Part shown: piece by piece, positions 1 to 64,000 of the stretch
How the letters are laid out: every line of letters begins with the position of its first letter
How positions within the stretch are numbered: position 1 is the first letter of the stretch
NCBI GenBank assembly: GCA_030651135.1
Contig: JAUSCS010000010.1
Span: forward strand, 1-64,000
Direction of reading: 5' to 3'
From: Candidatus Woesearchaeota archaeon
GTDB lineage: Archaea > Nanobdellota > Nanobdellia > Woesearchaeales > JACPBO01
DNA: 64,000 nt
The notes under the pieces: generated by a model
Databases searched by the model: none
Told to the model about the DNA's origin: nothing
Seen by the model: the letters and a program-made list of their open reading frames with translations, nothing else
Program-made: the position numbers and the translations under genes

Positions 1-1
1 A

Positions 2-562
2 GAATTTAGATCTTCTGTTAGCGCAGGCGGTGCCGGCTGGAAAATAACAGCAACAGGCAATTATTTGGGCCATAAATTACTTTTTGCTCCGAGGTCAGCA
101 GGAGCCACTTGGGAAACAGAGGTTCTTACTTTAACACAAAACGGCAACGTCGGCATCGGTCTAACAGATCCAGGAGCTGTCCTTGAAGTTTCTGGAGGAG
201 AGAATAAATTAAGCATTATTAGAATGGTGCAAAGGTCATCAGGAGCAGCTGCCTACGGATTAGACGTGGGACTTGACCCAACAACAGGCGACCCAGTTTT
301 TAGTAGAATTGTTAATAACGTAGTTACCGAGGTGTTTCGTATTCAAAGAAGCACCGGCAACGTCGGCATCGGAACAACAAGCCCGACAGAGAAGCTGCAA
401 GTAGCAGGCAATATAAAGGCAAACCAATTCATTACAGGCGACATAACATTCAACAAGAACGACAAGCCAGTATGGAGAATGTATGAAGATGAAGATGGTT
501 TGTATGTTGAGAGCCTTACAACAGGCAAGAATTATAGGGTTGTTCTGGAAGAGATAAAATAA
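2..562 (+). CDS. Surface/fibre-like protein, C-terminal part only
   Basis: The reading frame is already open at the left edge, so the 5' end lies outside the window. The visible part has two copies of a GNVGIG-x-T-x-P-x(4)-L-x-V-x-G motif (DNA near 143-190 and 356-405), the signature of repeat-built fibre or tail-spike-like stalk proteins, and ends in a domain rich in short beta strands. Such proteins act at the cell surface or in viral fibres. No anchor or sorting signal is visible in the fragment. A T-rich tract follows the stop. Host surface protein versus provirus tail protein cannot be decided here; no other viral gene is nearby. Confidence 0.55.
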   Translation, partial: EFRSSVSAGGAGWKITATGNYLGHKLLFAPRSAGATWETEVLTLTQNGNVGIGLTDPGAVLEVSGGENKLSIIRMVQRSSGAAAYGLDVGLDPTTGDPVFSRIVNNVVTEVFRIQRSTGNVGIGTTSPTEKLQVAGNIKANQFITGDITFNKNDKPVWRMYEDEDGLYVESLTTGKNYRVVLEEIK

Positions 563-566
563 GGCC

Positions 567-590
567 TTTTTTCTTTTATTTTTTAATTTG
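567..590 (+). terminator. T-rich terminator-like tract
   Basis: Oligo-T runs directly follow the stop codon of the surface protein, as expected for intrinsic termination in archaea, and precede the promoter of gapA. Confidence 0.4.
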
Positions 591-602
591 AACAACGCAA
601 AA

Positions 603-662
603 CTTTAAATAGTCATTCTTTTTTTATTCTCACCATACAAATAAATTAAAATCAAGGGGGTG
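603..662 (+). promoter_or_regulatory. gapA-pgk promoter and ribosome binding site
   Basis: A TATA-like CTTTAAATA lies at about 603-611, and a strong GGGGGTG ribosome binding site at 656-662 sits six bases before the ATG at 669. This supports the chosen gapA start and a leadered transcript for the glycolytic operon. Confidence 0.5.
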
Positions 663-668
663 TTTTGA

Positions 669-1661
<993 letters not shown>

Positions 1662-1662
1662 G

Positions 1663-2883
1663 ATGCTTTCAATAGAAGAACTGGATTACGAAGGAAAAAG
1701 AACAATAATAAGAGTTGATTTCAATGTTCCAATGGAAGGAACCAAGATAACAGAGGATTCTAGGATAGTTGCTTCATTGCCTACAATAAAACGTGTAAGA
1801 GCCAGGGGCGGCATGGTTATTTTAATGAGCCATCTCGGAAGGCCTGAAGGAAGGGTCGTGAAAGAATTTAGTTTAAATCCGGTTGCCAAAAGATTAGGGG
1901 AGTTGCTTAATTTCCCCGTAAAAATGGCTCCGGACTGCATTGGCGAAGATGTTAAAAAGATGGTGTATGGCATGAAAAAAGGCGATGTTGCATTATTGGA
2001 AAATTTAAGATTCCATGCAGAAGAAGAGGCGAATAATGCGTTATTTGCAGAGAAGCTGGCGAATCTGGCTGACATTTATATTAATGATGCCTTCGGGACT
2101 GCTCATAGGGCGCATGCATCAACAGAGAGCATCGCAGAGATTATGAAGAAACAGGGCAAAAAAGTTGCAGCAGGGTATCTGATGCTGAAAGAGATTGAAA
2201 TGCTAAAGCCTTTGTTAAAGCCGAAAGGCTACTCTGTCGCGATAATTGGCGGCGCTAAGGTAAAAGACAAAATAGGGGTTGTAAAATCTTTAGCCAGAAT
2301 GTACGACGCTGTCCTGATTGGCGGCGGAATGGCAAACACATTTTTTAAAGCAAAAGGATATGGCATAGGCAGCTCAAAGTTTGAGAAAGATTTTGTTGAA
2401 GAAGTAAAGCAATTATTGGATTCAGAATATGGGAAAAAAATTTTCACCCCGGTCGATACATTGACCGGAATAGTTCCGGTTAAGATCAAAGAAGGCAAAG
2501 AAGAAAAAGATTATAAAAAAGCAGCGTATTCCGGAAAAGTTGATTTTATCACGAGCTCAATTAAAGAAGGCGAAGATGCACTTGATATCGGAGAAAAAAC
2601 AGTTGCATTGTACAGATCAGAGATTGCAAAAGCCAAGACGATATTCTGGAACGGCCCGATGGGTGTTTTTGAAGTTGAAGCATTTATAAAAGGCACAATG
2701 GAGATCGCAGAAGCTGTTGCGGCAAATAAAGGATATACTGTTGTCGGCGGCGGCGATTCAGTGGCAGCATTGGCAAAATCCGGCTTGGCAAAAAAAATAA
2801 AATGGGTCTCAACAGGCGGCGGAGCATCATTGGAATTTTTGGAGAATAAAGGCCATCTGCCCGGGATTGATGTGCTGAATTAG
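1663..2883 (+). CDS. pgk: Phosphoglycerate kinase
   Basis: Transfers the acyl phosphate of 1,3-bisphosphoglycerate to ADP. The 406-residue length is normal. Visible family motifs are RVDFNVPM near the N-terminus, SHLGRP, NDAFGTAHRAHAS, GGAKVKDKIG, and the C-terminal nucleotide-binding segments GGGDSVAAL and STGGGASLEFLE. It follows gapA with one intervening base, giving the enzyme pair that makes ATP in lower glycolysis or runs in reverse during gluconeogenesis. It ends 11 bases from the convergent HAD gene. Confidence 0.96.
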   Translation: MLSIEELDYEGKRTIIRVDFNVPMEGTKITEDSRIVASLPTIKRVRARGGMVILMSHLGRPEGRVVKEFSLNPVAKRLGELLNFPVKMAPDCIGEDVKKMVYGMKKGDVALLENLRFHAEEEANNALFAEKLANLADIYINDAFGTAHRAHASTESIAEIMKKQGKKVAAGYLMLKEIEMLKPLLKPKGYSVAIIGGAKVKDKIGVVKSLARMYDAVLIGGGMANTFFKAKGYGIGSSKFEKDFVEEVKQLLDSEYGKKIFTPVDTLTGIVPVKIKEGKEEKDYKKAAYSGKVDFITSSIKEGEDALDIGEKTVALYRSEIAKAKTIFWNGPMGVFEVEAFIKGTMEIAEAVAANKGYTVVGGGDSVAALAKSGLAKKIKWVSTGGGASLEFLENKGHLPGIDVLN

Positions 2884-2894
2884 ATTATATCTGG

Positions 2895-3488
2895 CTATTT
2901 TACTCCTAAAAGAGCCAGTTCTTTTTTGAGTTGCTCCGGGGTTTTAAATAATATTGCATTCATTCCTATTATTTTTGCGCCGTCAGTGCAGTTCTCCTTA
3001 TCATCTATGAACACAGCAGATTTTGCTGCCACTCCAAGCCTTTCCAAAGCCAATTCATAAATTTTTCTTTCAGGCTTTATCACGCCCTCCATACAGGAAA
3101 ACACGCAAATATCAAACATATCGTATTTTTGCTCGCAGAAATACTTCATGCTGGGCAGTTCAGTGTTGCTTAAAAGACCTATTTTGTATCCATTTTTATG
3201 CAAGGAAGAAGCTATAGAAATGACATCTTTTTTTTCAGAATAAACATGCCTACATGCATCAAGCCACAATGACCGGTTAGGAGGATCTACTTTAAGCTCC
3301 AAACAAATATTTTTCCAGAATGTCTCTTCTGAAATTATTCCTCGCCCGAAATCATGCTTGAATTTGTCGTAAACTCTTGCAAATTCACTTTTAGGCACTT
3401 TAAAGTATCTTGCGCAGTAAGAATTGCGCATATCTTCCGGTTCTTCAATCAATACACCGCCCCAGTCAAATATGATTGCTTCGATCAT
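2895..3488 (-). CDS. HAD-superfamily hydrolase
   Basis: A 197-residue single-domain HAD protein. Motif I is FDWGGVL, so the nucleophile Asp is present but the usual second Asp is Gly, as in the haloacid-dehalogenase and YihX-like branches. Motif II is LLSN and motif III/IV is KPERKIYELAL followed by FIDDKENC. A helical cap of about 80 residues lies between motifs I and II. The expected activity is hydrolysis of a small phosphorylated or halogenated metabolite; the substrate cannot be read from the sequence. It is convergent with pgk. Confidence 0.8.
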   Translation of the reverse strand: MIEAIIFDWGGVLIEEPEDMRNSYCARYFKVPKSEFARVYDKFKHDFGRGIISEETFWKNICLELKVDPPNRSLWLDACRHVYSEKKDVISIASSLHKNGYKIGLLSNTELPSMKYFCEQKYDMFDICVFSCMEGVIKPERKIYELALERLGVAAKSAVFIDDKENCTDGAKIIGMNAILFKTPEQLKKELALLGVK

Positions 3489-3719
3489 TTTTATTTAAAA
3501 TACATTTCTCTTTATAAATCTAACTGCATCATTATTCCGATAAGAATATTTCTATCAATCAAATATTTAAATAAGAATAGTTCTGGGTTTGATTATGATC
3601 AATATCAGCAGCAAAAAAACAAATATAAATTCAATCCAGTCTGTTCTTAATACTTCTATGCTTATGCTGATGCGTTAAAGCATCTCATTGTTTTTATCTT
3701 TTTTCATGATTTTTATTTT

Positions 3720-3755
3720 CTTAAAAATATAAGCTTAAAAATTAACAAAGGTGAT
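3720..3755 (+). promoter_or_regulatory. Promoter and ribosome binding site of the Cys/Met PLP enzyme
   Basis: The 273-base gap between the HAD gene and this gene holds no convincing gene. Near its end a TATA-like CTTAAAAATA (about 3720-3729) and AAGGTGA (about 3749-3755) precede the ATG at 3762. Confidence 0.4.
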
Positions 3756-3761
3756 TAAAAA

Positions 3762-4904
3762 ATGAATATCGAAACAATCGCAGTCCACGGCGCTGGCGGC
3801 CCTGATCCGTCAACAGGCGCAATCGCCACGCCAATTATAACAGCAAAGAACGGCGCATTCAAGGGCATAGGGGATCCGATAAAGATAGAATACTGCAGAA
3901 CCCAGAATCCTACAAGGGAAACATTGGAGAAATTAGTTGCAGAATTAGAGGGCGGAGGCGATGCATTTGCATTTTCTTCAGGAATTGCAGCAATAAACTG
4001 CATATTCCAGACATTAAGCAGGGGAGATCATGTTATTCTGAGCAAAAAGCTCTATGCAGGAACAATAAGGCTGTGCGATTTGGTTTTATCAAAGTTTTTG
4101 GAGATTGATTTTGTTGATCCGCTTAATGCAAAAGCTCTGAAAAAAGCCATAAAGCAAAATACAAAATACATTTTCATTGAAACTCCGACTAATCCGCTGC
4201 TCGAGATTGTTGATCTTGAAGCAATCAGGAAAATCTCATCTTCAGCAGGAGTTCCTTTTATTGTTGACAACACATTTGCAACTCCGTGCTTATTGCAGCC
4301 CTTTGATTATGGCGCAGAAACAATAATCCACTCCACAAGCAAATATCTCGGAGGGCATAATGATCTTGTCGGCGGTGTCGTTGTAACAAGAAACAAAAGC
4401 TTTGCTGAAGCTCTTAAGCTTTATGCTAAAACACTCGGCGCAACTCCCTCACCCTATGATGTTTACAACACAATAAGAGGAATTAAGACTTTGGCGTTGA
4501 GAATAAAAAAGCACTGTGAAAATGCCCAGATAATCGCTGAATTCTTGGCTGCAGATCCTAATGTTTCAAAAGTTTATTTCCCCGGGCTGCAGTCCCATCC
4601 TGGCCACGAAATTGCAAAAAAACAGATGAAGGGCTTTGGCGGAGTTGTGTCTTTTGAAGTAAAAGGCGATTATAAAAAATTTGCAAAAAACATAGCAGAT
4701 AATGCCCCCCCGATTTACCTTGCAGAATCTCTTGGCGGAGTTGAATCATTATTAACGCATCCAGCTACAATGAGCCATGCTTATTTGACAGAAAAGCAGA
4801 GGGCAGAAGTTGGGATCAAAGACAATCTGTTCAGGCTCTCGCCAGGCATAGAAAACAGCGAAGATATCGTTGCTAAATTAAAATCCGCGCTTTACAGCTC
4901 ATGA
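3762..4904 (+). CDS. Cystathionine gamma-lyase/synthase or methionine gamma-lyase family enzyme
   Basis: Fold-type I PLP enzyme of the trans-sulphuration (Cys/Met metabolism) family, 380 residues. The family signature YxRxxNPT appears as YCRTQNPTR at residues 44-52, the cofactor-phosphate segment as SSGIAAI, the PLP-stacking Asp in DNTFATP, and the PLP-binding Lys194 in HSTSKYLGGH. Members split or form cystathionine, homocysteine or methionine, and these activities cannot be told apart by eye. It stands alone with its own promoter. Its last 13 bases overlap the end of the convergent coiled-coil gene. Confidence 0.88.
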   Translation: MNIETIAVHGAGGPDPSTGAIATPIITAKNGAFKGIGDPIKIEYCRTQNPTRETLEKLVAELEGGGDAFAFSSGIAAINCIFQTLSRGDHVILSKKLYAGTIRLCDLVLSKFLEIDFVDPLNAKALKKAIKQNTKYIFIETPTNPLLEIVDLEAIRKISSSAGVPFIVDNTFATPCLLQPFDYGAETIIHSTSKYLGGHNDLVGGVVVTRNKSFAEALKLYAKTLGATPSPYDVYNTIRGIKTLALRIKKHCENAQIIAEFLAADPNVSKVYFPGLQSHPGHEIAKKQMKGFGGVVSFEVKGDYKKFAKNIADNAPPIYLAESLGGVESLLTHPATMSHAYLTEKQRAEVGIKDNLFRLSPGIENSEDIVAKLKSALYSS

Positions 4905-6145
4905 ACAACTCTCACATCCTCTCCAACAACCCTTTTTATTTCCTTTTCAAGATAATTCTTGAACCCCCCGATATCAATATCCTGCTCTTTTTCCTTAATC
5001 AGCGAATGCTCTTTCTGCAACTTCTGCAGCTCATATTGAAATTCATTTAAATTGTCTTTTAATTCAGCATGTTCTTTTATTATAGTTACTGCTTTTATCT
5101 TCTCCTCAAACATCTTTGCCGAGTTTTCAAGATCCTCAAGCCCAATCAAAAACTTTTCAAAGGAATCCCTGTCTAATTTTTTAATAAGCTCCAAAGTTCT
5201 TTTTTTCTTGTCTTCTTTAAGGTCCAGGCTGTCGATATTTTCCTCTAATCTCCCCAATAATTCCAACACCCCGAATTCCTTATCATTAATTAACGTGTTT
5301 ATAGGATCAACTAAGTAACCGTGCACAACTGCCTCATCTACTGACATTCTCTCATATTTTTTAAGCGCTTTTTCAAATGCGCCGAATATATTCAGAAAAT
5401 TAGCCTTATGCTCTTTTATTTTAATTAAAATACTGCCTTTTTCATTTTCGAGAGCTTTATATGATTTAAATTCATTGTTTTCTTCCTTTGCCTTTAATTC
5501 TTCCCCTGTATTTTTTATTTTGTTTTTTATATTCTCAATTTCGCTTTCAATTGCTTTTATTTTTTCATTCAGTTCCTTTTTAAGTTCAATCTTTTCTTTA
5601 ATATTTTTCAACTCCCCTTTTATTCTTCCGAATCCAATTGGCCCCCTTTCCACCTGCTTTCTCAGGTCATCTACAATCAGCTCAAATTCCCTTATATTCT
5701 GGGCTATCTTTTTGACATCAGTTGCAAAAAACTCATTCAAAACATAAAAATTCTTTGAAGTGTTCTTTCCGAATTCATTCAGGCTGCTTGAGAAATTAGT
5801 GCTGAAATCCAGAATATTCTCATACGCCTTCTCATCAGGAAAGGAAAGCTGCTCAAGGAAATAGCCGAGCTTTCTTATGTAAGCTCCCCTGTTGCCTTCC
5901 ATAACTTCTTTTGCCTTTAGCGGAATGTTCGGGTTCATCAGCTGGGCTTTTTCAAGCTCTGTCATGTTTGTTTTAAGATCGTCTTTCTTGCTTTTTATGT
6001 CTGAGAATAAGGCCATTATCGAATTATTGAAATTGCCGAATCTTTCGCTTATTTTTTGGTCTATCCAATTCTCAGCTTCTGCTAATCTGACTTCCTCAAG
6101 CTCAGCCTTCTTTCCGAAAGAAAACAGCCGTTGAAAAAACCCCAT
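4892..6145 (-). CDS. Coiled-coil protein of unknown function
   Basis: A 417-residue, highly charged protein, mostly predicted coiled coil with long Lys/Glu/Leu heptad-like stretches from about residue 100 to 400. It starts MGFFQRLFSFGKKAELEE, an amphipathic N-terminus that could bind the membrane. I chose the ATG at 6145; an in-frame upstream extension would run through the promoter and coding sequence of the divergent RNase P gene and has no coding character. The protein ends in GEDVRVVHEL. It resembles structural or SMC-like coiled-coil proteins only in general build, and no function can be given. Confidence 0.75.
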   Translation of the reverse strand: MGFFQRLFSFGKKAELEEVRLAEAENWIDQKISERFGNFNNSIMALFSDIKSKKDDLKTNMTELEKAQLMNPNIPLKAKEVMEGNRGAYIRKLGYFLEQLSFPDEKAYENILDFSTNFSSSLNEFGKNTSKNFYVLNEFFATDVKKIAQNIREFELIVDDLRKQVERGPIGFGRIKGELKNIKEKIELKKELNEKIKAIESEIENIKNKIKNTGEELKAKEENNEFKSYKALENEKGSILIKIKEHKANFLNIFGAFEKALKKYERMSVDEAVVHGYLVDPINTLINDKEFGVLELLGRLEENIDSLDLKEDKKKRTLELIKKLDRDSFEKFLIGLEDLENSAKMFEEKIKAVTIIKEHAELKDNLNEFQYELQKLQKEHSLIKEKEQDIDIGGFKNYLEKEIKRVVGEDVRVVHEL

Positions 6146-6197
6146 GCACGAGAGTAATAGCAAATTTATTAAATACTTTTCTGTTTTATACCGCAAT

Positions 6198-6497
6198 ATG
6201 GCTAAAAAAGACAAAAAACCGCGAGCAGAGGTAATAAAAGACATAGAAGAGATGTTCAAGGAAGCTGGAAATATCTTTAGAAAAGACAAGGGCAAGGCCA
6301 ATGATCTCGTCAGGAAAGCCCGTAATCTTGCAATGAAATCAAGGTTAAAGATGCCTTCAAGGCTGCAAAAGAACTTCTGCAAGCACTGCTATTCTTTTCT
6401 TAAGCCAGGCATTAACTGCAGGATCAGGCTGCAAAGGGGAAAGGCGATCTATTACTGCCTTGAATGCAAGAAATATATGAGATTTCCATATAAATAA
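6198..6497 (+). CDS. rnp4: RNase P protein subunit Rpp21/Rpr2 family
   Basis: Zinc-ribbon subunit of archaeal RNase P, which with Rpp29 helps the RNA cleave the 5' leader of pre-tRNA. The 99-residue protein has the helical N-terminus with basic patches and the family's second half: FCKHCYSF, PGINCRIRL, YYCLECKKYMRFPYK, giving the four-Cys zinc site. I chose the ATG at 6198 because MAKKDKKPR begins the conserved part. The final 90 bases are found again, diverged, at 7677-7766 downstream of an accessory gene pair, so this locus was a target of insertion or duplication. Confidence 0.92.
   Translation: MAKKDKKPRAEVIKDIEEMFKEAGNIFRKDKGKANDLVRKARNLAMKSRLKMPSRLQKNFCKHCYSFLKPGINCRIRLQRGKAIYYCLECKKYMRFPYK
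6408..6497 (+). repeat. Direct repeat copy A: 3' end of rnp4
   Basis: These 90 bases, from the Gly of PGINC to the stop codon, pair with 7677-7766 in the same orientation. By my count 11 of 90 positions differ and no gap is needed. The two copies bracket the HEPN/nucleotidyltransferase pair. Confidence 0.85.
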
Positions 6498-6503
6498 GAT
6501 TAT

Positions 6504-6601
6504 GTTACATGTGTTACATTAACGATATTACATATGTAACAACAAAAACCAAAAGGCTTATATATTACATATGTTACATCTACGATATTACAGGTGTAAC
6601 A
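6504..6601 (+). promoter_or_regulatory. Tandem inverted-repeat operator and TATA box of the HEPN/NTase pair
   Basis: Two 38-base units at 6504-6541 and 6564-6601 match at 32 positions and start exactly 60 bases apart. Each has GTTACAT-type half sites facing ATGTAACA-type half sites, so each is itself an inverted repeat. A TATA box (CTTATATATT, about 6557-6566) lies between them and the second unit runs up to the ATG at 6603. A repressor on the second unit would block initiation, the usual autoregulation pattern of toxin-antitoxin operons. Confidence 0.7.
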
Positions 6602-6602
6602 T

Positions 6603-7034
6603 ATGAAGCTTGAAAAACACATCGAAACTTTGATTAATCTGCTGAAGGATATCAGAAAAGAGCCAAGCCCGGCAGTTATTGGCTTTGCTTATTCCACAGC
6701 AGCCATTCACATCTTTAATATAGCATTCCATGATGAATTAGACCCTGGTAGAGCTATAAAGCATGGCGACTTCAGGTCTGAAAGCGGCATTAGCAAATTA
6801 AAAAGCCTGATAAGGGATTTTGATAAAAAGAATGAATTATTCCTTCTATGGAAAGAAATGGAAAACAAGAGAAACGAGCTTTGTTATGGTTATCCCAACG
6901 AAAAAGACATCAAAGAATATGCCGGTAAATTCTACAAAATAAAAGAAATCCTGGAAAGCATATCTGATTTAAAATTCGAGGTAGAATTTCTGGAAGAGCG
7001 CCTAGCCAGAATAAACGGTGAAAAACATGAATGA
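6603..7034 (+). CDS. HEPN-like protein of a HEPN/nucleotidyltransferase pair
   Basis: A 143-residue all-helical protein directly upstream of, and overlapping by 8 bases, a minimal nucleotidyltransferase. This arrangement and the KRNELCYGYP segment near residues 89-98 suggest the HEPN partner of a HEPN/MNT toxin-antitoxin module. Active HEPN RNases carry R-x4-6-H; here Arg90 and Asn91 are present but the His position is Tyr95 or Gly96, so RNase activity is doubtful or the protein is a divergent subtype. The start follows a strong operator/TATA region. The call rests more on context than on sequence. Confidence 0.55.
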   Translation: MKLEKHIETLINLLKDIRKEPSPAVIGFAYSTAAIHIFNIAFHDELDPGRAIKHGDFRSESGISKLKSLIRDFDKKNELFLLWKEMENKRNELCYGYPNEKDIKEYAGKFYKIKEILESISDLKFEVEFLEERLARINGEKHE

Positions 7035-7656
7035 TCTGGTTTCCTATGCTTATGATTTTATTTCATATCTTTCATTGCAGCCTTTCTTTAGAAAATATGC
7101 CCTTAATAAAATAATCTTATTCGGATCTGTAGCAAGAGGAGATTTTACAAAAAAAAGCGATATTGATATCTTTATTGATGTCCTCAGCACAAATAAGATT
7201 GATTTGTTTACAAGGGAAATAGAAAAGACAAAAACAAGCTTCTTTGAATCCGAAAGAATGAAAAAATGGAACAGGCTGAATATTTCAAATAATTTCAATG
7301 TAGTTGTTGGAAGCTTAAAAGATGAAAAATGGAGCGATCTTAGAAAAAGCATGCAAACCCACGCTATGTCGCTTTGGTCCGGCTTTTTTATTATGGAAAA
7401 AAAAGGCTTAAAATCTTATGCGCTTGTGAGATGGGTTACAGGTGCAAAAAACACAAATAAAAGGGTAAGTATTGCACGAAAACTATATGGTTATAAGCAA
7501 AAGGGCAAGAAGTATACAGGACTTTTAGAAGAGACCAGTTCAAAGACAGTTGGCAAGGGCGTTGCTTTAATTCCGATAGAGCATGTGAATAGGCTAAGAA
7601 AGTTGTTTGATGGGCTTGAAGTAAAGTACAGCCTTATGGATGTTTTCATAACCTAA
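7027..7656 (+). CDS. Minimal nucleotidyltransferase (MNT-type) with C-terminal extension
   Basis: A 209-residue protein with the pol-beta nucleotidyltransferase signature LFGSVARGD (residues 31-39) followed by SDIDIFID, giving Gly-Ser and the two metal-binding Asp (D45, D47). Family members adenylylate partner HEPN toxins or other targets. The third acidic residue expected on the next strand is not obvious (FNVVVGS). After about residue 120 there is an extra 80-90-residue basic domain not needed for the minimal fold. I chose the ATG at 7027, which overlaps the end of the HEPN-like gene and implies translational coupling. Confidence 0.75.
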   Translation: MNDLVSYAYDFISYLSLQPFFRKYALNKIILFGSVARGDFTKKSDIDIFIDVLSTNKIDLFTREIEKTKTSFFESERMKKWNRLNISNNFNVVVGSLKDEKWSDLRKSMQTHAMSLWSGFFIMEKKGLKSYALVRWVTGAKNTNKRVSIARKLYGYKQKGKKYTGLLEETSSKTVGKGVALIPIEHVNRLRKLFDGLEVKYSLMDVFIT

Positions 7657-7676
7657 TATCCCTTAAATCATCTTTG

Positions 7677-7766
7677 GGCATAAACTGCAGGATCAGGTTT
7701 CAGAGGGGAAAATTGATCTATTACTGCCTCGAATGCAAGAGATATATGAGGTTTCCGTATAAATAA
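7677..7766 (+). pseudogene. Displaced 3' fragment of rnp4 (direct repeat copy B)
   Basis: Reads in one open frame as GINCRIRF-Q-RGK followed by YYCLECKRYMRFPYK and a stop, the C-terminal zinc-ribbon half of the RNase P subunit. There is no start codon or N-terminal half. Most of the 11 differences from 6408-6497 are silent or conservative, so both copies evolved under selection as coding sequence before this one was cut off. Confidence 0.85.
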
Positions 7767-7796
7767 CGTTACTAAACAATAGTTACAAAAACAAAA

Positions 7797-7808
7797 GGTT
7801 TAAATATA
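7797..7808 (+). promoter_or_regulatory. TATA box upstream of the 201-residue unknown gene
   Basis: GGTTTAAATATA lies about 25 bases before the ATG at 7830, preceded by an A-rich BRE-like stretch (ACAAAAACAAAAGG) that also precedes the TATA box of the HEPN gene. A leaderless transcript is likely. Confidence 0.5.
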
Positions 7809-7829
7809 GATTAATACTTGCTTATCAAA

Positions 7830-8435
7830 ATGATTGAAGAATTAAAACACAAACTAGAATCAATTGATTCAGTTTTGAATGAAGAATCGATGAAAAGCAG
7901 CAACGAGTTAGATATTAAACGCGGATTCAACCCTTCTCAAAGCTATACAGATAAAGAATTAGCAAAATTTTACCCATCTGGCATCGAATTGTTCAAGAAA
8001 AAAGGAGATGAATCTAAATATCTGCTTCTAGAAGTTAAAATTGAGAAAGGCGCTGACACATATGCTAAACAATATCTGAGAGGTTTTGATATGCCTCTGC
8101 CATCACATCCTGTTCTAGCTGAACAGTTTTTGAGAGAAGAATTAGAACCTGTTCTGGCTCCTAATTTTAAACTGCCAGATAGATGGCCGCAAATAGGAAA
8201 GCCAATAAATGATGAGTGGGAAAAAACAGTCATCAGCGAATATGATGGAATAAAATTATCAATTTCCGCTGTCGGTGGTGGAAAATTTGATTTGAAAAAC
8301 AACAGCATTAATTTAAGAGAAAAGAGTAGATCTTTTGGTCCAGTTCCCCTAAAGTATCAAGACAGATTTAATGAGCTTATTAATCAATTAGTTCAAAGAC
8401 CTGCTTATAACGGATTTAAGGTCAATTTTGAATAA
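7830..8435 (+). CDS. Hypothetical protein, 201 aa
   Basis: Not recognised. The soluble, acidic N-terminal third (MIEELKHKLESIDS) looks helical; the middle contains a Pro-rich segment (MPLPSHPVLAEQ, NFKLPDRWPQIGKP) and the end another helix. No signal peptide, transmembrane segment or Cys pair is visible. Its own promoter follows the displaced rnp4 fragment. It begins a run of small unknown genes, all on the plus strand, that reaches to 10187. Confidence 0.6.
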   Translation: MIEELKHKLESIDSVLNEESMKSSNELDIKRGFNPSQSYTDKELAKFYPSGIELFKKKGDESKYLLLEVKIEKGADTYAKQYLRGFDMPLPSHPVLAEQFLREELEPVLAPNFKLPDRWPQIGKPINDEWEKTVISEYDGIKLSISAVGGGKFDLKNNSINLREKSRSFGPVPLKYQDRFNELINQLVQRPAYNGFKVNFE

Positions 8436-8469
8436 ATTTATAAAGTGTCAAATTTTTAGGAGGTCAAAA

Positions 8470-8676
8470 ATGAACATTGAAACTAAATCGGGGATTGGTC
8501 ATAAAGATGTAACTAATATAGCTGATATTCTAGCAGAGCCAGCCAATAACTCGGCAATGGAAGAAAAAGTAACTCCTGTTGGAAAAATAGGCGATTCTGA
8601 ATTTGTCTGCGTTATGGGTGAGGAAGAGAACAGATACCCTGTTCCTAGAAATCTAACATACCCTGTAAATCACTGA
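8470..8676 (+). CDS. Small hypothetical protein, 68 aa
   Basis: The ATG at 8470 is preceded by a near-perfect ribosome binding site (AGGAGGT, about 8459-8465), which fixes the start; a TATA-like AATTTATAAAG lies at about 8434-8444. The acidic 68-residue product has no recognisable motif, signal or membrane segment. It is likely real because of the ribosome binding site and the tight fit between neighbours, but its role is unknown. Confidence 0.55.
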   Translation: MNIETKSGIGHKDVTNIADILAEPANNSAMEEKVTPVGKIGDSEFVCVMGEEENRYPVPRNLTYPVNH

Positions 8677-8687
8677 TATAGTAATTT

Positions 8688-8719
8688 AATAGTGGTAACA
8701 AAACCGAAAGATTTAAATA
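8688..8719 (+). promoter_or_regulatory. Extended promoter, AATAGTGGTAACAAA type
   Basis: AATAGTGGTAACAAA at 8688-8702 is identical to 12295-12309. In both places GAAAGATTTA, the BRE/TATA region, follows after two or three bases. A third, looser copy (TAGTGGTCAAAACAGAAAG) is at 54112-54130. This copy serves the operon starting at 8760. Confidence 0.5.
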
Positions 8720-8759
8720 CTAGCTCTTATCCTATTTTCTACGTTGAGGTGGATAAAAT

Positions 8760-9119
8760 ATGACAAAAGAACCAAAGATTGTTTTACCGCAGAATCCTGA
8801 AATAAGGAAAGCATTAGAAACTAAATTAAAAGAGTACGAAGGAAGGCTTAAAAAAATAGAAGAAGAAAATCCATGTGCTTCTCCAGAAGCACTTCATTGT
8901 ACAAAGGATGCATATAAAATTGAAATTGTTGAAAGGTTGCTCAAAAAAGGCGAGGTTGATACATGGGAACTTTTAGGAGAGTTAGAGAAGACATATGGCA
9001 CCTTTGATCGTGATGATTTTAACAAAGCTGCCAGTGTAATAGATGATTACTGCAAAACAGGCGGCAAGAATGTTGTTGATGGAACAGGGTTTATGAATAA
9101 AAAGGTGGATAAAATATGA
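8760..9119 (+). CDS. Hypothetical protein, 119 aa
   Basis: Not recognised. Charged, helical protein with a Lys/Glu-rich N-terminal half (KALETKLKEYEGRLKKIEEE) and a short Cys-containing loop (NPCASPEALHC). A GAGGTGG ribosome binding site precedes the ATG. Its TGA overlaps the ATG of the next gene (ATGA), so the two are translated together; both starts share the leader AGGTGGATAAAATATGA. It appears to be the cytoplasmic member of a small operon whose next member is membrane-anchored. Confidence 0.6.
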   Translation: MTKEPKIVLPQNPEIRKALETKLKEYEGRLKKIEEENPCASPEALHCTKDAYKIEIVERLLKKGEVDTWELLGELEKTYGTFDRDDFNKAASVIDDYCKTGGKNVVDGTGFMNKKVDKI

Positions 9120-9577
9120 ATGAATCAAAAACAACAGTTATAGAAAATTATGTACACAAAGAACTAAATTTGCTAGGAAAATACCTTTTAGGTGCAGCTG
9201 TTTTTGTAGCAGTTGCAGCAGCGATACTTCCTGATATGGTACATAAACAGTCTTCTTCAACTCTTGATAGCATAGTCAGGAAAACACAAGCCAATCAACC
9301 CTCTGAGTGCAATATTTACAGAAACAAGTCAGGCAATTATGATTGTGTTGAAATAATGACTGCAACTGGGTCTCATTATTACCCTATTGTGCAAAAAAAG
9401 GCAAAAACATTTCTTGGGCTCGTTGATAGTTCTCTTACAGAAGGAAAAAAAGGTTACAGCCACGAAATGCTTGCTCAGTTAATTGAATACATAAATGGGG
9501 GCATTAATGTTGTCAGAGAAGACAGAGATTATTTGGGATTGGGTCCTGAAAGGTCAAAGCCAGCTTATTTAAAGTGA
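9116..9577 (+). CDS. Hypothetical membrane-anchored protein, 153 aa
   Basis: One hydrophobic segment at about residues 18-40 (LLGKYLLGAAVFVAVAAAIL), then an outward-facing or cytosolic soluble domain of about 110 residues with two Cys (SECNIYRNKSGNYDC) that could form a disulphide outside. No family recognised. Start overlaps the preceding stop by four bases. Confidence 0.6.
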   Translation: MNESKTTVIENYVHKELNLLGKYLLGAAVFVAVAAAILPDMVHKQSSSTLDSIVRKTQANQPSECNIYRNKSGNYDCVEIMTATGSHYYPIVQKKAKTFLGLVDSSLTEGKKGYSHEMLAQLIEYINGGINVVREDRDYLGLGPERSKPAYLK

Positions 9578-9585
9578 TATAAAAA

Positions 9586-9732
9586 ATGAAAGAAGAATCT
9601 GATTTCGAGGACGATGAAGATTTCATGTTCGATGAAGTTACTGGAGGCAGGTCCAAGAAGCCAGTAATGAGTGTCCTGAACAAAAAGAAGATAAGCAAAT
9701 ATGAATTGGATGACTTGTTCGCAGGAGATTAA
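9586..9732 (+). CDS. Very small acidic protein, 48 aa
   Basis: Begins ATG at 9586 and ends TAA at 9732, where TAATG joins it to the next gene. The N-terminal half is strongly acidic (ESDFEDDEDFMFDE) and the second half basic then acidic (KKPVMSVLNKKKISKYELDD). No motif recognised. The size and charge would suit an inhibitor or DNA-mimic-like partner, but that is only a guess from composition. Tight coupling on both sides supports that it is translated. Confidence 0.5.
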   Translation: MKEESDFEDDEDFMFDEVTGGRSKKPVMSVLNKKKISKYELDDLFAGD

Positions 9733-10187
9733 TGATGGGAAAAATAGAAGGAACATCAAAAGATAATCAAGGCGCTTATTTTGTAATGTTTGACCCAGAA
9801 AACAGATTGATGCAGGCCGATATAAACCTCCAATTTAAAGAACCCAATGTAAGTCTGGTCAGAAATCTCACTAATGGGTTTGAAGGAAATTTAAAGTCTC
9901 GATGTACTGATTATAATGAATCTGCATATAGCGCTAATTATGAAGGCGTACCTGATAAAAATGTAACTGTGGCGATTAACGCAGGCATAGATAATTATCT
10001 TATCAGAATCACACAAAGAAAACTAACAGTGTCATCACCTGTGTTAGATTCTTTTAAGAAAAATATTAAAGAAATTATAAAGATGATTCAAAAATATCAT
10101 TCTGACTTTCATGAAGATTCTCTGGAAACCTTATTAGATGAAAAAATAAAGGAAGCAGAAACTAAAGTACCAAATAGCGGTTTTTAA
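9732..10187 (+). CDS. Hypothetical protein, 151 aa
   Basis: Not recognised. The N-terminal two thirds look beta-rich (GAYFVMFDPENRLMQ, NVTVAINAGIDNYLIRI), the C-terminus helical and charged. No signal peptide or membrane segment. It is the last gene of the small-gene island, coupled by TAATG to the 48-residue gene; a second ATG three bases on (9735) is equally plausible as the start. Confidence 0.55.
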   Translation: MMGKIEGTSKDNQGAYFVMFDPENRLMQADINLQFKEPNVSLVRNLTNGFEGNLKSRCTDYNESAYSANYEGVPDKNVTVAINAGIDNYLIRITQRKLTVSSPVLDSFKKNIKEIIKMIQKYHSDFHEDSLETLLDEKIKEAETKVPNSGF

Positions 10188-10235
10188 AACAAAAAAACAA
10201 AAACCTTTTAAAAACCAGCTTTTTCTTTATTCGCT

Positions 10236-10487
10236 ATGGATTACGATCTAGAATTGGATAGGGTAATAATCGAAATAAAAAAGCAGAAAGCCAAGCTGGT
10301 CTGCATTCAATTGCCAGACGGCCTAAAGCCAAGGGCAGATGAAATAAAGGAAGCAGTAGAAACAAACACAAAAGCAAAGGCATTGATCTGGCTCAACTCG
10401 TGCTTTGGCGCCTGTGATGTTCCTGAGCATGTTGAAAAGCTCGGAGTTGATCTTCTCATACAGTGGGGGCATTCAAAGTTCAGATGA
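10236..10487 (+). pseudogene. dph2: Truncated diphthamide synthase subunit Dph2 (N-terminal 83 codons)
   Basis: Dph2 builds the first bond of diphthamide on EF-2 using a three-Cys [4Fe-4S] cluster. This product keeps the family's N-terminal signature: QLPDGLKPRA near residue 25, FGACD with the first cluster Cys (C60), and the following LGVDLLIQWGHS. It then stops after three more residues, whereas full-length proteins have about 300 or more residues and two more cluster Cys. The TGA overlaps the ATG of the MATE gene as ATGA. A functional enzyme is not possible from this fragment; it is a remnant or an assembly join. Confidence 0.75.
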
Positions 10488-11815
10488 GGGATCTGACAAA
10501 CGGCAATATCCTGAAAAACCTGCTTTATCTTGCCTGGCCTACTTTCATAGGGATGATGCTGCAGACCCTGTACAATATTGTGGATACTATCTGGATTGGA
10601 AGATACAGCTCATTGGGGGTTGCTGCAATCTCAATGGTCTTTCCGGTGTTCTTCATAATAATTGCATTTGGCTCAGGCATTTCCATCGGCACATCATCAT
10701 TGGTTGCGCGCTATCTTGGGGCAAATAAAAAGAAAGAAGCAGACAATGTTGCAGAGCATTCTGTTTTAATCGCGCTGTTATTTGGCATTCTTGTTACAAT
10801 TATCGGAATAATATTTGCCGCTCCTTTATTCAGGCTGCTCGGCGCAACACCAGACATATTTGATATGACTTTGGATTATGCAAAAATAATTTTCCTCGGC
10901 TCTGTCTTTTCATTCCTCAACATGATGCTGAGCGCAGTGTTAAGGGCAGAAGGCGACACAAAAACCCCGACAAAAATACTGCTTTTCACAACAATACTCA
11001 ACCTTGTGCTTGATCCTTTCCTTATTTTCGGCCTTGCCGGGCTTCCTGAAATGGGTGTTGCAGGAGCAGCAATAATCACAGTGTTTGCACAGTTAATAAG
11101 CGTTGTTCTCTTGTTCCGCCATATTCTGGCAAAAAGAAGCGAAATAAGATTAAACATCAGGGATTTTAAATTCAACTTTTCGATAATGTGGAAAACGCTT
11201 GCAATAGGCATTCCAAGCTCAGTTTCAAATATGTTCACATCGCTGGGATTTATGTTCTTGATGAAGAATGTGAGCATTTTCGGAAGCTATGCAATAGCTG
11301 CTTACGGGATCGGCATTAGGATGGACGCAATAGCGATAATGCCCGCCATCGCGCTGACAACTGCCGTATTGACAATGGTCGGCCAGAATATTGGCGCGAA
11401 AAAGCCGCACAGGGCGGAAAAAACAGCATGGGTTGCGGTTTTCCTGATCAGCGTTTTCATGCTCTTTATCGGTCTGCTCTTTTTTATAGCTCCGGAGATG
11501 TGGATAAGGATATTTACAGACGATCCTGAAATCATCAAAATCGGCTATTGGTATTTCCGCATTATTTCATTGTCTTATTTATTCAGGGGCTTCCAGTTCA
11601 TAATGAACGGCGCATTTCAGGGAAGCGGGAAAATTGTAATGCCGACAATTGTCAATATAAGCGCATGGTTTGTATTCGCAGTCCCTTTGGCTTATATTTT
11701 TTCAATAAAGCTCGGATTCGGGCTGATCGGAATATGGTCGGCAATTTTGATATCCTCAGTTTACGGAGGCATAGCAAATATATTTTTATTCAGCAGAGGG
11801 CATTGGAAAGGGTAA
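10484..11815 (+). CDS. MATE-family multidrug/cation antiporter
   Basis: A 443-residue integral membrane protein with about 12 hydrophobic helices arranged as two similar halves. The start MRDLTNGNILKNLLYLAWP and the segment TLYNIVDTIWIGRYS are typical of the NorM/DinF-like MATE family, which exports drugs or metabolites in exchange for Na+ or H+. I chose the ATG at 10484, inside the end of the dph2 remnant. The 5' region therefore derives from a different gene; how transcription reaches it is unclear, probably from the dph2 promoter. Confidence 0.88.
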   Translation: MRDLTNGNILKNLLYLAWPTFIGMMLQTLYNIVDTIWIGRYSSLGVAAISMVFPVFFIIIAFGSGISIGTSSLVARYLGANKKKEADNVAEHSVLIALLFGILVTIIGIIFAAPLFRLLGATPDIFDMTLDYAKIIFLGSVFSFLNMMLSAVLRAEGDTKTPTKILLFTTILNLVLDPFLIFGLAGLPEMGVAGAAIITVFAQLISVVLLFRHILAKRSEIRLNIRDFKFNFSIMWKTLAIGIPSSVSNMFTSLGFMFLMKNVSIFGSYAIAAYGIGIRMDAIAIMPAIALTTAVLTMVGQNIGAKKPHRAEKTAWVAVFLISVFMLFIGLLFFIAPEMWIRIFTDDPEIIKIGYWYFRIISLSYLFRGFQFIMNGAFQGSGKIVMPTIVNISAWFVFAVPLAYIFSIKLGFGLIGIWSAILISSVYGGIANIFLFSRGHWKG

Positions 11816-11840
11816 CTATTTAAATTAAAATAAACTTTTA

Positions 11841-12296
11841 ATGAAAATGGACGCAATAATTTATTTTTCAACAATGGCGGTGGCTTTTTGCGGCATAATA
11901 GCTGGATTTATAATCGCGAACATGGCAAAAGAGGAGCTGAAGCCAGGAAGAAAATATTTTTCATTGATGCAGGATTTTCTGATTGTTTTGATGCTGTTTT
12001 TTTTGCTGGAATCTTATAAATTGAGTATTTTCATCATAGCGCCGGTATTATTGGCTGTCTTTTTACTGCTTTTTTACTTTAAAAATTCAATTAAAAATAG
12101 TAACATGATCATCCACTCATTGCTTGCTGTTATTTTCTATTTGTCCTCAAAAAGCATTAATCTGTTCTCTTTGGAAGCGTCTTTGATCTTCCTTTACGGC
12201 CTGCCAACAGGATCTTTGATAAGCAAGGAGAAGATAAAAAACATTCTGAAAATGGCAGTTTTCATTTTGATAGCCGGTGTTTTGTTTCTTATCTAA
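11841..12296 (+). CDS. Hypothetical membrane protein, 151 aa
   Basis: About five hydrophobic helices (residues 6-28, 44-60, 63-85, 90-108 and 130-150), little else. A TATA-like stretch (TATTTAAATT) lies in the short gap after the MATE gene. No family motif or charged active residues visible. It may form a unit with the MATE transporter, but position is the only evidence. Confidence 0.6.
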   Translation: MKMDAIIYFSTMAVAFCGIIAGFIIANMAKEELKPGRKYFSLMQDFLIVLMLFFLLESYKLSIFIIAPVLLAVFLLLFYFKNSIKNSNMIIHSLLAVIFYLSSKSINLFSLEASLIFLYGLPTGSLISKEKIKNILKMAVFILIAGVLFLI

Positions 12297-12325
12297 TAGT
12301 GGTAACAAATAGAAAGATTTATAAA
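12295..12325 (+). promoter_or_regulatory. Extended promoter, AATAGTGGTAACAAA type (second copy)
   Basis: The 15-base upstream element is identical to the one at 8688 and is followed by GAAAGATTTATAAA. The ATG at 12348 is about 25 bases past the TATA box, suggesting a leaderless transcript. Confidence 0.5.
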
Positions 12326-12347
12326 TAAGCACCTTATTTAAATAATA

Positions 12348-13049
12348 ATGGAAGGCGAACCGAACTTAGAGGAATTATGGAAATGGTTTAAAACACTGGA
12401 TTTGACTAATTCTGAGAATATGGGTGAACTGGCAGCAAAAATGGGAAGAGCTATTGAACGCCTTGATGATAAGATAAAAGATGCGCTCACTTACGCAGAA
12501 AAAACAATAGTGGAAGGAAAAGAGCTTGACTTCAGCGAAAAAAGTCCCCTTGCCATTTATAATGCTATGATCAAAAATCCCTCGCCGTATCATCATTTTC
12601 TTCAACCCAGCTTAATGATGCTGGATAAAATTGTCAGAAGCGCAATGAAGCAAAGAAAACTGTTTGAGTTTTATGAAACAACATCTGATCAATCAGACTA
12701 CGCAATCTGGGGACTCCCGGAAAAGCCAAAAGTGAAAGTGTTTATAAAAGAGAAAGATGACTTCTATATACAAACTATAGAGTTGCCTCTTTTAAGCATT
12801 AAGTTGGATGACAAAACAAATGTCGCCAAGATAAGTGGCCTTCCACTAGTTTATGAAAGCAAAAGAGCGCCATGGAAGAAAGATTATAGGCGTCTTGTAA
12901 CCCTGCTAGAAAAGGAAGTTCAAACTTATTCTGTGATGCTGGCGCACTATCCTGAACCGATTCCTAGAATCACAAGAATGAAAGATACAACGGTCTTTTT
13001 CCTTGAAGCGTTTTTTATCCACAGAGAAAGACAGCAAGAGAACGCATAA
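12348..13049 (+). CDS. Hypothetical protein, 233 aa
   Basis: Not recognised. Soluble protein with a helical N-terminal half (ELAAKMGRAIERLDDKIKDALTYAEKTI) and a mixed second half containing short strands (KVKVFIKEKDDFYIQTIELPLL). No Cys, no signal peptide and no membrane segment. It has its own promoter, shared in sequence with the accessory operon at 8760, which hints at common regulation or origin with that island. Confidence 0.6.
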   Translation: MEGEPNLEELWKWFKTLDLTNSENMGELAAKMGRAIERLDDKIKDALTYAEKTIVEGKELDFSEKSPLAIYNAMIKNPSPYHHFLQPSLMMLDKIVRSAMKQRKLFEFYETTSDQSDYAIWGLPEKPKVKVFIKEKDDFYIQTIELPLLSIKLDDKTNVAKISGLPLVYESKRAPWKKDYRRLVTLLEKEVQTYSVMLAHYPEPIPRITRMKDTTVFFLEAFFIHRERQQENA

Positions 13050-13073
13050 GATAATTTTTCTCAAATAAGGTCG

Positions 13074-13478
13074 TTAAACAACAATCAAAGCAACAATAAT
13101 CCCAATAACAATCCCAACCAATATATCTGATAAACTATGCCCGACTTTCTCGTTAAGTTTTTTCCCTTTATTTGATTTATTCAATATTTCAGCGTGCTTT
13201 CCGACTTCTCTCCTGACTCCGGCTGCATCTCTCAATACAATGATCGAAAATGCAAGAGAAACAGCAAAAAGGATTGAAACGCCCTGCAATAAAAATATTG
13301 CTGCTGTGATGGCAGAAACAAACGCAGAGTGGGCGCTTGGCATTCCCCCCAAGCTGATAAAAAATTCTGGCTTAAACTTTTTCTCCTTGACGGAAGCAAT
13401 GATGACTTTAATTAAATGGGCTATAAACCAGGCAGCAATTCCTGCAATGATGATCTTAACAGCATTCACATCAATCAT
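13074..13478 (-). CDS. Divergent PAP2-family membrane protein (YuiD/DUF212-like)
   Basis: A 134-residue membrane protein with four hydrophobic segments. The segments GGMPSAHSAFVSA, RDAAGVRREVGKHAEILN and EKVGHSLSDILVGIVIG are the conserved blocks of the divergent PAP2 group, related to PAP2 lipid phosphatases (Ser-His and His as catalytic-type residues). Its likely site of action is membrane phospholipid or polyprenyl-phosphate metabolism, but the substrate is unknown for the family. I chose the ATG at 13478 over the GTG two codons upstream. Confidence 0.82.
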   Translation of the reverse strand: MIDVNAVKIIIAGIAAWFIAHLIKVIIASVKEKKFKPEFFISLGGMPSAHSAFVSAITAAIFLLQGVSILFAVSLAFSIIVLRDAAGVRREVGKHAEILNKSNKGKKLNEKVGHSLSDILVGIVIGIIVALIVV

Positions 13479-13529
13479 AAGCACATATTATCACTAAATA
13501 TTTATAAACCTTGCCATTATTCTGAATGC

Positions 13530-14987
13530 ATGATAACAATCTTGGACTGCTACACAGATGAGCCCTCCGGCTTAGGTGTTCCGCCTTATCTCGGGACTTA
13601 TCCAAGGTATATTGCAGGCTATATCAATTCTGATGCCATATACATAACGATAGATGATCTGAGGTTTTTCAGATATTACAATTTAGACGAGAAGAAAAAA
13701 GAAGTCAACAGGAAAACCAATATAAAAATTTATAATTTAACAAAAAACCACACCAACATCAAAGATATCCTGGAAAATACAACAAAACTGATAATAATCC
13801 TTGGCGTCCACACACCTGGGAAATATCTCTCTGCGCTGCCAGGAACTTTAAAAGAAGTTTCTGATTTATTGAAAGATTATCGCTTTGAAAAAATCCTCAC
13901 CGGGCCAGCAGTTTTTGGCACTCAATTAGAAGGAGGAAAATTCTCTGAAAAAGCAGATTTAAAAATTTTCAATAAAATAGAATCATTTGATTTCAAGTAT
14001 GACGAAATAAAGGAGTATGCAGTTAAAGGAGCAGAAATAATAAAGCAGATTCCTGATTTAAGGATCATTGAAATCGAAACATCGCATGGCTGCCCGAGAA
14101 AAAAGGGCTGCTCGTTCTGCACAGAGCCCATAAAGCACAATTTAGAATTCAGAAACAAAGAAGACATTGTAAAAGAAATTGGGGCATTTTACAGCTTGGG
14201 GTGCAGATATTTCAGAATAGGAAAGCAAAGCTGCTTTTACAGCTATCCTTATGCAACTGAGCTGCTTAAAGAAATAAGGGATAAATTCCCGAGAATTGAA
14301 GTTCTGCATATTGATAATGTGAACCCAGTTATGGCATTGTCAAAAAAAGGCGGGGAGATAACAAAGGCAATAGCCAAATACTGCACAGCAGGCAATGTAG
14401 CGGCTTTTGGAGTTGAAAGCTTTGATCCAGTTGTTTATAGTGAAAACTGCCTGAACTGCACAGCAGAGCAGGCATTGGAGGCAATAAGGATTCTGAATAA
14501 ATACGGCTCTGAAAAAGGAGATAATGGAATGCCGAAATTTCTGCCCGGGATAAACTTATTATTTGGCTTAAAAGGCGAGTCAAAAGAAACGCATGAAAAG
14601 AACATGTTTTATCTGAAGAAAATATTGGATGAAGGATTGCTGCTGAGAAGGATCAACATAAGGCAGGCCGCAATATTCGAGGGAACAGACTTATACAATA
14701 CAGTAAAAAATAAATTCATGAAAAAGAACAAAAAATATTACTGGAAATGGCGCAATGAGATAAGGCAGAATATTGACTTTCCGATGCTGCAGAAGCTAGT
14801 GCCCACAGGAACAGTCTTAAAGGGCGTAAGAGCAGAGATCTATGACGGAAACACAACATTTGCAAGGCAGATCGGAACGTATCCTCTTATTGTAGGAATA
14901 AAAGGAAGGCTCGAATTAAACAAATTCTACAATGTAAGGATAACTGATCACATGCTGAGAAGCGTTGTTGGGGAGATTGTTGAATAA
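13530..14987 (+). CDS. Radical SAM protein with CX5CX2C motif (COG1031-like)
   Basis: A 485-residue protein. An N-terminal alpha/beta domain (to about residue 165) includes KIYNL and a GPAVFGTQLEGG loop, followed by a radical SAM barrel whose cluster motif is GCPRKKGCSFCTEP: Cys188, Cys194 and Cys197, that is CX5CX2C instead of CX3CX2C. The C-terminal part (RQIGTYPLIVGIKGRL and VRITDHMLRSVVG) resembles the TRAM-like tail of an archaeal radical SAM family, which I know as COG1031. The substrate is not known. The ATG at 13530 fits a TATA box (TTTATAAA) about 25 bases upstream. Confidence 0.78.
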   Translation: MITILDCYTDEPSGLGVPPYLGTYPRYIAGYINSDAIYITIDDLRFFRYYNLDEKKKEVNRKTNIKIYNLTKNHTNIKDILENTTKLIIILGVHTPGKYLSALPGTLKEVSDLLKDYRFEKILTGPAVFGTQLEGGKFSEKADLKIFNKIESFDFKYDEIKEYAVKGAEIIKQIPDLRIIEIETSHGCPRKKGCSFCTEPIKHNLEFRNKEDIVKEIGAFYSLGCRYFRIGKQSCFYSYPYATELLKEIRDKFPRIEVLHIDNVNPVMALSKKGGEITKAIAKYCTAGNVAAFGVESFDPVVYSENCLNCTAEQALEAIRILNKYGSEKGDNGMPKFLPGINLLFGLKGESKETHEKNMFYLKKILDEGLLLRRINIRQAAIFEGTDLYNTVKNKFMKKNKKYYWKWRNEIRQNIDFPMLQKLVPTGTVLKGVRAEIYDGNTTFARQIGTYPLIVGIKGRLELNKFYNVRITDHMLRSVVGEIVE

Positions 14988-14997
14988 AAACGAAATG

Positions 14998-15083
14998 TTT
15001 ATATATGTCATAGTCTAAAATAGTTAAAAATAGCAAAATATGATAAAATATAGTTAAAAATAGTAAAACATAGTTAAACTATG
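14998..15083 (+). promoter_or_regulatory. Promoter and repeated operator of the AbrB-like gene
   Basis: TTTATATA at 14998-15005 is the TATA box. TAGTTAAA occurs at 15021, 15051 and 15071, that is 30 and 20 bases apart (whole helical turns), twice extended to TAGTTAAAAATAG. The last copy belongs to a perfect inverted repeat CATAGTT-A-AACTATG (15069-15083) that covers the ATG. This looks like an autoregulatory operator. Confidence 0.6.
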
Positions 15084-15230
15084 ACTGAGCCAGAGCCGTT
15101 GAGTTTCATAAAAAGAGTAGCCAAGTCAGGAAGAGGCTTTCTTATCTGGATTCCTAAAGATGTTTCTGATTATATTGAAATTAAAGAGAACGATACAGTC
15201 GAGGTAAAGATAAGAAAATTGAAAAAATAA
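15081..15230 (+). CDS. AbrB/SpoVT-type swapped-hairpin DNA-binding protein, 49 aa
   Basis: The 49-residue product contains the pattern of the AbrB-like fold: a first strand-turn (FIKRVAKSGRGFLIWIPKD), a short helix (VSDYIEI) and a closing strand (DTVEVKIRKLKK). Archaeal members are small dimeric regulators or antitoxins. Its start codon lies inside an inverted repeat, suggesting autorepression. The gene ends two bases before the 1072-residue surface protein, so the two share a transcript and it may control the surface operon. Confidence 0.7.
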   Translation: MTEPEPLSFIKRVAKSGRGFLIWIPKDVSDYIEIKENDTVEVKIRKLKK

Positions 15231-15232
15231 AA

Positions 15233-18200
15233 ATGATGAACAAAAAACATATTAAAAACTACATAGTTTTCATTGCAAGTTTTCTAATATTCCTTATACT
15301 TACACTTCCCTTTTACATAGCAAATGTCTTTGCAACCGGAATAACTGTAAAGTCAATTTACGGCAGCAACGGAGTTCAGGGCTATAGAAAAGCAACAGAC
15401 TCAACAAATGTTGATGTTGATGCGCAGATTGACGGCGACAGCTCCATAGCGCCATCTCAGGTCACATTTGGAGTTGGCGATGTTTTCAGCAGCTGCAGAA
15501 ATATGGGCGCTTCTTTCAACTGCTCTTACCGCTCTTCAAGCTTCACAATAGATGCTAAAAGCTACAGCTACACAATTCATTTATATGACGATAATAGCAC
15601 TGAAGTTATAACTGCTCCGGCAACAACAACTGTTGACAATATTGCGCCAACAGCGGCTATTGATGTACTGCAGAATGGAACAAATGCAAATTCAAACATC
15701 AGCGTAACTTATTCTGTCACTGACACAGCATGCGCAGATTCAAGCTGCACAGGAAAATGCTCAGGCATTAAAGAAATAAAGCTGTACAAGTATGACGCAG
15801 CAAACCTTATTGAAACAATCCCAGTTAATACAGCAGACTGCTCTAATGAAGCAACAATCTCGAGAGCAGCATCTCTTTTTAATTATGGAAATGGCTCAAC
15901 CCAGGCATGTCTTGTTGCTTATGATAACATTGGCCAGTCATCTTCTCTTATGTGTGATGTATTTATAGTCGATAGTTCTGATCCACAGATAAGCTCTTTG
16001 CAGATACTGAGCAATGGAGAAGCTGTAACTTATGTCGGCAGTTCAGGAGTTATAGCAGATGTTTCTGTGCAAATAACTGATTCTGGAACTGGGATCAATG
16101 CTAATAGTGTAAGAGCGGGCTTTTCGCAGATTAATCCAAGCTATGCTTCGCTTGTTTATGCAACAGCAACTGGCGGAAGCTGCGAGTTAGTTTCAGGCAT
16201 ATATTACTGCACATGGAATAGCATTAACATAAATGCAACATCTGGCGTTTCAATAAATTTTTATGCTGAAGATAATGCTGGCAACAATGGAAGCGCAACT
16301 TTGACTTACTCTTTTATGGCAGACAGTTCAGCTCCTTCTGTTACATATATCGGAACAAACAGAAGCTATGGCAATCTAAGCTATGCTTCCGGCCTGTATA
16401 CCGGAACTGTCAAAGCAGTAATAACCGAAAGCGGCTCTGGATTGGAAAAAGAAAATGTAAAGCTGAATTTCCAGGATATTGGCGGAGCAACTTCTGTTGC
16501 TGCAACAAACTGCTCATCATCTGCTTCAACATATACCTGCACATGGGATGATATTGATTTTTCAGCTGCTGACATTTCAACAGAAGATGAGAAGAAAATC
16601 TGGGTTGACAGCATAAAAGATAGCACAGAAAATGAAGCAGCTGGCTTGACTTACGGCAAAGTAAAGGTTGATAAAACTGCTCCAGTAATTTCAAATATAT
16701 ATAACATAAGCTCATCCGGAATCTGCGCAACAAGCAATGATGAACTTACATTTTATGCAGCTGTTGAAGACAATTCAGGCATTGCGCCTTCTTTTATAGT
16801 AAATGCCTCTCCAATAAGCTCATTAGGCGATATAATTGGAAGCTGCGTTAACATAAGCAGCAGCACATGGAATTGCTCTGCAGCTGTTCAAAGCCTGTAC
16901 TCAACTGCAATTGAAACAACTGTAAATGTTTATGCAAAAGATTTTGCCGGCAATGATGCTTCAGCAATTGCACCAGTTACAATATGCCAGCTTACTGATA
17001 CAACTTCTCCTCCTGAATTAGTCAGCTCTTCTGTTGGAACTTTGATCCCATCTGTTGGAATTGACAGAAGAATTGTTTCGCAGACTTATGCAACTATATT
17101 TGTTCCTCTTAGCTTGACATTGCAGCCGAATTCAGAGATTCTTTCAATGGACGTTGATGTTGGAAACTGCACTTCTGACTATTTAGCTGCAGATCCTTAT
17201 GTGATGAATGAATTCTCCACAGAGCCTTATGTTGTGTTTAAGATCTCCGGCGATCTGAGTGATGTGGATTCTCCAATAAGCATAGACTGCAAACTGAATC
17301 TCAATATGAGGAACGGCAATCTGATCTATGCAAAGCCAGAAGTTGAGGAGTTTTCAGTTTCAATACCCTTATACAACAATGCCCTTGGCACAGTTGATGA
17401 TAGCGTGCAGGATAAGCTGGATAGCATCAACAGTGAAATTGACGATCTGGAAAAAGACATTGAAAAATGGGAGCAATGGAACAAATGGCTCGGCATAATA
17501 TACGGAATTGCAGGAATGCTGCAGAGAATTGATCAGATATTGCAGGCGATTAAAGCTATAGTGTGGGCGATTTTGGCAGTTCTTTATGCAATTTTTGGGT
17601 GGTGTTGTGCGACAGTTCTTGATGGAATTTGGACAGCTATCTGCAATCCCATAACGGGTTATCACTCCTTTATGCAGGTTATATGGCCAACTGGGTTTAA
17701 GAATATAGGTCCCCTGCAGGCTGCATTCAAAATAATAGGAATGATATACACATGCAAACTGTGCGACTTCGGAACATGGGTGAATATTGGATTGCAAAGT
17801 GTGCCTGCGTTGAAAGAGGGTGGAGGGGATGTAAACGTCGGAAATCAATTCAGAGAACAGGATCCAGTATCAACAAGGGGAACATCAGATGTAACTACTG
17901 CGTTCGGAAAGATATGGAGTGGAGGAGGAGCTGTAAGCAATACAGTAAACTACCCAGTCGAAACAGGCCAATGGCTTTATGACCCTTACAAGAGCATTCA
18001 TTATGCTCAGGCTTGCTTGTGCCTTCCAGGCTATGTCTACAACCTTAAAAAAGACAGGCAGATCAAGTGCATGTACAGAAGCTGCATTGAAGATGCTGCT
18101 GCGCAAGGACTGCCGACAACAAACTGCGAATTGGCGTATTCAGAAAGGGAATGCCTGTATGTTGAAAGCGCAGCTTACAAGCTGCATGGCATTGCAAAGC

Positions 18201-18451
18201 AATTTTTCAGAAATTTCTTGGATCTGATATGGAACAATCTGCCATACATGATTTTGGGTGTTGCGCATTTCTTGGCATGCAGACATGCTGACTTTACATG
18301 CGGTACAATACCGACAGGTGGGTGGAATGTAGCATGCGGAATAAGCGGCGTTGCCTTGGCTATATTAGACTGGGAAGACGTATCAGATTCGCCTTTCAGC
18401 TTCGATAATTATAACCCTGACTTAGGAGGAACGGATTACTGCAGCAGCTAA
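15233..18451 (+). CDS. Large secreted protein with Ig-like repeats and Cys-rich membrane-associated C-terminus
   Basis: A 1072-residue exported protein. Residues about 8-34 form a signal peptide or anchor. Boundaries of the type VD(N/S/T)-x-AP recur near residues 133, 246, 364, 480 and 589, marking modules of about 110-118 residues with Ig-like strand patterns and paired Cys. After a short coiled coil (residues about 724-748) come three or more hydrophobic segments (WLGIIYGIAGML, AIVWAILAVLYAIFG, and LIWNNLPYMILGVAHFL) and a domain with about ten Cys (ACLCLPGY, CMYRSC, NCELAYSEREC). It probably stands on the outer face of the membrane. The function is unknown; downstream genes form an operon with it. 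Confidence 0.75.
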   Translation: MMNKKHIKNYIVFIASFLIFLILTLPFYIANVFATGITVKSIYGSNGVQGYRKATDSTNVDVDAQIDGDSSIAPSQVTFGVGDVFSSCRNMGASFNCSYRSSSFTIDAKSYSYTIHLYDDNSTEVITAPATTTVDNIAPTAAIDVLQNGTNANSNISVTYSVTDTACADSSCTGKCSGIKEIKLYKYDAANLIETIPVNTADCSNEATISRAASLFNYGNGSTQACLVAYDNIGQSSSLMCDVFIVDSSDPQISSLQILSNGEAVTYVGSSGVIADVSVQITDSGTGINANSVRAGFSQINPSYASLVYATATGGSCELVSGIYYCTWNSININATSGVSINFYAEDNAGNNGSATLTYSFMADSSAPSVTYIGTNRSYGNLSYASGLYTGTVKAVITESGSGLEKENVKLNFQDIGGATSVAATNCSSSASTYTCTWDDIDFSAADISTEDEKKIWVDSIKDSTENEAAGLTYGKVKVDKTAPVISNIYNISSSGICATSNDELTFYAAVEDNSGIAPSFIVNASPISSLGDIIGSCVNISSSTWNCSAAVQSLYSTAIETTVNVYAKDFAGNDASAIAPVTICQLTDTTSPPELVSSSVGTLIPSVGIDRRIVSQTYATIFVPLSLTLQPNSEILSMDVDVGNCTSDYLAADPYVMNEFSTEPYVVFKISGDLSDVDSPISIDCKLNLNMRNGNLIYAKPEVEEFSVSIPLYNNALGTVDDSVQDKLDSINSEIDDLEKDIEKWEQWNKWLGIIYGIAGMLQRIDQILQAIKAIVWAILAVLYAIFGWCCATVLDGIWTAICNPITGYHSFMQVIWPTGFKNIGPLQAAFKIIGMIYTCKLCDFGTWVNIGLQSVPALKEGGGDVNVGNQFREQDPVSTRGTSDVTTAFGKIWSGGGAVSNTVNYPVETGQWLYDPYKSIHYAQACLCLPGYVYNLKKDRQIKCMYRSCIEDAAAQGLPTTNCELAYSERECLYVESAAYKLHGIAKQFFRNFLDLIWNNLPYMILGVAHFLACRHADFTCGTIPTGGWNVACGISGVALAILDWEDVSDSPFSFDNYNPDLGGTDYCSS

Positions 18452-18546
18452 TTAGAAAAATAAATCTGCAAAAAACAAAAAGATTTGTAAAGTAGAGTTA
18501 ACAAATTGTTAAGTAGGGTTAACAAAATACAAACAAGCATTAAAAA

Positions 18547-19119
18547 ATGAAAAAAACAATTTCAATAACATTGGCCATAATGTTTTTATTAGCCATAATG
18601 CCGGCAACATTCTCAACTTATGAAATTTCAGACTGGTATGCTGTTGAAGACTGGGAGCTTGAAGTCTGCTCGAAATGGGGCGGAACAGATGAGGCGCAAC
18701 GCGGATCAGCAACCTCGGATATTTACTTATCGCAGCTTACAGTAGCGTTGCAAGCGGAAAAAACAGCATTTCCTGACAACACAACATTATATGAAGTTTC
18801 ATATTACATCCAGCCGTTCAGCGAAGATATACAATTCGCAATCAAGCTTGCCAATTCGCAGAATGACACGGATTACGATATTGTTACTGTCACAACAGCT
18901 TCAATCTCAGCAGGCGCTTCTGGGTTTACTGCCTTCTACTCTGATGAATTTTTTGATTTGGCAAAAATAGGCTATGGCGACTCAAGTTCATCAGGCCCGG
19001 AAAATATTTTAACTGTCCCCATATTGAACCAAACAGCAACTTACACAGGCGGACCTTCAGGATCAGGCGGAAGCACAGGAACCAGCACTGGAGGAGGAAG
19101 TGCATGGACAGATTGGTAA
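18547..19119 (+). CDS. Secreted hypothetical protein, 190 aa
   Basis: Signal peptide at residues 1-23 (MKKTISITLAIMFLLAIMPA), a beta-rich domain, and a flexible tail of Gly, Ser and Thr (GGPSGSGGSTGTSTGGG) ending in AWTDW. Tails like this often carry glycans or serve as spacers to an aromatic sorting or docking end. It lies between the large Ig-repeat protein and a polytopic membrane protein and is likely part of the same exported assembly. No family recognised. Confidence 0.65.
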   Translation: MKKTISITLAIMFLLAIMPATFSTYEISDWYAVEDWELEVCSKWGGTDEAQRGSATSDIYLSQLTVALQAEKTAFPDNTTLYEVSYYIQPFSEDIQFAIKLANSQNDTDYDIVTVTTASISAGASGFTAFYSDEFFDLAKIGYGDSSSSGPENILTVPILNQTATYTGGPSGSGGSTGTSTGGGSAWTDW

Positions 19120-19132
19120 AAAAGAGGCAACA

Positions 19133-19942
19133 ATGAAAAGCAGGATTATCAAAAAAATAGGGAAAAGCTCATTTATTGAAAGCTTTAGAAAGCCAAAAGC
19201 ATTGCTTTACAATGTTCTGCTTGATATAGCCATTATAGTTGTCATACTTTTGCTTTTGAAGCTCCTCTCTGTTGTTTTAAGCAATCAGCTCTCTTTATCA
19301 AGCATCATAAATCCTACGCTTGAAAAAATACTGTCTTATGCTTCAGGCATTAACAGAGATGTTTCCTTTACAGACTTAGATTTGTTCAATTTGCAGTTTA
19401 TTGTAAAATTATTTTTTAAGGCGCTGGCAACATTGTTTTTATTTTTCATAATTTTTGTGCTTGTAATTTCGGCATTTAAATCTGTTCAGTGGAGTAGGAT
19501 ATTAAAGCAGAAATTAAGCAGAGCATTTTTTATAAAATTTTTATCAACAGATTTAATCTGGCATCTGCTTTGGCTGATTCTGATCATCATCACAGCATTC
19601 ATATTTAAAATCATGATTTCAGCTTACTTGATTATTATTGAAATTATTTTATTTTTATATTTCACAGCAATACTTCATTCAATTTTCAGCAAAGACAAAA
19701 AAATATTTGCAATGATGAAAGAAGCTGTTAAGATCGGAGTTTTAAAATTTTATTATTTCCTTCTGCCTGTATCAGCTATAATTGCAATTCCCCTGGCTTT
19801 GTCATATCTTTTTGGCTTTTTATATTCAATCAGCAGATGGAATTTTCTGATTCTTATTGCAATCTTAATCATCCTGTTTTATCTCTCATGGAGCAGAATA
19901 TATTTTTCACTGGCTGCAGGAAAGGCGGCATCAAAATGCTGA
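19133..19942 (+). CDS. Polytopic membrane protein, 269 aa
   Basis: About six hydrophobic helices separated by short Lys-rich loops. An AGAGGC ribosome binding site precedes the ATG at 19133, so the longer frame upstream is not needed. No catalytic motif visible. Its last seven bases overlap the start of the next gene. The layout suggests the inner-membrane platform or glycan-modifying partner of the exported proteins around it; this is inferred from context only. Confidence 0.65.
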   Translation: MKSRIIKKIGKSSFIESFRKPKALLYNVLLDIAIIVVILLLLKLLSVVLSNQLSLSSIINPTLEKILSYASGINRDVSFTDLDLFNLQFIVKLFFKALATLFLFFIIFVLVISAFKSVQWSRILKQKLSRAFFIKFLSTDLIWHLLWLILIIITAFIFKIMISAYLIIIEIILFLYFTAILHSIFSKDKKIFAMMKEAVKIGVLKFYYFLLPVSAIIAIPLALSYLFGFLYSISRWNFLILIAILIILFYLSWSRIYFSLAAGKAASKC

Positions 19943-22173
19943 ACAAAAAATCCCAGATCACAGCATTCATGATAGTCGGGCTTATATTAGTTATTGCAGC
20001 AGGCACTTTAATCTATTTTATATCGCTGCAAGCCAAAGCCCCATCTCAAACTCAGGCTGAAAGGGTAATCGAGAAAGTGCCTGTTGAAATGCAGCCAATA
20101 AAAGAATATGTTGAAGCATGCATTGACAAGACTGCAACTGAAGCATTAACTAAATTAGGCGAGCATGGCGGATATATTGACCCCGCTGATTCAACGTTAA
20201 GCGGTGTAAATCTTGACTTGGACAAGGCGATGTCTGATCCAACAAGTTCAGATGCTGTCAGCTTATCATCCAATTCCCTAAACCCAGTTCCATACTGGTG
20301 GTATTTAGCTACTGATAATAAATGCGTAAACTGCACTGTTTCATCACTTGCGCCTTCTCTGGATAATGTAGCTTTGCAGCTGAGCAACTACATCAACAGG
20401 AATTTAAACCCATGCTTGCAGGATTTTGATGTCTTCAAGAAACAGGGCTTTACTTTTAATTTAAAAACCATTAAAACCGAGACAACAATAGCAAGAGACA
20501 ATCTTGTTGTTTATGTCGAATATCCGATGGAGATTGCAAAAAACAATATAACAAGGCAGATAAAACAGTTTCAGACTAAAATAGATATTGACCTCAGAAA
20601 GATATTTACAATTGCAGCTTCTCTGGCGATAAATGAGGCGAACAACCAGAGCATTGAAAGTATTTTAAAGCTTTTAATAAGCTCTTATGGCGGCGCTGAT
20701 TTCAATAAGCTGCCTCCAACATACTGGAGAGATGATAAGTTTTACACAGTAACATGGGACTTTACATCAGTTAATCAGAAAATACAGCAGTATGTTTTGC
20801 CATATACAAATCTAATCAGGGTAAATGGAACAGCAAATGCAACATTGATAACAAGCCCCGGCGAACAAGGCCTTTACAATGCCCTCTTCCTTGATGCGCT
20901 CGACCAAAAATATCCAAACATCAGCGTTGATTACTCGTACTTGAACTGGAACTATTATTTTGACATCAATCCGCAGCCATTAAAGCCCGTAGTGGACAAG
21001 CAAAGCTTTCCAATTACAGGCACAACGCAGACAAACACTTATGAATTCTTCTATGACATTTCATATCCTGTTGTGGTTACCATATTTGACAAAAATGCCC
21101 TGAGAAACAAAGGATACAGGTTTATGTTTGCATTGGAAGGCAATTTAAGGGACAATAAAGATTTGTTGGAATGGCATCTTGGCAAAGGCACAATTGGAAT
21201 TTATGATTACAATTTAGTTGAATATGGCATAAATGAAAATAGAAGTTCAAGTTATGATGTTTTTGACCCAACCACAAATACAACATATACTGTAACAGTG
21301 CCTAATGTGACGAGAACATTGTTCTGCAATGAAAATCAAAGAATAAGCGGCGAGGTAAAAATAATTGCGTATAATAGCTCATCATACCAATCATTAGAGG
21401 GAGTTTCCATAACTTTTGGCTGCGGCGATTATTCTGCATGCCCTTATGATGCTACGCAGCGCAATCTGACAACGAATAAATCCTCTTGGGTAGGAAAATT
21501 GCCAGTATGTGATGGCGGCTACTTATTGCTCGAGAAAGACGGTTTTATCCCAAAAGCAACTCTCTTAACAACCCTGCCTAATAAAGGCGCTAATGTAACA
21601 GTTGAAATGGATGAATTCAAATACTTCAATGTGAGTGTAAAGAAAAAATTAGTCGATTTAGTTAATGGCACTGGCATTGGCCAAGCTCAGTCCCTCACTT
21701 CAGATGAGCTTCTTATAATGAGTATAAGCAAGGTAAAGGAAGATATTTTCGATCAGGAGCTTCAGCAAGTTATTATTGTTGATTACAGCAATGCAACAGT
21801 TACAACAGACACTCAGCAGATAAGGCTTGTTCCTGGAAAATACGAAGTTACAGCAACCTACCTTGACAAAAGAGGATTCATAATTCAAAAAGAATGCAAG
21901 CACATCTGCGAATGCTGGCACTGCCTCTGCGTTGATGAAAAAATACCTGACCGCGACATCAATGTAACTCCTGCTCCATTGGGCGGGTTGTACCTCAATA
22001 ACAACACAGGCAGCTGGTATATTGGATCATGGAATCTCTACAACAACGATAATCTGGAAATGTATATTATTACAGTTCCAAAGCCAGGCTGCGTTGATGA
22101 CATGGATGTATTGGGCAAGATAGAAGAATATTCAGAGACATACAGATCAGCTATTGAGCCGAAGTTTTCTTAA
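19936..22173 (+). CDS. Large exported protein with pilin-like N-terminus
   Basis: A 745-residue protein beginning MLNKKSQITAFMIVGLILV, a positively charged stub followed by one hydrophobic helix in the style of archaeal pilin-type signals. The rest is extracellular, with several Asn-Xaa-Thr/Ser sequons and few Cys until the end. Around residues 510-560 a segment (GVSITFGCGD and ATLLTTLP) resembles carboxypeptidase-regulatory/PEGA-like beta sandwiches. A CKHICECWHCLC cluster lies near residue 655. It could be the main subunit or tip of a surface structure made with the three preceding proteins. It overlaps the end of the convergent gene by four bases. Confidence 0.7.
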   Translation: MLNKKSQITAFMIVGLILVIAAGTLIYFISLQAKAPSQTQAERVIEKVPVEMQPIKEYVEACIDKTATEALTKLGEHGGYIDPADSTLSGVNLDLDKAMSDPTSSDAVSLSSNSLNPVPYWWYLATDNKCVNCTVSSLAPSLDNVALQLSNYINRNLNPCLQDFDVFKKQGFTFNLKTIKTETTIARDNLVVYVEYPMEIAKNNITRQIKQFQTKIDIDLRKIFTIAASLAINEANNQSIESILKLLISSYGGADFNKLPPTYWRDDKFYTVTWDFTSVNQKIQQYVLPYTNLIRVNGTANATLITSPGEQGLYNALFLDALDQKYPNISVDYSYLNWNYYFDINPQPLKPVVDKQSFPITGTTQTNTYEFFYDISYPVVVTIFDKNALRNKGYRFMFALEGNLRDNKDLLEWHLGKGTIGIYDYNLVEYGINENRSSSYDVFDPTTNTTYTVTVPNVTRTLFCNENQRISGEVKIIAYNSSSYQSLEGVSITFGCGDYSACPYDATQRNLTTNKSSWVGKLPVCDGGYLLLEKDGFIPKATLLTTLPNKGANVTVEMDEFKYFNVSVKKKLVDLVNGTGIGQAQSLTSDELLIMSISKVKEDIFDQELQQVIIVDYSNATVTTDTQQIRLVPGKYEVTATYLDKRGFIIQKECKHICECWHCLCVDEKIPDRDINVTPAPLGGLYLNNNTGSWYIGSWNLYNNDNLEMYIITVPKPGCVDDMDVLGKIEEYSETYRSAIEPKFS

Positions 22174-23093
22174 CCGCCTTCTATCATAGTTTTTATCTCT
22201 TCGCTTGTCTTTCCTTCTGCAACTGCATTTCTTATCGCGTTCAGAACATTATTATAAGAAGGAGTAAGCTCTTCGTTTATTGCAGTCGCAATCTGCTCAT
22301 TTGTCTTGCCTTCATCAACATAATCTATGATCCTGTCAAGCTTGCTTTTAGAAGTGGTTATTGTTATGTTATACATCTCCGCAATCTCGCTTGTCCTGTT
22401 CTCTGCGATCAGCTGCTGCGTCAATTCCAGCTTCTTCAATGTTTCACAGCTGTTTTTATAATAAGAATCAGTTATGTCTTCGCACATGCTGTAGTCGCCC
22501 ATTAAAATGAATGCAACATAGCAGGAATCCTTTGAAAACACTTTAGCTATTCTGCTGCAATAAACGCTGCTGTTGGCTGTTTCAGCAACTGCCCTGTAGC
22601 AGTCATCAATATCCCTTGAATCCTCTAATTTTATGCAATTGTCAGCAGCATCATCAGGGCTTCTTTTTGCCATTTCTTTTATTTTCTCGATTGTAATGCC
22701 TGAAGTTGGTGTAGGTGTTGGCACAGGAGTCGGAGCAGGTGTTGGCGTAGGCGCAGGTGTTGTTGTCGGCGTAGTCGGTGGAGTTGTCGGAGTAGTTGTT
22801 GGCGGCGGTGTTGGCGTAGGCTGCGTTGGCGGAATATAGCCAGGCTGCTCAGAAATCGGCTGCTTTTCAAGCGTTGTAATTAAAAAATAGGCTGCAAGCC
22901 CAATTACAATAAGGACAGATATTATGATCAGCAGCGGCATAAAGTTCGGCTTTCTGCTGACTGCCTGATCAATCGCCTCGTTCACAGCATTTATGTTATA
23001 GCCGTAATTAAGAAGATAGCTTTTAACCTGATCTTCTGTATAACCTCTTTTTAACTGCTCTTTTATGTACTTTACAAGCTTTGCATCAGCCAT
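22170..23093 (-). CDS. Single-pass membrane protein with Pro/Thr-rich stalk
   Basis: 307 residues. The N-terminal 50 residues form a small helical module (YIKEQLKRGYTEDQVKSYLL), of the kind found as short N- or C-terminal helical modules in DPANN proteins. A membrane helix follows at about residues 52-72 and a Pro/Thr stalk at about 85-130. The outer domain has several Cys (NCIKLEDSRDIDDC, YCSRI and CEDI). Near the C-terminus two more copies of the helical motif appear (YVDEGKTNEQIATAINEEL and AVAEGKTSEEIKTMI). It is therefore built with the same motif on both sides of the membrane. Function unknown. Confidence 0.7.
   Translation of the reverse strand: MADAKLVKYIKEQLKRGYTEDQVKSYLLNYGYNINAVNEAIDQAVSRKPNFMPLLIIISVLIVIGLAAYFLITTLEKQPISEQPGYIPPTQPTPTPPPTTTPTTPPTTPTTTPAPTPTPAPTPVPTPTPTSGITIEKIKEMAKRSPDDAADNCIKLEDSRDIDDCYRAVAETANSSVYCSRIAKVFSKDSCYVAFILMGDYSMCEDITDSYYKNSCETLKKLELTQQLIAENRTSEIAEMYNITITTSKSKLDRIIDYVDEGKTNEQIATAINEELTPSYNNVLNAIRNAVAEGKTSEEIKTMIEGG
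22706..22832 (-). repeat. Low-complexity coding repeat (Pro/Thr stalk)
   Basis: On the plus strand this is a run of GGNGTN/GTTGGN triplet pairs; on the coding strand it reads PTPTP/TTP. It is an in-frame, length-variable stalk, not an intergenic repeat. Confidence 0.8.
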
Positions 23094-23187
23094 TGGTTTT
23101 ATTTTAGTGTCTGGATATTTAAACGTTTTTGTTTAAACCGGTTTTTATACCAATAACTATTTATACAATTTGCTTATTTTAATTAGT

Positions 23188-23724
23188 ATGCTGGACAAAG
23201 TAAAGCAATTTGTTAATAAGGCGTTTAAGAAAAAGAATGTGGCCCATTTTGAAAGGACTATTTACTGGGTCAAATATTTGAAACCAGAAGCAGATGAAGC
23301 TATGTTGATTGCAGCATATGCCCACGATATTGAGAGAGCATTCAGAAAAGAAAACGCCGAAGAGAAAAGTTTTGCAAGCGGAGAAATTCTTGAAACTCAT
23401 CAAAAAGAAGGCGGGAAGATAATATACGATTTTTTAATTAAAGAAGGCGCTGATGAAAAATTCGCAAAAAGGGTTGAAGAGCTCATCTCAAAGCACGAAA
23501 ATGGCGGAACTGAAGACCAAAACATTATCAAAGACGCTGATTCTATAAGCTACTTTGAAAATAATGCAGAGAGGCATGTAAATTGGATTAAAACAAAAGG
23601 ATTTACAAAAGAAGAAATCAAAAGAAAATTTGATTGGATGTATGGCAGAATTTCATCTAAAAAAGCTAAAAAAATTGTACTCCCGATGTATAAAAAGGCT
23701 ATAAAATTGATGGGATCATATTAA
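23188..23724 (+). CDS. HD-domain phosphohydrolase
   Basis: A 178-residue HD-superfamily protein: a first His in the N-terminal helix (AHFERTIYWVKYL), the HD pair in AAYAHDIERAF, a third His in LETHQKEGG or SKHENGG, and the closing Asp in KDADSISYFE. Family members hydrolyse nucleotides, cyclic dinucleotides or phosphate esters with a bound metal. The DADSISYFE segment is like that of YedJ/YfbR-type small HD proteins. I chose the ATG at 23188; a TATA-like TATTTATAC lies about 25 bases before it. It is not in an operon. Confidence 0.8.
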   Translation: MLDKVKQFVNKAFKKKNVAHFERTIYWVKYLKPEADEAMLIAAYAHDIERAFRKENAEEKSFASGEILETHQKEGGKIIYDFLIKEGADEKFAKRVEELISKHENGGTEDQNIIKDADSISYFENNAERHVNWIKTKGFTKEEIKRKFDWMYGRISSKKAKKIVLPMYKKAIKLMGSY

Positions 23725-23754
23725 TTATTTAGTTTAAAACTATAAAAATAAAAC

Positions 23755-23907
23755 TTATTTTAGAATAAACCCGCACTTTAAGCACACATGTGCTTTCTTT
23801 CCTTCAATGTATTCTGTATTTATTCCGTACTCTATCTTAACCATGCATTTCGGGCACTTCGGCTCCAGATGCTCCACGCTATTAAAGAAATTGAATTCCA
23901 ACCCCAT
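23755..23907 (-). CDS. Small zinc-ribbon protein, 50 aa
   Basis: The frame from the ATG at 23907 to the TAA at 23755 encodes MGLEFNFFNSVEHLEPKCPK and continues with the pair CPKC and, 26 residues later, CLKC, a classic four-Cys zinc ribbon. Archaeal genomes carry many such mini-proteins, often of unknown role in transcription or RNA contacts. The gene is too short for most gene callers but the Cys spacing is strong evidence. Confidence 0.65.
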   Translation of the reverse strand: MGLEFNFFNSVEHLEPKCPKCMVKIEYGINTEYIEGKKAHVCLKCGFILK

Positions 23908-23975
23908 CAATTTAACTCTATAGTAAAATATGTATATAAAACTTTCGGAAAATTTGCTAAATCTTAAAAAGTATT

Positions 23976-24740
23976 TTATTCAGAGCAAGCAAGTTCACAT
24001 GAGGGTCCGGTTACCATTCCCTCATCATCATGAAATTTTCTAGGTCCTAACTTAATTTGGCTATCACGGTATTCTTTATAGAATTTCAGTTTCGCTGGCT
24101 CTATAGCAGACAACATATCAGAAACAACATCGTCTATCCATTTAAACGGATTTTTTTCAGCATATTGAAGCTCTTTTTGTTTAAACTTACCGTTGCACCA
24201 TTTTAGTATTTTATAAGATAAATCATCGATGATTGTATAATCATCACTATAACTTGGTCCTGTATCTCTGCTTGCAAGTTGTTCCATAACATAATAATGC
24301 AAAGCACTTGCTATGTCTGATGAATTATATGGTCTAAAACATCTGTTATCATCTGTTTCATGATGCAGGCTTTCAACAATTGCAACCTTGTTGTCTGCTA
24401 TAATGCAATGTAGCTTTTTTGGCCGCCTTGTGTAACAGAAAAAATATAAGTTACCAAATAATTGTATATCATGATGTCTTTCTCCGATAAGAGATGGTAG
24501 TGTCTCAGAAGCAGGCTTGCCTTTTCTTTCAACCACATACTTCTGAGTCAGAAATATTGTCTTTACACCATCTCTTGCCTTTTGTTGAACCATTTTAACA
24601 AATTCGTCTCTTCCATAAATATTCAAATTAAGCCACCCATCATGTACTATAAAAGAAACCTTTGCATCCTTAAGACACGTGTCTACCAAAGAACAGTATG
24701 AGTCTAGCGAAACACCTTTCTTTTCAGCCACCGCCCTCAT
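23976..24740 (-). CDS. Hypothetical protein, distantly PLD-like
   Basis: A 254-residue soluble protein. The segment KLHCIIADNKVAIVES near residues 108-123 has the shape of a phospholipase-D superfamily strand (H-x-x-I-x-D-x-x-x-A-x-x-x-S) but lacks the HKD lysine, so catalysis of the PLD type is doubtful. The N-terminal part, which predicts alternating strands and helices (VSFIVHDGWLNLNIYGRDEFVKM), also fits PLD-like folds seen in regulators such as TrmB. Family not established. Its codon use looks somewhat richer in A/T-ending codons than the neighbouring radical SAM gene. Confidence 0.5.
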   Translation of the reverse strand: MRAVAEKKGVSLDSYCSLVDTCLKDAKVSFIVHDGWLNLNIYGRDEFVKMVQQKARDGVKTIFLTQKYVVERKGKPASETLPSLIGERHHDIQLFGNLYFFCYTRRPKKLHCIIADNKVAIVESLHHETDDNRCFRPYNSSDIASALHYYVMEQLASRDTGPSYSDDYTIIDDLSYKILKWCNGKFKQKELQYAEKNPFKWIDDVVSDMLSAIEPAKLKFYKEYRDSQIKLGPRKFHDDEGMVTGPSCELACSE

Positions 24741-24805
24741 ATTTAAAGAGAATAATCATGAAATTAATAAGCTTTTCGGAAAAAGGCCAATGAATTTAGA
24801 GGTTG

Positions 24806-26251
24806 CTATAAGGAATGACTTGACACAGGGGCGTTAATTTTTAATTTGCTTCCTTCATAAGCAGTTTTAATGCGCTTCAGGTAATCCAAGTAAGACTTGT
24901 TCAGATTGAGCCATCTGCGGATTATCACCTTGCCAAGCAGCGTTGTATCGCAGTTTTTCGGAGCATACTTTTTCAGCCCTCCGAGGGCAGAAGAAACGCG
25001 GTTTATTGTTTGGTCATAAAACACATTTAATGCGCCTTTCAGCAGCTTTGTTGATGTGTAAAACTTTTTGTAAGAATCAATTATTCCCTGCTGCAATTCC
25101 ATGGGAGAAAGCAGTTTGGGCCTGAAAACAACATGCATTCCGTCATAATATTCCCATACCCTGTGCAGCAGCCTTTTTTGCGCTGCAAGCATATTATAGA
25201 CCGGAGTGCCTGGCAGCGGCGTAAGGATCGAGTATTGGACAGAGTCTATGTCCTGGGCATTGGAAAAGTCATTTGTAGCGTTGAATATGGACTTATCATC
25301 CTCGTCAGAGCCAAGCACAAACATGCCATGAATCTTTATTCCGTACTCGTGAAACCTTTTAATTGCGAGCACAATATCATCCAGAGATTGATTTTTTTTA
25401 TATCCTTTTAATGTCCTTGAATTGACTGATTCAAACCCGATAAAGACCCTGTCGCACCCTGCATCTGCCATTCTTTTAAGCAGCCTGTTGTCCTGTGCAG
25501 CATCGCATCTTACCTGAGCTGACCATTTAATTCCAAGGTTCTCTTTTGCAATGATGTTGAAAATTTCATAAGACCTTTGCTTGTCCGCGCAAAGATTATC
25601 ATCATAAAAGAATGCAGTTTTTGTTTTGATGTTTCTGAATTCTTTGATAACCTGCTCAGCGCTGTTCGTCCTGTACTTTCTGCCGAACATTGCAGTCACA
25701 GAGCAAAAATTGCATCCAAATGGGCATCCTCTTGATGTCATTATGGGAGTCATGCTCATTCCCTGATAATTTTTAAGAACTGTGAAATCCGGCGCTGGCA
25801 AGCTGCTCAAATCACTTAACTGCCTGGAATGAATGAATTTTTCTGATGAGCCATTTTTAATCAAATCCAGTATTACATCCTCGCCTTCCCCGATAACAAC
25901 ATTATCAGCATACTTGGCAGCCTCTTCTTTCATGAATGACGCATGTATGCCGCCTATTATCACTTTTCCCTCTGGCCTTGATGCCTTGAAATCCTTTGCA
26001 ATCTCATAGCCTCTCTCAATTGTTGATGTTAATCCGGTAATGCATAAGATATCAGCATCAAGCTCGTGCATGGCTACATCTCTTCCAAGAAGATTCTCAT
26101 TGTATACTCTTGCATTATATCCTTCATTCTTAAGCATTGTTGCAAGATATACCGGGCCGAGCAGCGGAAGCGTCATCTGGCTCGAGAACACATTTGCAGC
26201 TGATCCGCGGGGCTCTACAAATATTATTTTTTTGCTTTCTGTTTTTTCCAT
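24806..26251 (-). CDS. B12-binding-type radical SAM protein
   Basis: A 481-residue protein with the two-domain build of the BchE/hopanoid-biosynthesis type. Residues 1-140 form a Rossmann-like cobalamin-binding domain (IGGIHASF, NVVIGEGED) although the classic DxHxxG motif is not visible. The radical SAM motif GCPFGCNFC (Cys176, Cys180, Cys183) follows, with GFESVNSRTLKGYKK and LPGTPVYNML, blocks found in this group. The C-terminal 100 residues are helical. Members methylate or rearrange unactivated carbons, often of lipids or antibiotics; the substrate here is unknown. The gene is monocistronic. Confidence 0.85.
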   Translation of the reverse strand: MEKTESKKIIFVEPRGSAANVFSSQMTLPLLGPVYLATMLKNEGYNARVYNENLLGRDVAMHELDADILCITGLTSTIERGYEIAKDFKASRPEGKVIIGGIHASFMKEEAAKYADNVVIGEGEDVILDLIKNGSSEKFIHSRQLSDLSSLPAPDFTVLKNYQGMSMTPIMTSRGCPFGCNFCSVTAMFGRKYRTNSAEQVIKEFRNIKTKTAFFYDDNLCADKQRSYEIFNIIAKENLGIKWSAQVRCDAAQDNRLLKRMADAGCDRVFIGFESVNSRTLKGYKKNQSLDDIVLAIKRFHEYGIKIHGMFVLGSDEDDKSIFNATNDFSNAQDIDSVQYSILTPLPGTPVYNMLAAQKRLLHRVWEYYDGMHVVFRPKLLSPMELQQGIIDSYKKFYTSTKLLKGALNVFYDQTINRVSSALGGLKKYAPKNCDTTLLGKVIIRRWLNLNKSYLDYLKRIKTAYEGSKLKINAPVSSHSL

Positions 26252-26394
26252 CTTTTTTGTTAAAGATTGAAATTCGCATATATAAATATTGTGAACGAGT
26301 GTCGATAAAAATAAAAGAAATCCGATAAATTCAGATGATGCAATAAAGAAAACTCAAATATAAGTCAATGGTTCAGATCGTTAATTAAAAGAAA

Positions 26395-26415
26395 AAAAAT
26401 AAAAAAAGCCCTTCA
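26395..26415 (-). terminator. T-tract after the dockerin gene
   Basis: On the minus strand, oligo-T follows a GGGC run immediately after the stop codon. Confidence 0.35.
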
Positions 26416-26760
26416 TTAGCACTTATTTCCCACAAAACCCGTTGAATTGGTTTGATTATAGCCCAGATAATAATTTGTGACTAATAAGGCATCTCCTGGT
26501 GTAATTTTTCCGTCTTTATTTGCATCAGCACAGCATTTATTGGGGGGTGTTGGTATTTTGCCAAGATACATGTTAAATATCATCGCGGCGTCTGTAGAGC
26601 TAATTACTTTATCAGAATTTACATCGCCAATTGTCGAATTTTTTATGCAACTCACTCTCTGTCCGCTTAAATAAGCGGCCTCTCCTGTTGTACTGCAAGC
26701 AGCAACAAAAAAAACAGCAAGAATCAGCGCTGCCATCAAAAACAAAGCGTTCCATTTCAT
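26416..26760 (-). CDS. Secreted lipoprotein with a dockerin type I domain
   Basis: A 114-residue protein. The N-terminal hydrophobic stretch ends in FFVAAC, a lipobox-like site that would place Cys at the mature N-terminus. The rest is one dockerin domain: two calcium-loop/F-hand repeats, GDVNSDKVISSTDAAMIFN and ADANKDGKITPGDALLVTN, separated by a Pro/Cys-containing loop. Dockerins bind cohesin domains on partner proteins. No cohesin is recognisable in the window. The AGGTG ribosome binding site spacing favours the ATG at 26760 over the one two codons upstream. Confidence 0.82.
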   Translation of the reverse strand: MKWNALFLMAALILAVFFVAACSTTGEAAYLSGQRVSCIKNSTIGDVNSDKVISSTDAAMIFNMYLGKIPTPPNKCCADANKDGKITPGDALLVTNYYLGYNQTNSTGFVGNKC

Positions 26761-26831
26761 ATTCATCACCTTTTTTAATTGATATCTTGTATTCTGGAAG
26801 AGGACATATATATACATTTCTGTTTTTCTAG

Positions 26832-26851
26832 AAAAACCTATCTAATTTATG
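26832..26851 (+). repeat. Copy of the polB 3' end (direct repeat, distal copy)
   Basis: Twenty bases identical to 29286-29305 and in the same orientation. On the minus strand the copy reads HKLDRFF followed by a TAG stop, the same as the C-terminus of PolB. It lies 2.45 kb from the intact polB end and has no polymerase sequence in front of it. Confidence 0.65.
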
Positions 26852-26924
26852 ACAATGCTTCCAATGGTTTAACTAATGCCATTTTTCGGAAAAGTTTAAA
26901 TAAAAATCAAACTACTCCGCCTTG

Positions 26925-27818
26925 ATGAACATCCTTATAGCGGGCGCAACAGGCTTTCTTGGAGGCGAACTGTTAAAACAGCTGTCTAAGACAAAGCACA
27001 GTATAAGGTGCCTCGTGAGAAAAAAAGAGGACTCATCACGTTTTTCAGCCAAATGCTATATTGCTGTCGGCGATCTGCTTGATTTGGATTCACTGTATGC
27101 TGCAGCAAAAAACATAGATATTGTTTACTGCCTCGTCCACACAATGGGCATTCAAAAAAACAGGGGAAATTTGCTCGCAACTGAAAAAACAGCTGCCCTT
27201 AACCTTGCCAAAGCATGCAGAAAGAACAACGTCAAGAGAATAATCTACATGAGCGGCCTGATGGCGGCAAAGGATGCAAAATCAGAGCATCTCAAAGGAA
27301 GATGGATTTTTGAAAACGAAATAATAAACAGCGGCATTCAATACACTATTTTCAGAGCAGGCATGATTATCGGCATGAAAAGCCTTCCGTTCAGGACTTT
27401 GTATTTGACTGCAAAATACTTTCCAATCATTTTTCTTCCAAAATGGGCGAAAACAAAAATGGAGCCTGTTGCCTTAGATGATGTTTTGTTTTATTTGATT
27501 GATTCATTAAAAAATAAAAAAACAATTAATAAAATCATTGAGATTGGTGTTGGAAAAGGGTATGCTTATGAAGAAATACTGGGAGAAATAGAAAAAGCCA
27601 TTAAAAAAAGAAGGCCGCACATCATTCTTCCCTTTTATTTGCTGAGATCAACTGCGCTTTACATATCTATTCTGGCAAATACGCCATATAAAGAAACAAT
27701 CGAGCTTGCAAAGAGCCTGAAGATAGATATGTATTGCAGGGAAAGAAAGATCAAAGATATTTTTAAGAGAGAGCCTTTGGATTTTGGGAGCGCAATAAGG
27801 AATGCATTATCTTTATAG
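26925..27818 (+). CDS. NAD(P)-binding atypical short-chain dehydrogenase (NmrA/NDUFA9-like)
   Basis: A 297-residue Rossmann-fold protein with the dinucleotide motif AGATGFLGGELL at residues 6-17, then LVRKKED, VGDLLDLDSL and YMSG in place of the YxxxK active site. Members of this atypical SDR group bind NAD(P) and act as reductases, as redox sensors or as assembly factors of complex I. The C-terminal 60 residues contain a hydrophobic segment (FYLLRSTALYISIL) that may dock to the membrane. The TATA-like TTTAAATA about 25 bases upstream fits a leaderless start at 26925. Confidence 0.8.
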   Translation: MNILIAGATGFLGGELLKQLSKTKHSIRCLVRKKEDSSRFSAKCYIAVGDLLDLDSLYAAAKNIDIVYCLVHTMGIQKNRGNLLATEKTAALNLAKACRKNNVKRIIYMSGLMAAKDAKSEHLKGRWIFENEIINSGIQYTIFRAGMIIGMKSLPFRTLYLTAKYFPIIFLPKWAKTKMEPVALDDVLFYLIDSLKNKKTINKIIEIGVGKGYAYEEILGEIEKAIKKRRPHIILPFYLLRSTALYISILANTPYKETIELAKSLKIDMYCRERKIKDIFKREPLDFGSAIRNALSL

Positions 27819-27834
27819 AAAGATATTTATACTA

Positions 27835-27854
27835 AACCCTAATATATTCGGGTT
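27835..27854 (+). promoter_or_regulatory. Palindromic operator 1 of the bat-type regulator
   Basis: AACCCTAATATATTCGGGTT is an imperfect palindrome placed between the TATA box (ATATTTATAC, about 27822-27831) and the ATG at 27855. The same 18-base core, inverted and with one mismatch, occurs at 28534-28551 after the gene. Confidence 0.65.
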
Positions 27855-28508
27855 ATGTGGATCGCAAAGATAAAGCTAAAGCACGACTGCATCATAGGAA
27901 GCAGGTGCAAGGATTTTAATGTTGTTGACACTGGAATTTCCTTTAACATTTATCAGGAAAAAGGCATTACTTATTCTCCGCAGATACATACTGTTCATGG
28001 CGATGAAGAAAGCATTAAAAAATTTTTAAAAGACTTAAAAAAAGACAAAAGAATAAAAAATCTTGAAATAGAAGGGAATTCGTTCTTTTGCATTGAGGTG
28101 AGAAAAGAGAAAGTTCCCTCAACATTTAAAACAGAAAAGCTAATTTTTGTTAAGCCTGTTTTTGTTGATAAAAGCGGCTATGAAACATGGGAAGTTGCCT
28201 CTTGGAGAAAAGACATATTGATGGAATTCATTAACAATGTTAAAGAAGAAATAAAAAATACTGAAATCCTGAAGATCCAGCAGACAAAATTAACTGATGT
28301 GTATTACCCTCATCTGATGCCTAAGCTGACTCCTAACCAGAAAAGAGCAATTGAGCTTGCCTTTGAAAACGGATTTTATGATTTTCCCAAAAGAACGAAC
28401 ATGGAGAAGCTAGCTGAGATCATGAAAGTATCCGCTCCTACATTCTGCGAGCATATTAAGAAGGCCGAGAAAAAGCTGATGCCCGACATAATAAAGGCAA
28501 TAGAATAG
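27855..28508 (+). CDS. Bat-type (HTH_10) transcriptional regulator
   Basis: A 217-residue protein. Its C-terminal 60 residues are the HTH_10 domain of the bacterio-opsin activator family: LTPNQKRAIELAFENGFYDF, then KRTNMEKLAEIMKVSAPTFC and EHIKKAEKKLM. The N-terminal 150 residues form a sensing domain of unknown ligand, typical for this group. It is preceded by a TATA box and a palindrome directly before the ATG, and the same palindrome lies before the next gene, so it likely regulates itself and its neighbour. Confidence 0.83.
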   Translation: MWIAKIKLKHDCIIGSRCKDFNVVDTGISFNIYQEKGITYSPQIHTVHGDEESIKKFLKDLKKDKRIKNLEIEGNSFFCIEVRKEKVPSTFKTEKLIFVKPVFVDKSGYETWEVASWRKDILMEFINNVKEEIKNTEILKIQQTKLTDVYYPHLMPKLTPNQKRAIELAFENGFYDFPKRTNMEKLAEIMKVSAPTFCEHIKKAEKKLMPDIIKAIE

Positions 28509-28533
28509 CTAAATGGCAATTATGGCCTTAAAT

Positions 28534-28551
28534 ACCCAAATATATTAGGGT
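28534..28551 (+). promoter_or_regulatory. Palindromic operator 2 (inverted copy)
   Basis: ACCCAAATATATTAGGGT equals the reverse complement of the core of 27835-27854 with one mismatch. It follows CTTAAATA (about 28528-28535), a possible TATA box for the downstream gene. Confidence 0.6.
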
Positions 28552-28581
28552 AAAATTAGATATAGTAACTGTTTCTTACTT

Positions 28582-28607
28582 AATAGTAATTAAATAATAT
28601 GGAGGCA
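28582..28607 (+). repeat. 26-base leader repeat, copy 1
   Basis: Matches 29213-29238 at 24 of 26 positions, same orientation. It includes the ribosome binding site GGAGGC, so each copy looks like a translation leader. Confidence 0.6.
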
Positions 28608-28613
28608 AAGAAA

Positions 28614-29189
28614 ATGGATGTCGCATATATAGCACGAACGCAATTTAATAAATATCACCCGCCAGCTGGTATCGGTATCCAATTTATAGAGAATCAATTT
28701 AGTTATGGTCTTTTCAGAACATCCATCAGGCATAAGAGTAATTGGCAAAATATAGATATCATGTATAGGGTACAAAAGATAGCGAATCGTTATGTGATAA
28801 AAAGAGGGCAATCATCAGGATTCAACATATATCCTGTGGAATTAAGGAAAAAATTAGAAACCAATAAATCAAAATTGAAATATTGGAGTCCTATTTGGTA
28901 CGAGCAAAAAATCAAGACTCAAGAACCATTTAAAACAAAAGGAGAAGCAATGATTAAATGTCTGAAACTGCTAAGAGAAGAATTAGATTTAGAAGGTTAT
29001 CTGATGTTAGAAGAGATATATAAAGATAAGGTCAAGGTTCAACCAAAAAATTTGAAAGAATTTGAAAAAGCACTAGAGAATACCCAATATGGTGAAGATA
29101 CTTTAGGATTATTTGGAAGTGTATGGGATACAGAGATAATGTCAGACTATATTAAGAAACAGTGTCGGTTGTCAAGAATAACTTTGTAA
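28614..29189 (+). CDS. Hypothetical protein, 191 aa
   Basis: Not recognised. Basic, soluble, with a beta-rich N-terminal half (GIGIQFIENQFSYGLF, YRVQKIANRYVIKRG) and a helical C-terminal half. The GGAGG at about 28601-28605 sits eight bases before the ATG at 28614 and decides this start over the ATG at 28599. The leader (28582-28607) is repeated after the gene at 29213-29238. It lies inside the segment bounded by the two polB 3'-end copies. Confidence 0.6.
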   Translation: MDVAYIARTQFNKYHPPAGIGIQFIENQFSYGLFRTSIRHKSNWQNIDIMYRVQKIANRYVIKRGQSSGFNIYPVELRKKLETNKSKLKYWSPIWYEQKIKTQEPFKTKGEAMIKCLKLLREELDLEGYLMLEEIYKDKVKVQPKNLKEFEKALENTQYGEDTLGLFGSVWDTEIMSDYIKKQCRLSRITL

Positions 29190-29212
29190 TATATTGATAT
29201 CATTACAACGAA

Positions 29213-29238
29213 AATAGTAATCAAATAATATAGAGGCA
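29213..29238 (+). repeat. 26-base leader repeat, copy 2
   Basis: Second copy of the leader; it precedes an 18-codon reading frame (29243-29299) that is cut off by the junction with the polB 3' end. Confidence 0.6.
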
Positions 29239-29242
29239 TGAA

Positions 29243-29299
29243 ATGAAAAATAATAATGGAAGAATAATTAAATCAACTCAATTAAAAAAACCTATCTAA
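29243..29299 (+). pseudogene. Truncated 18-codon reading frame at the polB junction
   Basis: ATG at 29243 follows the repeated leader with its ribosome binding site. The frame reads MKNNNGRIIKSTQLKKPI and stops inside the sequence that is the 3' end of polB on the other strand. It looks like the first codons of a gene whose remainder was lost at the junction. Chance cannot be excluded for such a short frame. Confidence 0.35.
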
Positions 29300-31759
29300 T
29301 TTATGCTGCTCCTTGCTTTCAAGAAAATCCTCTTTTCTATAGCCCAGAACCTCAAAGATCTTCTCAACTGAGGGAACAACCTGGTTTTTGATATAGTAAT
29401 CTGGATCGTAATCCTCTTCTGTCACTTCTTCAGGCAGCCTTGCCCTCTCGCTTATCGATTCCTTTGAAGAGTTCTCTTTGCTTTTCGCAATAACATACTT
29501 TATCATTGAGCCAGCTCCGACAGGAATGCCTTTCTGCTCCATTCTTTTCGCAACAGCAACATGCGGGCCAATTGAATCATAACCTTTAATCTCCTTCTGC
29601 ATCTGCGTATAAATGACAACCTTATAGAGAGGAACCTTTTTAGCTTTTAAATCAGCTATAACGCCCTGCACATAATTGAATGCCTTCTCCTTATTGTTCT
29701 CTTTCAAAATAATATTGAGGACATTCTCCTGCGTTTCCTTTGCAACAACACTCCAGTTCCTCCTGACTGTTTCAAATCCTTTTATCTTTATTTTTCCGTC
29801 TTCAGGCAGCAATGCATATTTCTTCTTCGCCCCATACCCCGTCATCTTTGCAGAAACAAAAATTCCAGCAGGGTAATATCCTTCATACCCGAGCTCCATC
29901 AATCCTGGAAGATCTACATTTATCCTTTCTGAAAATTGTTCAGCATCATTTTTAGTTTTTCCATCCAATGTTAAAAACACCGAGTCTGTATCGGAATAAA
30001 TAACATTAAAACCGTCTTTTTTTGCTTTGTCAATGACCTTATGGATGTAATATCTGCCCCATGCTGTTACAGACTGAGCGCATTCAAGATTATACCATCG
30101 CGCTCCAAAAAATCCCAGATAGCCGTAAAAAGAATTGCTCAGCACTTTTAATGCTTCAGACCTGGCATCCAGCAGAATATGTTTGCCCTTGTTTTTTATC
30201 AGCTCTTTGATTCTCATTCTTCTTGTTATCAGGTCTTCCATTATTGAAGGAATAAATCCTTTCCTGTTTTTGCAGAACCAGTGTTTTTGCTCGCTTCCTT
30301 CTGTTGGAGTCGGCTCGGCTTTTCCCTCGCAGCAGTCGCAGTCCATCATTCCAGGATCAATATTGTGGCTGCTTATTATTGTTGGATAAAGGCTGCGGTA
30401 ATCAAAAACAACAATGTCTTTGTACAATCCAGGAGTCGGCTCATAAACAAATCCACCCTTATAGCTATGCGTTTTCCTCTCCACAATATCGTCATGAGTT
30501 GGCCTGTTCATTATTATTTCATTGAAGTTCTTGCTCTGCTTCATCATATAAGCTTCAACCAAAAGAGAGAAAGGCATCCTTTCAACATCAAAAATCGGAA
30601 AGCCTGTTATCTTGACAAGCTCAATAAGATTCGGAAGCACCTTTTCGCATATGCTGTAAGTTAAAAAAGAATCCCTTAAGTTGTATTTGCAGAATTCCTC
30701 AAGCTTTTCATGGTCTTTGTCCCATGCCTCGGCAAGCTTGTCAAGCTCAACATCCTTTTTTCCCTCTCCCAGAAGCTCATTCGCAACAGAATCAAGATCA
30801 TAATAATCAGTTTCCATTGCCCTGCCGATAACCTTCAGCACAAATTTAAAAATATCAATATGAACCAGGCCAGTTATCTGCGCCAGTGTTTTTCTTCCCA
30901 CTGTTATCTTGATGCCTGAATGATCCATTCCAAGATCGAGCTTTATCTTATATTTTCTGGCTCTTGCTTCAAGATAAGGCAGGTCAAACCCGTCAGAATA
31001 ATAGCCCACTAAAAGCTCTGGCTTGTATCTTTCAATTGTGTCCCTGAAGCGCTCAATCAGCTCAAGCTCGCTGTCAACAAATTCAATGTACTTTTCCTCT
31101 GTCCTGAACCTTCTCCACGTTATCACTTTCTGAAAATCCTTTCCGTAAAAGCTAACCATTATTATCGGGTTTTTTTCCATATCAACATTCTTGCCGTATG
31201 GATTGTATGTTTCAATGTCAAACGCTAAAATTTTGAAATCTGCAACAGACTCCTCGCCAAACTGCGCAATATTTTTCGCTTCCAGAACAGGGACTTTGAT
31301 TCTTTCTGTTACAAATTCACCCTCAACCTTGACCAGAGCAAGCGGCGTGATTCCCTTGTCTATAAGATATCTCTTTGTAAAAAGTATGTCTGCTTCATAA
31401 ACTCCTTCAACATCATCCCATATCTTTATTTGTTCCCTGATAACAGATACTGCGGCAGGAATATTTGTATAAACTTTTATTGCCTCAATTTCCTTTCCAA
31501 GCAGCTTTTTATTGATCAGCTCTGTTTTAGTTATCCTGTATTTTCTTTCTTCTCCCTCAATCTCTATTTGCTCAAGCTTCTTCCTCAAACTATCTTTGTT
31601 TGTTCCCCGTTTTGCAATAATCAGAAAGTAAGGCTCAAAATTGCTGTCTTTGACGCAGATCGATGCCCCCTCAATTGTTCTTCCGAATATGTAAATGACA
31701 GGCTTCTCATTGACAACCTTGTATTCTATGTCGATCGGAAAAAACTGCACTGTAACCAT
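29282..31759 (-). CDS. polB: DNA polymerase, family B
   Basis: Replicative-type polymerase with 3'-5' proofreading, 825 residues. Exonuclease motifs: FDIETYNP (Asp181, Glu183), YYSDGFDLPYLEAR and YNLRDS. Polymerase motifs: DYRSLYPTI (motif A), KVLSNSFYGYLG (motif B) and YSDTDSVFL (motif C). The C-terminus QHKLDRFF is a perfect PIP box (QxxLxxFF) for PCNA. Length and motif order are those of archaeal PolB; no intein is present. A GGGGGT ribosome binding site and a TATA box on the minus strand precede the ATG. Its final bases are duplicated 2.45 kb away. Confidence 0.96.
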   Translation of the reverse strand: MVTVQFFPIDIEYKVVNEKPVIYIFGRTIEGASICVKDSNFEPYFLIIAKRGTNKDSLRKKLEQIEIEGEERKYRITKTELINKKLLGKEIEAIKVYTNIPAAVSVIREQIKIWDDVEGVYEADILFTKRYLIDKGITPLALVKVEGEFVTERIKVPVLEAKNIAQFGEESVADFKILAFDIETYNPYGKNVDMEKNPIIMVSFYGKDFQKVITWRRFRTEEKYIEFVDSELELIERFRDTIERYKPELLVGYYSDGFDLPYLEARARKYKIKLDLGMDHSGIKITVGRKTLAQITGLVHIDIFKFVLKVIGRAMETDYYDLDSVANELLGEGKKDVELDKLAEAWDKDHEKLEEFCKYNLRDSFLTYSICEKVLPNLIELVKITGFPIFDVERMPFSLLVEAYMMKQSKNFNEIIMNRPTHDDIVERKTHSYKGGFVYEPTPGLYKDIVVFDYRSLYPTIISSHNIDPGMMDCDCCEGKAEPTPTEGSEQKHWFCKNRKGFIPSIMEDLITRRMRIKELIKNKGKHILLDARSEALKVLSNSFYGYLGFFGARWYNLECAQSVTAWGRYYIHKVIDKAKKDGFNVIYSDTDSVFLTLDGKTKNDAEQFSERINVDLPGLMELGYEGYYPAGIFVSAKMTGYGAKKKYALLPEDGKIKIKGFETVRRNWSVVAKETQENVLNIILKENNKEKAFNYVQGVIADLKAKKVPLYKVVIYTQMQKEIKGYDSIGPHVAVAKRMEQKGIPVGAGSMIKYVIAKSKENSSKESISERARLPEEVTEEDYDPDYYIKNQVVPSVEKIFEVLGYRKEDFLESKEQHKLDRFF
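29286..29305 (+). repeat. polB 3' end (direct repeat, gene-proximal copy)
   Basis: Twenty bases identical to 26832-26851; here they are the end of the intact polB gene, including the codons of the PIP box. Confidence 0.65.
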
Positions 31760-31771
31760 ATTACCCCCTTA

Positions 31772-31783
31772 TAACATATGTTA
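31772..31783. promoter_or_regulatory. Palindrome in the polB promoter region
   Basis: TAACATATGTTA is a perfect 12-base palindrome between the minus-strand TATA box (CTTTATAAATC) and the polB ribosome binding site. It may be an operator. Confidence 0.35.
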
Positions 31784-31936
31784 ATCGACAGAGATTTATA
31801 AAGATAGTGGAAAAACAGACATATCGGTATCGGTTATTTTATTAGTTATCCGATACTTAGGTTTTTTGGAAATTTATGAAGATAATGGAAAAAATAGAAA
31901 CACTAAATTTAAAAATACAAGTCTATTCCTGAGGCT

Positions 31937-32416
31937 ATGAATAAAAAATCTTCAAAACAAACCGAAAGAAAATATTCGAGAGGAGATTTAATTCTTGCTG
32001 GAGGAATTGGAGGTATTGGGGGGTTAGTTATGGGCTACATAGAAGGCACCATCGGAAACTTAGCTATACCGACATCGTTGAGATGCATAAATGATAAGTT
32101 AGACGAAAATCTTGATAGCATTTTGAGAGATGACATCGATAGGGATGACAGAATTATGAACTTATTTTATCATGCTACGCGGCTTCCAATTAGGCTCTAT
32201 GCCCATGCAACTTTGTTATACAAAGCATTTGCGAATATTGCTGAGGTGATAAACAAACAGGATATTAATGAATTAGACTCTGCTGTACTTTTAATCCCGA
32301 GCATTATAAGTTTAGGTTACGAAATTTATAGGGCAAAAACAGGCAAAACTTTCAAAGAAGCTTTATATGCTTTTTGGGTTTGGGGGCATACATCTCACGA
32401 GCGGTATAAAAACTAA
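31937..32416 (+). CDS. Hypothetical protein with Gly-rich hydrophobic segment, 159 aa
   Basis: Not recognised. One Gly-rich hydrophobic segment at about residues 18-38 (DLILAGGIGGIGGLVMGYI) and a second weaker one near residues 118-128 (VLLIPSIISLG); the middle is acidic (KLDENLDSILRDDIDRDD). It is divergent from polB and shares the intergenic region, which contains an inverted repeat GTATCGG/CCGATAC (31827-31856). Confidence 0.55.
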   Translation: MNKKSSKQTERKYSRGDLILAGGIGGIGGLVMGYIEGTIGNLAIPTSLRCINDKLDENLDSILRDDIDRDDRIMNLFYHATRLPIRLYAHATLLYKAFANIAEVINKQDINELDSAVLLIPSIISLGYEIYRAKTGKTFKEALYAFWVWGHTSHERYKN

Positions 32417-32550
32417 TAAAGAAAATCACCTAAATATTGCTATAAGCAACCATCTTGTTAGGCCATATATAAGAGTTAAGAAATTAACATTATTAATTAG
32501 ACACACTCATATGGTAAGTTTTAAAAACAAAGCCACTTTACCCCTTTCTT

Positions 32551-33441
32551 ATGTACGATCTAATAATAATCGGAGGCGGGCCAGCTGGCCTGAGCGCAGC
32601 GATCTATGCAGCCAGATTCATGCTAAAGACCCTGATCATAACAAAAGAAGTTGGCGGCGCAATAGTCGAAGCCCACAAAATAGAGAACTGGCCTGGCTAT
32701 AAATCCATTTCCGGCATTGATCTGATGAAAAATTTCAAGGATCAAGTTACTGCTCTTGGCGTTGAAATTGTTGAAAATGAAGTTGTTGATGTTGAAAACA
32801 AAAAGGGCTTTTTCAAAATAAAAACCAATGAAAATAAAACTTATGAATCGAAAAACACGCTCTTTGCATGCGGCACAGTGAGAAGGAAACTTGATGTAAA
32901 GGGCGAGAAAGAATTCACAGGCAAGGGCGTAAGCTACTGCGCAACATGCGATGCTGCATTCTTCAGAAACAAGGCTGTTGCTGTTGTCGGCGGGAATAAT
33001 TCAGCTGCAAGAGCTGCCCAGTTATTGGCGGAATACGCAAAGGAAGTTCATATCATTTACAGAAAGGAAAAACTAAGGGCAGACCCGATTTTAGTCGCCC
33101 AAATATCAAAAAACAAAAAAATAAAGATAATAAACAATGCAAACATTGCAGAAATAAAGGGAGATAAATTTGTCACAAGTGTTATTTTTGATAATGGAAA
33201 AGACCTTAAGGTTGACGGGGTGTTTGTTGAGATCGGATCAGAGCCGTGCTCTGCATTTGCATCAAAACTCGGCGTTGCATTAGACAGCACCAATCACATG
33301 ATTGTTGATAAGGCCCAAAAAACAAGCATAAAAGGCATCTATGCAGCAGGCGATGTGACAAACAACCAGATGAAGCAGATAATAACAGCCTGCGCTGAAG
33401 GCGCTGTTGCTGCGAATTCTGTTTATGAAGAGATGAAATAA
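32551..33441 (+). CDS. trxB: Thioredoxin reductase-like flavoprotein
   Basis: A 296-residue low-Mr thioredoxin reductase: FAD motif IIGGGPAGLSAA (residues 6-17), redox pair CATC (Cys130, Cys133) in SYCATCDAAFF, and the closing FAD motif GIYAAGDVTN. The second dinucleotide motif is GGNNSAARAA rather than GGGxSAxEEA. The NADPH-selecting HRRxxxR is YRKEKLR, so specificity for NADPH is uncertain and NADH or another donor is possible. It would reduce a thioredoxin such as the one encoded at 52472. It is convergent with the TrmB-like gene, 14 bases apart. Confidence 0.9.
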   Translation: MYDLIIIGGGPAGLSAAIYAARFMLKTLIITKEVGGAIVEAHKIENWPGYKSISGIDLMKNFKDQVTALGVEIVENEVVDVENKKGFFKIKTNENKTYESKNTLFACGTVRRKLDVKGEKEFTGKGVSYCATCDAAFFRNKAVAVVGGNNSAARAAQLLAEYAKEVHIIYRKEKLRADPILVAQISKNKKIKIINNANIAEIKGDKFVTSVIFDNGKDLKVDGVFVEIGSEPCSAFASKLGVALDSTNHMIVDKAQKTSIKGIYAAGDVTNNQMKQIITACAEGAVAANSVYEEMK

Positions 33442-33455
33442 CACGCTGCAGCTTC

Positions 33456-34646
33456 TCAAACATTTCCTGTTTCTGCTTTTTCCCATAGCACATCAAAGTA
33501 GTTTTTAAAGTTTCTGTAAAGAATATCTGATTCTATCTCTATGCATCTCAATTCATCCCCCCAAAGAAAAATAAGCACCTTGTTGTTTTTGTAGAGGTTA
33601 ATCTGCATGGGGCTTGTAAGTTCAGGTGGAAGCCTTCTTATCTCCGAAATTTTAAGTTCTGGATCGCCTGACTGCGTGAACTCCTTAGCAATATCTGAAT
33701 AGTCTTCATGCGAGCTTAACACTTTCAGCCCAATATTTCTTTTTATCCTAACTTTGTGATATTTGAAAAACCATTTCTTTAATTTCTCGCCTCCTTTTCC
33801 GTATGATGCGCCGAGGACATAATATTTTTCTCCTGACTTCAGATGGTCTAGCATGGAACTGAATTTTTCAGTCACTTCTTCAAATCCCCTGTAAACATAT
33901 ATATCCTGATTCCATAATGCATTGAACTGCTCTTTGAAAGAATCTGCCAGTTCCTTGTTCTCAATCATCACGCAAACGACATTAGTTGAATTGCCCATCC
34001 TCAGTATGACCTTATTGCCGTATATATTCGCAGTTGCTGGCGAACTCATTGCCTCTGCAAGAATTTTTCCTTCGAAGGCAACTATCTTTTTTCTCGTTTC
34101 ATAATATTTTTTTCCGGCATCTGAAAATATTGTTTTCGAGTTTATCTTATTCTTTGCCCTTAATTCGTAATGTTTTTGGAAGAATTGGCCCAGTTTTTCA
34201 TCCTGCTCCCCAACTACGAATGCATAAACAATATCTCCTTTTTTCAAAGTTTTGAATATGTCGTTAAATGCAGTCTCCAGGCCTTTCATTCCCCTGAACA
34301 GAGTTGCTTCTGTCCTGTATTTTGCAAGGGTCTGCTTTAGCTGCAGTTCGGGAAGAATCTTCCTCACATTATTTTCAGATTCCTCAAGCCTTAACTTCTT
34401 TTCTTTCAGATAATCCAATATCCTTTCTGGAGGTGCTGCTTCAAAATGTTTTATCCCCCTTTCGACAACAACACTCGCTAATCCTTTTTGCATTAATCTT
34501 TCCAGGATCTCATATATTTTTGAACTCGAAGCCCCCGATTTATCAACTATCTTTCCGGTTGTACAGCTACCTAACTCAAGCAATGCCAAATAAACGCTTA
34601 TTTCCGACTTTGTCAGCCCTATTTCCTCCAGCAGCCCGATGTCCAT
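33456..34646 (-). CDS. TrmB-family transcriptional regulator with two tandem sensor domains
   Basis: A 396-residue protein. Residues 1-70 are the TrmB winged helix (LTKSEISVYLALLELGSCTT and SGASSSKIYEILERLMQKGL), followed by a coiled linker. Two similar domains follow: one from about residue 117 (RGMKGLETAFNDIFKTLKKG, ending EQFNALW) and one from about 254 (RGFEEVTEKFSSMLDHLKSG, ending YFDVLWEKA). Ordinary TrmB proteins have one such PLD-like domain or a sugar-binding domain. The gene is divergent from the beta-barrel gene with 124 bases between them and may control it. Confidence 0.85.
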   Translation of the reverse strand: MDIGLLEEIGLTKSEISVYLALLELGSCTTGKIVDKSGASSSKIYEILERLMQKGLASVVVERGIKHFEAAPPERILDYLKEKKLRLEESENNVRKILPELQLKQTLAKYRTEATLFRGMKGLETAFNDIFKTLKKGDIVYAFVVGEQDEKLGQFFQKHYELRAKNKINSKTIFSDAGKKYYETRKKIVAFEGKILAEAMSSPATANIYGNKVILRMGNSTNVVCVMIENKELADSFKEQFNALWNQDIYVYRGFEEVTEKFSSMLDHLKSGEKYYVLGASYGKGGEKLKKWFFKYHKVRIKRNIGLKVLSSHEDYSDIAKEFTQSGDPELKISEIRRLPPELTSPMQINLYKNNKVLIFLWGDELRCIEIESDILYRNFKNYFDVLWEKAETGNV

Positions 34647-34710
34647 CGCAGTACAAAAGCAGATCTTATATATAAACTTTATTATTTCTCCCCCCTAAGG
34701 GTGAGGTAAT

Positions 34711-34757
34711 GTTTATATACTTATTACTACTCTAAGATGGTTATAATAAATAAAAAG
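34711..34757 (+). promoter_or_regulatory. Promoter of the beta-barrel-like gene
   Basis: TTTATATAC (about 34712-34720) is the TATA box; GGGAGGC (about 34756-34762) is the ribosome binding site before the ATG at 34771. The divergent TrmB-like gene has its own TATA box near 34666-34676. Confidence 0.5.
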
Positions 34758-34770
34758 GGAGGCAAATAAA

Positions 34771-35400
34771 ATGAAAACATTAAAAAATGCGGTTCGTGCG
34801 GCATCGGCAGGTTTAGGGCTGTTATGCCTTGCTTCAATGCTTTGCGCTGATGAAACAGAATATAGGGCAATAACACAAACATCCGCTAAAATAACAGACA
34901 AAGTTGGAGTCTGGGTTCGCACGGAAGACAGGTGGAAGAAAGGCGATAATTATTATGATGAAGAAAAGATTGGCTTTGACTTCACAGTTGGCAAGTATCT
35001 GGCATTATCGCCTGCTGTTTGCAACAGAAGAGTGGGCAGCAGCGACAGTGATATTGCTTTTTTAACAGTTTCCACTTCCAAGAAGATGGGCAATACTGCA
35101 TTAGTTGGCGCTCTGACCGAAGAATACAATCTTGATGCAAAGACATCATTGACAGAGCCTTTTGTTAAGATAGCAAGACCTGTAAAGCTTGGCGATATAA
35201 GGATGGCGCCGTATGCTTACGATCTGGCTTTCATATCTAATGCAGATGGAAGTTTGAGGGAGAACAGAATCGGAGTTGGCATTGAGCTTCCTCTGGCTGA
35301 AAAGATCAAATTGGCTGTAGAATATGCTATAAGGGACATGGATCCTGCAGTAGGGAAGAACAGCAATATGTATACAGTCAGCGTTAATGGTAAATTTTAA
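34771..35400 (+). CDS. Secreted protein resembling a small outer-membrane beta-barrel
   Basis: 209 residues: a signal peptide to about residue 26 (GLGLLCLASMLCA), then almost only amphipathic strands separated by charged turns: VGVWVRTEDRWKK, KIGFDFTVGKYLAL, DIAFLTVSTSKKMG, RIGVGIELPLAEKIKLAVEYAI. The chain ends YTVSVNGKF, a C-terminal Phe as in bacterial outer-membrane barrels. In bacteria this would be called a DUF2490-like or related barrel. An archaeon with a single membrane has no obvious place for it, so it may be a soluble beta protein, a cell-envelope pore or an acquired gene. Confidence 0.6.
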   Translation: MKTLKNAVRAASAGLGLLCLASMLCADETEYRAITQTSAKITDKVGVWVRTEDRWKKGDNYYDEEKIGFDFTVGKYLALSPAVCNRRVGSSDSDIAFLTVSTSKKMGNTALVGALTEEYNLDAKTSLTEPFVKIARPVKLGDIRMAPYAYDLAFISNADGSLRENRIGVGIELPLAEKIKLAVEYAIRDMDPAVGKNSNMYTVSVNGKF

Positions 35401-35412
35401 ACACTGAAAATT

Positions 35413-35588
35413 CCACCATTCTCTGAATGGTGGTTTACTCCGTAAACCACAGATCAATATGTGAAATTTTGGTGTGCTCAAATGTCAAAAATGTCTGCAT
35501 TTTTGAGCAAATTGGAAATGTGAGCATTTCCAATTAACCGCCTGATTTGGTGGATCGCAGCGACATGCCATCCATCTGTGATGGGTGG
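35413..35588. ncRNA. Cluster of five consecutive hairpins
   Basis: Perfect or near-perfect stems follow one another: CCACCATTC/GAATGGTGG (35413-35433), GTGGTTTAC/GTAAACCAC (35430-35450, sharing bases with the first), TCAAAAATG/CATTTTTGA (35485-35506), ATTGGAAATG/CATTTCCAAT (35511-35534), and CCATCCATC/GATGGGTGG (35568-35588). Loops are 3-4 bases. A T-tract follows. The cluster lies between two convergent genes and could be a structured RNA, a two-way terminator or a relic of a mobile element. Confidence 0.5.
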
Positions 35589-35656
35589 TTTTTGACATTA
35601 TTTTTTTATTTCTTTAATTTTAAACTATGGCATAAGACATTAATGATTGTACCTTT

Positions 35657-36790
35657 TCATCTAATCTCATGATGTTTTATAAAGTCAATTATCCTGCCTA
35701 GAGTTTCTTGTTCCCCTTTGTATAAATTATACTCGTCTGCCAGCGTATCGCCTTTTAAAGGAAGATCAGAAACATAGCCCGCAAACCCAAAGTTTATGTC
35801 AAGAAACCTGTGAAACCATCTTCTTGCGTCATTTACTGCTTCTGCGCTTTCCCTGCTTTCCAGCTCCACACATATGCAGCCATTTTTCCTTGCCTCTTCA
35901 AGCTGTTCAATAGACTCATCTACTAGAGTGGGCACATTGAAATTTAACTCGCTCTTGCCTTGAGCTAAAACATTATGCATCGGATACTCAAATCTTTTTC
36001 CGTTTTTTAGGTCAACATCATCAATGATTGCTGTCGGATAAACCAGATCATTCCTTTGCATATTCTCCTCTAAGCCGCCTACACGACCAAACATAAATAA
36101 ATCAATTTCCAGTTTTTTGCCTTCATTTTCCGCTAGTGCTGCATATTCCCTAAGCATCTTATATATTATGTGTTTTGCCTGATCAGCATAAACAGGGCCT
36201 ATGTTCAATATCTTCTCACCTTTTATTTCAGTTATCTGAGCATCCAGATATTCGCTTTGGCCCTTTGCAATAATCTTGGTTGCTTTTGCTACGGCATCTA
36301 TTGAGCCAAAAATAATTTTTCTTATATCCTTGATATCACAACTCGGGAATACTCTTCTGTCCTTGTATTTTTCTGAAGGAACAAACAAGCCGGCTACAAA
36401 ATCATAGGCGTGGTTTTCATAGTAAATGTTTGCATCTCTTTCGTTATTGTTTAAATGGCGAATTTCAAATTCCATATTTTTTCCGCTAACTGCAATATAC
36501 TCTTCAATCAGCCGCCTGTACCTCTCTCCTCTTCCAAATCCGCTGTATTGAGGTATAAGCAATGTTCCTTTTCCGAAAGGAGGCCCGTAAAAATAGATAG
36601 GTTCACGCCCATTCTCCTGTACAACTCTTTCAAAATCACCATGCTCCCTGCGAATGATCTGTTCCAGTGACGAAGGCAGACTTCCGTTATAAAGCTCGAT
36701 TTTTCCGATATCCTCAGGAGCCAAGTTTCTGCCAAAAAGCCTTGTTTCAGCATACTTGATCAGTTTTCCTTTTGTGAATATTGAGATCAT
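35657..36790 (-). CDS. Nucleoside phosphorylase/nucleosidase-like protein
   Basis: A 377-residue protein. In its second half the pattern FGRVGGLEEN, NDLVYPTAIIDD, FNVPTLVDES and CVELESRESAEAVND resembles the PNP/UDP-phosphorylase fold (Gly-Gly loop, the GD-V step, and the ribose-binding Glu in M/LE-S). The N-terminal 150 residues are not recognised. Such enzymes cleave nucleosides or nucleotides to base plus ribose derivative. The ATG at 36790 is one base after the stop of a ribbon-helix-helix gene. Location divergent from nrtR suggests a role in nicotinamide or purine nucleoside salvage; this is inference. Confidence 0.4.
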   Translation of the reverse strand: MISIFTKGKLIKYAETRLFGRNLAPEDIGKIELYNGSLPSSLEQIIRREHGDFERVVQENGREPIYFYGPPFGKGTLLIPQYSGFGRGERYRRLIEEYIAVSGKNMEFEIRHLNNNERDANIYYENHAYDFVAGLFVPSEKYKDRRVFPSCDIKDIRKIIFGSIDAVAKATKIIAKGQSEYLDAQITEIKGEKILNIGPVYADQAKHIIYKMLREYAALAENEGKKLEIDLFMFGRVGGLEENMQRNDLVYPTAIIDDVDLKNGKRFEYPMHNVLAQGKSELNFNVPTLVDESIEQLEEARKNGCICVELESRESAEAVNDARRWFHRFLDINFGFAGYVSDLPLKGDTLADEYNLYKGEQETLGRIIDFIKHHEIR

Positions 36791-36791
36791 T

Positions 36792-36935
36792 TTATTGTTT
36801 TGCCTCTTCAAAATATGTTCTTAAAGCCTCTTCAATCACATGGCTTTTGCTCCTGAAAAGCCTGTTTTTGGCCATAGCATCATTTATTCCAAGAATCAGA
36901 TCCTGCTCTATTGTTACGCTTAACTTATGCCTCAT
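36792..36935 (-). CDS. Ribbon-helix-helix DNA-binding protein, 47 aa
   Basis: Encodes MRHKLSVTIEQDLILGINDA followed by a helix-turn-helix-like pair RSKSHVIEEALRTYFEEA. This is the MetJ/Arc pattern: an N-terminal DNA-reading strand (KLSVTIEQDL) and two helices. A TATA box (ATTTATAAAT, 36958-36967) lies about 25 bases upstream of the ATG at 36935, so a leaderless start there is most likely; an in-frame ATG at 36956 would lie too close to it. It is coupled to the nucleosidase-like gene and may regulate that operon, its own promoter and perhaps nrtR. Confidence 0.7.
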   Translation of the reverse strand: MRHKLSVTIEQDLILGINDAMAKNRLFRSKSHVIEEALRTYFEEAKQ

Positions 36936-36937
36936 AG

Positions 36938-36997
36938 GGTAGTATGATGCACTCATCATTTATAAATCTTTCTATTTTTAACTACTTTATGGTAGTT
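36938..36997. promoter_or_regulatory. Possible ribbon-helix-helix operator sites
   Basis: GGTAGT half sites occur at 36938-36943 and 36991-36996, the second within an inverted repeat AACTAC-N6-GTAGTT (36980-36997). They flank the TATA box of the RHH gene in the divergent promoter region. Confidence 0.3.
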
Positions 36998-37014
36998 TCA
37001 TTATTGGGATTAAG

Positions 37015-37043
37015 TTTAAATATTACTGTATTTATTACACTAT
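37015..37043 (+). promoter_or_regulatory. nrtR TATA box and NrtR box 1
   Basis: TTTAAATA at 37015-37022 is followed at once by a 21-base box at 37023-37043 that matches TTAGTGTAT-ATA-ATACACTAA at 17 of 21 positions. It ends two bases before the ATG at 37046. Binding here would block initiation, implying autorepression. Confidence 0.7.
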
Positions 37044-37045
37044 CG

Positions 37046-37705
37046 ATGGAGGAATTTAAAAAAGACAGGTTCTATATTGCAGTAGATGCTGTAGTCTTTA
37101 CCATATTGGATAAAGAGCTCAAGATCCTCCTGATAAAAAGAAAAAACGATCCTTCTAAAGGCAGATACGCCCTGCCTGGCGGGTTTGCAGAGCTAGATGA
37201 AAATCTTGAAGATGCCGCAAGGCGTGAGCTGGAAGAAGAAACGGGCGTAAAGAATATTTTCCTGAAAAAGCTTCATGCTTTTGGCGATGTTGGCAGGGAT
37301 CTCCGCGGCAGGGTTATTACAATCCCTTTTCTCGCTTTAATAGATGGCGATAAAATAAAGCTTAATTCGACATCTGATGCGGAATTGGCAAGATGGTATC
37401 CTATTGACCGGCTTCCGGAGCTGGCATTCGACCATAAAAAAATTATTGACGATGCGCTGCAGCATTTAAGATTTGAAATGCAGAATACAAACATTGCATT
37501 CCAGATGATGCCTGAGAAGTTCACATTGACAGAACTGCAGCAGGCGCATGAAATAGTGCTGGATAAAAAGATAGATAAGAGGAATTTCAGGAAGAAGATC
37601 GGTGAATTAGGGATATTAAAGGGGCTGACGGAAACAAAAATGGAAGGAGCTCATCGCCCGGCAAAGCTTTATTCTTTTAAATCTAAAACATACAAAATGC
37701 TGTGA
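37046..37705 (+). CDS. nrtR: NrtR-type regulator of NAD metabolism (Nudix + winged helix)
   Basis: A 219-residue protein. Residues about 8-145 are a Nudix domain with an intact box G46-x5-E52-x7-R60-E-L-x-E-E-x-G67-V, and residues about 150-219 a winged helix (TLTELQQAHEIVLDKKIDKR and FRKKIGELGILK, ending YSFKSKTYKML). This is the build of NrtR, which senses ADP-ribose and represses NAD genes in bacteria. The ATG at 37046 is chosen because the conserved protein starts there. It lies directly upstream of the pncB operon, and matching operators precede nrtR, pncB and nadK. Confidence 0.85.
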   Translation: MEEFKKDRFYIAVDAVVFTILDKELKILLIKRKNDPSKGRYALPGGFAELDENLEDAARRELEEETGVKNIFLKKLHAFGDVGRDLRGRVITIPFLALIDGDKIKLNSTSDAELARWYPIDRLPELAFDHKKIIDDALQHLRFEMQNTNIAFQMMPEKFTLTELQQAHEIVLDKKIDKRNFRKKIGELGILKGLTETKMEGAHRPAKLYSFKSKTYKML

Positions 37706-37737
37706 TTTTTTGACATATATTCTGCAGTATAGAAATA

Positions 37738-37770
37738 TTTATATACTTGTTAGTGTATATAATACACTAA
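37738..37770 (+). promoter_or_regulatory. pncB operon TATA box and NrtR box 2
   Basis: TTTATATA at 37738-37745, then a 21-base palindrome at 37750-37770 with perfect 9-base arms TTAGTGTAT and ATACACTAA around a 3-base centre. The position just behind the TATA box suits repression. Confidence 0.8.
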
Positions 37771-37802
37771 GAGATAAAAGCTCAGTTATTTTTTCATCAT
37801 AG

Positions 37803-37823
37803 TAAGTGTATAAAATACAATAA
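37803..37823 (+). promoter_or_regulatory. NrtR box 3
   Basis: A second, weaker box for the pncB operon, matching box 2 at 18 of 21 positions, in the leader 15 bases before the ATG at 37838 and 53 bases (five helical turns) after box 2. Confidence 0.65.
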
Positions 37824-37837
37824 GTAAATGAGAAAAA

Positions 37838-39175
37838 ATGAAAGAAAACAAAACAATGCTTACGGACCTGTACCAGCTGACAATGAATGCAGCCTATTTT
37901 GATAACGATAAAGATGATGCTGCAACATTTGACCTGTTTATAAGAAAACTTCCAAAGGACTGGGGGTATTTCATAGCCAATGGAATTGAAGATGCTGTTG
38001 ACTATTTAACAAACCTAAGATTCGAGGAAGATGATATAGCTTACTTAAGAGAACAAGGGATCTTCAATGAAGATTTTCTGGAGTTCTTGAAGGATTTCAA
38101 ATTTGAAGGAGATGTTTATGCAATAAAAGAAGGAACTCCGATATTCCCAAATGAGCCAATATTACGGGTAACTGCAAAAAGAACCCAGGTGCAGTTTGTT
38201 GAAAGCGCCTTATTGAATATTATAAATTTTCAAACAATGATCGCAGCCAAAACAAACAGGGTTGTAAATGCCGCTAATGGTGCAGGGGTTGTTGATTTTG
38301 GCTTAAGAAGGGCGCAAGAAGAAGATGCTGCAATAAAGGGAGCAAGAGCCGCTTATATCGCCGGAGCAATAGCAACTTCAAATGTTAAAGCCGGAAAGGA
38401 ATATGGAATCCCGATAAATGGCACTCAGGCGCATAGCTTTGTAATGGGCTTTCCTACTGAATTAGAATCATTCAGAGCTTATGCTAAAACATTTCCGAAC
38501 AATCCAACTTTGCTGATTGATACTTATGATACGCTGCAAGGAGCAAGAAATGCCGCAGTTGTTGCAAAGGAACTAGAGCAGCAAGGCAGGAAGCTTGGGG
38601 CAGTAAGGCTTGACAGCGGGGATTTGGCAGATTTATCAAAAAAAGTAAGAGCAATCCTTGATGAGCAGGGCCTTAATTATGCCAGAATAGTTGCAAGCAA
38701 TGATCTCAATGAATACAAGATAGATGACTTAGTGAAAGCAGGAGCTCCAATTAATGGCTATGGTGTTGGCACAGAGATGATAACAGCCAAGCCAGTTGCC
38801 GCGATTCCTGGCGTCTATAAGCTAGTAGAAGATGATGATGGGGCAAAGATCAAATTAAGCAATGAAAAAAGAACATTGCCTGGCAAAAAACAAGTTTACA
38901 GAATAGAAAATAAGGGAAAATATGAAAAAGACATAATTGCTTTAGAAACCGAACAAATAGAAGGAAAACCCCTGCTGGAAAAAGCAGTTCTTAATGGCCA
39001 GAGAGTCAGAGAAAGAAGAGAGCTAAAAGAAACAAGGCAATACTGCTTGGAAGAAGTTGCAAAACTTCCTGATGAATTAAAACAGCTTAGAGTTGATCAA
39101 CAATACACTATCGAGTTAGCTCCAGCTTTAAACAATTTAGTGGAGCAATTAACAAAACAATATGGAGGCGGGTAA
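37838..39175 (+). CDS. pncB: Nicotinate phosphoribosyltransferase
   Basis: Makes nicotinate mononucleotide from nicotinate and PRPP with ATP hydrolysis (Preiss-Handler salvage). The 445-residue protein starts LTDLYQLTM, the family's N-terminal signature. It has DFGLRRAQ, the autophosphorylated His in NGTQAHSFVMGF, LIDTYDTLQGARNA, and the phosphate-binding RLDSGDLADLSK. It heads a seven-gene operon under two NrtR boxes, followed by a 73-residue gene one base later and by nicotinamidase, which supplies its substrate. Confidence 0.95.
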   Translation: MKENKTMLTDLYQLTMNAAYFDNDKDDAATFDLFIRKLPKDWGYFIANGIEDAVDYLTNLRFEEDDIAYLREQGIFNEDFLEFLKDFKFEGDVYAIKEGTPIFPNEPILRVTAKRTQVQFVESALLNIINFQTMIAAKTNRVVNAANGAGVVDFGLRRAQEEDAAIKGARAAYIAGAIATSNVKAGKEYGIPINGTQAHSFVMGFPTELESFRAYAKTFPNNPTLLIDTYDTLQGARNAAVVAKELEQQGRKLGAVRLDSGDLADLSKKVRAILDEQGLNYARIVASNDLNEYKIDDLVKAGAPINGYGVGTEMITAKPVAAIPGVYKLVEDDDGAKIKLSNEKRTLPGKKQVYRIENKGKYEKDIIALETEQIEGKPLLEKAVLNGQRVRERRELKETRQYCLEEVAKLPDELKQLRVDQQYTIELAPALNNLVEQLTKQYGGG

Positions 39176-39176
39176 A

Positions 39177-39398
39177 ATGGACCAAGAACGAGCGAGAGCA
39201 GTTGTTAAAGATGCGCAGGGCAGAATGCATCTCTTGCTGCAGGAAAGGAAATATGCGGAAGACGAGCAAATCAGACAATTTGATGCCGTAACTGTAGACG
39301 TGCCTTTAGGAGATCGGCAAGCAAAGCCCCAGTACTATATTTTGAGGATAATCGAGCAAAAGAAAGAGCAGGATTACCAGAGGAGGTGGGTGAGATGA
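39177..39398 (+). CDS. Small hypothetical protein in the NAD operon, 73 aa
   Basis: Starts one base after the pncB stop and ends overlapping the pncA start (ATGA), so it is translated as part of the operon. The charged product (KDAQGRMHLLLQERKYAEDE, then VTVDVPLGDRQAKPQYYILR) has a short beta-rich middle and no known motif. The beta-rich middle might be a trimmed Nudix-like or OB-like piece, but similarity is too weak to call. It may be an accessory subunit for a neighbour. Confidence 0.65.
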   Translation: MDQERARAVVKDAQGRMHLLLQERKYAEDEQIRQFDAVTVDVPLGDRQAKPQYYILRIIEQKKEQDYQRRWVR

Positions 39399-40153
39399 GG
39401 ATATTCTACGATGTAGACACGCAAAACGACTTCATGAACAAGAATGGAGCATTGTATGTGCCTGATGCAGAATTAATAAAGCCAAATTTAGCGAAACTAA
39501 CATGTTTTGCTAAAGAGAAGAATATTCTTATTGCAGGAAGTGTTGACAGGCATTTTGGCACTGAAGAATATAAATGCAGAGAAGGAGAACTGCAAAGATG
39601 GGGCGGGCCTTTCCCAGACCATTGTATGAATGGAAGCAAAGGAGAATTGAAAATTTATGATACCGCTCTTCATGTCTACCCAACCAGATCAGGAGGTCCA
39701 GTAACAGACAGGGACTTTGATGCAGGAAGATATATTGCCCATGAGAGGGAAACAAGTTCAATAAAAGAAAAACTGAGATGGGCTAACAATATAATGGATG
39801 TTAATGGGAATCTGATTCTTCTTTACAGAGACCCAAAGAAAGAAAATCTTCCAGTATATTTTGAAAAACAGAATTATGATGTTTTTACAAACCCTGCTGC
39901 AGATTATTTTTTCCAAAGACTGCTGAAAGCCAGAAGATTTGACAAAGAAGCAGTAGTCTACGGCGTGGCAACAGATTATTGTGTCAAGGCAGCAGTTCTA
40001 GGAATGCAGCAAAGAGGAGTTCAATGCTATGTTGTAGAAGATGCAATCAAGGGGGTTGATCCAAAAACAACTGAAGCAGCTATTGAAGAAATGAAAAAAG
40101 CAGGAGCCAAATTTATCAATACTAAAAAAGTTTTGGAGGAAATAATAAAATAA
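39395..40153 (+). CDS. pncA: Nicotinamidase (isochorismatase family)
   Basis: Hydrolyses nicotinamide to nicotinate, feeding PncB. 252 residues with the catalytic triad of the family: Asp8 in DTQNDF, Lys158 in FEKQNYDVF and Cys196 in ATDYCVKAA; DRHFG (Asp51, His53) and PDHC supply probable metal ligands. The protein is longer than many PncA proteins because of an insertion around residues 85-130. Translation is coupled to the preceding 73-residue gene by ATGA overlap. Confidence 0.9.
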   Translation: MRIFYDVDTQNDFMNKNGALYVPDAELIKPNLAKLTCFAKEKNILIAGSVDRHFGTEEYKCREGELQRWGGPFPDHCMNGSKGELKIYDTALHVYPTRSGGPVTDRDFDAGRYIAHERETSSIKEKLRWANNIMDVNGNLILLYRDPKKENLPVYFEKQNYDVFTNPAADYFFQRLLKARRFDKEAVVYGVATDYCVKAAVLGMQQRGVQCYVVEDAIKGVDPKTTEAAIEEMKKAGAKFINTKKVLEEIIK

Positions 40154-40164
40154 AGGTGTTTCAT

Positions 40165-41034
40165 ATGGAAGTGCAAACATACAGCATCGTCATAGGAACT
40201 GAGGCATGCAATGCAAGCTGCCCTTATTGCGTATCTAAAATGACCCCCCAGTTAGGTGTTGAAAATAAGCATGTAGATGTTAACTGGAGAAATTTTGACA
40301 TAGCAGCAAGATACGCTAAAGATTGCGGTGCATCTACTGTGCTTTTAACAGGTAAAGGAGAGCCAACCTTGTTTCCAAATCTTATAACAGACTATATGAA
40401 ACATTTGAAAGATTATAAATTTCCTTTTATCGAGCTTCAAACAAACGGCATAACTTTGGCAGAATCAGCCTATGACAAATACCTCAAAGAATGGTGCGAT
40501 CACGGCATGACCTTAGTAGCGATTTCAATAGCGCATTATGATGCAGAGAAAAACAGAGAGATCTACCTGCCAAAAAGAAAACAATATTTTGATTTGGAAG
40601 GTCTGATAAGCAAACTTCATTCGCAAAAATTCAGTGTAAGATTGTCATGCACGATGCTTAAAGACTACATTGATGATATTGCGGGAATAGAAAAATTGGT
40701 GGAGTTCGCAAAAAAGAACGATGTAGAGCAGCTGACAATAAGGCCGGTAAGAAAACCAGAGTCAAGCAGGAACGATGAAATTTTTGATTGGGTTGACAAG
40801 CATGCTGTTGATAATGATGCCCTTAAACGCATAAAAGATCATCTTGATGCAAATGCCACTCTGCTCATGGAGCTTGCGCATGGCGCTGCAGTGTATGATC
40901 TTGGCGGCCAGAACATATGCTTTACTGATGCACTAACAATTGATCCAAAATCAAGCCAGATCAGGCAGTTAATATTTTTTCCTGACGGCCATCTCAGATA
41001 TGATTGGCAGTACAAGGGGGCGATCTTGCTATGA
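40165..41034 (+). CDS. Radical SAM enzyme within the NAD operon
   Basis: A 289-residue radical SAM protein with the standard motif C15-NAS-C19-PY-C22 and the SAM-binding GKGEPTLFPN (the GGE-like step) at about residues 56-66. The barrel continues with LQTNGI and a likely SAM-contacting TIRPVRKPESS. There is no C-terminal SPASM Cys cluster; one Cys occurs in GGQNICFTDALTID near the end. An AGGTG ribosome binding site supports the ATG at 40165 rather than the GTG at 40156. It overlaps the next gene by ATGA. Its reaction is unknown; the operon suggests a pyridine-nucleotide-related or NAD-dependent substrate. Confidence 0.85.
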   Translation: MEVQTYSIVIGTEACNASCPYCVSKMTPQLGVENKHVDVNWRNFDIAARYAKDCGASTVLLTGKGEPTLFPNLITDYMKHLKDYKFPFIELQTNGITLAESAYDKYLKEWCDHGMTLVAISIAHYDAEKNREIYLPKRKQYFDLEGLISKLHSQKFSVRLSCTMLKDYIDDIAGIEKLVEFAKKNDVEQLTIRPVRKPESSRNDEIFDWVDKHAVDNDALKRIKDHLDANATLLMELAHGAAVYDLGGQNICFTDALTIDPKSSQIRQLIFFPDGHLRYDWQYKGAILL

Positions 41035-41984
41035 AACAATTAAAGGCAATGAATGCAGTCTACAGTTATTATTTTCCAGAAGTTAGAAAGTTAATAGATG
41101 ATTTAATTAAAGATTATCCGCACGAAATATTTTTAACATCAAGCAATGTAAACTTAGACCAGTTTCATGAGCCAGTACTTGAAAAACTATTGAAGTTTTA
41201 TGCAGGCGCTGTTCCTGATCTAAAAAATTTCAGATTTGCATATCCGACATCCGGCTCAAGTGAAGGCATCAGGGAGTATTTAACTTTATTGCAATCTAGA
41301 GGAGTTAATCAGATTTATGTGCTGAAAGGCGAGTATGAAGGCTTTAAAGAAACTGCCAAAACCAGAAATATTGCTGCTGTTGAAATTGATTTAGAAAAAA
41401 CATCACCATCTAAACTAGAAAAAGGATTATGGTTCATATCCAACCCTTCAGCTAGGGATGGCAATATAATTCCTAACGAAACAATAATGGATATATGCGA
41501 GTCAGGGCACAGAATATTTTACGACATGGCGTATGTGGGCTCCACTACGCAGTATAAATTTGATGTCAATCATAAAAATATAGAAGCCGCCGTGATATCA
41601 TTGAGCAAGCCATTTGGGTTATTCCGTTATAGAGTGGGGTTTACTTTCAGTAGAAATGATGTTCCTTCACTTTACTCTAATAAATGGTTCAAAAGTATTC
41701 CTGCCCTTTTAATCGCAGAAAAGATTTTTGATAATATGGAGGTTGATGAATTATACGCTAAATACAGGCCAGTTCAGAAAAAAATTATTGAAGAGATCAA
41801 TGATGAGTTTAAGCTAGCTATACAACCTAGCGATGCGATACTTTTAGGTTACTTGCCAAAAGATGACGCAGCCAAGCTTGACAAAAGTTTGCAGGAATTA
41901 ATAGCTCCGTTTGAGAGAGGAGATAACTATAGGTTTTGTTTAACACCTTATTACGAACAAAAAGAAAAGGAGAAACCAAAATGA
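41031..41984 (+). CDS. PLP-dependent aminotransferase-like enzyme within the NAD operon
   Basis: A 317-residue fold-type I PLP protein: cofactor-phosphate segment TSGSSEGIREYL, NPSARDGN (Asn138-Pro139), Asp165 and Tyr168 in FYDMAYVG for the pyridine ring, and Lys193 with Arg201 in SLSKPFGLFRYRVGF. This is a shortened class I/II aminotransferase, about 60-80 residues smaller than usual. Overlaps of four bases link it to the radical SAM gene before and to nadE after. Together they look like a two-step modification pathway. The substrate is unknown; aspartate- or amino-acid-derived compounds are plausible. Confidence 0.8.
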   Translation: MKQLKAMNAVYSYYFPEVRKLIDDLIKDYPHEIFLTSSNVNLDQFHEPVLEKLLKFYAGAVPDLKNFRFAYPTSGSSEGIREYLTLLQSRGVNQIYVLKGEYEGFKETAKTRNIAAVEIDLEKTSPSKLEKGLWFISNPSARDGNIIPNETIMDICESGHRIFYDMAYVGSTTQYKFDVNHKNIEAAVISLSKPFGLFRYRVGFTFSRNDVPSLYSNKWFKSIPALLIAEKIFDNMEVDELYAKYRPVQKKIIEEINDEFKLAIQPSDAILLGYLPKDDAAKLDKSLQELIAPFERGDNYRFCLTPYYEQKEKEKPK

Positions 41985-42889
41985 ACCTCGAAAAAAGAAT
42001 AAAATTAGCACAAATGGACCCAGAACTTGTAGCAGGCGAAATTGGGAATTTCATAGTCGAAAGAGTGCTTAAATTCAAAAAAACAGGCGGCGTGATTGGA
42101 TTGTCCGGCGGTGTGGATTCAACAGTAGCGGCAGCATTGGCAAAAAGGGCCTTTGATGCTTACAATAAAAATCACCTAGAAAATCCACTGGAATTAGTTG
42201 GTTATATCTTGCCTTCTAAAACAAACGATCCAAAAGACGCAGAAGATGGAATTAAAGTTGCAAAAAGGCTCTGCATAAGATACGAGATCAGAAGCATTGA
42301 AGATATTGTGGAAGCTTACAAAGTAACAAATCCAGAAGCCCTTAATGATAGATATCACAGAGGGAATTTAACTTCTGAAATGAGAGCAGTAGTTCTTCAT
42401 GGAAAAGCTGCCACAGAAAATAAATCAGTTATTGGAACAGGCAATCGCGATGAAGATTATGGATTGGCTTATTACACTCTCTTCGGAGATGGAGCAGTGC
42501 ATATGAGCCCACTAGGCAGGTTGCCGAAAAGATTAGTGCGGCAAATGGCGGTTTATGTTGGATTTGGAGATCTAGCATATAGAATTTCAACTCCTGGATT
42601 AGAGCACGGCCAAACTTCTTTCAAGGATCTTGGCTATGACTATGAATTTTCCGAAGTGGTGTTGGAAGGGCTTGATCAGGGAATTAAGCCTGAAGATCTT
42701 ACTGCGCATTGCCAAATTATCCCATATGCAAAAGAGCAGATAAAAAAATACACACAATTGCACGGCAAGCCCAAGTTCACCAAAGTCGAGGAATTTATTG
42801 ATGATATTATTATTAGGCATAAAGTTGCTCTTGAAAAATCAAAGCTTGTAAGCCCGAAGATTGCAAAAATCACCTTGAGGTGCGATTAA
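41981..42889 (+). CDS. nadE: NAD synthetase, ammonia-dependent
   Basis: Amidates nicotinate adenine dinucleotide to NAD. The 302-residue protein has the ATP pyrophosphatase loop LSGGVDST at residues 41-48, GTGNRDEDYGLAYYTLFGDG for binding the deamido-NAD and ATP, and SPLGRLPKRLVR. There is no N-terminal nitrilase domain, so ammonia or a separate glutaminase must supply nitrogen. Its ATG overlaps the stop of the PLP gene, and a Nudix gene follows one base after its own stop. Confidence 0.93.
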   Translation: MNLEKRIKLAQMDPELVAGEIGNFIVERVLKFKKTGGVIGLSGGVDSTVAAALAKRAFDAYNKNHLENPLELVGYILPSKTNDPKDAEDGIKVAKRLCIRYEIRSIEDIVEAYKVTNPEALNDRYHRGNLTSEMRAVVLHGKAATENKSVIGTGNRDEDYGLAYYTLFGDGAVHMSPLGRLPKRLVRQMAVYVGFGDLAYRISTPGLEHGQTSFKDLGYDYEFSEVVLEGLDQGIKPEDLTAHCQIIPYAKEQIKKYTQLHGKPKFTKVEEFIDDIIIRHKVALEKSKLVSPKIAKITLRCD

Positions 42890-42890
42890 A

Positions 42891-43430
42891 ATGAAAGATG
42901 TGCTAATGCCCGGTAAAAATGATGAACTTGTTTATGAGGGCCACGTAAAGCTGGTAAGAAGAAAATATGACGGCCGCTATTATGATGTTATTGTTTCAAA
43001 AAACGCCTGCGCCATAATGTACATTGACCAGGAAGATTTTGTTTGGCTTGTTAAACAATATAGGATTCCTATAGCTAAAGAAATAATTGAGCTTCCAGCA
43101 GAGACCATGGACAAACCAGGCAAATCCTCTTTGGAGGTTATTGTTGAAGGATTAGAAGAGGAATGCGGAATAAGGATAGACCAAAAACAAGCCCATTTTT
43201 TTGCAACAATTGGCTCAAGTGAAGGCCACGATACTGAAATGGTTGATTTGTATTATGCCTATGGCCCGCATACAAAAACAAATCAAAGGCTAGAGGATAC
43301 AGAAAAGATTGAGGTTGTTAGGATTCCGTTTTATCAGGCGTATAAGATGATCAGCACAGGCGAAATTCAGGGATCAAAAACTGTCGCCTTACTTCAAAAT
43401 GAATATATAAAAAGACTGGAGAAAACGTAG
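42891..43430 (+). CDS. Nudix hydrolase-like protein with degenerate Nudix box
   Basis: A 179-residue protein of the ADP-ribose pyrophosphatase type, with ELPAETMDK before the box and GLEEECGI at its end. The usual G-x5-E-x7-REL-x-EE-x-G reads here as E for the first Gly and EG for Arg-Glu; the terminal EE-x-G is kept. Catalysis may be weakened or altered. Members hydrolyse ADP-ribose or NADH, products of NAD turnover, which fits its position as last gene of the pncB operon. Confidence 0.8.
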   Translation: MKDVLMPGKNDELVYEGHVKLVRRKYDGRYYDVIVSKNACAIMYIDQEDFVWLVKQYRIPIAKEIIELPAETMDKPGKSSLEVIVEGLEEECGIRIDQKQAHFFATIGSSEGHDTEMVDLYYAYGPHTKTNQRLEDTEKIEVVRIPFYQAYKMISTGEIQGSKTVALLQNEYIKRLEKT

Positions 43431-43486
43431 AATACTTGCAAAACCTTCTTTTTTAAATTATAATATGTGCAAAAAAATCCGAAACA

Positions 43487-43519
43487 TTTATATAATAGTA
43501 AGTGTATTGTATACACTAA
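43487..43519 (+). promoter_or_regulatory. nadK-nadA-nadB TATA box and NrtR box 4
   Basis: TTTATATAAT at 43487-43496 followed by the 21-base box at 43499-43519 (TAAGTGTAT-TGT-ATACACTAA). The arrangement is the same as in front of nrtR and pncB. Confidence 0.8.
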
Positions 43520-43542
43520 TATATGCTAATGAGAAGAATAAA

Positions 43543-44295
43543 ATGAGAGCTGCAATAGTAGACAAAGCAAGTGCACTGGAAGAGCATAAAAACACGATTT
43601 CTCTAATTGAAAGGCTGTTGAAAAAATACAGCTCTTCATATGAAATAATAGCTAAAGAAGACCTAAATAAAGCACTGGATGATTTTGATTTGGTAATAGC
43701 TGCCGGAGGAGACGGAACCTTGCTTTACACTGCCTCTTTTGTTGATTCAGCTTTAGTATTAGCTGTTAACTCTGCGCCGCAGCATAGTGTTGGCAACCTG
43801 ACATCTGCTAATGCATCTGATTTAGAAGAGAAATTAGGCAGATTTTACAAAGGCTATTTTTCTGTATTGAACAGGACAAGGCTGAATGTTGAAATTGATT
43901 CAAAACACGTGGGATTGGCGCTAAATGAGATATATATGGGAAGCATAAAGCCTTTTGGGATAGCTGCAAGATATGCAATAAAGGTTGATGATAAAGAAGA
44001 AGAGCAAAAAAGCTCAGGCATCATTGTTTCAACCGGAACTGGATCAACAGCAATGTTCAAGCATTTTGGAAAAGCATTTAAAGCAAATGCCGATTATGCC
44101 AAATATGCCGCCGTATTTCCTATTGGAAACTATAAGCTTATCGGCGGGAAAGTAAGGGAAATAACAGTAATTTCAGGCATGACTAAAAACGATTTGTTGA
44201 CAATTGATGGATGGCAAGATTTTAATTATGGCCATAAAACCATAATAAGAGTTAGCATTGCAGACAAGCCATTAAGAACAATAGAGTTTGGTTAA
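43543..44295 (+). CDS. nadK: NAD kinase
   Basis: Phosphorylates NAD to NADP. A 250-residue protein with the catalytic AAGGDGTLLYTA loop, LAVNSAPQHSVGNLT (in place of the usual NxGxxGFL) and GIIVSTGTGSTAM, followed by the beta-sandwich C-terminal domain. The unusual NSAPQHS loop is also seen in a divergent archaeal branch. I chose the ATG at 43543, behind the operator; a longer in-frame extension would start before the promoter. It heads the operon nadK-nadA-nadB, with nadA starting one base after its stop. Confidence 0.9.
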   Translation: MRAAIVDKASALEEHKNTISLIERLLKKYSSSYEIIAKEDLNKALDDFDLVIAAGGDGTLLYTASFVDSALVLAVNSAPQHSVGNLTSANASDLEEKLGRFYKGYFSVLNRTRLNVEIDSKHVGLALNEIYMGSIKPFGIAARYAIKVDDKEEEQKSSGIIVSTGTGSTAMFKHFGKAFKANADYAKYAAVFPIGNYKLIGGKVREITVISGMTKNDLLTIDGWQDFNYGHKTIIRVSIADKPLRTIEFG

Positions 44296-44296
44296 A

Positions 44297-45199
44297 ATGG
44301 ATGAAAAAATATTAATCCAAAAAATAAACAACCTGAAGAAAGAGAAAGATGCAGTCATATTGGTCCATAATTACCAAAGGCCCGAAATCTACAAGGTAGC
44401 TGATTTTATTGGCGATTCGCTTGAGCTCAGCAGAAAAGCAGCTGAGACTAATGCAAAGATCATTGTATTCTGCGGCGTTGATTTCATGGCAGAATCTGCA
44501 AAGATACTGAATCCTGAAAAGAAAGTGCTGCTGCCTGCCTTGGAAGCAAAATGCCCGATGGCTGCAATGGTAACAGCAGAGGAATTGCTTAAGGAAAGGA
44601 AGAAATACAAGGATGTGGCTGTTGTTTCTTACATAAATACAACCGCAGATGTAAAGGCAGTCTCGGATATTTGCTGCACTTCTTCAAATGCAGTCAAGGT
44701 TGTTAATTCGCTTAAAGAAAAAAACATTATTTTTGTTCCAGACAGGAATCTTGCGGATTATGTTGCCAGATTCACAAGCAAAAAGATAATCCCCTGGCAG
44801 GGATATTGCTATGTTCATGCGCGGTTTTTGGCTGAACAAATAAGAGAAGCAAAAAAACAGCACCCTGCTGCAGTTGTTATTGCTCATCCAGAATGCCCCG
44901 CTGATGTAATAGATGAAGCAGATTCTGTATGCTCGACATCTGGGATGATTGAGCTTGCCAAAAGCTCAGATTCCAAGGAATTCCTAATATGCACGGAGGC
45001 AGGAATGGTTGAAAGGCTCAAGATTGAAGTGCCAAATAAAACATTTTATACATTGGGAACAATCTGCCTGCAGCAGAAAAAGAACAATCTGCAGAAGGTT
45101 TATGACTGCCTGAATAATGAAACAAATGAAGTTGATGTGCCTGCGAAGATAAGAAAAAATGCAAAGAAGGCATTGGACAGGATGCTGAGAGTAAAATGA
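44297..45199 (+). CDS. nadA: Quinolinate synthase
   Basis: Condenses iminoaspartate with dihydroxyacetone phosphate to quinolinate using a [4Fe-4S] cluster. The 300-residue protein has HNYQRPEI near the N-terminus, FCGVDFMAESAKIL, and the three cluster Cys in LEAKCPMA, WQGYCYVH and LGTICLQQ, plus PECP and STSGM for substrate binding. The dihydroxyacetone phosphate comes from the triose pool handled by TpiA and GapA. Coupled by ATGA to nadB, which supplies iminoaspartate. Confidence 0.95.
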   Translation: MDEKILIQKINNLKKEKDAVILVHNYQRPEIYKVADFIGDSLELSRKAAETNAKIIVFCGVDFMAESAKILNPEKKVLLPALEAKCPMAAMVTAEELLKERKKYKDVAVVSYINTTADVKAVSDICCTSSNAVKVVNSLKEKNIIFVPDRNLADYVARFTSKKIIPWQGYCYVHARFLAEQIREAKKQHPAAVVIAHPECPADVIDEADSVCSTSGMIELAKSSDSKEFLICTEAGMVERLKIEVPNKTFYTLGTICLQQKKNNLQKVYDCLNNETNEVDVPAKIRKNAKKALDRMLRVK

Positions 45200-46866
45200 G
45201 CGGTGCAAGAGATCTGATAAAAACAGATTGCGGAGTTATAGGCGGCGGCTTTAGCGGCTGCGCAGTTGCGCTCGAACTGGCAGAAGCTGGCAAAATGGTT
45301 GACTTATTTGTCAAGGGCAAATTAATAGAAGACTGCAACAGCTATTTGACAGCTGGCGGCCTGGCAGCAGTTCCATTAGTGGGTGGAAAGCCTCTTAATG
45401 GAGATTCCTTTGAAAAGCATATCACAGAAACATTAATTGCAGGAAAAGGCCTTAATGATGTTAAGATTGTTAAATTCTGCGTTGAGCATTTCTACAGCGA
45501 TGTTATAGAATGGCTGATTGACAAAGGCGTTAAATTTAATCTGTCTGAAAAAGGCTATGAATACGATCTGCACAGGGAAGGCGGACATTCAAGGAACAGG
45601 ATCTTCCATGCTAATGACACAACAGGCGTGCAAATAATGAAGACGCTTGGCAGATTAGTGAAAAACAACCGCAACATAAGGATTCATGAAGAGCATGTTG
45701 CAATTGACTTAATAACGAAGAACAAGTTAGAAAAAAGAAAAGAAATTAAGACAAAAGCAAAGGATGCCTGCCTGGGGTTTTATGTTTATGACGCTAAAAA
45801 AAATTGTGTTAAGGCAGTTTCGTGCAAAGGAACATTCATTGCAACAGGCGGCCTTGGAAAAGTTTTTCTTTACACAACCAACTCAGATGTTGCGACAGGC
45901 AATGGCTTTGCAATGTGCTACAGGGCAGGCCTGCCGTTGGCGAACATGGAATTCATACAATTTCACCCGACTGTGTTTTATGACCCGTCTGCTGTCAATG
46001 AATACAGCAGAAGATTCCTGCTTACAGAGGCGCTTAGGGGAGCAGGCGCAATACTAAAGCTAAGAAAAAATTCAAAAAAAGATTTTGTTTTGAAATATCA
46101 TCCACTTGGATCAAAAGCAACAAGGGACGTTGTTACAAGAGCAGAAGATATTGAGATGAGGAAAAATGGCCTGGCGCATTTATGGCTGGACTGCGCAAAA
46201 ATAGACAAAAAAAGATTAAAAGAGGATTTCAGGAATTCTTACGAATTCTGCTTAGCCAAGGGAATTGACATAACAAAAGAGCCCGTGCCTGTCATCTATG
46301 CTGTTCATTATTCAAATGGGGGTGTGCTTGTCGGCCCGAATTCAGAAACAAAAATGAGAGGATGTTATGTCATAGGTGAAACTTCTTATACTGGCCTGCA
46401 TGGAGCAACAAGACTGGCAAGCAATTCTGCGCCAGAATGCATTCTATTCGGCAGGCTGGCTGCAAAGCATTTTTTAAAGCTCAGGAATCATGCAAATATA
46501 AATGTCCCATTATGGGATGCAGGCTCTGCAAACGATATAAAAGACAAGACCGCCATAGCCTATTATTGGGAAACTGTCAGAAGAACAATGACTTCATTGT
46601 GCGGAATATCAAGGAATAAAGAGAGGCTGAATGCCGCAAAGCAGGTATTATCCGCGCTCAGAAAAAACATAAATGACTTTTATTGGTCTTATTACATAAC
46701 CAAAGATTTCCTGGATGTGAGAAATATAGCGGATGTTGCCAGCATAATTGTAGACAGCGCCCTTGTAAGGGAAGAATCCAGGGCATGCCATTTCAGGGAA
46801 GATTTTCCAAAGCAGAACGACAAGAAATTCAAAAAATTAACAATAGTGAAAAAATCTCAACCTTGA
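45196..46866 (+). CDS. nadB: L-aspartate oxidase
   Basis: Flavoprotein that oxidises L-aspartate to iminoaspartate with oxygen or fumarate as acceptor; in an anaerobe fumarate or another acceptor is expected. 556 residues with the FAD motif IGGGFSGCAVALELAEAG, HSRNRIFHANDTTG, EFIQFHPTVFY, TEALRGAGA, HYSNGGV and the closing family segment EESRACHFREDFP. It has the helical C-terminal domain of the succinate dehydrogenase/aspartate oxidase family. It ends the nadKAB operon. NadC, the next enzyme, is not in the window. Confidence 0.92.
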   Translation: MSGARDLIKTDCGVIGGGFSGCAVALELAEAGKMVDLFVKGKLIEDCNSYLTAGGLAAVPLVGGKPLNGDSFEKHITETLIAGKGLNDVKIVKFCVEHFYSDVIEWLIDKGVKFNLSEKGYEYDLHREGGHSRNRIFHANDTTGVQIMKTLGRLVKNNRNIRIHEEHVAIDLITKNKLEKRKEIKTKAKDACLGFYVYDAKKNCVKAVSCKGTFIATGGLGKVFLYTTNSDVATGNGFAMCYRAGLPLANMEFIQFHPTVFYDPSAVNEYSRRFLLTEALRGAGAILKLRKNSKKDFVLKYHPLGSKATRDVVTRAEDIEMRKNGLAHLWLDCAKIDKKRLKEDFRNSYEFCLAKGIDITKEPVPVIYAVHYSNGGVLVGPNSETKMRGCYVIGETSYTGLHGATRLASNSAPECILFGRLAAKHFLKLRNHANINVPLWDAGSANDIKDKTAIAYYWETVRRTMTSLCGISRNKERLNAAKQVLSALRKNINDFYWSYYITKDFLDVRNIADVASIIVDSALVREESRACHFREDFPKQNDKKFKKLTIVKKSQP

Positions 46867-46922
46867 TCTTTAAAAGTGTTTGGTCTAAAATAACGAAAAA
46901 TGCACTAATGGTTTTCGGGAAA

Positions 46923-47729
46923 CTACCAGCTATATGTCTTGTGCACCTTTATTATGCTTCCTCTATCTATGCCATTTTCAGTCACGCTGTTCTTGATTAT
47001 CTGGCATCCAGATAAATATGCTGCATCAATAAGCTTAGAAAGCCGGTCTATATTGTAGCGGCTGCTGATTTTACTTATTTTTTCATCACAATCTGCTCCA
47101 AATTCTTTGCTTCCGAAATAACTGATATCATAATTTTTTTTCATTAGTACTTCAAGCGGAACCAGGAATATCTTCAATAAAGCGGTGGCTGTTAGTGAAT
47201 GCACGGAGTTTTCTTGCAATACATTAATATAAGGATTTACTTTTATTTCTTTAATGGGCTTTGGCTCCCTCTCTAACTCCATCTTCAGTTTACTCTCCGG
47301 CTCTATTTTCGGTTCTTCATCCTTAGTTTGAAACGATTTTGAAAATTTTATATCAATATACACTAAGTCTGGCGGATAAAGAAGATTTTGTATGCCTTCC
47401 TTTGTTTTCTTTTGCACCATTTTTCCTTTGCAGTAATTAGACAATTCATCGTCTGTTAAACCGATGATTGATGCCATTAATGAAGAATCTAAATGGCCAA
47501 ATGAATCGTAACTTATTTCGTGCGCATTCATTACGTGGCCGATAATATAGGCTCCTAATATTCCTTCATTATCTTTTTCATCCCTTCTGAACAAAGAAGG
47601 TTTTATTCTTAAAATATCCTCAACCCAGCAGACATCCAGCAAGTTCTTTGCTTCTCCAATTTCATACCATCTATAGAATCTTATTTTTTTTAGAGCACTT
47701 ATTATTACGTCATCTATATTTTCTGTCAT
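46923..47729 (-). CDS. Hypothetical protein, 268 aa
   Basis: Not recognised. A helical N-terminal domain (IGEAKNLLDVCWVEDILRI and ASIIGLTDDELSNYCKG), a Glu/Lys/Pro-rich linker near residues 130-165, and a C-terminal domain with LTATALLKIFLVPLEVLM. No signal peptide. Eighteen bases after the stop of the 547-residue gene upstream, so the two form an operon facing the NAD genes. Confidence 0.6.
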   Translation of the reverse strand: MTENIDDVIISALKKIRFYRWYEIGEAKNLLDVCWVEDILRIKPSLFRRDEKDNEGILGAYIIGHVMNAHEISYDSFGHLDSSLMASIIGLTDDELSNYCKGKMVQKKTKEGIQNLLYPPDLVYIDIKFSKSFQTKDEEPKIEPESKLKMELEREPKPIKEIKVNPYINVLQENSVHSLTATALLKIFLVPLEVLMKKNYDISYFGSKEFGADCDEKISKISSRYNIDRLSKLIDAAYLSGCQIIKNSVTENGIDRGSIIKVHKTYSW

Positions 47730-47747
47730 TCCGCACAGCTCTTTAAG

Positions 47748-49391
47748 TTACTTTCCCTCTCCTTCTTTTGCCAGCATATATGCAAAATAAGATGGCCTAG
47801 CAATTCCGCCTTTAACTTTAACTAGCTGCCCTTCCTTCAATGCGCGGTCTACTTCTCCATCATTTTTTATGGCAGATCTAACGGAAGCCTCTGATATCAC
47901 TGAACTCGCTAAATTTTTGACATTTCCAAATAAATACATGCCTTCACCATCGCCTTTTACGGGCACTATTTCTCCTTCTTTCTTTAATTGTTCAATTTTT
48001 CCCTCGTCAAAACAGCCATAAATTCCAATCTCCTTTTCCGTCAGCAAACGATTATCTTCAATAGCAGGAATTTTTTTTACAACACCAACATCTGCAGTTC
48101 TTGTTTTCTTTCCGGAAACAAGCTCCTCCAGCCTGGCCAGATACTCGTCTTTTCTCTTTGCATTATATCCTTTTTTTAAAGAGTCGATATACTTTTTTAA
48201 TGCATCATTGGTGATTTCAGTGGTGTCTATTCCTGTCTTTCTTATCTTGCCAAGAAGACTGTATACAGAATGTTTGTCAATATCAAATACATAAGCAATC
48301 TTTTTTTCATCAAGATGCGCTTTATCGCTTTGAGCAGGCCCTTTGATTTCTTTTTCTGCAGCTTTTATTATTGCTGTCAGTTCTTTTACAGCCGGTTTAG
48401 GGAAAAAAGCATCATAAACTTCTGCCGCACTCCTAGATCCTATTTTTCCATCCTTTACTTTTAACCCCATTTCCTCTATTTTTTCCTCCACCTCTTTTTT
48501 AGGCATCTTTAATTTTGAAGCTAACTTTTCAAAAGTATATTCTTCTCCTTGCTTAGGCCTGTTAGCCCATCTTTGCAGTTCATCTACTGTTGTAAATAGA
48601 TCGCCCTTAAAATCTATAGCAATAAAAGCTTTCATTACAGAATGAGCACTATAAATCTGTTTTTGGGCGAATTCAACATACTTATGCCCTTCGCTTAAAG
48701 GTATAACTTTATACTCTGCTTCTTTTCCTGTCTTTTCTTTTGTTTCTGTTATCGCTTCCCTTTTTTTGTAATGTCTTTTTTCCACAACTCCGGGTTTCTC
48801 AGTTTCAGTTGCTAAAGAAGTTGGCGCCGGTATTATCTCTTTTACATTGAAATACCCCAGAATTTGAGTTAATGTTATTTTTCCTTTAAGCTTCTCTATC
48901 TCTGCCGTGTCCAAAAACGAAACAGCGCAATTATTATTGAATATAAAAACAAGATTTCTATCACTTTGGCCATTGCTCATATACCTGTAACCTACATAGA
49001 ATCCTTCCTTGTCCTTAGTTATATTTTTTAATTCTTCAAATATTGTTCGATCCATAGAATAGGCTGTTGTATACAGGTGATTTCTTTTTTCGTTTTCTTT
49101 CGACCATATTTCAACATATACGGAATTGCCTGAAAAACTAAGATCGACTTCTGCAGGCACTGCACATAAGCCAATCTTCTCTTTATCTGTTCGTATCAAA
49201 AACTCATCCAATGCTAAACTCAATTTATCATCATGGCTGTCCTTGACTTTTGCAGAAGTCATAAACAATTGTTCGGGGTAAAATCCAAGTGGCATAGAAG
49301 CAAAGACGCCTTCTTTTGATTTTCTAATCAAAGCATTCGTTGTATCCCTTTCTTTTTTATCGATTCCTACAATAATAGCAGCCAATGTCAT
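47748..49391 (-). CDS. Multi-domain protein with several helix-turn-helix-like units, 547 aa
   Basis: The N-terminal 200 residues form an alpha/beta domain (ALDEFLIRTDKEKIGLCAV, VYVEIWSKE). The rest carries repeated short helical units that look like winged helices, for example TFEKLASKLKMPKKEVEEKI, KIAYVFDIDKHSVYSLLGKI, TEKEIGIYGCFDEGKIEQLK and SVISEASVRSAIKNDGEVDR. It may bind nucleic acid or protein with these. No catalytic motif seen. A TATA box and GGGGGG ribosome binding site precede the ATG at 49391. Family unknown. Confidence 0.6.
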   Translation of the reverse strand: MTLAAIIVGIDKKERDTTNALIRKSKEGVFASMPLGFYPEQLFMTSAKVKDSHDDKLSLALDEFLIRTDKEKIGLCAVPAEVDLSFSGNSVYVEIWSKENEKRNHLYTTAYSMDRTIFEELKNITKDKEGFYVGYRYMSNGQSDRNLVFIFNNNCAVSFLDTAEIEKLKGKITLTQILGYFNVKEIIPAPTSLATETEKPGVVEKRHYKKREAITETKEKTGKEAEYKVIPLSEGHKYVEFAQKQIYSAHSVMKAFIAIDFKGDLFTTVDELQRWANRPKQGEEYTFEKLASKLKMPKKEVEEKIEEMGLKVKDGKIGSRSAAEVYDAFFPKPAVKELTAIIKAAEKEIKGPAQSDKAHLDEKKIAYVFDIDKHSVYSLLGKIRKTGIDTTEITNDALKKYIDSLKKGYNAKRKDEYLARLEELVSGKKTRTADVGVVKKIPAIEDNRLLTEKEIGIYGCFDEGKIEQLKKEGEIVPVKGDGEGMYLFGNVKNLASSVISEASVRSAIKNDGEVDRALKEGQLVKVKGGIARPSYFAYMLAKEGEGK

Positions 49392-49530
49392 ATTTATCCC
49401 CCCTTTAATGCTAAGCTTATGTTTCTACTTGAAAGTTTAAATATAATATAAAAACCTTTCTATTCTTGTCCGCTCATCATAGAAACCTTTTTAAAACACC
49501 CCATATTCACCCTTTATCGAGGTGGCAGAA

Positions 49531-49782
49531 TTGAGATTTTACAAGGGATCTTTTATAAGCACTGCATCCAGCATCTTTAATTTTACTAACAGCATGTTCA
49601 GCCTCATAGTTGTTTATTTCATCTATCATTTTGCAAATGAAAAAGGATGGGCTTTGCTGGCATTTGTTTCAAAGCTTTATTTAATCGTGATAGTCGGGGT
49701 TTTCGCCGTATTGTTCATAGTGATGCTTACTGCTTTCCTTTTTTCGATCTCAACATGGCTTTCATTGGTTTTTAGAAGATAA
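49531..49782 (+). CDS. Small membrane protein, 83 aa
   Basis: Two hydrophobic helices (about residues 14-32 and 44-70) and an Arg-rich C-terminus. A GAGGTGG ribosome binding site (49519-49525) lies five bases before the TTG at 49531, which I take as the start; the GTG at 49522 lies inside the ribosome binding site. It is 12 bases from the NYN gene and probably co-transcribed with it. No family recognised. Confidence 0.55.
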   Translation: MRFYKGSFISTASSIFNFTNSMFSLIVVYFIYHFANEKGWALLAFVSKLYLIVIVGVFAVLFIVMLTAFLFSISTWLSLVFRR

Positions 49783-49794
49783 AAAGGTGATAAA

Positions 49795-50298
49795 ATGTAC
49801 AAGCATAAAGGGCAAAGAGTGGGTGTTTTCATAGATGTGCAGAATATGTATTACTCTGCAAAGCAGATGTATGGCGCAAAGGTAAACTTCAAGGAAATCC
49901 TGAAGGAAGCAGTTAAAGGGAGAAATCTAGTCAGGGCACTCGCCTACGTGATAAAGGCAGACATAAAGGAAGAGCAGGGATTTTTCGAAGCATTGAAAAA
50001 TATCGGATTTGAAGTCAGGGCAAAAGACCTGCAGATTTTCTACGGTGGCCAGAAAAAAGGAGACTGGGACATCGGCATTGCAATGGACACAATTGAGCTT
50101 GCCCATAAGCTTGATACAATAATTCTTGTAAGCGGCGACGGGGATTTTGCTCCATTAGTCCAGCATCTTAAAAGGGCAATTGGCTGCAGGGTTGAGATCA
50201 TAGCATTCGGCAAAAGCGCTTCAGCTAAATTAATAGAAGAAGCAGATGAATTCACCAATCTGGATGAAGCTCCAAAAAAGTTTTTAATAGAAAAATAA
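49795..50298 (+). CDS. NYN-domain (LabA/DUF88-like) ribonuclease
   Basis: A 167-residue protein of the PIN-like NYN family: FIDVQNMYYSAKQ at the N-terminus, KKGDWDIGIAMDTIELA, and LVSGDGDFAPLVQHL, which supply the conserved Asp residues of the metal-dependent nuclease site. Such proteins cut structured or aberrant RNA. It is followed 13 bases later by the nfnA-like gene, so transcription may continue through. Confidence 0.88.
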   Translation: MYKHKGQRVGVFIDVQNMYYSAKQMYGAKVNFKEILKEAVKGRNLVRALAYVIKADIKEEQGFFEALKNIGFEVRAKDLQIFYGGQKKGDWDIGIAMDTIELAHKLDTIILVSGDGDFAPLVQHLKRAIGCRVEIIAFGKSASAKLIEEADEFTNLDEAPKKFLIEK

Positions 50299-50311
50299 AA
50301 CAAAATCTAAA

Positions 50312-51124
50312 ATGCCGATTATAACAAAAAAGCAGAAGCTAGCTGAAAACATATTTCTGATGAATGTTAAGGCTCCAAATATTGCGAAAAAGGCAAAGCC
50401 CGGGCAGTTTGTAATCCTGAGGATAGACGAAGAAGGTGAGAGGATTCCTCTGACAATTGCAGACTCAAATCAAAACGAAATAACGCTTGTGTTTCAGGCA
50501 ATAGGTAAAACAACAAAGCAGCTTTCAGAATTGAAGAAAGGCGATAATATGCTTGACCTGATCGGTCCATTGGGAAACCCGTCTGATATAAGGGAATACG
50601 GAACAGTCTGCCTTGTTGGCGGCGGAATTGGCGCAGCAGAATTGCTGCCGTTGGCAAAAGCGCTGAAAAAAGCAAAGAATAAAATAATCACAATAATCGG
50701 CGCTAAAAATAAAAAATCATTGATATTTGTTGACGAGCTTAAGAAGCTCTCCAAGCAGCTCATAATTTGCACAGATGATGGCAGCAGGGGAATGAAGGGG
50801 TTTGTTACGGCAGCATTGGAAGCATTGCTGAAAAAAGAAAGGTTAAACTTAGTTTATGCAGTCGGCCCAACAATAATGATGAAGTCTGTTTCTGCATTGA
50901 CAATGGACAAGGCAAGGACAACAGTTTCATTGAACCCAATAATGATTGATGGAATAGGAATGTGCGGCGGCTGCAGGGTTATTGTTGATGATCAGGTCAG
51001 ATTTGCATGCGTTGACGGCCCTGAGTTCAATGGGCATCAGGTTGACTGGGATGATCTGCTCAACAGGACAAGCCATTATCTTGAAGAGGAAAAGCACGTT
51101 TGCAATTTAAGAAAAATAAAATGA
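50312..51124 (+). CDS. Ferredoxin-NADP reductase-type small subunit (NfnA/SudB-like)
   Basis: A 270-residue flavin reductase: FAD-binding beta barrel with ERIPLTIAD, the NAD(P) domain with LVGGGIGAAELLPLAKAL, and a C-terminal [2Fe-2S] site in GIGMCGGCRV followed by FACVDGPEF. It pairs with the next gene product in NADH-dependent ferredoxin:NADP oxidoreductase (NfnAB) or sulphide dehydrogenase (SudAB) complexes, which transfer or bifurcate electrons between NADPH, NADH and ferredoxin. ATGA overlap with the large subunit. Which complex cannot be settled by eye. Confidence 0.88.
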   Translation: MPIITKKQKLAENIFLMNVKAPNIAKKAKPGQFVILRIDEEGERIPLTIADSNQNEITLVFQAIGKTTKQLSELKKGDNMLDLIGPLGNPSDIREYGTVCLVGGGIGAAELLPLAKALKKAKNKIITIIGAKNKKSLIFVDELKKLSKQLIICTDDGSRGMKGFVTAALEALLKKERLNLVYAVGPTIMMKSVSALTMDKARTTVSLNPIMIDGIGMCGGCRVIVDDQVRFACVDGPEFNGHQVDWDDLLNRTSHYLEEEKHVCNLRKIK

Positions 51125-52497
51125 AAACCTCAATGCCGCAGCAAAAACCTGAAGAGAGAATTAAAAATTTTGATGAAGTTAATCTCGGTTATGATGAAAA
51201 ATCTGCAATCAAAGAAGCATCCCGCTGCCTGCAGTGCAAGAAGCCAGTCTGCATCGATGGATGCCCTGTCAAAATAAACATTCCGAAGTTTATAAAGCAG
51301 ATAAAAGACAAGAAATTTAATGACGCGATAAAGACAATAAAAGAGCAGAATTTTCTTCCAAAAGTTTGCGGCAGGGTTTGCCCCCAGGAAACGCAGTGCG
51401 AGGAAAAATGCATACTTGCAAAGAAAAAACAGGCAGTTGCAATCGGATACTTGGAAAGGTTTGCAGGAGATAATGAAAAAAGTTTTGATATTCCTAAAAT
51501 CAAAAAAATAAGCAAAAAAATTGCTGTTGTTGGCTCAGGCCCTTCTTCTCTTACGTGCGCAGCAAAGCTTGCTTTGATGGGCCATAATGTAAAGCTATTT
51601 GAAGCATTGCACAAGACAGGCGGTGTTTTGCGCTACGGCATCCCGGAATTCAGGCTGCCCAAGAAGATTGTTGATGATGAAATAAATTATATCAAAAAAC
51701 TTGGTGTTGAAATCGAGATTAATGCTGTGATTGGCAGGACTATCTCGCTTGATGAGCTTTCAAATGAATACGATGCGATATTTATCGGAACAGGCGCTGG
51801 CTTGCCTTATTTCATGCACATTCCAGGAGAAAATCTCAATGGAGTTTATTCTGCGAATGAATTTTTGACAAGAATAAACCTGATGAAAGCAAATGAATTT
51901 CCAAAAACAAAAACCCCAATTAAAAAAGCAAAAAAAACCATAGTTGTCGGAGGTGGAAATGTTGCAATTGACGCTGCAAGAACAGCCAGGCGCCTCGGCT
52001 CTGATGTGACTGTTGTTTACAGGCGCTCTTTTGATGAAATGCCTGGCCGAATTGAAGAAATCGAGCATGCCAGGGAAGAAGGAATTAACTTTTTAATGCT
52101 GACAAATCCTACAAAAATATTGGGTGAGAAAATTGTCACAGGCATAGAATGCCAGCAGATGATGCTTGGCGAAATGGACTCATCAGGAAGGAGAACTCCC
52201 TTGCCAATAGAAGATTCCGAGTTCAGCCTGGAATGCGACCAGGTTATTATTGCGATCGGCCAGGGCATAAATCCATTATTGGCAAGAAATTCCGAGCTGA
52301 GAACAGGCATGCGTGGCTCAATAGATGTAAATGAAAAATATCAAACATCAAATCCGAAGATATTTGCAGGCGGCGATGTTATTGGCCAGGAAGCCACAGT
52401 CATAAAAGCAATGGCTGACGGAAAAAATGCAGCATCAGCAATAGACGCTTTTTTGAGGGGTGAACTTAAAGATGATGGCAGTAATAGAGCTGAATAA
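51121..52497 (+). CDS. NADPH-binding large subunit (NfnB/SudA, GltD-like)
   Basis: A 458-residue flavoprotein. N-terminal Cys-rich region with CLQCKKPVCIDGCPV and CGRVCPQETQCEEKC for two [4Fe-4S] clusters, FAD motif VVGSGPSSLTCAAKLA, NADPH motif VVGGGNVAIDAARTARRLG, and GGDVIGQEATVIKAMADGK at the end. This is the glutamate-synthase-small-chain-like subunit of Nfn/Sud. The ATG at 51121 overlaps the small-subunit stop; the thioredoxin gene starts inside its last 26 bases, tying thioredoxin to the complex. Confidence 0.88.
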   Translation: MKTSMPQQKPEERIKNFDEVNLGYDEKSAIKEASRCLQCKKPVCIDGCPVKINIPKFIKQIKDKKFNDAIKTIKEQNFLPKVCGRVCPQETQCEEKCILAKKKQAVAIGYLERFAGDNEKSFDIPKIKKISKKIAVVGSGPSSLTCAAKLALMGHNVKLFEALHKTGGVLRYGIPEFRLPKKIVDDEINYIKKLGVEIEINAVIGRTISLDELSNEYDAIFIGTGAGLPYFMHIPGENLNGVYSANEFLTRINLMKANEFPKTKTPIKKAKKTIVVGGGNVAIDAARTARRLGSDVTVVYRRSFDEMPGRIEEIEHAREEGINFLMLTNPTKILGEKIVTGIECQQMMLGEMDSSGRRTPLPIEDSEFSLECDQVIIAIGQGINPLLARNSELRTGMRGSIDVNEKYQTSNPKIFAGGDVIGQEATVIKAMADGKNAASAIDAFLRGELKDDGSNRAE

Positions 52498-52801
52498 AGA
52501 TAATTTCAAGGAAGAAATTCTGGACAGCGATAAGGTTGTGCTAGTGGATTTCTGGGCAGAATGGTGCATGCCCTGCAAAATGCTGGCGCCAGCTTACGAA
52601 GAGCTTTCAAAAAAAATGGCGATGCTGAAGTTCTGCAAGCTAAATGTTGATAGTGCTTCAGACATTTCCGAAGAATATGGCGTAAGAGGTATTCCGTGCA
52701 TTGTTGTTTTCAAATCAGGCAGGGAAATCGGAAGGATTGTCGGAAATATAAATAAAAACGAGCTTGAAAACAAGATTAAAGGGATTATAGGAGAAAAATA
52801 G
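52472..52801 (+). CDS. trxA: Thioredoxin
   Basis: A 109-residue thioredoxin fold with the active site WCMPC (Cys32, Cys35) after VDFWAE, the cis-Pro in RGIPCIVVF and the usual final helix. The MP dipeptide between the cysteines differs from the classic GP. The start lies inside the nfnB-like gene, after GGGGTGA, and a second ATG follows immediately; either is possible. It can be reduced by TrxB (32551-33441) or directly through the neighbouring flavoprotein complex. Confidence 0.92.
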   Translation: MMAVIELNKDNFKEEILDSDKVVLVDFWAEWCMPCKMLAPAYEELSKKMAMLKFCKLNVDSASDISEEYGVRGIPCIVVFKSGREIGRIVGNINKNELENKIKGIIGEK

Positions 52802-52831
52802 GCATTTCCGACATGTTGAAATTCAGCATCA

Positions 52832-53257
52832 TCAACTAAAATAATCTTCATAGCAGAAACTTTTATTCTTTCCTTCAAATGTGCAGCTGCCTTTTTCATC
52901 AATTATGTTGCCGTCTAAGAATTCTCTATACTCGTTGATCAGGGAGTTACAGTCGCTGCACCTCTTAAAATCAGTGCCTATCTCAATTTCAAACTGCTTT
53001 TCATTGAGCTTCTTCATTTTATGCGGAACAGCCGACCTTTCTTTAAAATAATTATAAATGGTGTCTATGAATCTGTTATCGGCAAAAGCTTCTGAAAGAG
53101 TTATGTGAAGGACGCATTTTTTTGGAGCAGTGAAGCTTACTATCTCTCTTTTTATTTTAATGCATCTCTGAGATCTTAATTTTTCCTTATTTTCTTCGTT
53201 CTTTCTTGCAAGCTGTTCTGGAAGCTTAATGCTGCCGTCTGGATTGAATTCAACCAT
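52832..53257 (-). CDS. Hypothetical Cys-containing protein, 141 aa
   Basis: Not recognised. Residues 1-35 are charged and helical; the middle alternates strands and helices (REIVSFTAPKKCVLHITLSE). The C-terminal part has four or five Cys (KRCSDCNSLINEY, GSCTFEG and SFCYEDYF) that may bind zinc. No signal peptide. It is convergent with trxA and divergent from tpiA. Confidence 0.6.
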   Translation of the reverse strand: MVEFNPDGSIKLPEQLARKNEENKEKLRSQRCIKIKREIVSFTAPKKCVLHITLSEAFADNRFIDTIYNYFKERSAVPHKMKKLNEKQFEIEIGTDFKRCSDCNSLINEYREFLDGNIIDEKGSCTFEGKNKSFCYEDYFS

Positions 53258-53353
53258 GAAAAAATGGAATTGAAGCTGTTTAAATTGTTTTCGTTTTAAT
53301 GGTGAATGAAAATAAGAAAACTATATAAACCGAATAAAACCAATAATTTCACT

Positions 53354-54100
53354 ATGAGAAAGCCAATAATCGCAGGAAACTGGAAGATGAACAAGGTCAA
53401 TTCAGAGTCAGTTGCTTTTGCCAGGGAATTAAGGCTGCGGTTAATTGATGTCAAGGATGTTGAGATTGTTGTATGCCCTCCATTCACTGCGCTGCATGAT
53501 GCTGCAAAGGAAATAAGGAATTCCAACATCAAGCTAGGCGCCCAAAATATGCATTTTGAGGATTCCGGCGCATTTACAGGCGAAGTATCGCCGCTAATGT
53601 TAAAAGAGTTGGGAGTTAAGTATGTGATTCTGGGCCATTCTGAAAGAAGGCAGTACTTTAACGAAACTGATGATCTGATAAATAAGAAAATAAAAAAGGC
53701 ATTGCAGCATAACATCATTCCGATACTTTGTGTTGGAGAAAAGCTTGAAGAACGAGAAAAAGGCGAAACAAAAAAGATTGTTGAAGATCAGATCAAAAAT
53801 TGTTTAAAGGATATTGATGCTTCTAAGATTGTCATCGCTTACGAGCCAGTATGGGCAATAGGGACTGGGAAAAATGCAACACCAGAGCAGGCTGAAGAGG
53901 TTCATTTGTTTATAAGAGAATTGGTTAAAAGCCTATACGATGAAAAAATTGCAAACAATATAAGGATACAATACGGCGGCTCTGTGAAGCCAGACAATAT
54001 AAAGGCTTTAATGGACCAAAAAGACATTGACGGCGCATTAGTTGGCGGGGCTTCCCTGAAAGTTGATGATTTTGTGAAGATTGTGAAGTACAGGCAGTAA
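53354..54100 (+). CDS. tpiA: Triosephosphate isomerase, bacterial/eukaryotic type
   Basis: Interconverts dihydroxyacetone phosphate and glyceraldehyde 3-phosphate. 248 residues with AGNWKMN (Lys13-type catalytic Lys), GHSERRQYF (catalytic His), AYEPVWAIGTGKNA (catalytic Glu and loop 6) and YGGSV for phosphate binding. The length and the motifs are those of the bacterial-eukaryotic enzymes, not of the shorter archaeal type of about 225 residues. The ATG at 53354 is chosen because MRKPIIAGNW is the usual N-terminus. Confidence 0.95.
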   Translation: MRKPIIAGNWKMNKVNSESVAFARELRLRLIDVKDVEIVVCPPFTALHDAAKEIRNSNIKLGAQNMHFEDSGAFTGEVSPLMLKELGVKYVILGHSERRQYFNETDDLINKKIKKALQHNIIPILCVGEKLEEREKGETKKIVEDQIKNCLKDIDASKIVIAYEPVWAIGTGKNATPEQAEEVHLFIRELVKSLYDEKIANNIRIQYGGSVKPDNIKALMDQKDIDGALVGGASLKVDDFVKIVKYRQ

Positions 54101-54111
54101 TAACTATTTCT

Positions 54112-54138
54112 TAGTGGTCAAAACAGAAAGATTTATAA
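54112..54138 (+). promoter_or_regulatory. Promoter of the metallopeptidase-like gene, TAGTGGT type
   Basis: TAGTGGT, then an A-rich stretch and GAAAGATTTATAAA, as at 8688 and 12295 but looser. A GGGGTGAGG ribosome binding site precedes the ATG at 54192. Confidence 0.45.
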
Positions 54139-54191
54139 AGCTGGAAAGAAATGTATACCTGAAAGACATATGAGGTGATTGGGGTGAGGCC

Positions 54192-57100
54192 ATGAAGAAA
54201 GCGCGTATGTTTTTGGTGTTGCTGGTAATTGCCGTATTTGTTATTTCCACTGCATTTGCTGAAAACAGCCTGAATGAAAAAAGCGCAGATGGAAAGCTTA
54301 AGAAAGAAAAAGACATAAAGATTTTTGATAGCAAGATTATTGAAAAAGAGGGAAAAGGCAGAATAAATTTCAGGAATTCTTTTGATGTTGAAGTGGAGGA
54401 TGTTGATGGCAATCCCAATATCTACATCGGAAATAATATAATTGCTGTAAACACAGAAGAGCTGCCTGAATTAAACCAGTCTGCTATAATAACTTTTTAT
54501 AATGTTTCTTTTGAAAACACGCCTGTAATATATTACAGCGAAGAGTTTACAACTAACCCGAGCCAGATAAACAGGCCTTGCCCTAAGGATATCTGCACTA
54601 ATATAAATTATGATGATGCGACAGGAACCTTGACTTTTGATGTTAGCCATTTCTCATCATATGCTGCTTACCAGTGGGCAGTAGGGTACAACCCCGCTAA
54701 GCCTGGCGGATGTTCTGTTGATGCTGACTGCGTGCCAGCAGCATTTTGCGCCAAGTATCTTGATTGCTGGACAGGAAAAGACTATGTTACCAGCGGAGGT
54801 TATGCTTTTGGTTGGGGTGATTTCCATTCGTGTTCTTATCGCCCGCCTGCAGGAACAGAGAACAAAACATGCAGCGCATACGACGGCCGTATCATAAAAT
54901 ATAATGAACCTTGCCCGGCTAATTTTACGCAGGGATGGGCTTCTGATTATTATGATTTAAAAATTTGCAGCAAAACTGAAACATGCAGTACATGTGAGGG
55001 CACTACAGCCTGCGATAAACATTATTGCACTGCCAGCTCTTTCAATTCCTGCTGGAATACATGCTCGTCAGGAGATTGCTGGAGTTATTGCCAAACGAGT
55101 GCAGCTAATTCCTGTGACACCACATTTCAAGGAGGGTGGGGTATATTAGGAATCGATTATGGCACGCCTGAGAATTATTACTGCCAGCCAAAAACCTGCT
55201 CAAGCCCGACAGGAGAGCTCGGAAAATGCTTTGACACACAAACTGTTGGAAATATCACTACAAACTATTCTTTCAATATAGGAGGTATAAACTGTTTAGG
55301 TTCAGACAGGAATATAAAAGTCTGCAGCAATCTAAACAATGACCCCTGCGGAGAATGGGAACAGACAAGCATAGGGTGCAATGCTGAAAGGAACGAAACT
55401 ACGGAAGGGAACGAGACTAAGAAAGAATGCTATGACAACACAGGAACAAAACTGGATTATTGTCAAGACAAGGAGATATTGATTAAGTACGATCCAATCT
55501 TTCCAGAACAGGTTTATAGAGTTAATATAACTGATATGTATGGATACAGCAATTATTCTAATCCGTGGTGGTGGGGTCTGAGGGGGGCTCCGAGCACGAC
55601 ATTCTTGGGGGTAAACATTCGAGAGCATATCTGCGATGCAACTCAGGTGAACTGCACCCAATCTGGTATGGTTTGCAATTCAATAAAGAGGGCATGCAAT
55701 ACACTGCCAACTGCTTCTGTAAGCTTGCTTCCTAAAGATCCAGATATGAATGACTCGACACCTTATGTAGGCAGTGGAGGTCCTTATAGTAATGCTGATT
55801 TGAATTGCACAGCTACGCTATCAGATGCTGATACCGAAGATAAAGAACTTCATGGTAAGTACAAGGTTATAGGCTCAGGCCAAACTGCGATAATGAGCGG
55901 AACAGAAACCTGCACTAAAGAGCAAGGTAAAAACTCATGTAAGATCCAAATACCAATAATATCAAATACTTACACAAAAGTAAACGACACTATAAATTGT
56001 ACCGTGGTGCCTAATGACAATTATGATGATGGTAAAATGAGTTATAATATTATATGGATTGCGCCTGATTCAGATTTGTATATAATGGATATTAAGCCAA
56101 TACAGGTTATAGAAGATGCGCCTTTAGTTAAAAACAAAGAAACAATGGTAAGGGTTTTCGCAAATTTCACTTCTTTTATTAATCTTAACCAGATCGACAA
56201 TGTTGTTGTTAATCTTACGATCGATTATTATGATGCATCTGGAAATAAATATTACACGAAGACATATACATCAAACCCAAAAACAATAAAAAAAGGATAT
56301 ACTACTCAAGAAAAATTTGCTGCTGACGACACTTTTAATTTTAATAATGTACAACCTCCTTTTTTTGAAGGAAAAATCAAGCTTACAGCTCAAGTAGATG
56401 GCAGTAATATGTTGATAGAGACAAATGAAAACAATATCAAAACAATAGAAAAGGTTAAGGTAGCTGGCCTAAAAAAAACATATTATCATGAATATATCCC
56501 TCTTAGTATTGGTAACTGGGCAGGACAAAATATGATAGATATTTCTAATGTGTGCAATCAAAATGCAGAATTTCTATTAAGTGTATACCCTCTTTCTAAA
56601 AGTCATTTTTCATATCATTGTGAAGATGTTAGTATGTCGCGTTCTTATCAGAACACTCCTATATTCTCGGAGTTTTTTGATAAAGCATATTTCGCAAGAT
56701 GGGTTCTTGACTTATCTTATTATGCTGAACTTTATTCAAATGCTGATAGAGAAATTGGTGTTGTTCCAAATGGGATTCTTAATGGACTAGAAGGATTAAA
56801 AGTACCTGGCATAGATCGTGCAGTATTAATTGAAGAGGATTCTCTTGAGTATACAGCTGCACATGAAATTGGTCATACTTATGGTTTTTGTGATGAATAT
56901 GAAACTGGGAATATATTATTTGGGTGGTTAGGAGAATGTGGTATTGACTGGAATGAGCAAGAATGGCCTTTGGGTTATATTGCTGCAAACGGTTGGGATG
57001 TTGTAAATAATATGCCAAAGATTAGCGTTAATCCTGTGGATCATAATGATCTTTCTAATAATTACTATTCTTTTATGGGCGATGGATTCGTATCCCCTTG

Positions 57101-57818
57101 GATTACCTATAAAAATTATGCTAGATTATTAAGCGCGCTTACAAATATTCCAGAAGATCCAAAGTTGCTTTTGGTAGGTGGAATCATAAGCGAAGAGGGT
57201 TTGTTTGAAATGTTGCCCTGGTATGAATTAGGTGATGGCTACCCAGATGAAATAGAGGTGGGAAATTATACCTTAGAATTGTTCTCTGCTGATAATGAAA
57301 TTTTAGAGCGTATTAGCTTTAACCCCTCATTTGTTGGAGAAGATTCTATTTATTATTTATTCTTATTTTCAATTCCATATCCTGAAGGCGTTGAAAAAGC
57401 AAGAATCAAAAATAAAGAGATTACTTTGGTAGAGATAAGTAAAGGACAACCCCCGATTATTAATATTAAGCCAATAAAAAAGAATAATGGAATATATGAA
57501 GTGGAATGGGATGTAGCAGATAAAAATACATCCAATTTATACTACAGTCTTGGTTATTCCTGTGATAATGTCAACTGGAAACCATTAGCTATAAATATAC
57601 AAAATACATCATTTTCATTTAGTAAGTTATTAATACCTCAGAATAGTATGTGTAATTTAAAATTAATTGCAACAGCTGGTTTAAATTCTGTTGCTGTAAA
57701 TAAAACATTTTCAGGATGTGATGATAATGGAATACATTTAGGAAATGATAAATCAGATTGTCACACAGATCAAGGTCAGTATAAATCAGAAAATAAAGAA
57801 AAGATTCAAAACAAATAA
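54192..57818 (+). CDS. Large secreted protein with M64-like metallopeptidase domain
   Basis: 1208 residues with a signal peptide (residues 1-23, ending STAFA). Residues about 150-440 are Cys-rich with short repeats (CSVDADCVPAAFC and CSTCEGTTAC), then an adhesin-like region with a CARDB-like domain near residues 640-760. The C-terminal third contains AAHEIGHTYGFCDEY: H891-E-I-G-H895 and Asp901-Glu-Tyr, the zinc signature of M64/metzincin-type peptidases (HExxH with a third ligand a few residues on). The second half of the gene uses more A/T-ending codons than the first, suggesting a composite origin. It probably cleaves proteins outside the cell. Confidence 0.75.
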   Translation: MKKARMFLVLLVIAVFVISTAFAENSLNEKSADGKLKKEKDIKIFDSKIIEKEGKGRINFRNSFDVEVEDVDGNPNIYIGNNIIAVNTEELPELNQSAIITFYNVSFENTPVIYYSEEFTTNPSQINRPCPKDICTNINYDDATGTLTFDVSHFSSYAAYQWAVGYNPAKPGGCSVDADCVPAAFCAKYLDCWTGKDYVTSGGYAFGWGDFHSCSYRPPAGTENKTCSAYDGRIIKYNEPCPANFTQGWASDYYDLKICSKTETCSTCEGTTACDKHYCTASSFNSCWNTCSSGDCWSYCQTSAANSCDTTFQGGWGILGIDYGTPENYYCQPKTCSSPTGELGKCFDTQTVGNITTNYSFNIGGINCLGSDRNIKVCSNLNNDPCGEWEQTSIGCNAERNETTEGNETKKECYDNTGTKLDYCQDKEILIKYDPIFPEQVYRVNITDMYGYSNYSNPWWWGLRGAPSTTFLGVNIREHICDATQVNCTQSGMVCNSIKRACNTLPTASVSLLPKDPDMNDSTPYVGSGGPYSNADLNCTATLSDADTEDKELHGKYKVIGSGQTAIMSGTETCTKEQGKNSCKIQIPIISNTYTKVNDTINCTVVPNDNYDDGKMSYNIIWIAPDSDLYIMDIKPIQVIEDAPLVKNKETMVRVFANFTSFINLNQIDNVVVNLTIDYYDASGNKYYTKTYTSNPKTIKKGYTTQEKFAADDTFNFNNVQPPFFEGKIKLTAQVDGSNMLIETNENNIKTIEKVKVAGLKKTYYHEYIPLSIGNWAGQNMIDISNVCNQNAEFLLSVYPLSKSHFSYHCEDVSMSRSYQNTPIFSEFFDKAYFARWVLDLSYYAELYSNADREIGVVPNGILNGLEGLKVPGIDRAVLIEEDSLEYTAAHEIGHTYGFCDEYETGNILFGWLGECGIDWNEQEWPLGYIAANGWDVVNNMPKISVNPVDHNDLSNNYYSFMGDGFVSPWITYKNYARLLSALTNIPEDPKLLLVGGIISEEGLFEMLPWYELGDGYPDEIEVGNYTLELFSADNEILERISFNPSFVGEDSIYYLFLFSIPYPEGVEKARIKNKEITLVEISKGQPPIINIKPIKKNNGIYEVEWDVADKNTSNLYYSLGYSCDNVNWKPLAINIQNTSFSFSKLLIPQNSMCNLKLIATAGLNSVAVNKTFSGCDDNGIHLGNDKSDCHTDQGQYKSENKEKIQNK

Positions 57819-58306
57819 TGAAAATGGAAAAAAATAAAAAATCAAAATTTAGAAAGATTTACTTAATTCCTCTTATTTTAGCTGGAGTTCTCTATACATA
57901 TTTGTTATCTACTCCACCACATCATCCACGGGCTCCACCAAGGAATCTATCAAACTACGAAAAGGCAAGGTGGCTATCTAATACAAGGCAAAAAGATAAA
58001 TATGGCGAGGCAATTGAGCTTTGTAAATCTGCTGTAAAAGACAACAACCCGGCTGATGACATTGCCGCATATAAATTGTGGGTGGGGCTGGCCGGTTACG
58101 AACGAATGCATGAATTGGTTAAGGAAAAGAAAAGCCCATTAGAACGGCAGATAGGCGGGTTGGAGGCAGCATTGGGAGTGTATGAAGAGGCCGCTAAAGC
58201 ATATCCTGAAAATAGCCATTTCAAAGATATGACTGGGTTTTATCAAGAAAGGATAAATTATCTGAAAACTAAAGAAACTGAAAAGGCAACTGAGACATAC
58301 AAATAA
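57818..58306 (+). CDS. Membrane-anchored hypothetical protein, 162 aa
   Basis: An N-terminal Lys-rich stub and one membrane helix (IYLIPLILAGVLYTYLL), a Pro/His segment (TPPHHPRAPP) and a helical domain with TPR-like pairs (EKARWLSNTRQKDKYGEAIEL and LEAALGVYEEAAKAYPENSH). Its ATG overlaps the stop of the metallopeptidase-like gene (TAATG), so it is probably a partner of it. An alternative ATG lies at 57824. Confidence 0.65.
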   Translation: MKMEKNKKSKFRKIYLIPLILAGVLYTYLLSTPPHHPRAPPRNLSNYEKARWLSNTRQKDKYGEAIELCKSAVKDNNPADDIAAYKLWVGLAGYERMHELVKEKKSPLERQIGGLEAALGVYEEAAKAYPENSHFKDMTGFYQERINYLKTKETEKATETYK

Positions 58307-58376
58307 AGGACAAAACTCTCTAACAGACGATGCCTATTCTGAAAGTTAAAAACCCAAAATAGAACCCATCATCACT

Positions 58377-58964
58377 TCAAGAAACATAAACATAAATCTT
58401 GTGGATCTGCTGGTCATAAGCCTGAGTTGGTGCATTTGATGGATCCGCTATGCAATTTCCAACAAGAACCTCTGGTTTGCAGACCATCACATCATAAATA
58501 TAAGTCCCCGCTTTCGCTCCGCCAGGAATATTGAACGCAACCCCTACAGCATCCCTTTCAAATTTTTTAATTGTTTTAGTAGTTGGATAGATAAACCATT
58601 TAGTTGTGCCTTCTGTTGCAGTTGAAATTGTTTCACCTTGTTCATCAATAGCAGCACTCCATTTAACGCTTATGCTGAATGTATCCCCGGAATCCAGAAT
58701 ATTTCTTATGCCAATCCCAACAATATCGCTCTTTCCAGTCCTTATGTTAATGGACTCCGGAATAACAGCAACTTTAGCTCCTGTATCGAGCGCATCTAAT
58801 ATCTGCGCTCTTGTTTGCTGGTCAAGCTCTCTTTGCGTTGTATAAGCCTGCTGCATAAACTTATATGTCAATGTTACTGCAAGCCCGAACACAACAATAG
58901 CTAAGATAAGCATCACTATAAAATTTATGCTCAACTCCATTCCTTTCTTGTTTTTAGTTGACAT
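58377..58964 (-). CDS. Archaeal pilin-like protein, 195 aa
   Basis: The N-terminus STKNKKG-MELSINFIVMLILAI has the layout of a class III (prepilin) signal: charged residues ending in KKG, then the hydrophobic helix that builds the filament core. The rest is a beta-rich head with two Cys (VCKPEVLVGNC). It would be processed by a prepilin peptidase such as FlaK/EppA and assembled into a type IV pilus-like structure. It overlaps the end of the preceding gene by 11 bases and is the last gene of a four-gene operon running 61190 to 58377. Confidence 0.75.
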   Translation of the reverse strand: MSTKNKKGMELSINFIVMLILAIVVFGLAVTLTYKFMQQAYTTQRELDQQTRAQILDALDTGAKVAVIPESINIRTGKSDIVGIGIRNILDSGDTFSISVKWSAAIDEQGETISTATEGTTKWFIYPTTKTIKKFERDAVGVAFNIPGGAKAGTYIYDVMVCKPEVLVGNCIADPSNAPTQAYDQQIHKIYVYVS

Positions 58965-60342
58965 CTGACTTTATCAAGGTTACTTTTTCTTTTAACGCCT
59001 GCTCAAATGAATCTGCATAAGCGGTTATTGCTCCATAGCTGGTTTTTCCAAATTCATAGTCTATTTTTATATTGAAGTAAATATCTTTCTGGTAGCCTTC
59101 AAATTCATAGCTGCTCACCGGGATCTCAATGCTGTCTGTCTGGCCTACAGTTGAAAAAACCAGCACATCTGTTTTTTGCCCAAGTACAACGGTCTTGTCA
59201 TTTATCTGGACTTTCTTTATCATCAGCGGCAGAACAGCATTCTTTTCGTCGAATTTGTTCAGTGTGAAATCTATCTTGACTGTATTATTTTTTATATTCA
59301 GCGGTTGCTTAAGAAAAACATCAAAGTCTAATGTAAAATAAGATGCAGTTTTTGTGTTAGGATATGTCTTTGACAACTGGCTGCCTTCTTTTACAGCAAC
59401 TTGGCATTCATCTTCAAAGCAGCCATACTGCATGTAGCTTCCAACATCTCCTTCGCAAGGCCCGCAGTCTGTTGGAGCATTGCATTTTGTCTCGCCAGTT
59501 TCGCAGATCCAGTTTCCATTGCAATCAGATAGCATATCATGCCTGCAGAAGTTATTTGTTTGTTCATTGCAATAATCATTTGTGCATCTGTTGCCGTCAT
59601 CGCACGAATCTGGGCATAATGTTTCAGGCCCTCTGACAAAAGTTACAGGGGTTTTTATCTGCTCGGCATAGCTTCCGCTGCTGCTTATTCCCTTGTCTTT
59701 ATACTCATAAAATATTCTTAGGGATATCTGCTTATCCGCTTTATCAGCGCCAAAATCATAATCAATCATTATATCATCGCTTATTACATCGCTGATTTTC
59801 CACAATGTCCTTTCGAGCGATTTTTCCCCCAACAAGACAGTCGAACTACTGATTGATGATTCAACCATCACCTTGTTTATCTTTACATCAGTTACGCCTG
59901 CATCAAGCTGAACAAGCATTATGCCCAATCCGAGAATGGAGCGCCTTGTATCAAATGGCTTATCCAGTGTTGTGCTCAACTGGAGCTTGAATTTCCCAAC
60001 ATCCTTTTCTGAAGAGAATGTTTGCGCAGTTGTTGTTGGAACGCATTCGTCCTTTTCATTGCAGGCGTAAGTTATTCCTTCTTTTGTTTTTGCTGCGCAC
60101 TGGCCATAATCTGCAGGGCAGCTGCACTCAGTTTCTCCAGCTTCCTTTATCTTGTTTCCGCAGCAGTTCATTTCAGCAATATAGCTGCATTTTCCCTTAA
60201 CGCAGCTTGAATCATAGCATGTTTTTGCTGCGCAGTCAGAATCAGATTTGCATTTTTCAGCAGTATCTTTTTTTCCGCAAGCGCTTATTAAAAAAACAAG
60301 AACAATTATTGATATTAAAAATAAATAATGACTTTTTTTCAT
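58954..60342 (-). CDS. Cys-rich secreted lipoprotein, 462 aa
   Basis: Signal peptide ending LISACGKK, a lipobox-like site. Two Cys-rich stretches, residues about 30-105 (CKSDSDCAAKTC, CVKGKC, NCCGNKIKEAGETECSC) and about 240-310 (CDDGNRCTNDYC, CNGNWICETGETKC), alternate with two beta domains similar to each other, each containing V-x-I-NK/ND segments. The Cys patterns resemble those of dockerin-like or EGF-like repeats of archaeal surface proteins. It sits between two pilin-like genes and may be the tip or an accessory of the filament. Confidence 0.7.
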   Translation of the reverse strand: MKKSHYLFLISIIVLVFLISACGKKDTAEKCKSDSDCAAKTCYDSSCVKGKCSYIAEMNCCGNKIKEAGETECSCPADYGQCAAKTKEGITYACNEKDECVPTTTAQTFSSEKDVGKFKLQLSTTLDKPFDTRRSILGLGIMLVQLDAGVTDVKINKVMVESSISSSTVLLGEKSLERTLWKISDVISDDIMIDYDFGADKADKQISLRIFYEYKDKGISSSGSYAEQIKTPVTFVRGPETLCPDSCDDGNRCTNDYCNEQTNNFCRHDMLSDCNGNWICETGETKCNAPTDCGPCEGDVGSYMQYGCFEDECQVAVKEGSQLSKTYPNTKTASYFTLDFDVFLKQPLNIKNNTVKIDFTLNKFDEKNAVLPLMIKKVQINDKTVVLGQKTDVLVFSTVGQTDSIEIPVSSYEFEGYQKDIYFNIKIDYEFGKTSYGAITAYADSFEQALKEKVTLIKSDVN

Positions 60343-60385
60343 TTATTCTCACTTTATGAAAGATTATGAAACTTAAAAAACAAAA

Positions 60386-60607
60386 TCAAACCCTTTTTAT
60401 TTCATATTCCTTGGCTATTATTATCATGAAGATTACAAGGATCACTGCTCCAATCAAAATAATGTAGATCGGGTTGATTGCCGCTTCCTGGAATAATTGA
60501 TACAGGCCGAACAGCATAATAATTACGCCAACCCACAAAAACTTGTCAAATGTGATCTTCATAATCTCGAATTCTTCTGCCTGCGTTAAGCGTCTTTTGA
60601 TTTTCAT
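60386..60607 (-). CDS. Small membrane protein, 73 aa
   Basis: Two hydrophobic helices (about residues 22-40 and 46-66), with a charged N-terminus and a KEYEIKRV tail. It lies seven bases after the pilin-like gene at 60615-61190 and before the Cys-rich lipoprotein, so it is co-transcribed with both. Role unknown; position suggests a pilus assembly or anchoring aid. Confidence 0.6.
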   Translation of the reverse strand: MKIKRRLTQAEEFEIMKITFDKFLWVGVIIMLFGLYQLFQEAAINPIYIILIGAVILVIFMIIIAKEYEIKRV

Positions 60608-60614
60608 CTTGGCC

Positions 60615-61190
60615 TCATGTGACTGTTATGAAAAGATCAATTACAGCTGATTCCCCTGCACCTGTTGTTTGAGGTTCTGCAGCAACCTTAAATATAAAGG
60701 TTGTTCTTACAGCATTTGAATCCACTTTTACCAAAACAGGTATAACTGCTACTTCGCCATCTTCTATAAACATGTCTTTAACTGTTTCGATAGAAATAGA
60801 ATCGCAAGTAGCACTATCATCTATATGCTGACAATCGAGAGTTTGTCCTGTAGGAAGAGTACAGCCAGTAGCAGCTCCATTATCCTCGGTGCATATATCA
60901 AACTTTTGGGCGCTATCGTAGTCGTTCTTCACAGCAAGATAAACTGTTTTTTGATCGCTTGTTTTCATATCAAATATGTTGGCATCAACATCTATCTTCT
61001 TTCCTGATTCTTTTAACCTCTCAGTCATATCTTTTCTCATCTGATCAGAAACCTCTCCGAACTGTTCTGTAACCCCTCCAAATGTCTTCTTCATGAATCC
61101 AAGCCCAAGGCCGAGCATTGTTATTGCAAGGATCAAGATCACGATCGCATTTATAGAAAGCTCCAAAGCGCCCTTTTTTCTCATCCTCAT
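60615..61190 (-). CDS. Archaeal pilin-like protein, 191 aa
   Basis: Begins MRMRKKG-ALELSINAIVILILAI, again KKG before a hydrophobic helix as in prepilins; the ALELSINAIV core is close to MELSINFIV of the second pilin-like protein. A domain with six Cys follows (DICTEDNGAATGC, LDCQHIDDSATCDS). GAGGTG spacing favours the ATG at 61190. First gene of the operon; a TATA-like TTTATAAAGC lies downstream of the aIF2-gamma end. Confidence 0.75.
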   Translation of the reverse strand: MRMRKKGALELSINAIVILILAITMLGLGLGFMKKTFGGVTEQFGEVSDQMRKDMTERLKESGKKIDVDANIFDMKTSDQKTVYLAVKNDYDSAQKFDICTEDNGAATGCTLPTGQTLDCQHIDDSATCDSISIETVKDMFIEDGEVAVIPVLVKVDSNAVRTTFIFKVAAEPQTTGAGESAVIDLFITVT

Positions 61191-61281
61191 TTTCACACCT
61201 CTTTTTAACATATATGAACTAAAATATGCAATACAGCTATATTGAAATAACTAATTTATAAAGCTTTCTATGAATTTAAGC

Positions 61282-62589
61282 TTATTCTTTTATTATCCCG
61301 TAGCCGATAAGCCTAAATCTTGTCTTAATTAATCTGGAAATCGTAACCCTTGACCCTTTTTCAGCGCATACTGGGAGCTTCAGCCTGCACTCTGCCTTGT
61401 TTTTGCCTATCTTTGTGACAATGCCGACAGTTGCTGCTGAGTTTACATTGAGCATTAAGGATTCTCCTAATTTTATAGGCTCAACATTCAGCTCGTCTTT
61501 AGATCCTACAACCCTTTCAAGCAGATGCGTTTCCAAGTTAAGGTTATACCACACATTAGGCAGCTTTCCCGGAAGTCCAACTATGGCGCCGCCCAAGGAA
61601 TCTGCTTTTATGATGGCAGGATCCAATAATGTAAGCACTCCAATCGAGCCGCCTGGCTTGACAGCATCTACTTTTTCAGAGCCAGTCATCAATCCTGCAA
61701 TTTTTGTCTTTAATGGTTTCCATATCTTTTTATTTGCTTCTGTCACTTCATAACCCGGCCTTATTTCTATTTCATCATTTACTTTAAGCATGCCTTGCTT
61801 CAATGAGCCGCCCAAAACTCCTCCGATAAGCTTCTCAGGCAGATCACCTGGCTTGTTGATGTCAAATGACCTTGCGACAAACATAATAGGGTCCTTGGTT
61901 GAATCTCGCGCAGGAGTTGTTATAATTTTCTGTATTGCCTCTATCAATGCTCCGATATTGACCTTGTGCTGCGCGCTTATCGGGATTATCGGGGCATCTT
62001 TGAACTTTGTATTTTCCAAAAACTTCTTTATCTGATTATAATTCTGGAGCGCGCCTTCCCTTGAAACAGCATCCACCTTGTTCTGCACCACAACAACCTT
62101 ATCGATGCCTATTATTTCCAGCGCCATCAAATGCTCTCTTGTCTGCGGCTGCGGGCATTCCTCATTTGCAGCAACAAGCAGCAAAGCTCCGTCCATTATA
62201 GTTGCTCCGGAAAGCATTGTCGCCATCAGGGATTCATGGCCAGGAGCATCAACAAAGCTGACATTTCTCAAAAATTCCGCCTTGCCGCCGCATTTCTTGC
62301 AGACCGGCTGCGTTGTATAAGCGTCTGTTCCTTCGCACTTATTGCATTTGTAGAACGATGCATCAGCATAGCCCAATCTTATTGTTATTCCTTTTTTGAT
62401 CTCTTCAGAATGAGTGTCAGTCCACTTGCCTGTCATGGCCATTGTTAAAGTTGTTTTGCCGTGATCAACATGCCCGACCATCCCTATATTTATTTCCGGC
62501 TGTACTTTTTCTTCTTTGCTATTTTTTTTTATTGCAATTTCTTCTTTTTCTTCTATTTTTTCAGATTCTTCTGGTTTCTTCCTTGGCAT
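61282..62589 (-). CDS. Translation initiation factor aIF2, gamma subunit
   Basis: GTP-binding subunit that brings initiator Met-tRNA to the ribosome. 435 residues with a Lys/Glu-rich N-terminal extension of about 30 residues, G1 GHVDHGKT (residues 39-46), switch I with GITIRLGYADA, a zinc site CNKC and CKKC, G3 DAPGHE, G4 NKVD and G5 SAQHKVN, followed by the two beta-barrel domains. Downstream of S6e in the usual archaeal order. Confidence 0.97.
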   Translation of the reverse strand: MPRKKPEESEKIEEKEEIAIKKNSKEEKVQPEINIGMVGHVDHGKTTLTMAMTGKWTDTHSEEIKKGITIRLGYADASFYKCNKCEGTDAYTTQPVCKKCGGKAEFLRNVSFVDAPGHESLMATMLSGATIMDGALLLVAANEECPQPQTREHLMALEIIGIDKVVVVQNKVDAVSREGALQNYNQIKKFLENTKFKDAPIIPISAQHKVNIGALIEAIQKIITTPARDSTKDPIMFVARSFDINKPGDLPEKLIGGVLGGSLKQGMLKVNDEIEIRPGYEVTEANKKIWKPLKTKIAGLMTGSEKVDAVKPGGSIGVLTLLDPAIIKADSLGGAIVGLPGKLPNVWYNLNLETHLLERVVGSKDELNVEPIKLGESLMLNVNSAATVGIVTKIGKNKAECRLKLPVCAEKGSRVTISRLIKTRFRLIGYGIIKE

Positions 62590-62628
62590 GTTAAGTTTTT
62601 ATTTTTTTATTCAGCTTTTTCTTCTTTC

Positions 62629-63123
62629 TTATGCTCGGCTTTCTTTTATATCTGCTGGCTTTTCTTCTTTTTTAGATTCTTCCTTAGGCTCTTCTTGTTT
62701 CTCTTTCTTTGTTTCAGCAGGTTTTTCTTCCTTTGCCGCTTCTTCGCCTTCTTTCTTTTCTTCAGCAAACTTTTCTTTCCCTTCTTTTGTAATCTTTAAA
62801 TTCACCTGAGAAGTTTTTATTCCGATTGTGTTGCCGGCAACTGTTTTTCTCAGCTTAATGCCCTTTTCCGCAATCCTGATTCCTTTGCTTTTTACAGTGT
62901 AGATCTTTCTTTTGGTAATACCTTCAACATCTCTCCTCATCGGAAATCCGCAGTCATCTGAGCCGCCAGTCACCTGGAACTCATAGCCGCTAAAGCCCAT
63001 ATTGTCGCCCTTTACAATGTCGCCGATCTTCTTCCCAATCAGCACCTTAGAATCCTGTCCTTTCAGCTCTCTCTTGTAAGACTTTCCTGTCTTAGAGTCG
63101 CTTATTGTTAGTTTTATGTCCAT
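62629..63123 (-). CDS. Ribosomal protein S6e
   Basis: Small-subunit ribosomal protein. The first 115 residues have the S6e core: MDIKLTISDSKTGKSYKREL, GGSDDCGFPMRRDVEG and KGIRLRKTVAGNTI-like KGIKLRKTVAGNTI. The last 45 residues are a Glu/Lys repeat tail not needed for the fold. I chose the ATG at 63123; upstream in-frame codons lack conservation with the family. aIF2-gamma begins 39 bases downstream. Confidence 0.95.
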   Translation of the reverse strand: MDIKLTISDSKTGKSYKRELKGQDSKVLIGKKIGDIVKGDNMGFSGYEFQVTGGSDDCGFPMRRDVEGITKRKIYTVKSKGIRIAEKGIKLRKTVAGNTIGIKTSQVNLKITKEGKEKFAEEKKEGEEAAKEEKPAETKKEKQEEPKEESKKEEKPADIKESRA

Positions 63124-63195
63124 TTTTCCTCCCGAGGACTTAAGCTTTGCAGCAAGCCTCAGCAATAGTGAGAAGTGGGTGTTTGTTTATAAAGA

Positions 63196-63909
63196 TTATG
63201 GGAACAATCTCTCCCTCATGCTTGCTGGCTGTGTCGGATGCTGGAAATACGGGTTAGTGGGCATTAAAGGATTCATATTTGGCTTTTCCCTGCCCATCTG
63301 CGGCAATTCTTCTTTTTCAAAGCCCTCCATTTTTGCTTCCTCTTTAATTGATTCGGGGTTAGGGGTTATTTTATCTATCAGCTCAATCAAATAATAGAAT
63401 GCCGGGAAAAATATAAATATTGCAAGAAAAACCTGCCATGTCGGCTTTACTTTATCGTAGAATATCGGCGTGAAAGCAAGCGCAAAATACGTTACAACAC
63501 GGACCCTTCCGATAAAATGCACCATTTTCTTTGCCTTTATTCCTTCAATTATTATCCAGATTCCGTATGCAAACATGAGCGCTGCCAAAAATAATTTAAG
63601 GAAGAAATAAATTCCGAAAAGTATTTTTCCTGATTCAAGCATTACAAAAACAGTTCTTGCCCAGTCTATTCCCACCCATAAAGGTATGATTCCGTTGGAA
63701 ATAGCATTTCCCAAAGATGTTCCCTTCTTCTCTTGAAAAAATTCTGCAAAAAACCAGCTCAAAAACACAGGGATGCCGATCCAGATCAGGCTGAAGCTTG
63801 TGAAATAGCTGCCGAATATGCCGAGCCATACCAGAAAGAAATGCCAGACCCATGTTAAAAAGATCAATGCTGCGTTCAAAACAGGTAAAATGAAGCTGTA
63901 CCATGCCAT
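63196..63909 (-). CDS. Polytopic membrane protein, 237 aa
   Basis: Five to six hydrophobic helices rich in Trp and Phe (TWVWHFFLVWLGIFGSYFTS, LIWIGIPVFLSWFFAEFFQE) and a soluble C-terminal tail of about 45 residues rich in Pro, Met and Glu. The GTG-free start MAWYSFILPVL at 63909 is the natural one; the upstream extension is not hydrophobic. No family recognised. It is just upstream of S6e on the same strand but probably independent. Confidence 0.7.
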   Translation of the reverse strand: MAWYSFILPVLNAALIFLTWVWHFFLVWLGIFGSYFTSFSLIWIGIPVFLSWFFAEFFQEKKGTSLGNAISNGIIPLWVGIDWARTVFVMLESGKILFGIYFFLKLFLAALMFAYGIWIIIEGIKAKKMVHFIGRVRVVTYFALAFTPIFYDKVKPTWQVFLAIFIFFPAFYYLIELIDKITPNPESIKEEAKMEGFEKEELPQMGREKPNMNPLMPTNPYFQHPTQPASMRERLFP

Positions 63910-63980
63910 ATTGAAAATACTAAATAATTGACTTAATAAACATTTCGAATTCCACAACATTTAAAAACTTCAAAATTGTG

Positions 63981-64000
63981 AGGTGTGTAATGCATGACTT
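63981..64000 (+). CDS. Possible 5' end of a gene running off the right edge
   Basis: AGGTG at 63981-63985 is a ribosome binding site about 4-8 bases before ATG at 63990 or 63994. Too little remains to read any product; the coordinates include the ribosome binding site. Confidence 0.3.

Follow-up and report, generated by a model that had tools for sequence, protein, structure and literature searches.

The genomic organization around positions 40165 to 41984 of the window (the whole 64,000-nucleotide stretch analysed here, from genome G000, which has 1.4 Mb in 13 contigs) points to an operon for NAD supply controlled by the repressor NrtR, in which a radical SAM enzyme of an apparently undescribed family, here termed TGKGEP after its signature motif, is accompanied by an optional PLP enzyme. 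That both genes belong to the NAD regulon is almost certain, and small-molecule chemistry in NAD supply is their probable role. Whether the substrate is a nucleotide is a close call, leaning slightly to the negative, and the complete proposal, including the mechanism outlined below, stays tentative and somewhat short of an even chance.

The operon runs along the forward strand in the order nrtR, pncB, a 73-aa ORF, pncA, radical SAM, PLP, nadE, nudix and nadK-nadA-nadB. The first gene (37046-37705) encodes a Nudix-type NAD repressor (PF21906, E 1.7e-25; NF050029, E 8.9e-48, under the cut-off); its listed ORF begins at 36944, and the likely true start at 37046 is suggested by the operator and by the protein start MEEFKKDRFY. 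It is followed by a nicotinate phosphoribosyltransferase gene, pncB (37838-39175; NF006696, E 5e-172, 572 bits against a cut-off of 503), by the 73-aa ORF (39177-39398), which matches no family, and by a pncA-like nicotinamidase gene of the isochorismatase fold (39395-40153; PF00857, E 1.2e-19; NF008623, E 2.3e-15, under the cut-off). The radical SAM gene (40165-41034; 289 aa) opens with an ATG 11 bases past the pncA stop (40151-40153) and is succeeded by the gene of a fold-type I PLP enzyme (41031-41984; 317 aa) and by nadE (41981-42889), an ammonia-type NAD synthetase without a glutaminase domain (PF02540, E 5e-40; TIGR00552 above the cut-off). Downstream lie a Nudix hydrolase of the ADP-ribose pyrophosphatase type (42891-43430; TIGR00052, E 9e-16, 58 bits, below the cut-off of 79.55), a nadK-like NAD kinase under the equivalog cut-offs (43543-44295; the listed ORF begins at 43465, and the start given here is suggested by the operator), the quinolinate synthase gene nadA (44297-45199; TIGR00550, 358.8 bits, above the cut-off) and a nadB-like L-aspartate oxidase gene (45196-46866; TIGR00551, E 3e-130, 435.4 bits, slightly below the cut-off of 452.75).

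A preliminary description of this DNA had placed the pair between nicotinamidase and NAD synthetase and joined it by ATGA overlaps. Pfam and NCBIfam calls on the flanking genes agree with that placement, and the reading frames show one ATGA (41031-41034) common to the radical SAM stop and the PLP start and another (41981-41984) common to the PLP stop and the nadE start. It had also remarked that the window lacks nadC and an NaMN adenylyltransferase gene; indeed, TIGR00078 finds no NadC in the whole G000 genome, and there is no NMNAT match in the window. Genome-wide, the only two PF01467 matches of G000 are a CoaD-CoaE fusion-like and a RibL/TagD-like protein, and no NMNAT was identified. In the sister genome of the same genus (G001, with its NAD locus L004), an NMNAT gene (NadM; L004 9137-9670) sits between nadE and nudix and NadE is longer, apparently glutamine-type, whereas the window has the ammonia-type NadE and no NMNAT at the corresponding place. 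Near the operon we also observed a 384-aa protein without a family (35657-36811, reverse strand), kept in the sister genome and in L021 (10001-11143, reverse strand) and weakly similar to nucleoside phosphorylases (HpnG model, E 0.04).

The regulatory sites provide additional clues on the role of the pair. NrtR is an ADP-ribose-responsive repressor whose regulons consist of NAD homeostasis genes (PMC6800001). In the window, an NrtR-type operator with one mismatch, TACTGTATTTATTACACTA (37024-37042), ends 3 bp upstream of the likely nrtR start; pncB is preceded by TTAGTGTATATAATACACTAA (37750-37770) and by a second, weaker copy, TAAGTGTATAAAATACAATAA (37803-37823), and nadK by TAAGTGTATTGTATACACTAA (43499-43519). 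The last three are palindromes of the form TWAGTGTATA-N-ATACAMTAA, of which shuffled sequences are expected to hold none, and all three are conserved in G001 (that of nadK at L004 11096). Allowing at most one mismatch, TAGTGTA-N5-TACACTA occurs at three sites in the whole 1.4 Mb genome, before nrtR, pncB and nadK; the reversed control pattern is also found at two sites, so the operator argument is one of position and conservation, which suggest that the palindrome is the binding site of NrtR. The operon thus combines an NrtR gene with a palindromic putative operator common to other NAD genes, and control by NrtR, formerly just asserted, gains the support of predicted operators before nrtR, pncB and nadK.

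The same palindrome accompanies the pair away from NAD genes. In six loci of Collierbacteria and Woesebacteria the radical SAM and PLP genes stand alone beside ribosomal or str genes, and in all six the palindrome ends 1-2 bp upstream of the radical SAM start (fewer than 0.0005 expected per 120 bp); since two of these loci hardly differ from each other, the number of independent cases is about four or five. Every one of these genomes has NrtR, and in them a TAGTGT-N7-ACACTA variant (two mismatches) precedes nadC-nadA-nadB, with further sites before an NMNAT-like and an NAPRT-like gene. An exact site is also found in L008, before pncA and pncB, a gene that we call PARTX (see below) and a PLP relative. 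A literature search covering few subscription journals returned no report of radical SAM or PLP genes as members of an NrtR regulon. As a separate observation, NrtR-type palindromes in the Collierbacteria G441 and G432 (L171 1556-3017 and L173 1581-3017) precede a pair of genes, named by eye, resembling a PP2C-type phosphatase and a protein kinase, possibly unexpected members of the regulon.

To assess linkage in other lineages, loci were labelled with the window proteins and verified relatives. Relatives in public records come from Nanoarchaeota, Aenigmatarchaeota, Nanohaloarchaea, CPR bacteria (Levybacteria, Collierbacteria, Woesebacteria), one Deltaproteobacterium and one Caulobacterales contig. 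The distribution is patchy: 23 of 371 genomes of the window's phylum have the radical SAM enzyme, divergent branches counted in, 7 of the 371 have the PLP enzyme, and a single genome among 380 of one CPR phylum has the former, so the step is dispensable. Nonetheless, core NAD genes lie within 6 kb in 20 of the 29 cellular loci of the radical SAM family versus none of 10 other, divergent radical SAM genes of the same phylum (Fisher p=1.5e-4). The preliminary description had proposed looking for co-occurrence with NAD genes across genomes, the opposite outcome being homologues mostly outside NAD loci, and the former is what we find; moreover, six of the other nine loci are preceded by the operator, so that, counting operators, 26 of the 29 are tied to NAD. 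The remaining loci L009, L018 and L132 showed no core NAD genes within 6 kb and no operator. Some labels are weak: in L006, L011 and L014 the isochorismatase-like proteins are divergent and have no matching model, but other NAD genes are present there.

Most of 20 further loci keep the two genes together. Twelve radical SAM-PLP loci fall within NAD operons in differing gene orders, such as nrtR-pncB-rSAM-PLP-pncA in L010 (Levybacteria), rSAM-PLP-pncA-like-nadE in L011 and L014, and nadA-rSAM-PLP-nadD-nudix in L019. In eight other NAD loci (L127-L131, L133, L137 and L143) the radical SAM gene occurs without a PLP gene, as in L127 (nrtR-naprt-pncA-rSAM-nadE-nudix-nmnat) and L133 (pncB-rSAM-pncA-nadE). 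The earlier suggestion of a two-step route therefore survives in part: linkage and operator support membership of NAD metabolism for both enzymes, but an obligate unit is ruled out by these eight loci, by the viral records and by loci in which the PLP gene is paired with PARTX. Since the radical SAM gene has no PLP gene with it in many genomes, a fixed sequence of two steps is not the general rule. The scatter across lineages and the occurrence in viruses might be read as the mark of a mobile cassette of unrelated function that lands in NAD loci by chance. Yet NAD contexts recur in varied order, translational overlaps are present and the operator is kept before the stand-alone pair, and we give this scenario very little credence. 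Also recurrent near NAD loci is a protein of ~520 aa (L006 4715-6280, L017 11455-13014, L019 14961-16463) with an N-terminal PGRH segment and, in L006, a methyltransferase domain in its C-terminal half.

The radical SAM enzyme belongs to its superfamily by the Radical_SAM domain (PF04055, E 1.8e-11, 45 bits against a cut-off of 29.5) and by the motif CNASCPYC, whose cysteines C15, C19 and C22 are present in 21 of 21 family sequences. The family mark, TGKGEP, is a GGEP motif longer by one residue, and K64, R159, R193 and R267 are invariant, which would fit an anionic substrate. By profile, the nearest families are MoaA and viperin, both acting on nucleotides, although as judged from sequence this likeness is generic for small radical SAM enzymes. 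Assignment to either was rejected, viperin at 36.3 bits against a cut-off of 180 (NF038283) and MoaA at 50.6 against 284 (TIGR02666) and 47.1 against 325 (TIGR02668). No curated family of Pfam or NCBIfam claims this enzyme or the PLP enzyme, each specific model lying far below its cut-off, in agreement with the earlier remark that neither has a place in known NAD routes. Two further arrangements were observed among divergent radical SAM genes: in L132 (3884-5520) a divergent gene of the family lies directly 3' of a gene resembling F420-0:glutamyl ligase (CofE), while L134, L135, L138, L139 and L140, outside NAD loci, carry tandem pairs of CNANCDFCAGKYLR and CNAHCAHCAG types with a TSSGEP motif, often beside an ATPase-like and a CYTH-like gene.

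Many radical SAM families are maturases, and weak matches to maturase models were obtained. In an alternative scenario, the enzyme would thus modify a protein of the operon (NAPRT or NadE) or a small peptide, for which the 73-aa ORF offers a candidate, with the PLP enzyme as a side partner. However, a SPASM/twitch enzyme is ruled out by the alignment, in which no auxiliary-cluster cysteines are found and C252 alone is conserved beyond the core three. Furthermore, no precursor peptide or neighbour is common to the loci, the NAPRT and NadE of carrier operons come from several different families, and the 73-aa ORF was seen in just the two congeneric genomes G000 and G001. Maturation is, in our estimation, distinctly unlikely.

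The PLP enzyme is a fold-type I protein (Aminotran_1_2, PF00155, E 3.5e-9) with its catalytic residues intact: the Schiff-base lysine K193 (in SLSK), D165, R201 and R301 are found in 24 of 24 sequences. In the aminotransferase fold a conserved arginine binds alpha-carboxylates, and we take R301 to be its equivalent. Given that the Schiff-base lysine, the PLP-binding aspartate and this arginine are kept, an amino acid is the likely substrate or donor. Structure prediction, earlier proposed for both members of the pair, was obtained for the PLP enzyme, whose model is a plain fold-type I structure (Foldseek probability 1.00). Neither HisC (TIGR01141, 34 bits against a cut-off of 276.55) nor CobD (TIGR01140, 31.9 against 290.55) was accepted as its identity. 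A distant relative (24% identity) was seen in L035, from Pelagibacter phage Mosig (MT647606), in a region rich in radical SAM, hydroxylase, methylase and reductase genes that resembles a small-molecule pathway.

Among close PLP relatives, each readable neighbourhood has either the radical SAM gene or PARTX beside the PLP gene. PARTX encodes a protein of ~285 aa, unrelated to the radical SAM enzyme, in L008 (2930-3787), L024 (3092-3988) and L026 (9151-10008), and in the viral loci L036 (9566-10453), L037 (9217-10050), L040 (8854-9699), L041 (9562-10470) and L043 (7839-8669). It takes the place of the radical SAM gene, adjoining the PLP relative or sitting one to two genes off; the PLP relative has about 30% identity to the window's enzyme, and 55% in L008. 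The PARTX proteins form one family (20-68% identity; E 1e-8 to 1e-30 in the comparisons made of distant pairs) and share the motif YxLH(E/D)xxH followed by an E...S...E helix of the NExxAS.SE type. No match was found in Pfam, PHROG or PADLOC. The predicted model is confident (pLDDT 92.6) and gave no match in the PDB (best E 0.79) or among viral structures (best E 0.16), so that assigning a function by fold failed and PARTX is a candidate new fold. Its position suggests that PARTX substitutes for the radical SAM enzyme. Elsewhere in the same contigs, a NAMPT-sized PF04095 gene occurs in four of nine PARTX-type viral records, a weak association.

The occurrence of NadA without NadC raises the question of whether the pair opens a second way to the pyridine ring or bypasses NadC, with nicotinate or NaMN formed from quinolinate or some other compound. 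In G000, NadA and a NadB-like protein are present and NadC is absent; NadA without NadC is also the state of G001, G436, G317/G438 and G444. Nevertheless, most carriers lack both NadA and NadC and about eight possess both, with no consistent trend over about 40 genomes, and viruses hold the radical SAM gene alongside full salvage sets. Because most carriers are also without NadA, the pair is not a general NadC substitute; the survey shows no complementarity and disfavours a general NadC or de novo bypass, a reading that we consider very unlikely.

The radical SAM profile also matches 45 viral contigs (viral being the IMG/VR label, under which mis-assigned cellular DNA can be held), with identities of up to 52% over full length. 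In the family tree, cellular and viral members are intermixed and the labels switch many times. The viral relatives often adjoin pncA, pncB, nadD or nadE. NAPRT (PF04095) was found in 10 of the 36 radical SAM viral records tested, in addition to a divergent NAPRT in L046, and in 7 of the 10 its distance from the radical SAM gene is about 2 kb or less (rough chance product 4e-11; two of the seven are close relatives). No PLP gene was detected in these 36 records, which may be fragments. Annotated phage records gave weak matches only (24-29% identity), for example Pelagibacter phage Mosig and unannotated huge phages; the L026 proteins have no relatives among them, and the PLP relative of L024 has no match among plasmids. 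A viral copy could bear on the upkeep of NAD during infection.

These viral contigs, holding the radical SAM gene with NAD salvage genes, lend some appeal to another explanation, namely that NAD or a precursor is converted to a modified pyridine nucleotide, for instance one resisting NAD-cleaving defences, much as viperin forms ddhCTP or as SbzP acts. The similarity to viperin and MoaA and the Nudix gene within the same operon are in line with it, and for SbzP it is established that a PLP enzyme can use both NAD and SAM (PMC11610977, PMC10491745). On the other hand, the enzyme is not a member of the viperin family, and control by a repressor of NAD supply fits supply better than consumption. 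We regard NAD modification as unlikely, if less so than the other alternatives.

In this context, we put forward a supply-side role, favoured because NrtR represses NAD genes and responds to ADP-ribose. The radical SAM enzyme would cleave SAM, and the resulting 5'-deoxyadenosyl radical would remove a hydrogen atom from a small phosphorylated compound of the NAD-salvage pathway, with a pyridine nucleotide, be it normal, damaged or otherwise unusual, as the most likely candidate. The PLP enzyme might then perform amino-group chemistry on the product or, alternatively, supply a substrate bearing an amino acid, and the end product would feed the PncA/PncB/NMNAT/NadE route. In some lineages, PARTX with its HExxH metal motif pairs with the PLP enzyme and may carry out the radical or oxidative step in another way. 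In its broadest form, which we hold with still more reserve than the operon-level proposal, this would be an unrecorded branch of NAD metabolism in DPANN archaea and some CPR bacteria, small symbiotic cells, and in large viruses, in which a pyridine nucleotide is made or altered by a radical SAM enzyme, the change is brought to completion by a PLP enzyme and a metalloprotein of new fold replaces the former elsewhere, all under NAD-sensing control.

The pathways of NAD synthesis and salvage are regarded as fully charted. A radical SAM enzyme that NAD operons retain again and again points to a reaction absent from that chart, the more so as it is kept across two domains and viruses and under an NAD-sensing operator even outside NAD operons. 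Further members of the regulon could be sought by means of the operator, and the list of testable substrates is short. Both enzymes belong to known superfamilies, while the family appears undescribed, as do its regulation and the alternative partner; a literature search on radical SAM families in NAD metabolism, whose coverage left most subscription journals outside, gave nothing relevant by title or abstract.

Comparison with known systems places these genes among several familiar themes. As in described NrtR regulons, the repressor here combines Nudix and NrtR_WHD domains and palindromes precede NAD genes, although the element is TAGTGTA-N5-TACACTA rather than the mycobacterial GTTTTCGA-N7-TCGAAAAC (PMC6800001). 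With viperin and the prokaryotic viperins (ddhNTP synthases) the radical SAM enzyme shares a small size and a MoaA-like core (PADLOC pVip match, E 2e-11), but it has TGKGEP in place of GGEP and an NAD instead of a defence context. MoaA, the GTP 3',8-cyclase, is the top generic match (E 1.4e-13; PDB 2fb2, E 7e-8) and likewise has a nucleotide substrate; it carries a second Fe-S cluster, whereas in the present family a lone cysteine, C252, is conserved beyond the core motif. PLP enzymes of the HisC, CobD, MppP and GntC types have the same fold (TM 0.59-0.68) and the same catalytic lysine, aspartate and two arginines, yet show just 11-18% identity to the enzyme described here, which has a shorter N-terminus and motifs of its own, GEYEG and NKWFK. 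In butirosin biosynthesis, a radical SAM dehydrogenase step by BtrN is followed by PLP amination by BtrS, so that this order of events is a known logic; BtrN has an auxiliary cluster, in contrast to the single extra conserved cysteine of the TGKGEP family. Finally, SbzP of the altemicidin pathway, likened here by its published description, belongs to a natural-product cluster and not to an NAD regulon, with no radical SAM partner named in the portion of that description drawn upon, but as a PLP enzyme using NAD and SAM as substrates it sets a precedent for PLP chemistry on NAD (PMC11610977).
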